21,649 nt of DNA from a virus, in IMG/VR virus record IMGVR_UViG_3300042303_000576, positions 1-21,649 of that record, one strand, 5' to 3'. Positions 1-21,649 of this stretch are shown here, one piece after another. The notes below the pieces were generated by a model. The model made no database searches. It was not told the DNA's origin and worked only from the letters and a program-made list of their open reading frames with translations. A program made the position numbers and the translations under genes. Each line of letters starts with the position of its first letter. Position 1 is the stretch's first letter.

Positions 1-1340
1 CTTGCGTAATTGCGGATGGTGCAGGTAGTTTCTTGCAAAGTGACGCATTTTCTGGTATTGCATATGAATTTGAAACAATTTTTAAAGCAAAATATCCTTT
101 AGAATTTGATACTGTATATAAACATCTCGGAACAAAAGAACCATATGGTATTTTAGATATGGGAGGAGATGGGAAATATTTCTTAACTGAATATCCAGGT
201 CTCACTAAGACATATGAGGCAATTACAGAATATTGTGGTTTTTCTTGCATTGACGCAGGAAAAACTATGGGTCTTTCTCCTTATGGTAAAGAAAATTTAG
301 ATCTTCCGGAATTGTTTAGGGGTAAATGGGCAAACCGAGAAGTTTTTGTTCCAAACTATCCTAATGGATCTCGAATTAATTACGAAAGATTTCCTATCTT
401 ATTTGAAGATTCCAAGAATCATAAGAAAGGTGAATATACTCAGATCCAAAAAGATATGGCATATTCTATCCAAAAGGAAACTGAAAATCGTATGATTGAA
501 TTGATTCGTAAAGCACACGAAGAAACTGGTGAAAAAAATATTGTCGTTTGTGGTGGATATGGTTTAAATTGTGTTGCAAACTATAAGTACTGGAAAGAAT
601 TCCCAGACCTAAACATTTACTGTGAACCCATTTCTCACGACGGTGGAACATCTATTGGTGCTGCAAAATACATGTATGCCAAGATAAATGATCTTGAAGG
701 ACCGATAAATCCTCAGACTTCAATTTATTATGGTCCACAATATGATCCAGATACTTATGAAGATTATCTGGAGGGTCTAGAAGTTTCAGATACCTCTTAT
801 GATGATGTTGCTAAACTAATTCGTGAAGGGACAATCGTAACTATTTTCCAAGGAAGGTCTGAAGGTGGCCCAAGAGCACTTGGCAACCGATCAATACTAT
901 TTGATCCCACGATCAAAGATGGAAAGGACATTGTAAACCAAGTAAAACGTCGTGAGTTTTTTCGTCCCTTTGCCTGTTCGATTCTGAAAGAAAAAGTGAA
1001 TGAATGGTTTGATCTTGCAGGTCGTGAAGAATCTCCACATATGATGTATGCAGTTGATTGTCTACCTGGTGTAGAAGAAAAGATCCCCTCAGTGATTCAC
1101 GTTGATGGAACCTGCCGTATTCAGACAGTAACCCAAGAGCAAAATGAACACTACTATAATCTGATTAGTTCTTTTGAAAAACTAAGTGAAGTTCCCATCC
1201 TCTTCAATACTTCATTTAATCTTGGTGGTGATCCTCTTGTAGAGACTATTACTGATGCGATTGATACTCTACAAAGAAGTGATATTGAATATCTCTATCT
1301 TCCTGAGATTCAGAAACTAGTTAAAGTTCCTAACGAATGA
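1..1340 (+). CDS. NodU/CmcH-family O-carbamoyltransferase, 5'-truncated by the window edge
   Basis: The open frame runs from base 3 without a start, so the true start lies left of the window; about 445 residues are visible, whereas family members are usually 550-600. The family transfers a carbamoyl group from carbamoyl phosphate, through a carbamoyl-adenylate, to a hydroxyl on a sugar or natural product. Visible signatures are the ADGAG stretch at the left edge, CGGYGLN near 550-570, SHDGGTSIGAA near 635-665, the GRSEGGPRALGNRSI block near 853-900 typical of the C-terminal carbamoyltransferase domain, RREFFRPFA near 950, and NTSFNLGGDPLVET near 1206-1250. Its stop overlaps the ATG of the next gene (ATGA), so it is probably translated with the sugar-nucleotide genes that follow. 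The natural inference is carbamoylation of a phage-directed glycan. The acceptor is unknown. Family assignment is firm; substrate is not. Confidence 0.9.
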   Translation, partial: CVIADGAGSFLQSDAFSGIAYEFETIFKAKYPLEFDTVYKHLGTKEPYGILDMGGDGKYFLTEYPGLTKTYEAITEYCGFSCIDAGKTMGLSPYGKENLDLPELFRGKWANREVFVPNYPNGSRINYERFPILFEDSKNHKKGEYTQIQKDMAYSIQKETENRMIELIRKAHEETGEKNIVVCGGYGLNCVANYKYWKEFPDLNIYCEPISHDGGTSIGAAKYMYAKINDLEGPINPQTSIYYGPQYDPDTYEDYLEGLEVSDTSYDDVAKLIREGTIVTIFQGRSEGGPRALGNRSILFDPTIKDGKDIVNQVKRREFFRPFACSILKEKVNEWFDLAGREESPHMMYAVDCLPGVEEKIPSVIHVDGTCRIQTVTQEQNEHYYNLISSFEKLSEVPILFNTSFNLGGDPLVETITDAIDTLQRSDIEYLYLPEIQKLVKVPNE

Positions 1341-1738
1341 AAACTGTTTTTGTAAATGGAACATTTGATGTCCTACACACAGGACATCTTTTGCTATTTG
1401 AATATGCAAAGTCTTTCGGAGATCATTTAATTGTTGCAATTGATTCCGACGAGAGAATTAAAGAAAAAAAGGGACCAACAAGACCCATCAACTCTCTCTG
1501 GGATCGTGCTTTTATGCTATCTAATTTATATCACGTTGATGAAGTTAGGACATTTGACTCCGATGAAGACCTAGAAGAACTTGTGAAATACTACAAACCT
1601 GATATAATGGTGGTAGGATCTGATTGGAAAGATAAACCAGTCATAGGTTCTCAATATGCAAAAGAATTAAAGTTTTTTGATAGAATAGATGAATACTCCT
1701 CAACAAAAACAATTCAAAGTATTATTGATAGGAGATAG
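1337..1738 (+). CDS. HldE2/TagD-like cytidylyltransferase-family nucleotidyltransferase
   Basis: This 133-residue protein has the single Rossmann-like domain of the cytidylyltransferase family. The N-terminal NGTFDVLHTGH stretch carries the HxGH nucleotide-binding motif (H14, H17). It continues with the GDHLIVAIDSD strand, and later has VVGSDWKDKPVIGS (93-105) and SSTKTI (121-126). The last two resemble the GGD..PE.IAGS and STT.II segments at the end of the E. coli HldE C-terminal domain, which makes ADP-heptose from heptose 1-phosphate. The length equals one such domain. The gene starts on an ATGA overlap with the carbamoyltransferase, and its last 50 bases also encode the N-terminus of the kinase downstream. 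A glycerol-3-phosphate cytidylyltransferase role is an alternative, but the adjacent HldE1-like kinase favours a sugar-phosphate substrate. Confidence 0.8.
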   Translation: MKTVFVNGTFDVLHTGHLLLFEYAKSFGDHLIVAIDSDERIKEKKGPTRPINSLWDRAFMLSNLYHVDEVRTFDSDEDLEELVKYYKPDIMVVGSDWKDKPVIGSQYAKELKFFDRIDEYSSTKTIQSIIDRR

Positions 1739-2453
1739 TTGTGAAGATGAATATATTTACGGCAGGTGTGAACGGATTAGTCCTGAAGCACCTGTTCCTG
1801 TAATGAATTTTTCTAGAATAGAAAAAAGAGCAGGAATGGCAGAAAATGTTTTTCATAATCTAAAATCATTTGGATTAACCGTTGGATTTTTAACAAATTC
1901 AGAAAAAATTATAAAAACAAGATTTATAGATGAAAAATCAAATCAACAGATACTTAGAGTTGATAAAGAGAATAAAATATCCCCTTTAAGTGAGAAAATA
2001 GATTTTAATTTTTTTGATGCTATTGTTATATCTGATTACAATAAAGGATTTTTGACTACAGATAAATTATTTGAAATAGTTGAATCTACTGATATCCCCA
2101 TTTTTATTGACAGTAAAAAAAATAATTTACCAAACAAAAATAATTGTTTTATTAAAATAAATGATTTAGAATATGGCAATTTAAATAAAGAAGTTCAGTT
2201 AGATAACTTAATTATAACAAAAGGATCTATAGGATGTTTTTACAAAGATAAACTATATCCAGCAGAAAAAGTAAATGTCTATGATGTAGTTGGAGCAGGT
2301 GATACTTTTCTTTCTGCTCTTGTTTATGGGTATTTAAAATTTAACAGTATAGAAAATGCAATAATATTAGCAAATAAAGCAGCAGCAATTGCAGTACAGC
2401 ATCCAGGAACTTACGTTTTAACAACAGAAAATGCCAAAGATTTATGTAATTGA
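1689..2453 (+). CDS. HldE1-like PfkB-family carbohydrate kinase
   Basis: This 254-residue ribokinase/PfkB protein most resembles the N-terminal kinase domain of HldE, which phosphorylates heptose 7-phosphate at C1. Visible are a first strand VLLIGD, then ERISPEAPVPV (29-38), a pattern characteristic of HldE kinases, SDYNKGFLT (115-123) and the signature DVVGAGDTF (199-207) with the presumed catalytic base D205. HldE kinase domains are about 310 residues, so loops are shortened. The ATG at 1689 is chosen because a later start would remove the first beta strand; this forces a 50-base overlap with the preceding gene in another frame. It overlaps the following phosphatase gene by 23 bases. Base composition is strikingly AT-rich compared with the carbamoyltransferase. 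The sugar substrate is inferred from the HldE and HldD likeness and is untested. Confidence 0.82.
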   Translation: MNTPQQKQFKVLLIGDSCEDEYIYGRCERISPEAPVPVMNFSRIEKRAGMAENVFHNLKSFGLTVGFLTNSEKIIKTRFIDEKSNQQILRVDKENKISPLSEKIDFNFFDAIVISDYNKGFLTTDKLFEIVESTDIPIFIDSKKNNLPNKNNCFIKINDLEYGNLNKEVQLDNLIITKGSIGCFYKDKLYPAEKVNVYDVVGAGDTFLSALVYGYLKFNSIENAIILANKAAAIAVQHPGTYVLTTENAKDLCN

Positions 2454-2766
2454 TATTGATGGTACAATATGTACTAATGGTGATTGTTCTTCATGCAAGT
2501 ATGAAGGAAGTATTCCAAAATTAAATAGAATTAAAAAAATTAATGATCTATATGATCAAGGAAATATAATAAAATATTTTACTGCTCGTGGAATGGGTAG
2601 ATATAATGATGATGCAGATAAATCAAAAGAAAAGTTTTATTCTTTAACAAAAATGCAATTAGATATTTGGGGATGTAAATATCATGAATTAATTTTAGGT
2701 AAACCTTCTGCAGATATATACATTGATGACAAGGCAATAAAAGATGATGAATTCTTCGGAGATTAA
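2431..2766 (+). CDS. Small HAD-superfamily phosphatase, possible sugar-phosphate phosphatase
   Basis: The 111-residue protein has a minimal HAD fold. The DIDGT motif (D8 nucleophile, D10 acid/base) is motif I, FTAR (T51) is motif II, and GKPSADIYIDDKA (K91, D99, D100) supplies motifs III and IV. There is no room for a large cap domain. Proteins of this type are commonly found in capsule or LPS gene clusters. Between a sugar kinase and a nucleotidyltransferase, the missing ADP-heptose step would be removal of the C7 phosphate (the GmhB reaction), so this protein could fill that role, although it is much shorter than GmhB (about 190 residues). It overlaps the kinase gene by 23 bases and the cupin gene by 23 bases, which suggests tight translational coupling. 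Confidence 0.75.
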   Translation: MPKIYVIDIDGTICTNGDCSSCKYEGSIPKLNRIKKINDLYDQGNIIKYFTARGMGRYNDDADKSKEKFYSLTKMQLDIWGCKYHELILGKPSADIYIDDKAIKDDEFFGD

Positions 2767-3103
2767 ATTTGTACCAAAAGGATGGGGATTTGAAAAATGG
2801 ATTGTAAATACTGAAGAGTATTGTGGGAAACTTCTTTATTTTGCTAAGGGAAAGAAATGTTCCTGGCATTATCATGAATTAAAAGATGAAACTTTTTACA
2901 TCCAGTCTGGGAAAATTCTTTTAAGGTATAGTGATTCGGATCAAATAGAAACAGCAAAAGAAGTAGTATTAGAGAAGGGAGATAAGTATCATATTTATAG
3001 AGATCTTAGGCATCAAATGTTTGCTCTTGAAGACACAGAATTATTTGAATTTTCAACTCAACATTTTGATTCGGACAGCATTAGATTAGTTAATGGTGAT
3101 TAA
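2744..3103 (+). CDS. Small cupin-domain protein, possible sugar isomerase or epimerase
   Basis: The 119-residue protein is one beta-barrel cupin. The WHYH...ET segment (H42, H44, E49) followed by FYIQSGK and a later H90 match the usual H-x-H ... E ... H metal-binding set. Small cupins beside sugar-nucleotide genes include mannose-6-phosphate isomerase-like and sugar-epimerase-like proteins, so an isomerase role on a sugar phosphate or nucleotide sugar is reasonable but not shown. The start at 2744 is followed at once by another ATG at 2747; either could be used. Both lie inside the phosphatase gene, so expression is probably coupled to it. The gene ends three bases before the sulfotransferase start. 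Confidence 0.65.
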   Translation: MMNSSEIKFVPKGWGFEKWIVNTEEYCGKLLYFAKGKKCSWHYHELKDETFYIQSGKILLRYSDSDQIETAKEVVLEKGDKYHIYRDLRHQMFALEDTELFEFSTQHFDSDSIRLVNGD

Positions 3104-3106
3104 TTT

Positions 3107-3889
3107 ATGAAACAATTATATTTTTTAAGTGGAATGCAGAGATCTGGTTCCACACTACTCTCTTGTATTTTAAATCAAAATCCAAATATATTTTCATCAA
3201 AAACTAGTCCACTTTTGGACATTTTATCTTCTTGCGAAAAGACTCTTAATGAAGTTTATAATCAATATACATTTGATTATAACCAAAAAAATAAAAATCT
3301 TATTTTGGGAATTTTAAATTCTTATCATGATGATGAAGAAAGTCCTATTATCATAGATAAGCATCGTGGTTGGGTAGGTTCAATAGATTTAATAGAAGAA
3401 ATCTATACACCCAAAATAATATGCACTAATAGATCAGTACCAGAAGTAATTACATCCTTCATTAAGTTAATTGAAAATAATAATTCATTAAATAATTCGA
3501 TAGATAAAGCATTAAGAAATAGTGGATTTCCAATAAGTATAACAAATAGGGCAGATTACATTTTTCACAATTTTGTAAATAATCCAAGACAAGCAATATT
3601 ATCTTCTATTGATAAGTATAGAAATTATATTCATATGGTAGAATATAACGATATTATAAATTACCCAAATGAAACTTTTTCTAAGATATATGAGTTTTTA
3701 GGTATAGAAAAATTTAAACACAACTTTAGTGATATAGAAAATACATGTAAAGAAGAAAAGGATATTGCTTGGGGAATAGAAAATCTTCACGAAATTAGAA
3801 ATAAACTACAAAAAACGAGTACCCCACCAGAGGAGATACTCGGAAAAGAATTGACAGAATATTATCGTCAATTTGACATTAAGTATTGA
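3107..3889 (+). CDS. Sulfotransferase-family protein (PAPS-dependent)
   Basis: This 260-residue protein begins with a beta strand and the loop FLSGMQRSGSTLL (6-18), the 5'-phosphosulfate-binding loop of PAPS-dependent sulfotransferases. A second segment, TNRSVPEVITSFIKL near residues 107-121, fits the 3'-phosphate-binding strand and helix with its conserved Arg and Ser. The family moves sulfate from PAPS to a hydroxyl, commonly on carbohydrates. It follows the cupin gene after three bases and is very AT-rich. Its last 22 bases overlap, tail to tail, the 3' end of the epimerase on the other strand. In this neighbourhood a sulfated glycan is the likely product, but the acceptor is unknown. A phage using this enzyme would depend on host-made PAPS. 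Confidence 0.8.
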   Translation: MKQLYFLSGMQRSGSTLLSCILNQNPNIFSSKTSPLLDILSSCEKTLNEVYNQYTFDYNQKNKNLILGILNSYHDDEESPIIIDKHRGWVGSIDLIEEIYTPKIICTNRSVPEVITSFIKLIENNNSLNNSIDKALRNSGFPISITNRADYIFHNFVNNPRQAILSSIDKYRNYIHMVEYNDIINYPNETFSKIYEFLGIEKFKHNFSDIENTCKEEKDIAWGIENLHEIRNKLQKTSTPPEEILGKELTEYYRQFDIKY

Positions 3890-4665
3890 TTAACTGTTTT
3901 AAATTTATAACTGCCAGTCCATTTCATATCCGCACAAGTATAATCTTGATATTTACCTTTAAGATGTTCGGGGAAGTTGATATATTCAATTTCCCCTTTT
4001 TCTTTTTCAGCAACTAGTTCTGCAACTTTTTGAAAACTTATCGGACTTCCTGTTCCTAAATCATAAATTCCAGATGGTTGATCATTATTTAAAACAATGT
4101 CAATAATATCATCAACACAAATAAAATCTCTTAAAAACTTGTCTGATCCTTTGAATAATTTTAGTTTTCCTGTTTCTTTGATTTGTTTGGTGAATTTGCT
4201 TATTGGACTTGCCTGGTCTCTTTTATGATCTTCCCCTTCACCATAAACATTAAAATATCTAAAACCTTGAATACTTGAAAATTTATCTAAATTATCTTGA
4301 ACAAAATAATCTATTTGCAGTTTTGTAATTGCATAATAATTTAATGGATTGATTACCTTTAAGTCCTTTGTTTGATTTCCATATACTGATGCTGAAGATG
4401 CATACTTTACTGGAATTCCATACTTAATTGCTTTTTCAAATAGAAATAAAGTAAATGCCACATTAGAGTGATGTAGAGTTGTTATATTTTTTTCAGTAGT
4501 ACTAGAAATTGCTCCTTGATGGAGTATTAATGATACTTCATTCCATCTATCAAAGTTACTAATAAAACTATATGCATCATCCTTTTCGACTTCTATTATT
4601 GGATCATTTATTTTCTTTAGAAAATTTTTACCAATAAATCCTTGACTTCCTGTTAATATTATCAT
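3868..4665 (-). CDS. ADP-L-glycero-D-manno-heptose 6-epimerase-like SDR (HldD/RfaD-like)
   Basis: This 265-residue extended short-chain dehydrogenase/epimerase begins TGSQGFIG (5-12), the GxxGxxG dinucleotide-binding motif. It has HQGAISSTTE (49-58), which parallels HLGACSSTTE of E. coli HldD, then ASSASVYG (89-96), the YxxxK pair (Y111, K115), GFRYFNVYG (134-142), KLFKGSDKFLRDF (169-181), GIYDLGTG (199-206) and FPEHLKGKYQ (231-240) near the end. These line up with HldD segment by segment, which makes it more specific than a generic epimerase. HldD is about 310 residues, so this version is compact. It is the only leftward gene in the window and converges on the sulfotransferase with a 22-base overlap. 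It probably converts ADP-D,D-heptose to the L,D form; substrate identity is inferred from sequence likeness. Confidence 0.85.
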   Translation of the reverse strand: MIILTGSQGFIGKNFLKKINDPIIEVEKDDAYSFISNFDRWNEVSLILHQGAISSTTEKNITTLHHSNVAFTLFLFEKAIKYGIPVKYASSASVYGNQTKDLKVINPLNYYAITKLQIDYFVQDNLDKFSSIQGFRYFNVYGEGEDHKRDQASPISKFTKQIKETGKLKLFKGSDKFLRDFICVDDIIDIVLNNDQPSGIYDLGTGSPISFQKVAELVAEKEKGEIEYINFPEHLKGKYQDYTCADMKWTGSYKFKTVNQYLMSN

Positions 4666-4682
4666 AATTTTGTTTATTTTGT

Positions 4683-4688
4683 ATTATA
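4683..4688 (-). promoter_or_regulatory. Possible sigma70-type -10 element for the epimerase gene
   Basis: Read on the minus strand the bases are TATAAT, 18 bases upstream of the epimerase ATG, in the 82-base divergent spacer before gp13. No convincing -35 hexamer lies at the usual distance and the implied leader is short. This is a candidate early or host-type promoter, clearly different from the late octamer on the other strand. Confidence 0.3.
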
Positions 4689-4713
4689 TCATTTTTTTGG
4701 TTTTTAGTATACT

Positions 4714-4721
4714 TATAAATA
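4714..4721 (+). promoter_or_regulatory. T4-type late promoter octamer upstream of gp13
   Basis: A perfect TATAAATA lies 26 bases before the gp13 start in an AT-rich divergent spacer. In T4-like phages this octamer is recognised by the late sigma factor gp55 together with gp33 and the clamp gp45. It marks the beginning of the rightward structural block. No clear Shine-Dalgarno sequence precedes the gp13 ATG. Confidence 0.75.
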
Positions 4722-4747
4722 TTTTTATATAGTAGTAGTCTTTATAA

Positions 4748-5563
4748 ATGGCACAACCATCTTCTAGGGCAGAGTTGAAAGAATACTGCCTCAAGCAACT
4801 AGGAAAGCCAGTTTTAGAAATCAATGTAGATGATGATCAGATTGATAATCTGATGGATGATGCTATTCAATATTTCCACGAAAGGCACTTTGATGGGATC
4901 GAAAGAGTATTTTTAAAGCATCAATTACAACCAGGAGAAAAAGATATATTAAGATCTGGGAAGGATATAACTACTGCTTCTTCCTCAGTTGGTATTTCTA
5001 CAGTATCTTGGGAAGAATCAATCAATTTCCTAAAATTGCCCGATACTGTTATTGGTGTTAATAGTGTATTTAAAGTCGATTCTAGCACTATTTCTAGTGG
5101 TCTTTTTAATATCAAATACCAAATCTTTTTGAATGATTTATATTATTATGGTGCATTAGATCTTTTAAATTATGCAATGGTAAAAACTCATTTGGAGGAT
5201 ATTAGTAGAATCTTAACTCCAGATGTTCAATTAAGATTTAATAAAAAACAGCACAGATTATATTTAGATATTGATTGGAAACAAGTCGATCCAGATACTT
5301 ATATAGTTTTAGATTGCTATAGAATTGTAGATCCTGCAGACTTCCCAAAAATCTATAATGATTTTTGGTTAAAGAGATACCTAACTGCACTTATTAAAAG
5401 ACAGTGGGGACAGAATATGATTAAATTTAATGGAGTTCAACTTCCTGGTGGCATAACATTGAATGGTAGGCAATTATATGAAGATGCAATACGAGAATTG
5501 GAAGATATAGAACAAAAACTCAAGTCAGAGTATGAAATGCCACCTTTAGATCTGATAGGTTAA
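4748..5563 (+). CDS. 13: gp13 neck (head completion) protein
   Basis: This 271-residue protein is the T4 gp13 homologue, slightly shorter than T4 gp13 (309). It is recognised by the N-terminal segment with INVDDDQIDNLMDDAI followed by YFHERHFDGIERVFL and by its place as first of the 13-14-15-16-17 series. gp13 and gp14 together form the neck that closes the packaged head and receives the tail. A C-terminal stretch rich in acidic and helix-forming residues (roughly 240-265) is visible. The gene follows a perfect late octamer and ends one base before gp14, so the two neck proteins are probably made from the same message. Confidence 0.88.
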   Translation: MAQPSSRAELKEYCLKQLGKPVLEINVDDDQIDNLMDDAIQYFHERHFDGIERVFLKHQLQPGEKDILRSGKDITTASSSVGISTVSWEESINFLKLPDTVIGVNSVFKVDSSTISSGLFNIKYQIFLNDLYYYGALDLLNYAMVKTHLEDISRILTPDVQLRFNKKQHRLYLDIDWKQVDPDTYIVLDCYRIVDPADFPKIYNDFWLKRYLTALIKRQWGQNMIKFNGVQLPGGITLNGRQLYEDAIRELEDIEQKLKSEYEMPPLDLIG

Positions 5564-5564
5564 T

Positions 5565-6965
5565 ATGTCCCCACTAAATCCATATTTTTTACAAGGATCT
5601 CCAAGCGAGCAAAGACTCGTTCAGGATTTAATTAATGAGCAGCTATCCATTTATGGGCAAGATGTTCTTTATATGCCAAGAAAGATTATTAATGAAAAAA
5701 AGATAATCAAAGAAATTATTGTTTCTAAGTTTGATGATAGTTTTAGATTAGAAGCTTACATTTCAACCTTTAATGGATTTGGTGGAAACGGTGATATTCT
5801 ATCCAAGTTTGGAGTAAGAAGCACGGATGAGATTACTTTTATTATCTCAAAAGAAAGATATGAAGATTTCATTACTCCCAAATTGGGTTTATTTAGAGAT
5901 CCAAATGTTAAATTGAAAAATAGACCAGAAGAGGGAGATTTAATTTATCTTCCTCTAGATAATGCATTGTTTGAAATAAAATATGTAGAGTTAAAAACAC
6001 CATTCTATCAATTAAATAACTTGTATACTTATGAATTGAGATGTGAACTCTTTGAATATGAGGATGAAATTATTGATACTGGTATTGATGATGTTGATGA
6101 AAATGTGAAAGATTTTGGTTATATTGCAACAATACAAATGGTTGGTGCTGCTGCATCTACTGCAGTATTGAGGACTGTTCTTGCTTCTTCTTTAGCACAA
6201 GGAGTTCCAGAAAATTCAATTAATTCTATTGATATTTTAAATGGTGGCAGTGGATACAAATCACCACCTATAATAGATATTGATAGTCCTGTTGGTGGTG
6301 GTATCACTGCGACTGCAGTTGCGATATTAGATCGTGGTTCTATAAGTAGGATTTTAGTAACGAATCCCGGTATAGGATATACCATTCCACCAAGAGTTAG
6401 AATAAAATCAAATTCCTCTAGTGGTTCTGGTGGTATAGCAACTGCAATAATAACACCTGGATCATTGGGACCAATACAAATAGTATCTGGTGGAGTTGGA
6501 TATTCAACTGCTCCTATTGTAACAATTGCTCCTCCAAATATATTCAATTACCCCCAATCTTATGTAGCAAAAGCAGAAGTAATTGTAAATTCATCTGGAT
6601 CTATTTCTTCAGTAAGATTCTCCAACTCAGGTATTGGATATGGAATAACTCCTTCAATACAAATAACTTCTCCTATTGGAATTTCAACCGGAGATTATGA
6701 GTTTAATGAAGTTGTAAGGGGAGTTTCCACGGGAACAAGTGCCTATGTAAAAGATTGGAATTATGATTCAAGAATACTGAAAGTATCAATAATTAATGGA
6801 AGTTTTGCATTAGGAGAAACTATAGTTGGAGCAGCAGCAAGTTATAAAGTTCTTTCCATAGACACTGACAATATCTATGATAATTTTGCAGAGAATAAAA
6901 CAATTCAAGAAGAAGCAAATACAATCATAGATTTTACAGAAAGTAATCCTTTTGGCACTTTCTAA
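5565..6965 (+). CDS. 14: gp14 neck protein with a large C-terminal repeat expansion
   Basis: The first 190 residues match the gp14 neck family: the start MSPLNPYFLQGSPSEQ, then SIYGQDVLYMPRK, a central KFGVRSTDEITFIIS, and PEEGDLIYLPLDNALFEIKYVE. T4 gp14 is 256 residues, whereas this protein is 466. The extra length is mostly residues 222-370, four copies of a G-x-GY-x-x-P-x-[IV]-x-I unit, followed by a GE-type beta module (about 378-430) with FNEVVRGVSTGTSAYV and ALGETIVGAAAS. The extreme C-terminus returns to a conserved-looking tail ending NPFGTF. Repeat units of this kind occur in marine phage virion proteins and suggest a surface-exposed decoration on the neck. It begins one base after gp13. 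Confidence 0.87.
   Translation: MSPLNPYFLQGSPSEQRLVQDLINEQLSIYGQDVLYMPRKIINEKKIIKEIIVSKFDDSFRLEAYISTFNGFGGNGDILSKFGVRSTDEITFIISKERYEDFITPKLGLFRDPNVKLKNRPEEGDLIYLPLDNALFEIKYVELKTPFYQLNNLYTYELRCELFEYEDEIIDTGIDDVDENVKDFGYIATIQMVGAAASTAVLRTVLASSLAQGVPENSINSIDILNGGSGYKSPPIIDIDSPVGGGITATAVAILDRGSISRILVTNPGIGYTIPPRVRIKSNSSSGSGGIATAIITPGSLGPIQIVSGGVGYSTAPIVTIAPPNIFNYPQSYVAKAEVIVNSSGSISSVRFSNSGIGYGITPSIQITSPIGISTGDYEFNEVVRGVSTGTSAYVKDWNYDSRILKVSIINGSFALGETIVGAAASYKVLSIDTDNIYDNFAENKTIQEEANTIIDFTESNPFGTF
6228..6674 (+). repeat. Four-unit glycine-tyrosine beta repeat within gp14
   Basis: Four degenerate protein repeats lie at residues 227-239, 268-280, 308-321 and 355-367 of gp14, about 40-47 residues apart. 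The core of each is G-x-GY followed by one to three residues, Pro, and alternating hydrophobic residues ending in Ile. Segments between units share ATA and a glycine-rich turn. The repeats are visible at protein level; the DNA copies have diverged, so this is an old expansion rather than a recent tandem duplication. Confidence 0.75.
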
Positions 6966-6968
6966 ATA
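6961..6968 (+). promoter_or_regulatory. Weak late-promoter-like octamer before gp15
   Basis: TCTAAATA differs from the late octamer at one position and overlaps the gp14 stop codon, 20 bases before the gp15 ATG. A second, poorer match starts at 6968. No clear Shine-Dalgarno sequence is present in the gap. It may be a minor late promoter or chance in AT-rich DNA. Confidence 0.3.
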
Positions 6969-6988
6969 GTAAATAAACGTTACGTAAA

Positions 6989-8035
6989 ATGCTTGGAACT
7001 TATTATTATCACGAAATTATTAGAAGGACTATAATATCTTTTGGTACGCTTTTTAATAATATTCAAATAAAACATGAAAATGAAAATGGTGATGATATTA
7101 GTTTAATTAAAGTCCCCATTGCATATGGGCCCGTACAAAAGTTTCTAGCAAGACTTGATGAAAAACCAGACCTAAGAAAAAGGGTTGCAATTACATTGCC
7201 AAGAATGTCATTTGAAATGACAACAATACAATATGATCCGACTAGAAAAGTTTCAACAGTACAAACGTTTCAGGCAAATAGATCGGGAGTTGGTCCAGTA
7301 AAAGTTTACATGCCAGCACCTTATAATATTGGGATTCAACTTAGTATTATAACCAAATATCAAGATGATATGCTTCAGATCATCGAACAAATTCTTCCAT
7401 TTTTTCAACCACACTTTAATTTAAGTATAGACTTAATAAATTCAATTGGAGAAAAAAGGGATATACCAATAGTTTTGGATAATATTTCAATGAGTGATGA
7501 TTATGAGGGTGATTTTTCAACAAGGAGAAGTTTGGTATATACTTTAAATTTTACAGCAAAAACATCTTTATTTGGACCAATATCAGATTCTTCAGACAAT
7601 TTAATTAAAAAAGTTCAAGTTGATTACTACACAAATACAGAAACAAAAAATGCATCAAGACAGCTAAGATATGCTGTGGAACCACGAGCACTTAAAGATT
7701 ATGATAATGATAATACAGCAACATTGGCACAAGAAGTGAATGATATAATTACTCAATTTAATATTTCGGATGCATCGGCATTGGAACAAGAAACTTATAT
7801 TATGATAAATGAAGAATCAATGTATATTAAAAATATTGATGGAAATAAATTAACAGTTTTGAGAGGACAGAATAATACGACTCCTGCAATACATGAAGAA
7901 GGTGATGCAATAAATGTCATTAATAGTATGGACAATCAATTAATTGAGTATGGTGATGATTTTGGTTTTGATGAAGAAAGATTTGATTTTGGTGACGGAA
8001 GAGTTTATAGTCCAAGAAAAGGTGCTGATGTATGA
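6989..8035 (+). CDS. 15: gp15 tail completion and sheath stabiliser protein with inserted module
   Basis: This 348-residue protein is the gp15 homologue, which caps the tail tube and sheath and joins the tail to the neck. It is recognised by the start MLGTYYYHEIIRRTIISFG, the KVPIAYGPVQKFLARL segment, LPRMSFEM, and the run from YNIGIQLSI through EQILPFFQPHFNL. T4 gp15 is 272 residues. The extra C-terminal part (about 262-314) contains YIMINEESMYI, then a short turn, LTVLRGQNNTTPAIHEEGDAI, a module seen in many unrelated phage structural proteins. The tail is acidic and Asp/Phe-rich. Its stop overlaps the gp16 start (ATGA). Confidence 0.87.
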   Translation: MLGTYYYHEIIRRTIISFGTLFNNIQIKHENENGDDISLIKVPIAYGPVQKFLARLDEKPDLRKRVAITLPRMSFEMTTIQYDPTRKVSTVQTFQANRSGVGPVKVYMPAPYNIGIQLSIITKYQDDMLQIIEQILPFFQPHFNLSIDLINSIGEKRDIPIVLDNISMSDDYEGDFSTRRSLVYTLNFTAKTSLFGPISDSSDNLIKKVQVDYYTNTETKNASRQLRYAVEPRALKDYDNDNTATLAQEVNDIITQFNISDASALEQETYIMINEESMYIKNIDGNKLTVLRGQNNTTPAIHEEGDAINVINSMDNQLIEYGDDFGFDEERFDFGDGRVYSPRKGADV

Positions 8036-8472
8036 AAAATGATTTTGATGCAATAAATGATTCTTTAGATATCGAAGCATCTTCGGTAGAGAGGGAAATT
8101 GTCTCAGAAACATCTAAGATAATTAAGTCACCCAAAAAAGGAGATGCTGAAAGTGATTATGATTATGATTATACCAGAGGTCAATTATATTCACTCATAG
8201 AAAAAGGACAAGAAGCAATTGATGGTATTCTTGAAATAGCACAACAATCAGATTCTCCTAGAGCATTTGAAGTTGCAGGTCAGTTAATTAAGAACGTTGC
8301 GGATACAACAGATAAGTTATTAGACCTTCAACAAAAAATGAAGAAGTTAAAAGAAGAAGACCCATCAGCACCAAAAAGTATTACCAATAATAATACGTTA
8401 TTCGTTGGTTCTACAGCAGAACTTCAAAAATTATTGAAGCAAAATATGACACCAGCAGAAGATTCTAAATAA
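8032..8472 (+). CDS. 16: gp16 small terminase subunit
   Basis: This 146-residue, largely helical, charged protein sits directly after gp15, where T4 gp16 (164 residues) lies. The N-terminal half is acidic with a DYDYDYTRGQLYSLIEKGQEA segment. Residues about 75-115 form a probable coiled coil (EVAGQLIKNVADTTDKLLDLQQKMK), which fits the oligomerisation core of T4-type small terminases. It then has a SITNNNTLFVGSTAELQKLLK tail. The protein would assemble as a ring that recognises the viral DNA and regulates gp17. Its start overlaps gp15 in an ATGA, implying translational coupling. Unlike T4, gp17 does not follow at once: two extra genes intervene. Confidence 0.82.
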   Translation: MKNDFDAINDSLDIEASSVEREIVSETSKIIKSPKKGDAESDYDYDYTRGQLYSLIEKGQEAIDGILEIAQQSDSPRAFEVAGQLIKNVADTTDKLLDLQQKMKKLKEEDPSAPKSITNNNTLFVGSTAELQKLLKQNMTPAEDSK

Positions 8473-8496
8473 TAATTAGAGAACTTATTCTTAAGA

Positions 8497-9669
8497 ATGA
8501 AAACTTTTTCACAATTTCTTCTAGAAGCAACTGACCCAAAGGGACCTATCAAAAAGTATATGTCCCCAGAGGAGATTGCGAAGAAGCATAAAATATCTCT
8601 TGATACTCTAGAACCAGAATTAAAAAAAGGAATTAAAATAGAGAGTGAGCATACTGGTGATAAGAGAATGGCAAGAATGATTGCCCTTCAGCATCTGGAG
8701 GAACTTCCAGACTATTATACAAGATTGAAAAAGGCAGAAAAGGTCAATGAATCGAAAAGTGGTGATAGTTCTCTGCGTGACTGGTTTACTAAGAGTCGTG
8801 CTTCTGATGGCACCCCTGGTTGGGTTCAACTGGGTGGTAAATATGCGGGAAAACCCTGTGCCAAGCAACCAGGGCAAACCACAAAACCAAAGTGTGGTTC
8901 CAGCAAAATGAAGGCAGCACTCTCCGATAAGGAAGAGGAGAGTGCATTTCGTCGCAAGAATCGTCAAGACCCCAATCCAGACAGGGAAGGTGCAGCAAAG
9001 ATGGTTGCAACAGAGGAGAAGGATGCTTGCTATTCAAAGGTAAAATCTCGTTATAAGGTTTGGCCTTCTGCATATGCTTCTGGTGCCCTAGTTAAATGCC
9101 GTAAAGTTGGTGCAAAAAATTGGGGGACTAAATCGGAAAGTACAGATTTTCTTGCTTATGATTGGGATTTTCCAATGCATAAAGTTAGTCAAAGATATTG
9201 TCCAAAATGCCAAAAAACAGAATCCATTGGGGAATGCAAGTATGGTCCTAAGTTTTGGTTATTGTATTCTTCCCCAATTGAACCATCGGATGAAATGAAA
9301 GATGATATTTCCAGACTTTACACTAAAAAAGAAAGTTATGATTATTCAAACTGGAGAGAAGAATTCAAAGCAACTGAATATGAATTCACCGATTTAATTA
9401 AACCCGAACCAATTAAATCAAGCACAGTAAGAGAAAACTATACTAGGATACAATCTCGTGGCACGACTTACAGTATCCTGCTAAACTGGAGAGGTAAGAA
9501 CCTGGGAGTTCAAATGTTCTTCCCACAATTTACAAGACCTTCTAAGGAACAGGTAACTTTCGAAGTATCTAAGATATATCCAGGTGCTATTGTATTATCT
9601 TTCAATCCATCAACAAAGGATCCAACAAAACCTTTATTATTTACTGGAGACATAAATGGACCCAAATAA
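8497..9669 (+). CDS. Mosaic protein with capsid-targeting-like leader, candidate internal virion protein
   Basis: Function is unknown. The 390-residue protein reads as several modules. Residues 1-11, MKTFSQFLLEA, resemble the capsid-targeting leader of T4 internal proteins and end in a gp21-type site L-x-E|A. Residues about 15-80 (IKIESEHTGDKRMARMIA, then EELPDYYTRLKKAE) look like the DUF5661 family. Residues about 90-210 begin SLRDWFTKSRASDGTPGW and end with DACYSKVKSRYKVWPSAYAS and CRK; this Cys-containing block recurs in marine myovirus proteins. Residues 235-247 contain CPKC and a further Cys, possibly metal-binding. Residues about 320-385 hold WRGK and YPGAIV, shared with the 104-residue protein near gp20. 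It sits inside the terminase operon. Packaging into the head and injection with the DNA are inferred from the leader only. Confidence 0.6.
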   Translation: MKTFSQFLLEATDPKGPIKKYMSPEEIAKKHKISLDTLEPELKKGIKIESEHTGDKRMARMIALQHLEELPDYYTRLKKAEKVNESKSGDSSLRDWFTKSRASDGTPGWVQLGGKYAGKPCAKQPGQTTKPKCGSSKMKAALSDKEEESAFRRKNRQDPNPDREGAAKMVATEEKDACYSKVKSRYKVWPSAYASGALVKCRKVGAKNWGTKSESTDFLAYDWDFPMHKVSQRYCPKCQKTESIGECKYGPKFWLLYSSPIEPSDEMKDDISRLYTKKESYDYSNWREEFKATEYEFTDLIKPEPIKSSTVRENYTRIQSRGTTYSILLNWRGKNLGVQMFFPQFTRPSKEQVTFEVSKIYPGAIVLSFNPSTKDPTKPLLFTGDINGPK

Positions 9670-9835
9670 AATTGTTCTTGAGAATTTAACCAAAAACTTT
9701 GAGTATGAAAGAATTGCAAGAGAAATTGATGCGTGTGATAATGTAGATGACCTTAAAAATATCGCAAAATCTTACGTAAAACTTCACTTAAAATATCAAG
9801 AAACATTAGCAAGTTTGAATTTTAATAATTTATGA
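9656..9835 (+). CDS. 59-residue protein coupled to gp17
   Basis: A short frame starts ATGGACCCAAATAAA inside the end of the preceding gene (14-base overlap) and stops in an ATGA overlap with the gp17 start. It encodes 59 residues, mostly helical and charged, starting MDPNKIVLEN and containing FEYERIAREID and DDLKNIAKSYVKLHLKYQE. No domain is recognised. The fit between two genes with overlaps at both ends, and the even amino acid composition, argue that it is real. I recall similar small ORFs in this position in cyanophages, which I cannot check here. A role with the terminase is possible from position alone. Confidence 0.72.
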   Translation: MDPNKIVLENLTKNFEYERIAREIDACDNVDDLKNIAKSYVKLHLKYQETLASLNFNNL

Positions 9836-11484
9836 CGGAAAAACATTATAAGGGCAATCCAAACCTCAAGGCAGAGAATGTCCAGATTGAATTTTCAACT
9901 GACCAAATTCAAGAATATTTAAGATGCAAAGAAGACCCAGTTTACTTTGCAATGAACTATGTCAAGATTGTTTCTCTTGATGAAGGTTTGATTCCCTTTG
10001 AAATGTATGATTTCCAGAAGGAACTTATTTCAAACTTCCACAATAATCGATTTAATATTGCAAAACTACCTCGTCAGACTGGTAAATCTACGACAGTAGT
10101 TTCTTATTTGCTTCACTATGCTTTGTTTAATGACAATATAAGAATTGCAATTCTTGCAAACAAAGCAGAGACTGCAAGAGAACTTTTAGGAAGATTGCAA
10201 CTATCATATGAAAACTTACCCAAATGGTTGCAGCAAGGTGTTGGTTCTTGGAATAAAGGTTCACTTGAACTTGAGAATGGTAGCAAAATTGTAGCAGCAT
10301 CTACCTCATCATCTGCTGTTCGAGGAAACTCATTCAACATCATCTTCCTGGACGAATTTGCATTCATTCCAAATCACATTGCAGAACAGTTCTTTAGTTC
10401 TGTATATCCTACCATTTCTTCTGGTAAATCAACCAAAGTTATTATCATTTCAACCCCTAACGGGATGAATATGTTTTATAAACTCTGGCACGATGCTGAG
10501 AGGGGTAGAAATGGATATATTCCACTGGAAGTTCACTGGAGTGCTGTTCCTGGTAGAGATGCTGCTTGGAAAGAAGAGACTATCAGGAACACTTCCGAAC
10601 GTCAGTTTACCCAAGAATTTGAGTGCGAATTCCTGGGTTCGGTTGATACTTTGATTACACCATCAAAACTTCGTTCAATGGTCTATGAAGACCCATTAAC
10701 TTCAAATAAAGGTCTTGATGTTTACGAGCATCCAGAGAAAGACCATACTTATATGATGACAGTTGACGTTGCTAGAGGAACAGGAAAAGATTATTCTGCT
10801 TTTGTTGTTGTTGATATTACTTCTTTTCCATATAAACTAGTAGCAAAATACAGGGACAATGACATAAAACCAATTCTATTTCCTTCTATTATTGATAAAG
10901 TAGGAAGAGCATACAACTATTCTTATGTTCTTGTTGAAGTGAATGATATTGGTGAACAAGTTTCCAATATGCTCCATTTTGATTTGGAATATAGCAATCT
11001 TTTGATGTGTGCGATGAGAGGTCGTGCAGGTCAATTAGTGGGTCAGGGGTTCTCTGGAAAGAAATCTCAACTTGGAGTGAAGATGTCTAAAAATGTCAAA
11101 AAGGTTGGATGCTCGAACCTTAAGACTATAGTAGAAGATGATAAGGTAATAATTAAAGATTATGATGTTATCAGTGAATTGACCACATTTATCCAACGCA
11201 ATCAATCATTCGAGGCAGAAGATGGTTGCAATGACGACCTTGCAATGTGCCTGGTTATTTTCTCTTGGTTAATCGTTCAACCTTATTTTAAGGAAATGAC
11301 CGATAATGATATTCGTAAGAGAATTTATGATGAGCAGAAAAATCAAATTGAGCAGGATATGTCCCCATTTGGTTTTATATCTGATGGATTAACAGAAATG
11401 GAAACTAGTTTTGTAGATAAAGATGGAGATAGATGGCATCTTGATGAATATGGAGATATGGCATATATGTGGGATTATAGATAG
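9832..11484 (+). CDS. 17: gp17 large terminase subunit (packaging ATPase/nuclease)
   Basis: This 550-residue protein is the DNA packaging motor and headful nuclease; T4 gp17 is 610. The ATPase domain has Walker A LPRQTGKST (79-87), Walker B IIFLDE (170-175) with the catalytic E175, and a coupling motif STPNG (207-211). The RNase H-like nuclease domain shows the three acidic positions in VDVARGTGKDYSAF (D312), VLVEVND (E369) and the CNDDLAM segment (D468/D469), corresponding to T4 D401, E458 and D542. All key residues are present, so it should be active. It docks on the portal gp20 during packaging. The start is in an ATGA overlap with the 59-residue gene. The next gene begins on the base after its stop. 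Confidence 0.96.
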   Translation: MTEKHYKGNPNLKAENVQIEFSTDQIQEYLRCKEDPVYFAMNYVKIVSLDEGLIPFEMYDFQKELISNFHNNRFNIAKLPRQTGKSTTVVSYLLHYALFNDNIRIAILANKAETARELLGRLQLSYENLPKWLQQGVGSWNKGSLELENGSKIVAASTSSSAVRGNSFNIIFLDEFAFIPNHIAEQFFSSVYPTISSGKSTKVIIISTPNGMNMFYKLWHDAERGRNGYIPLEVHWSAVPGRDAAWKEETIRNTSERQFTQEFECEFLGSVDTLITPSKLRSMVYEDPLTSNKGLDVYEHPEKDHTYMMTVDVARGTGKDYSAFVVVDITSFPYKLVAKYRDNDIKPILFPSIIDKVGRAYNYSYVLVEVNDIGEQVSNMLHFDLEYSNLLMCAMRGRAGQLVGQGFSGKKSQLGVKMSKNVKKVGCSNLKTIVEDDKVIIKDYDVISELTTFIQRNQSFEAEDGCNDDLAMCLVIFSWLIVQPYFKEMTDNDIRKRIYDEQKNQIEQDMSPFGFISDGLTEMETSFVDKDGDRWHLDEYGDMAYMWDYR

Positions 11485-11718
11485 ATGGATTTAGAAGAGC
11501 AATTTGAAAGAGAATATCTATTTTTAACTGAAAGAACTTGCAGGATCTGTAAAGAAACTAAAGATTTAATTGATGGGTTTTACTTGACTCGTAAAGGTAG
11601 AGGACGAGTTCCTTCTGCATATTCTTATGAATGTAAAGAATGCACTATAAAAAGAATTACAGAAAATAGAAAAATATCCTCAAAAATAGCAAGTAAGTGG
11701 GAATATCCTGACTGGTAA
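11485..11718 (+). CDS. 77-residue double-CxxC (zinc-ribbon-like) protein
   Basis: The protein begins MDLEEQFEREY and has two CxxC pairs, C19/C22 (CRIC) and C50/C53 (CKEC), separated by 27 residues that contain a basic RKGRGR stretch and aromatic residues. This pattern fits a zinc-binding domain like the Cys half of phage HNH-type proteins, but no HNH catalytic residues are present, so nuclease activity should not be assumed. It starts immediately after the gp17 stop, with no spacer, and is followed by the gp18 promoter region. It is not in the T4 order. A DNA- or nucleoprotein-binding role near packaging is conceivable only from position and chemistry. Confidence 0.7.
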   Translation: MDLEEQFEREYLFLTERTCRICKETKDLIDGFYLTRKGRGRVPSAYSYECKECTIKRITENRKISSKIASKWEYPDW

Positions 11719-11758
11719 ATTGTTCATTGGTGATTTCCCCAACTTAAAGAGTGCAAAT

Positions 11759-11766
11759 TATAAATA
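11759..11766 (+). promoter_or_regulatory. T4-type late promoter octamer upstream of gp18
   Basis: A perfect TATAAATA lies in the 84-base gap before gp18, 36 bases from its ATG. It should drive the sheath and tube genes separately from the terminase operon upstream. No terminator-like stem with a T run is visible in the gap. Confidence 0.8.
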
Positions 11767-11790
11767 TTATTAGACAAAATAGACTTCTTC

Positions 11791-11800
11791 AGAGGTAAAC
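11791..11800 (+). promoter_or_regulatory. Extended ribosome-binding leader of gp18
   Basis: AGAGGTAAAC stands two bases before the gp18 ATG. Its AGAGGT core complements the 3' end of 16S rRNA. The same AGAGGTAA stretch precedes gp19 and gp23, but was not noticed before the other genes. Confidence 0.7.
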
Positions 11801-11802
11801 AG

Positions 11803-14244
11803 ATGGCGGTAAATTTAGTATCCCCTGGGGTAAATGTGAGAGAAGTTGACTTGACTGTTGGTGGCATTACCCAAGCTGCTCAGCAAGTCGGTGCATTTTG
11901 TGGCCCATTCGAAAAAGGTCCAGTAAATCAACCCGTATTAGTAGAAACAGAACAAGATTTATTAAAGTACTTCGGGAAACCACAAACTGCGGATGGTCAG
12001 AACGAGTACTGGTTAACAGCATCAGCATATTTGTCATATGGTGGCGTTTTAAGAGTTGTTAGAACAAATTCATCTTCTGCTACTCTTCTCAACACAGCAT
12101 ATGTCGGTGTTGCAGGAACAGTAAGTAATTTTAGAATTGAGAACAAAGAAGATTATTTAACTAATCACACTGATGATACTGATTGGTATTTTGCAGCAAA
12201 AGAACCAGGAAGTTGGGCAAATAATTTAAAGGTTTGCATGATCGATAATGCTGCTGACCAAATAATCAGTGGTATTAATACTCAGTTTTCAACTATAACT
12301 GGATTAGCAACTGCATTTTCAGTTGCTAATGCAACAATAGGAATCAATACCACAATAATTTCTGGCATCAATACTTCTGGAATTACATTAGAAACTCTTG
12401 TTCAGACTGACAATACAGCAAATGGAGTTGCAGCAAGAACTGCAATTATCAGTGTCAGTGGAGCTAATGGTGGAACAATCGTTCTTGAAACTCCAACAAC
12501 CAACATTGGAGTAGTAACAACAACATTAAGATTTGGTTCACAAACATCTTTCCAAACAGCAAATCAAATTCAAGTAGGATATGCTGTTACCCAAAAATTA
12601 AACAAGACAGGAATAGAAGGAAGCAATGTTGTAACTTATGATGGATTCATCAGAGGATTAGTAACAGAGGTAGGAACAGGTCAAATAAGTATTAGAGTAA
12701 CAGATAGAGTTGATTCTTCTGGTGTATCTACACCAATAGACTACAAGAATCCAGGATCAAGCACTGGATTGAATGCATCATCATTTGATACTTTTAGTAC
12801 AGATGCTTTCTATGTTTCTCCATCTGGTGGATCACCAGTTGAATATAGCAATAGTAACTTTAATGTTTTAGATTGGTACGATCAGCAAACATTGGGACTC
12901 CAAAATAGTAATGTTTATTGGAAAAGTATTGCACCAAAACCAGGTACTTCACAGTTCGCATCTGAAAGAAATTCAAAATATGATGAACTTCACGTTATTG
13001 TAGTTGATGATACTGGTTCAGTTACTGGAATTAGTGGAAATCTACTAGAAAAATTCATAGGAATTTCGAAAGCAACTGATAGTAGAATTTCCCCATCTGA
13101 GTCAATATATTATAAAACTTATATTGAAAATAAATCAAATTATATCTACTCTGGAGTAGATCATACTGGAACTTCGTCAAATATAGTTGCACAAAGTGGA
13201 AGCACTACAGTATTCGCTCTCGTCACTGGAAGTTGGTCAACTGAGTCTCAAAACAAAGTATTTAATACTGTTGGCAAAAAAACTTATTCATTAACTGGAG
13301 GAAATGACTATAGTGGAGTAAATAATATTGGTGGATATTCAATATCCAATGCCGACTTAATCAATGCATATTCAGTTTTCCAAAATCCAGCAGAATACGA
13401 GATCAACTATTTAATTAGTGGACCATCAGCAGCATCATTATATGAATCTCAGGCAAAGGCAAATGCATTAATTGCAATTGCTGAATCAAGAAAGGATTGC
13501 GTTGTTGCTATTTCTCCTCATCGTGATGGTATTGTCAATGTTCCAGATGCCGAATCTCAAACAAATAATATTATTGAATTTTTTGATCCATTAACATCTA
13601 GTTCTTATGCAATTTTTGATAGTGGATACAAGTACACATATGATAGATTTAATTCTAAGTTTGTGTATATTCCATGTAATGGAGATGTTGCAGGTCTAAT
13701 GGCAAGAACAGCAATTCGCAATTATCCTTGGTATTCACCCGCAGGAAGTTCTAGAGGTGCATTAAATAATGTGGTGAAGTTGGCATATAATCCAACCCAA
13801 GCACAACGTGATGCACTTTATACTAGAAGAATTAATCCTATTATTTCTTCTCCTGGTGCTGGATTTATTCTATTTGGAGATAAAACTGCTTTAGGATATT
13901 CTTCAGCATTTGATCGTATCAATGTCAGAAATCTGTTCTTAACAATTGAAAAGGCAATTGAAAGAGCAGCAAAAGCACAGCTCTTTGAATTTAATGATAC
14001 CGTAACAAGAGCAAATTTCATAAACATTGTAGAACCATACTTACGTGATGTAAAAGGAAAGAGAGGAATTACTGATTTTATTGTGGTTGCTGATGAAACA
14101 AATAACACTCCTGATGTGATTGATTCTAATCAATTTAGAGCAGATATTTATATCAAACCAGCAAGATCCATCAACTTTATTGGTCTTAATTTTATTGCTA
14201 CTCGCACTGGAGTCAGCTTCTCTGAAGTAATCGGAACCGTTTAA
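11803..14244 (+). CDS. 18: gp18 contractile tail sheath protein
   Basis: This 813-residue protein is the tail sheath subunit, whose contraction drives the tube through the host envelope. The N-terminus VSPGVNVREVDLT is the typical sheath start, followed by GAFCGPFEKGPVNQPVLV and YLSYGGVLRVVRT (N-terminal domain). The C-terminal part carries YEINYLISGPSAA (near 531), the KDCVVAISPHRDG strand, and the conserved ending that includes YLRDVKGKRGITDFIVVAD and FRADIYIKPARSINFIGL, which bears the inter-subunit arm. T4 gp18 is 659 residues; the additional length lies in a Thr/Ser/Gly-rich middle region (roughly 130-400), probably the outward-facing domains. Own late promoter and strong ribosome-binding leader fit high expression. 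The 19-base gap to gp19 has no separate promoter, so the two are co-transcribed. Confidence 0.94.
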   Translation: MAVNLVSPGVNVREVDLTVGGITQAAQQVGAFCGPFEKGPVNQPVLVETEQDLLKYFGKPQTADGQNEYWLTASAYLSYGGVLRVVRTNSSSATLLNTAYVGVAGTVSNFRIENKEDYLTNHTDDTDWYFAAKEPGSWANNLKVCMIDNAADQIISGINTQFSTITGLATAFSVANATIGINTTIISGINTSGITLETLVQTDNTANGVAARTAIISVSGANGGTIVLETPTTNIGVVTTTLRFGSQTSFQTANQIQVGYAVTQKLNKTGIEGSNVVTYDGFIRGLVTEVGTGQISIRVTDRVDSSGVSTPIDYKNPGSSTGLNASSFDTFSTDAFYVSPSGGSPVEYSNSNFNVLDWYDQQTLGLQNSNVYWKSIAPKPGTSQFASERNSKYDELHVIVVDDTGSVTGISGNLLEKFIGISKATDSRISPSESIYYKTYIENKSNYIYSGVDHTGTSSNIVAQSGSTTVFALVTGSWSTESQNKVFNTVGKKTYSLTGGNDYSGVNNIGGYSISNADLINAYSVFQNPAEYEINYLISGPSAASLYESQAKANALIAIAESRKDCVVAISPHRDGIVNVPDAESQTNNIIEFFDPLTSSSYAIFDSGYKYTYDRFNSKFVYIPCNGDVAGLMARTAIRNYPWYSPAGSSRGALNNVVKLAYNPTQAQRDALYTRRINPIISSPGAGFILFGDKTALGYSSAFDRINVRNLFLTIEKAIERAAKAQLFEFNDTVTRANFINIVEPYLRDVKGKRGITDFIVVADETNNTPDVIDSNQFRADIYIKPARSINFIGLNFIATRTGVSFSEVIGTV

Positions 14245-14249
14245 TTTTT

Positions 14250-14259
14250 AGAGGTAACC
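14250..14259 (+). promoter_or_regulatory. Extended ribosome-binding leader of gp19
   Basis: AGAGGTAACC lies four bases before the gp19 ATG in the short gp18-gp19 gap. It matches the leaders of gp18 and gp23 through the first eight bases. Confidence 0.7.
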
Positions 14260-14263
14260 ACAA

Positions 14264-14890
14264 ATGGCAAACACACCCGAATATTCAAATAGAACTTTAG
14301 ATACATTTAAATCGAAATTAGTAGGTGGTGGTGCAAGACCAAACCTCTTTGAATGCGAAATTGCATTTCCAGATGGTTTAGGCATTACTGCAGATGAAGA
14401 CTACAATTTTATGATAAAAGCAGCAAGTCTTCCTGCTTCTAACATTAATGTAATTAATGTTCCATTTAGGGGAAGAAATCTTAAAGTTGCTGGAGATAGA
14501 ACATTCGATCCTTGGTCGATAACTGTCATCAATGACACCAACTTTAAGATTAGAAATGCTTTTGAGCAGTGGATGAATTTCATCAATCGTCATGATGATA
14601 ATGCGGGGGTCATTACTCCTGCCGCATATCAAGTTAATATGAAAGTATTCCAGTTAGGTAGAGGCAATACTGCCGATGCAACTAGAGGAACATTACCAGG
14701 ACGTTCAGAACAAATTCCAGTTCTTAAGGCATATAAGTTTTATGGTGTATTCCCAACAGCAGTAAGTTCAATTGAACTTTCTTATGATAATGCAGACGCA
14801 ATTGAAGAGTTCAGCGTGGATTTACAAGTTCAATGGTGGGATGCTGCTGATTCAGGAAATAATTCCATTCTTGGTGTGGAGAATTTCTGA
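14264..14890 (+). CDS. 19: gp19 tail tube protein
   Basis: This 208-residue protein is the tail tube subunit that forms the inner channel under the sheath. T4 gp19 is 163 residues. It has the family pattern of a first segment with RPNLFECEIAFP, then FMIKAASLPASNINVINVPFRGR with the typical Leu-Pro turn, DRTFDPWSITVINDTNF, an amphipathic FEQWMNFINRH helix, and a C-terminal VFPTAVSSIELSYDN strand followed by VDLQVQWWD. It follows gp18 by 19 bases with the same kind of ribosome-binding leader, consistent with matched high expression of sheath and tube. Confidence 0.92.
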   Translation: MANTPEYSNRTLDTFKSKLVGGGARPNLFECEIAFPDGLGITADEDYNFMIKAASLPASNINVINVPFRGRNLKVAGDRTFDPWSITVINDTNFKIRNAFEQWMNFINRHDDNAGVITPAAYQVNMKVFQLGRGNTADATRGTLPGRSEQIPVLKAYKFYGVFPTAVSSIELSYDNADAIEEFSVDLQVQWWDAADSGNNSILGVENF

Positions 14891-14895
14891 TACAT

Positions 14896-14903
14896 TATAA
14901 ATA
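14896..14903 (+). promoter_or_regulatory. T4-type late promoter octamer upstream of gp20
   Basis: A perfect TATAAATA starts six bases after the gp19 stop and ends 27 bases before the gp20 ATG. The spacer downstream is almost pure A/T, and no Shine-Dalgarno sequence is obvious before the ATG. Confidence 0.8.
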
Positions 14904-14930
14904 CTAGAAATAGTTTTTTAATATATTATA

Positions 14931-16610
14931 ATGCCAAGATTATTTGGATTTAAAATTGAGGAACCGGAAGACAAATCTTCAAAGATTGTCTCTCCGGTTC
15001 CTCCTAATGATGAGGACAAATCAGATTTTTATCTGTCCAGTGGATTTTATGGTCAATACGTAGATATTGAAGGAGTATATAAATCCGAGGGAGATTTAGT
15101 AAGAAGATATAGAGAAATGGCACTTCATCCAGAAGTTGATAGTGCCATTGAAGATGTTGTAAATGAAGCAATCGTTTCAGATTCTGATGATTCACCTTTG
15201 CAAATAGATTTATCAAACTTACCAGCTAGCGATAAATTAAAAGATAAAATCAGAGAAGAATTTAAGTACATTAAAGAAATAATGGACTTCGACAAGAAGT
15301 GCCATGAAATTTTTAGGAATTGGTATATTGATGGAAGAATCTTTTATCATAAAGTAATTGATATAAACAAACCCCAAGATGGAATTAAGGAAATAAGATA
15401 TATTGATCCACTAAAAATAAGACACATAAGAAGATTAAAGAAAGACCAAAAGGATTTAAGATCTGCATTGAGTAAAATCAATTCCGATTCAAATGTAATT
15501 GATTTTAACCCACCAGAAATTGAAGAGTTTTATTTGTATAATCCAAATCAACTCTCTTCAATGACTGCAACCTCTGGTTCCAATTTCAAATCCGAGGCAA
15601 GGCAAGTAAGAATTGCTCCAGATTCAATTGCCTATATTACTTCTGGACTGGTAGATAGAAATAAGCAGACAGTTCTATCACATCTACACAAAGCAATCAA
15701 GGCACTCAATCAACTTAGAATGATTGAGGATTCTTTAGTAATCTATCGTTTGTCTCGTGCCCCAGAACGCAGAATTTTTTACATTGATGTAGGAAATCTA
15801 CCAAAGATTAAAGCAGAGCAATACCTTCGTGATGTGATGAATCGTTATCGCAACAAGTTGGTATATGATGCCAACACTGGTGAGATTCGTGATGACCGAA
15901 AGTATATGGCAATGCTTGAGGATTTCTGGTTACCTCGTCGTGAAGGTGGCAGAGGAACAGAAATTACAACTCTTCCTGGTGGTCAGAATCTTGGGGAACT
16001 TGCAGATATTGAATATTTCCAGAAAAAACTTTATCGTTCTTTGAATGTTCCAGAAACTAGACTTAATTCTAGTGGTGGATTCAGTTTGGGTCGTTCTTCA
16101 GAAATTCTTAGAGATGAAGTTAAATTTACTAAGTTTGTCGGAAGATTAAGGAAAAGATTCTCAAATCTTTTCAATGATATGCTGAAGACTCAACTTATCT
16201 TAAAAAATATTGTATCTATAGAAGATTGGAATGCTCTTTCCGATCACATTCAATATGATTATCTTTATGACAATCATTTTTCAGAATTAAAAGATACAGA
16301 ATTATTAAATGATAAACTTGCTTCAGTTGCAGCAATGGAACCATATATTGGAAAGTATTTCTCATTAGAGTATGTTCGTTCCAAGATTCTTAAGCAGAAT
16401 GATGGTGAAATCAAGGAAATCAACAAGCAGATTGAAAAAGAAATTAAAGCAGGATTAATCGTTGACCCCAAACTTGTTGTTTCTCAACAACAAGCATCGA
16501 TGCAACCAATAGACCAAGGAATGGATATGGGTCAGGGTCAATCTCCAGAGCAACAATCTGGTGCTGCAATGGGAGAACCAGTAATGGAACCCCAAGCAGG
16601 GGAAATATAA
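14931..16610 (+). CDS. 20: gp20 portal vertex protein
   Basis: This 559-residue protein is the portal through which DNA enters and leaves the head and on which the prohead starts to assemble; T4 gp20 is 524. Recognisable parts are GFYGQYVDIEGVY, RRYREMALHPEVDSAIEDVVNEAIV, the IRYIDPLKIRHIRR strand, GLVDRNKQTVLSHLHKAIKA, RLSRAPERRIFYIDVGNLPK, YDANTGEIRDDRKYMAMLED and SGGFSLGRSSEILRDE. The C-terminal 35-40 residues are a Gln/Met/Gly-rich low-complexity tail. The 5' coding region contains a long inverted repeat. A late promoter precedes the gene and another overlaps its stop. Confidence 0.95.
   Translation: MPRLFGFKIEEPEDKSSKIVSPVPPNDEDKSDFYLSSGFYGQYVDIEGVYKSEGDLVRRYREMALHPEVDSAIEDVVNEAIVSDSDDSPLQIDLSNLPASDKLKDKIREEFKYIKEIMDFDKKCHEIFRNWYIDGRIFYHKVIDINKPQDGIKEIRYIDPLKIRHIRRLKKDQKDLRSALSKINSDSNVIDFNPPEIEEFYLYNPNQLSSMTATSGSNFKSEARQVRIAPDSIAYITSGLVDRNKQTVLSHLHKAIKALNQLRMIEDSLVIYRLSRAPERRIFYIDVGNLPKIKAEQYLRDVMNRYRNKLVYDANTGEIRDDRKYMAMLEDFWLPRREGGRGTEITTLPGGQNLGELADIEYFQKKLYRSLNVPETRLNSSGGFSLGRSSEILRDEVKFTKFVGRLRKRFSNLFNDMLKTQLILKNIVSIEDWNALSDHIQYDYLYDNHFSELKDTELLNDKLASVAAMEPYIGKYFSLEYVRSKILKQNDGEIKEINKQIEKEIKAGLIVDPKLVVSQQQASMQPIDQGMDMGQGQSPEQQSGAAMGEPVMEPQAGEI
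14958..15003 (+). other. Long stem-loop inside the 5' end of the portal gene
   Basis: Bases 14958-14968 pair perfectly with 14993-15003 (11 bp, six of them G-C). After a bulged C at 14992, bases 14969-14974 pair with 14986-14991, and after a bulged A at 14975, 14976-14978 pair with 14983-14985, closing a TCAA tetraloop (14979-14982). The total is 20 base pairs in 46 bases, covering codons 10-25 of gp20. It is not followed by a T run and so is not a typical terminator. It could slow or time gp20 translation, protect the mRNA end, or be a protein-binding site. The pairing is seen directly; the role is unknown. Confidence 0.7.
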
Positions 16611-16613
16611 ATA
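16606..16613 (+). promoter_or_regulatory. T4-type late promoter octamer overlapping the gp20 stop
   Basis: A perfect TATAAATA includes the gp20 stop codon (TAA at 16608-16610) and ends 27 bases before the 54-residue gp67-like ORF. The 27-base spacing is the same as that at gp20. Confidence 0.78.
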
Positions 16614-16640
16614 AAAATAGTTATCTAAATTAATTGAATC

Positions 16641-16805
16641 ATGGAAGAACTACTTACAATGTTTGCAAATGATGAATCTCCAGCAGAAATTAGTGATGCA
16701 ATCAAGGCAATGCTCTTCACCAAATCTGCAGAAAGAATTGAAGCAGTAAAGCCTTATGTTTCTGCTTCAATGTTCGGACTGGACGATTCATCCGAAGAGG
16801 AGTGA
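16641..16805 (+). CDS. 67: gp67-like prohead core protein, 54 residues
   Basis: A 54-residue frame starts MEELLTMFAND, contains IKAMLFTKSAERIEAVKPYV, and ends in the acidic DDSSEEE. T4 gp67, a prohead core protein located just after gene 20, has the same layout: a start with Met-Glu and hydrophobic residues, a short helical body with Arg-Ile-Glu/Lys, and a strongly acidic tail, though it is longer (80 residues). Position after gp20, its own late promoter and the acidic end support the assignment. Sequence alone is too short to be conclusive. In T4, gp67 is needed for correct head shape and is cut by gp21. Confidence 0.62.
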   Translation: MEELLTMFANDESPAEISDAIKAMLFTKSAERIEAVKPYVSASMFGLDDSSEEE

Positions 16806-16814
16806 GTTATTAAA

Positions 16815-17129
16815 ATGAAATCATACAGACAATTTATTTCCGAATCTATTAATATTGCTGGTGATTTCAATGGAAATCTTTACATCAACGGTTCTGAAAA
16901 TCAATCAGAACCAGTTGGTGAATCATTTCTTGCAGATGTAGTTTGGGAAGGAAAACTATATCGAATGGAAGTAGAAGGAAAGATGTTAGATAAAAATAAA
17001 TTAGCAGAACAACTTCAGGGAGAATATCCAGGAGCAATTGTTCATAACATTTATCCAATAACAGAAAATTCTTTAAAAGTAAGAAAAGCACAAAGATATC
17101 AACCAGAAAGACTAACTTGGACTGATTAA
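16815..17129 (+). CDS. 104-residue core-region protein with capsid-targeting-like leader (gp68 position)
   Basis: The protein begins MKSYRQFISES, close to the T4 internal-protein leader, with a potential gp21 cleavage I-x-E|S at residues 8-11. The body has GDFNGNLYING, then SFLADVVWEGKLYRMEV, KLAEQLQGEYPGAIV and a basic end KVRKAQRYQPERLTW. It lies between the gp67-like gene and gp21, where T4 has the core protein gp68, but I see no clear sequence likeness to gp68. Its W-x-GK ... YPGAIV region resembles the C-terminal module of the 390-residue protein in the terminase operon. An internal head protein or core protein cleaved by gp21 is the best guess. It starts 9 bases after the gp67-like stop and ends two bases before the next gene. 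Confidence 0.65.
   Translation: MKSYRQFISESINIAGDFNGNLYINGSENQSEPVGESFLADVVWEGKLYRMEVEGKMLDKNKLAEQLQGEYPGAIVHNIYPITENSLKVRKAQRYQPERLTWTD
16884..16919 (+). other. Intragenic stem-loop in the 104-residue gene
   Basis: GGTTCTGA (16890-16897) pairs perfectly with TCAGAACC (16905-16912) around a seven-base loop. After a bulged A at 16913 the stem continues with CAAC/GTTG (16886-16889 with 16914-16917), then a T-G wobble and an A-T pair. It lies about 24 codons into the gene with no T run behind it. It may be coincidental; the codons are ordinary for the region. Confidence 0.5.
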
Positions 17130-17131
17130 TA

Positions 17132-18562
17132 ATGGCACAGTGGAATAAGAACACACAAGATTATCTAAATCAAGAAAGAACTTTATTTGAGGTTTTTAAT
17201 GTAGCAACTAGTGATGGTGTTCAAGTTAGTACTACAAATCCATTCCCGGTTACTGGAACTGTAGGCATTTCATCGGAAACTCTAATAACAATTAATCCAG
17301 ATACAAATGCTGTTGATGCATTTGGTAGAGGTAGAGTTTCTGAACCATTTACCCTTGGTGATTATAAGCACCTATATGCTATTGACCCAAACTTTTTAGA
17401 TAGTGTTTCTGGTGCAGGTTCAACAGTAACATTTTTAATCAATCAGGCTTGTGCTAGATTACAAACTGGTATTGGAACAACAGCATTTAGTGTTCACCAA
17501 ACAAAGTTTTATCATCACTATCAACCAGGAAAAGGACAACTAATTTTTAGTTCCTTTAACTTTTATGCACCTCAACGGAATGCAACTAAAAGAACTGGAT
17601 ACTTTGATGATAGAGATGGAATTTATTTTGAGCAGGTTGGACTCAATACTTCTGATGGGATAAATTCGAGTATTGGAACAAACAATTGGGTAATTAGATC
17701 TTTTGTAAGTGGCATAGCAACAGAAACTAGAATCCCACAATCACAATGGAACAGAGACAAATGTGATGGAACAGGCATTTCTGGATTTAATTTAGACATT
17801 ACAAAAACTCAACTTGCATTTATAGATTTCCAGTGGTTAGGTGTTGGTAGAGTCCGTTGTGGTTTTGCTCATGATGGGCAACTTATAACCGCACACGAAT
17901 TTTTCCATTCTAACAATAGTCCAACAGTTTATATTGCAAATCCAAACTTGCCAGTTCGTTGCGAACTGAGAAATACAGGTGTAGGTATTGGAGCATCATT
18001 TGACCAGATTTGCTCTTCTGTAATGTCGGAAGGTGGGTATGTGGAAAGTGGTATTGACTTTGCTTATACAATGCTTACCACAAGAACCACACCAACACCA
18101 GCAGGAACAGAACTTCCTTTGGTTGCCATTCGTCTAAAAAATAGTTTCCAAGGATATCCAAATAGAATATCGGTTAAATTAAATAATATTTCATTATTTT
18201 GTGAGACCAATAGCATTGTATATAAAGTTATAAAACTTCCAAGTTCTGCTTATTTGGGTAATGCAGGAACTTTAACTTGGACATCTGCTTCTGTTAATAG
18301 TGGTGTTGAAGTTTGTGTGAATGCAACAACTTACGATAATGGTGATGTCTTTGCATCAGGTTATGTTCCTTCGGGATCATCACAAAACTCACTTTCACCA
18401 GTTGCTTCTGGAACATTAAGTCAGGCAAAGAAAAATATTATTGTTCAAAATATAAATTCCACAGATTCTGAAATTTATGTGCTTGTTGCAAGAACTATCA
18501 CTACCACAGGTAACGCAGTTGCTTCTGTTGCTGCTGCTCTTCAATGGAGAGAGATTTATTAA
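17132..18562 (+). CDS. Accessory virion structural protein, 476 residues
   Basis: I do not recognise a T4 equivalent. The protein starts MAQWNKNTQDYLNQE and has VDAFGRGRVSEPFTLGDYKH (61-80) followed by a probable beta-rich domain with HHYQPGKGQLIFSSF, GVGRVRCGF and PVRCELRN. A [FW]GR-x-RVSEP-F start followed by a YQPGK strand is, from memory, shared with structural proteins of many marine phages. The C-terminal part is Ser/Thr/Gly/Asn-rich and ends WREIY. There is no signal peptide or membrane segment. It lies between head-core genes and the prohead protease, so a capsid decoration or fibre role is plausible. It begins two bases after the preceding gene, indicating shared transcription from the promoter at 16606. 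Confidence 0.65.
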   Translation: MAQWNKNTQDYLNQERTLFEVFNVATSDGVQVSTTNPFPVTGTVGISSETLITINPDTNAVDAFGRGRVSEPFTLGDYKHLYAIDPNFLDSVSGAGSTVTFLINQACARLQTGIGTTAFSVHQTKFYHHYQPGKGQLIFSSFNFYAPQRNATKRTGYFDDRDGIYFEQVGLNTSDGINSSIGTNNWVIRSFVSGIATETRIPQSQWNRDKCDGTGISGFNLDITKTQLAFIDFQWLGVGRVRCGFAHDGQLITAHEFFHSNNSPTVYIANPNLPVRCELRNTGVGIGASFDQICSSVMSEGGYVESGIDFAYTMLTTRTTPTPAGTELPLVAIRLKNSFQGYPNRISVKLNNISLFCETNSIVYKVIKLPSSAYLGNAGTLTWTSASVNSGVEVCVNATTYDNGDVFASGYVPSGSSQNSLSPVASGTLSQAKKNIIVQNINSTDSEIYVLVARTITTTGNAVASVAAALQWREIY

Positions 18563-18565
18563 ATT

Positions 18566-18573
18566 AATAAATA
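18566..18573 (+). promoter_or_regulatory. Variant late-promoter octamer before the 89-residue gene
   Basis: AATAAATA, one mismatch from the late consensus, lies four bases after the stop of the 476-residue gene and 24 bases before the next ATG. The spacing resembles the other late promoters, but the first base is off-consensus. Confidence 0.4.
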
Positions 18574-18575
18574 AC

Positions 18576-18592
18576 TAATAAAGTCTTTATTA
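18576..18592 (+). other. 17-base perfect palindrome upstream of the 89-residue gene
   Basis: TAATAAAG and CTTTATTA face each other around a single central T, between the variant late octamer and the ATG at 18598. Nearly all pairs are A-T, so a hairpin would be weak. It could be a binding site for a dimeric protein, or chance in AT-rich spacer DNA. The gene has no visible Shine-Dalgarno sequence, so the element sits where initiation would be affected. Confidence 0.3.
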
Positions 18593-18597
18593 TACCA

Positions 18598-18867
18598 ATG
18601 CAAAGAACAAAAATAATTACTACTGAGATTGCAATGCCAACTACTGCTGGCACAGCATCTAGCATTAGTGAAGCAACTTGTGTGAGATTATATAACGGTT
18701 CTGGAGCAGCAGCAACTGTAAGTATTTCTACTGCAGTTGGTGCAGCAACAACATTATCATTTACAATGCCAACTGGAACTGTTGAATTCTTACAAAAACT
18801 TCCAACCGATGTGATTTTTGCATCAGCAAATACAGTAAAAGTAGCAAAAGTAGGATTTACCAACTAA
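18598..18867 (+). CDS. Small beta-rich accessory virion protein, 89 residues
   Basis: The protein starts MQRTKIITTEIAMPT and is rich in Ala, Thr, Val and Ser, with alternating hydrophobic residues typical of a small beta sandwich: CVRLYNGSGAAATVSIS, LSFTMPTGTVEFLQKLPTD and ANTVKVAKVGFTN. The pattern [VR]RLYN ... G-[TE]-V-x-F-x-x-K-x-P-x-D is one I recall from short structural ORFs next to head genes in marine phages. It has no T4 counterpart, lies five bases before gp21, and together with the 476-residue gene makes a two-gene insertion. A head decoration or stabilising role is a guess from composition and place. Confidence 0.6.
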   Translation: MQRTKIITTEIAMPTTAGTASSISEATCVRLYNGSGAAATVSISTAVGAATTLSFTMPTGTVEFLQKLPTDVIFASANTVKVAKVGFTN

Positions 18868-18872
18868 GAACA

Positions 18873-19523
18873 ATGAAACTAATCACAGAAGAAATCGAAA
18901 AGGTTAAAGTTATTACCGAAGAAAAGAACGGTAAAAAATCCCTTTTTATTGAAGGTATTTTCCTCCAAGCAGACCAACCAAATAGAAACAAGAGACTCTA
19001 TGAAATGAGAACTCTTGAGAGAGAAGTTAAGAGATACAATGAAAACTTTATTCAGAAGGGTCGTGCTCTTGGTGAACTTGGACATCCTGATGGTCCTACT
19101 GTAAATCTCGATAGAGTTTCTCATAAAATTTGTGAACTCTATAGAGATGGAAGCAATTTTATTGGAAAGGCAAAAATTCTTGAAACTCCGATGGGCAAGA
19201 TTGCTTCATCTCTTCTCGGTGAAGGAGTAATGCTTGGTGTTTCTTCTCGTGGTGTTGGTTCACTACTTCCAACAAATGAAGGTTATTCAGTTGTTGGGGA
19301 AGACTTTATGCTTGCAACTGCTGCTGATATTGTTGCAGATCCATCTGCTCCTGATGCTTTTGTTTCTGGAATTATGGAAGGAAAAGAGTGGGTGTGGGAC
19401 GGAGGAATTCTCAGAGAGCAACTAGCACAGAAGACTTATAAGAGAATAAATACATTAGTTGACCAAAAAGCACTTGATGAGCAGAAATTAAATCTGTTCA
19501 ATGAATTTTTATCAAATCTTTAA
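18873..19523 (+). CDS. 21: gp21 prohead core protease
   Basis: This 216-residue protein (about the size of T4 gp21) is the serine protease that cuts scaffold, core and capsid proteins during head maturation. The herpes-assemblin-like fold is shown by GELGHPDGPTVNLDRVSH with the probable catalytic H71, followed by the serine region LGVSSRGVGS (121-130) with S124 or S125 as nucleophile, and the LATAADIVADPSAPDAFV block (147-164). Gene order directly before gp22 and gp23 agrees. The N-terminus contains two ITE|E stretches (residues 4-7 and 14-17) that fit loosely as self-processing sites, since T4 gp21 is activated by autocleavage. The frame starts five bases after the 89-residue gene. Confidence 0.93.
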   Translation: MKLITEEIEKVKVITEEKNGKKSLFIEGIFLQADQPNRNKRLYEMRTLEREVKRYNENFIQKGRALGELGHPDGPTVNLDRVSHKICELYRDGSNFIGKAKILETPMGKIASSLLGEGVMLGVSSRGVGSLLPTNEGYSVVGEDFMLATAADIVADPSAPDAFVSGIMEGKEWVWDGGILREQLAQKTYKRINTLVDQKALDEQKLNLFNEFLSNL

Positions 19524-19525
19524 TT

Positions 19526-19533
19526 TATAAATA
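19526..19533 (+). promoter_or_regulatory. T4-type late promoter octamer upstream of gp22
   Basis: A perfect TATAAATA starts two bases after the gp21 stop, 39 bases before the gp22 ATG. A GGAG sequence at 19562-19565 serves as Shine-Dalgarno. Because no octamer is seen before gp23, this promoter probably also supplies capsid mRNA. Confidence 0.8.
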
Positions 19534-19572
19534 AATATAGAATCACGATATAAGTAAAATCGGAGAGTTCAA

Positions 19573-20778
19573 ATGTCCCGTGGTAAAAATTTACAAGAAA
19601 TGGAAACAGGCACTAAACAATCTAAAACTGCTGTGAATGCAAATGCTTCTGCAGCAGAACCAATGCACAAACTTGCACCCGGTGCAGTTGCTGGTCAAAC
19701 TGGCAGCTGGGAAGACCTTGGTGGTCCTACTCCAGAAAACTACAAGTCTACTGATGACTCAGCAAAGCTGAAGACTCCAGGAGCAACTTTAGCACAAGTT
19801 AGAGATGTAGTTAACAAAGGTGCTAAATCCGCAGATCCTATGAAGTCAATGAAAGAGGACTCCGATGTTGATGAGGACGAAGAACTCTTAGAAGACGAGT
19901 ATGAACTCGAAGAAGGTGAAGAAGAGCTAGAAGAAGCTGCTAAGAAATCTTCCAAAGAAGAAGATGATGAAGAAGATGAAGAGGAAGAAGATGAAGAGGA
20001 AGAAGATGAGGACGAAAAAGAGAAGGCAATGAAGGAAGCATTCATTGCTATTGAAAATGAGATTGAAGAGGATGTAAATGCTCTTCTATCTGGTGAAGAT
20101 CTTTCCGAAGATTTCAGAGACAGAGCAAAGACTGTCTTTGAGGCTGCTTTGAATGCTAGAACTCAGCAAATCGAAGAAGCAATTTCACATCATTATGAGC
20201 AGAGACTTTTTGAAGAAGTCGAAGCAATTAAAGAAGAATTAACTGACAGAATTGATTCCTACCTAGAGTATGTTGCTGACGAGTGGATTCAAGAGAATGC
20301 ACTTGTAGTTGAGCAAGGAATCAAGACTGATATGACCGAATCATTCCTTGAAGGAATGAAGGGTCTTTTTGAAGAACATTATGTAACAATCCCTGAAGAT
20401 AGATATGATGTGCTTGAGAGCATGGTAGATAAACTTGATGAAATGGAGACAAAACTCAACGAGCAAATCGAAAGAAATGTTGCTCTAAATAAGAGACTAG
20501 CAGAATCAGTAACTGACGTAATTTTTGCGGAAGTTTCTGAAGGACTTGCACTTTCACAGAAAGACAAGCTTGCTTCTCTTGCAGAAAATGTTGAGTTTGG
20601 TAGTGAAGAAGACTATCGTGAGAAACTAGTCGCATTGAGGGAATCTTATTTCCCATCTAATGTAGTTACTCAGAGAAGCACTCAAGATTATATGGCTGAA
20701 GAGACCGATTACTCACAACCAGTTACTGGAACAATGGGTGCTTATCTTCAGGCACTTGAGAGAGTTTCCAAAAAGTGA
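19573..20778 (+). CDS. 22: gp22 prohead scaffold (major core) protein
   Basis: This 401-residue protein is the main scaffold around which the capsid assembles and which gp21 then degrades. T4 gp22 is 269 residues. Residues 1-90 are a polar, flexible-looking region (KTAVNANASAAEPMHKLAPG and GSWEDLGGPTPENYKS), residues about 95-150 are an almost purely Glu/Asp tract, and residues about 155-330 are long charged helices probably forming coiled coils (IEEAISHHYEQRLFEEVEAI and IERNVALNKRLAESV). The end carries a conserved-looking MGAYLQALERVSKK. Possible gp21 sites of the L-x-E|G/A/S type are at 112-115, 119-122 and the RLAES segment. It is directly before gp23, as in T4. Confidence 0.9.
   Translation: MSRGKNLQEMETGTKQSKTAVNANASAAEPMHKLAPGAVAGQTGSWEDLGGPTPENYKSTDDSAKLKTPGATLAQVRDVVNKGAKSADPMKSMKEDSDVDEDEELLEDEYELEEGEEELEEAAKKSSKEEDDEEDEEEEDEEEEDEDEKEKAMKEAFIAIENEIEEDVNALLSGEDLSEDFRDRAKTVFEAALNARTQQIEEAISHHYEQRLFEEVEAIKEELTDRIDSYLEYVADEWIQENALVVEQGIKTDMTESFLEGMKGLFEEHYVTIPEDRYDVLESMVDKLDEMETKLNEQIERNVALNKRLAESVTDVIFAEVSEGLALSQKDKLASLAENVEFGSEEDYREKLVALRESYFPSNVVTQRSTQDYMAEETDYSQPVTGTMGAYLQALERVSKK
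19855..20022 (+). repeat. GAA/GAT-rich low-complexity tract encoding a poly-acidic region of gp22
   Basis: About 56 codons are dominated by GAA, GAG, GAT and GAC; the densest part, 19953-20018, is a near-uninterrupted run of these. The DNA is purine-rich on the plus strand. The protein stretch (residues 95-150) is strongly negative, as expected of a degradable scaffold, and may vary in length between relatives through slippage. Confidence 0.75.
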
Positions 20779-20818
20779 TTTTTATATCATAACAAAATCA
20801 AACTTACAATTTCCATAA

Positions 20819-20829
20819 AGAGGTAAACC
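20819..20829 (+). promoter_or_regulatory. Extended ribosome-binding leader of gp23
   Basis: AGAGGTAAACC ends three bases before the gp23 ATG, in the 54-base gap after gp22. The first ten bases are identical to the gp18 leader. No late octamer is present in this gap. Confidence 0.7.
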
Positions 20830-20832
20830 AAA

Positions 20833-21649
20833 ATGCAAATGTTCAATGCAGAGCATCTGCAGGAGAAGTGGGCACCACTCCTAGACTATAATGGTCTAGG
20901 TGAAATCAGAGATTCCCACCGTAGAGCAGTTACTGCCGTCCTGCTAGAAAACCAAGAGAGAGCACTCCGTGAAGAGCGTGAGTTCCTCTATGAAACTCCA
21001 ACCGTAAATACTGACCCATCAGGCACTGGTGCTGCTGGTTTCAGTGGTGGTGCATCGTCACCTGTTGCAGGTTTCGACCCAGTTCTAATTTCACTCATTC
21101 GTCGTTCAATGCCTAACTTGGTCGCATATGACCTCGCAGGTGTTCAACCAATGAATGCACCAACTGGTCTTATCTTCGCAATGCGTTCGAAGTATGTCGA
21201 TCAGAACGGTGCAGAAGCACTATTCAACGAAGCAGATACCGCATTCTCTGGTCAGAATGCTGGTTATGGCAATACTGCTGGTATGACCAATTCAGGTGCT
21301 GGATTCGGTTCTACTACACAAACAGGTTCAAACCCAGGTCTTCTTAACCCAACTGGATCCCCACTTGGAACCTACAATGTAGGTCAGGGTATGAGCACCT
21401 CTGAGTCAGAAGCACTTGATGGATCTGGTTCATCAGCATTCAACGAGATGGCATTCTCAATTGAGAAAGTCACCGTTACTGCAAAGTCCAGAGCACTCAA
21501 GGCTGAGTACTCACTAGAGCTTGCACAAGACCTCAAGGCAATCCATGGTCTAAATGCTGAGGCTGAGTTAGCAAATATTCTCTCAACTGAGATTCTTGCT
21601 GAAATCAACCGTGAAGTTATCAGAACCATCTACAAGATTGCTGAGCAGG
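20833..21649 (+). CDS. 23: gp23 major capsid protein, 3' end beyond the window
   Basis: The frame opens with MQMFNAEHLQEKWAPLLDYN and stays open to the right edge (272 complete codons). It matches T4 gp23: ENQERALREER, then LIRRSMPNLVAYDLAGVQPM, NAPTGLIFAMRSKY, and later AKSRALKAEYSLELAQDLKA followed by IHGLNAEAEL and LATEI-like LSTEILAEINREVI. These form the HK97-fold capsid subunit. In T4, residues 1-65 are removed by gp21; here the equivalent cut is probably L-Y-E|T at residues 54-55, where a short Gly/Thr-rich linker begins. GC content is clearly higher than in the neck genes, fitting a highly expressed gene. Start chosen from the strong leader just upstream. Confidence 0.95.
   Translation, partial: MQMFNAEHLQEKWAPLLDYNGLGEIRDSHRRAVTAVLLENQERALREEREFLYETPTVNTDPSGTGAAGFSGGASSPVAGFDPVLISLIRRSMPNLVAYDLAGVQPMNAPTGLIFAMRSKYVDQNGAEALFNEADTAFSGQNAGYGNTAGMTNSGAGFGSTTQTGSNPGLLNPTGSPLGTYNVGQGMSTSESEALDGSGSSAFNEMAFSIEKVTVTAKSRALKAEYSLELAQDLKAIHGLNAEAELANILSTEILAEINREVIRTIYKIAEQ

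Follow-up and report, generated by a model that had tools for sequence, protein, structure and literature searches.

A viral heptose-gene cassette without GmhA and with a cupin as candidate for the missing step

A stretch of viral DNA of 21,649 nucleotides (IMG/VR record IMGVR_UViG_3300042303_000576, positions 1 to 21,649; hereafter the window) carries, just left of its virion genes, a cluster whose products resemble enzymes of ADP-heptose biosynthesis. Could this cluster supply an activated heptose, which gene product would take the isomerase step of GmhA, and what would receive the sugar?

Gene content and family assignment

The sequence-only reading of this DNA placed a nucleotidyltransferase, a kinase, a HAD phosphatase and an epimerase between 1337 and 4665. 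Coordinates and family matches confirm all four families there (Table 1), beside virion genes, including gp13 and gp14, that begin at 4748, beyond the epimerase. Two genes in the same interval had been overlooked, the cupin and the sulfotransferase-like gene; the latter occurs in close relatives only (L015/L016, L017 and L098) and is a possible candidate for decoration. The plus-strand cassette genes overlap one another and their order is kept in cultured cyanophages, which argues that the cassette did not arise by chance. The cultured cyanophages P-SSM2, S-SSM7 and S-CAM3 carry the same gene families in much the same order as the window, and cyanophage heptose genes are thus already on record, with annotations in these three phages and in SynMITS9220M01 (PMC7378029). 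Earlier cyanophage annotation differs from ours in that the HAD protein is called phosphoheptose isomerase, the cupin cysteine dioxygenase or nucleotidyltransferase, and the GT9-like gene described below hypothetical.

Table 1. Genes of the cassette and its left flank. Positions refer to the window, or to a near-identical longer contig where prefixed L015.
Feature	Position	Strand	Matches and remarks
GT9-like gene	L015:5851-6945		GT9 fold; outside window, upstream of carbamoyltransferase; seen on the longer contig
Carbamoyltransferase, full length	L015:6958-8652		564 aa; PF02543, 87.8 bits
O-carbamoyltransferase, NodU/Nol-type	33..1340	+	Cut by the window's left edge
HldE2-like nucleotidyltransferase	1337..1738	+	TIGR02199; PHROG 7878
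HldE1-like PfkB kinase, shortened	1689..2453	+	TIGR02198; HldA 4e84
Small HAD phosphatase	2431..2766	+	TIGR01689 EcbF/BcbF; PHROG 1238
Cupin	2744..3103	+	PF07883, 32 bits
Sulfotransferase-like gene	3107..3889	+	PF13469, 51 bits, over cut-off
HldD-like ADP-heptose 6-epimerase	3868..4665	-	TIGR02197; E. coli HldD 1eq2

We compared the proteins with curated families whose equivalog cut-offs are 181.5 (TIGR02199), 345 (TIGR02198) and 274.6 (TIGR02197); no window protein reaches the cut-off of these HldE domain II, HldE domain I and HldD families. The nucleotidyltransferase scores 110 bits against TIGR02199, the next specific family being TIGR01518 (glycerol-3-phosphate cytidylyltransferase) at 63 bits, and it aligns over its full length to HldE2 with LHxGH, RPIN and SST/STT-type motifs present. 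The kinase scores 157 bits against TIGR02198, with ribokinase as the next non-HldE match at 50, and its best solved structure is Burkholderia HldA (E=6.5e-18). It measures 254 aa against about 315, and an internal HldE1 block is missing in all phage members aligned; the PfkB GAGD catalytic motif is kept, as VGAGDTF in the aligned members. The epimerase scores 213 bits against TIGR02197, followed by GalE at 39 as the next non-HldD family, and best matches E. coli HldD among solved structures (E=3.5e-45). Its NADP-binding N-terminal part is incomplete, with about 25 residues absent between query positions 23 and 26 relative to 1eq2, and the catalytic Tyr/Lys are conserved. An HldD-specific Lys, which we take to be K178 in E. 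coli, is found in all 27 HldD-type viral proteins, the window's included, and in none of 7 other epimerase-fold proteins from the same loci.

CDP- or GDP-sugar subfamilies were considered for the nucleotidyltransferase and the epimerase and are outscored by the HldE and HldD families. The ADP-heptose reading thus stands: the best curated matches are HldE1, HldE2 and HldD, and not the GDP- or CDP-sugar families that had been named as the outcome speaking against it. The profile comparison that had been suggested bore out HldE and HldD as best matches, below cut-off; for GmhB it did not, as described below for the HAD protein. Judged by these profiles, the four enzyme families are nearest to ADP-heptose enzymes, though below strict cut-offs. 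Because the kinase and the epimerase are without segments of bacterial HldE1 and HldD, their substrate preference could have shifted.

The isomerase and phosphatase steps

The route had been described as lacking only a GmhA-type isomerase, with the guess that the gene could lie upstream or be supplied by the host. A search for such isomerases (SIS fold, two families), which recovered three of three bacterial positives at E<=1e-53, gave no match in 54 records of related viruses, of which six are complete genomes. The ORFs in the 7.3 kb that adjoin the window on its left likewise include none, so that a viral GmhA, upstream or elsewhere, is not upheld. For the step itself, the cupin inside the same interval is the better candidate.

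Among Pfam families, Cupin_2 (PF07883) alone is over cut-off for the window cupin, and Lyx_isomer scores 14 bits; a profile search of the PDB matches D-lyxose and L-ribose isomerases. The predicted model (pLDDT 93.7) has a fold like those of D-lyxose isomerase, phosphomannose isomerase and others; the first match in the fold search is CapF, which is not an isomerase, and the cupin fold is common to many enzymes. The metal-binding residues H42, H44, E49 and H90 (an H-x-H, E, H set) are invariant in 40 members. The PHROG label 'cysteine dioxygenase' on this protein is borne out neither by Pfam or NCBIfam nor by the fold search. From sequence and model together, we regard the cupin as the best candidate for the missing GmhA step, as a putative ketol-isomerase.

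Alternatively, the host could supply the isomerase step and the cupin could do another job, such as epimerising or regulating. We give this a considerable though minority chance, since the functions of cupins are very diverse. It sits poorly with the Synechococcus elongatus control genome, in which GmhA has no match, with the presence of the cupin in both viral clades, where it travels with the kinase, and with a bacterial relative that is over cut-off for PF01050, the phosphomannose isomerase family. In bacteria and some phages the cupin also has genes for an aldolase and for an unrelated sugar nucleotidyltransferase as neighbours, and its bacterial relatives in other sugar clusters lend loose support to sugar isomerase chemistry.

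The small HAD protein matches the EcbF/BcbF capsule phosphatase family (TIGR01689) weakly, at 37 bits, and does not match GmhB (TIGR00213 / PRK08942); we propose that it does the GmhB step. Neither Pfam and NCBIfam nor the fold search bears out the PHROG 1238 label 'phosphoheptose isomerase', which databases wrongly attach to this phosphatase. In a sister clade of viruses HldE is fused, scoring 268-312 bits against HldE and up to 171 against its adenylyltransferase domain; these viruses also have a true GmhB (138-141 bits) and HldD, and they share the cupin. By family assignment, this gene set is the textbook pathway with GmhA alone exchanged. The small HAD gene is absent in 8 of 9 loci with a true GmhB; a Fisher test of HAD against GmhB is inflated by kinship, as judged from the kinase tree, on which the two alternatives form a single deep split and hence essentially one event, not many. 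The window resembles the textbook pathway in its HldE1-, HldE2- and HldD-type enzymes, as do the sister viruses, with fused HldE and true GmhB in addition, but differs from it in having a cupin instead of GmhA, an EcbF/BcbF-like HAD instead of GmhB, and a split and shortened HldE.

A GT9-like protein beside carbamoyltransferase and fibre genes

Left of base 1, where GmhA and glycosyltransferases were to be sought, a GT9-fold transferase gene was found but GmhA was not. The description 'most of a route' was an understatement, as a GT9-fold transferase and a carbamoyltransferase accompany the heptose genes. In a fold search with the GT9-like protein, the top 30 solved structures belong to the GT9 heptosyltransferase family (E=2e-10 to 4.5e-7), among them WaaF, WaaC, TibC and a Veillonella GT9. 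Sequence-only searches matched no solved structure, a profile comparison to a single WaaC gave a weak result, and the L015 protein scores 19.7 bits against PF01075, under the gathering score of 22. PF01075 is matched by 28 of 40 relatives (E<=0.05, best 1.8e-7), and it is only Pfam over these relatives together with the fold search that settles the GT9 fold. The viral protein has the overall fold and a C-terminal DS..QH-type motif in common with WaaC, WaaF and TibC; in these the N-terminal GD motif holds the catalytic Asp, whereas the viral protein has Arg at this place, as have 40 of 40 relatives. No TibC-like beta-barrel or iron-finger is seen in the sequence length of the viral protein.

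The carbamoyltransferase part within the window, of the NodU/TobZ type, is over cut-off for PF16861 (201.6 bits) and PF02543 (66.1 bits), and in 74 of 75 loci the gene immediately follows the GT9-like one. A Cys/Gly-rich fibre-like gene is upstream of the pair in 47 of 54. Heptose genes are not nearby in 9 of the 45 GT9 loci with 7 kb downstream. Two known systems are relevant here: Pseudomonas LPS core heptose is carbamoylated by the carbamoyltransferase WapO (PMC8005017), and the heptosyltransferase TibC heptosylates a protein (PMC4358343). As in the WapO system, a carbamoyltransferase gene accompanies heptose and GT9-type genes; the window genes differ in being virus-borne, with hosts reported to lack heptose. 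Vibrio phages carry a related GT9-like gene and are absent among the matches listed in the HldD and kinase homologue searches, as expected if Vibrio itself makes ADP-heptose.

Two acceptors can be considered, the neighbouring Cys/Gly-rich fibre-like protein, which is most likely, and a host surface glycan, which is less likely. In the latter case, ADP-heptose (or ADP-D,D-heptose) would remodel the host outer-membrane glycan, for example against superinfection, and the fibre genes would be neighbours only through the cassette's location in the tail-fibre hypervariable region. Lipopolysaccharide is indeed the target of WaaC and WaaF, and in a second arrangement the kinase, nucleotidyltransferase, HAD and cupin genes belong to islands that also hold glycosyltransferase and further sugar-nucleotide genes, a GT9-like gene or fibre genes being near none of 56 such loci. 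We nevertheless find host-glycan remodelling rather unlikely, as the window-type GT9-carbamoyltransferase pair follows fibre-like genes even at loci without heptose genes, and in a Vibrio phage a related GT9-like gene is flanked by tail genes. Between the purposes first suggested, a virion glycan and superinfection exclusion, the order of the genes is slightly more in keeping with the virion fibre.

Proposed pathway and implications

Taken with decoration of the fibre, it is reasonably probable that the cassette makes an ADP-activated heptose, handed to the GT9-fold transferase encoded just upstream. From gene families, conserved order, GmhA absence, gene exchange in sister viruses and fold prediction, we infer the following steps. 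Sedoheptulose 7-phosphate would be drawn from the host Calvin cycle or pentose phosphate pool and isomerised to heptose 7-phosphate by the cupin, replacing GmhA. The short HldE1-like kinase would phosphorylate C1 to give the 1,7-bisphosphate, from which the small HAD, replacing GmhB, would remove the C7 phosphate; the HldE2-like enzyme would then adenylylate heptose 1-phosphate to ADP-heptose, and the HldD-like enzyme would epimerise D,D- to L,D-heptose. Finally, the GT9-like protein would transfer the heptose to its acceptor and the NodU-type carbamoyltransferase would carbamoylate the heptose or the glycan, in an order that is itself conjectural. That these heptose-derived enzymes now act on another sugar phosphate (hexose, 6-deoxyheptose) to yield a different ADP- or CDP-sugar would fit the sub-equivalog scores, the shortened kinase and epimerase, the non-GmhB HAD and the cupin's other sugar-gene neighbours, but is improbable in view of the near-textbook GmhB and fused HldE2 of the sister viruses and the HldD catalytic Lys, which is kept.

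For marine picocyanobacteria a surface without heptose is reported (review, PMC4390846); if the host of this cyanobacterial virus is of that kind, the cassette would bring in a sugar that it lacks. With considerable doubt, we suggest a cyanophage variant of the ADP-heptose pathway in which a cupin ketol-isomerase stands in for GmhA and a GT9-fold enzyme without the usual catalytic Asp places carbamoylated heptose, a sugar the host does not make, on the tail fibres of the phage itself.

New here are the absence of GmhA, the cupin candidate, the gene exchange in the sister clade and the GT9 fold of the carbamoyltransferase's upstream neighbour. If the proposal is true, a name that many cyanophage records have inherited would be corrected, there being no phage phosphoheptose isomerase in them, and heptose synthesis would have a new enzyme named for its first step. 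The hypothetical family PHROG 8954 would gain a function, that of a GT9-type transferase linked with fibre genes, and virion decoration with heptose by phages of heptose-free cyanobacteria becomes testable.

Virus, cassette and core enzymes

The terminase encoded in the window is ~76% identical to those of the Synechococcus phages S-CREM1 and S-H38, so that the virus, judged by its sequence, is a T4-like cyanophage. A second contig, L015, matches the first 11.4 kb of the window at 99.8% identity and extends 7.3 kb further to the left, which makes the upstream neighbourhood readable. A frameshift splits the epimerase in L015, probably through an assembly error; the gene is intact in the window.

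Features of the window and of the records compared
Feature	Location	Remark
Virus fragment	window	21,649 bases
Nucleotidyltransferase	window 1337-1738 (+)	
Kinase	window 1689-2453 (+)	
Small HAD	window 2431-2766 (+)	
Cupin	window 2744-3103 (+)	within cassette
Epimerase	window 3868-4665 (-)	split at L015:11180-11976
GT9-like gene	L015:5851-6945	directly upstream of carbamoyltransferase; PHROG 8954, labelled unknown
Fibre-like genes	L015:1669-2742, 3437-4519	
Sulfotransferase-like (two) and Asp/Asn beta-hydroxylase-like (one) genes	window 3107-3889; L015:4540-5235, 5232-5795	flank cassette
GmhB-like genes, Asp to Gly	L120:6916-7524; L121:12743-13351; L124:7354-7962; L125:12743-13351	GIGRDG
Nudix-like gene	L137:8378-8854	example
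Cupin cluster	L007:10670-13978	
Gene pairs	L123:6428-7592; L120:7552-8725; L134:14083-15271	
Short GT9-like protein	L176:6983-7720	Vibrio phage D505

The sequence-only reading had proposed an ADP-heptose-like cassette of nucleotidyltransferase, kinase, HAD phosphatase and epimerase, and all four genes were found where it had placed them. Profile searches bore out its assignments, with the nucleotidyltransferase matching HldE domain II, the kinase HldE domain I and the epimerase HldD; the curated models for these families scored far above other families for their respective proteins, yet under the equivalog cut-off. The epimerase matches E. coli HldD (E=3.5e-45) and the kinase aligns with Burkholderia HldA. 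The kinase is short, one HldE1 block being gone in every aligned phage member, and the epimerase is without ~25 residues of the NADP-binding part. A Lys that we take, from the E. coli enzyme, to be the second catalytic residue setting HldD apart from other epimerases occurs in each of the 27 viral HldD-type proteins in the comparison, the window's among them, and in none of seven other epimerase-fold proteins from those loci.

The same cassette adjoins tail-fibre or gp13 genes in P-SSM2, S-CAM3 and S-SSM7, and much of it lies within sugar islands in P-TIM68, Sf-CH8 and S-SM2; heptose genes in one cyanophage were mentioned in a genome announcement (PMC7378029). The cassette is not unique to this virus, and the proposal was therefore already known in outline.

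Proposed first step and phosphatase

The reading had also noted that a GmhA-type isomerase was missing, perhaps lying upstream or supplied by the host. In 54 distinct virus records, including six complete genomes, no SIS-fold GmhA was detected; three bacterial control genomes searched identically gave E<=1e-53. No GmhA match was obtained in a Synechococcus elongatus control genome, and according to PMC4390846 cyanobacterial LPS lacks both heptose and Kdo. In databases the small HAD carries the name phosphoheptose isomerase (PHROG 1238), a label we reject because the protein belongs with the EcbF/BcbF-type HADs.

The metal-binding residues of the cupin are invariant among 40 relatives. D-lyxose and L-ribose isomerases are among its best solved structures in sequence and profile searches, its confident structural model (pLDDT 94) has matches to CapF, D-lyxose isomerase, KdgF and phosphomannose isomerase, and one bacterial relative scores above cut-off for the phosphomannose isomerase family. 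D-lyxose and phosphomannose isomerases perform the same ketose-to-manno-aldose change as GmhA. Because of these matches and this shared chemistry, the cupin would be the strongest candidate for catalysing the first step of the pathway. In other phages and in bacteria (L007, L195, L197-L201), the neighbours of the cupin are another sugar nucleotidyltransferase, a KdsC-like or small HAD, and either a class II aldolase or a GatZ-like gene; this may be a second, not yet known nucleotide-sugar route from a ketose phosphate.

Among 99 distinct loci having kinase and cupin close together, the phosphatase is the small HAD only in 83, true GmhB only in eight, both in one and neither in seven. On the kinase tree the loci with GmhB group in a single deep clade, and the exchange is therefore essentially one event. 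Most members of this clade encode the kinase and a textbook HldE2 domain as one fused protein (unfused in L148 and L154). Its viruses hold HldE, GmhB, HldD and cupin, and are without GmhA only; at the level of sequence, this gene set supports the heptose reading and suggests that in the window's clade the small HAD would take over the reaction of GmhB. A gene that by eye is Nudix-like repeatedly adjoins the fused HldE (8 loci). Four GmhB-like proteins carry Gly for the first catalytic Asp of DxD, and in L120, L121 and L124, for which at least 7 kb of downstream sequence is available, no other heptose genes lie near; they may therefore be dead enzymes.

Probable use of the sugar

For the GT9-like product, Pfam GT9 scored slightly below cut-off, and 28 of 40 relatives matched. 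The 30 best solved-structure matches of its AlphaFold2 model (pLDDT 87) all belong to the GT9 heptosyltransferase family and are entries for WaaF, WaaC, TibC and a Veillonella GT9. Where the catalytic Asp is expected after the first strand, all 40 proteins have Arg. The protein is thus predicted to have a GT9 fold, but since this defining feature fails we do not class it as a proven heptosyltransferase.

A GT9-like relative encoded between tail genes in a Vibrio phage shares this Arg. The short GT9-like protein of D505, encoded among tail genes, matches PF01075 above cut-off, and its type occurs in 31 Vibrio phage records. The matches listed for the kinase and HldD searches include no Vibrio phage, which would be expected if Vibrio itself makes ADP-heptose.

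Two fibre-like proteins of L015, each of about 360 residues, contain 34-39 Cys, which is unusual among phage proteins. The cassette of this virus and of its nearest relatives is flanked by sulfotransferase- and hydroxylase-like genes, possibly for further decoration. In L123, L120 and L134, gene pairs resembling by eye heme oxygenase and ferredoxin-bilin reductase, as in cyanophages, adjoin the GT9-carbamoyltransferase pair.

In 74 of 75 loci the carbamoyltransferase gene comes next after the GT9-like gene, and a Cys/Gly-rich fibre-like gene lies <=2.5 kb upstream of the latter in 47 of 54; heptose genes are not near it in nine of the 45 loci with enough sequence. In Pseudomonas, WapO carbamoylates LPS core heptose (PMC8005017), and modification of an adhesin by TibC establishes that a heptosyltransferase can act on protein (PMC4358343). 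The GT9-like protein is likely the user of the sugar.
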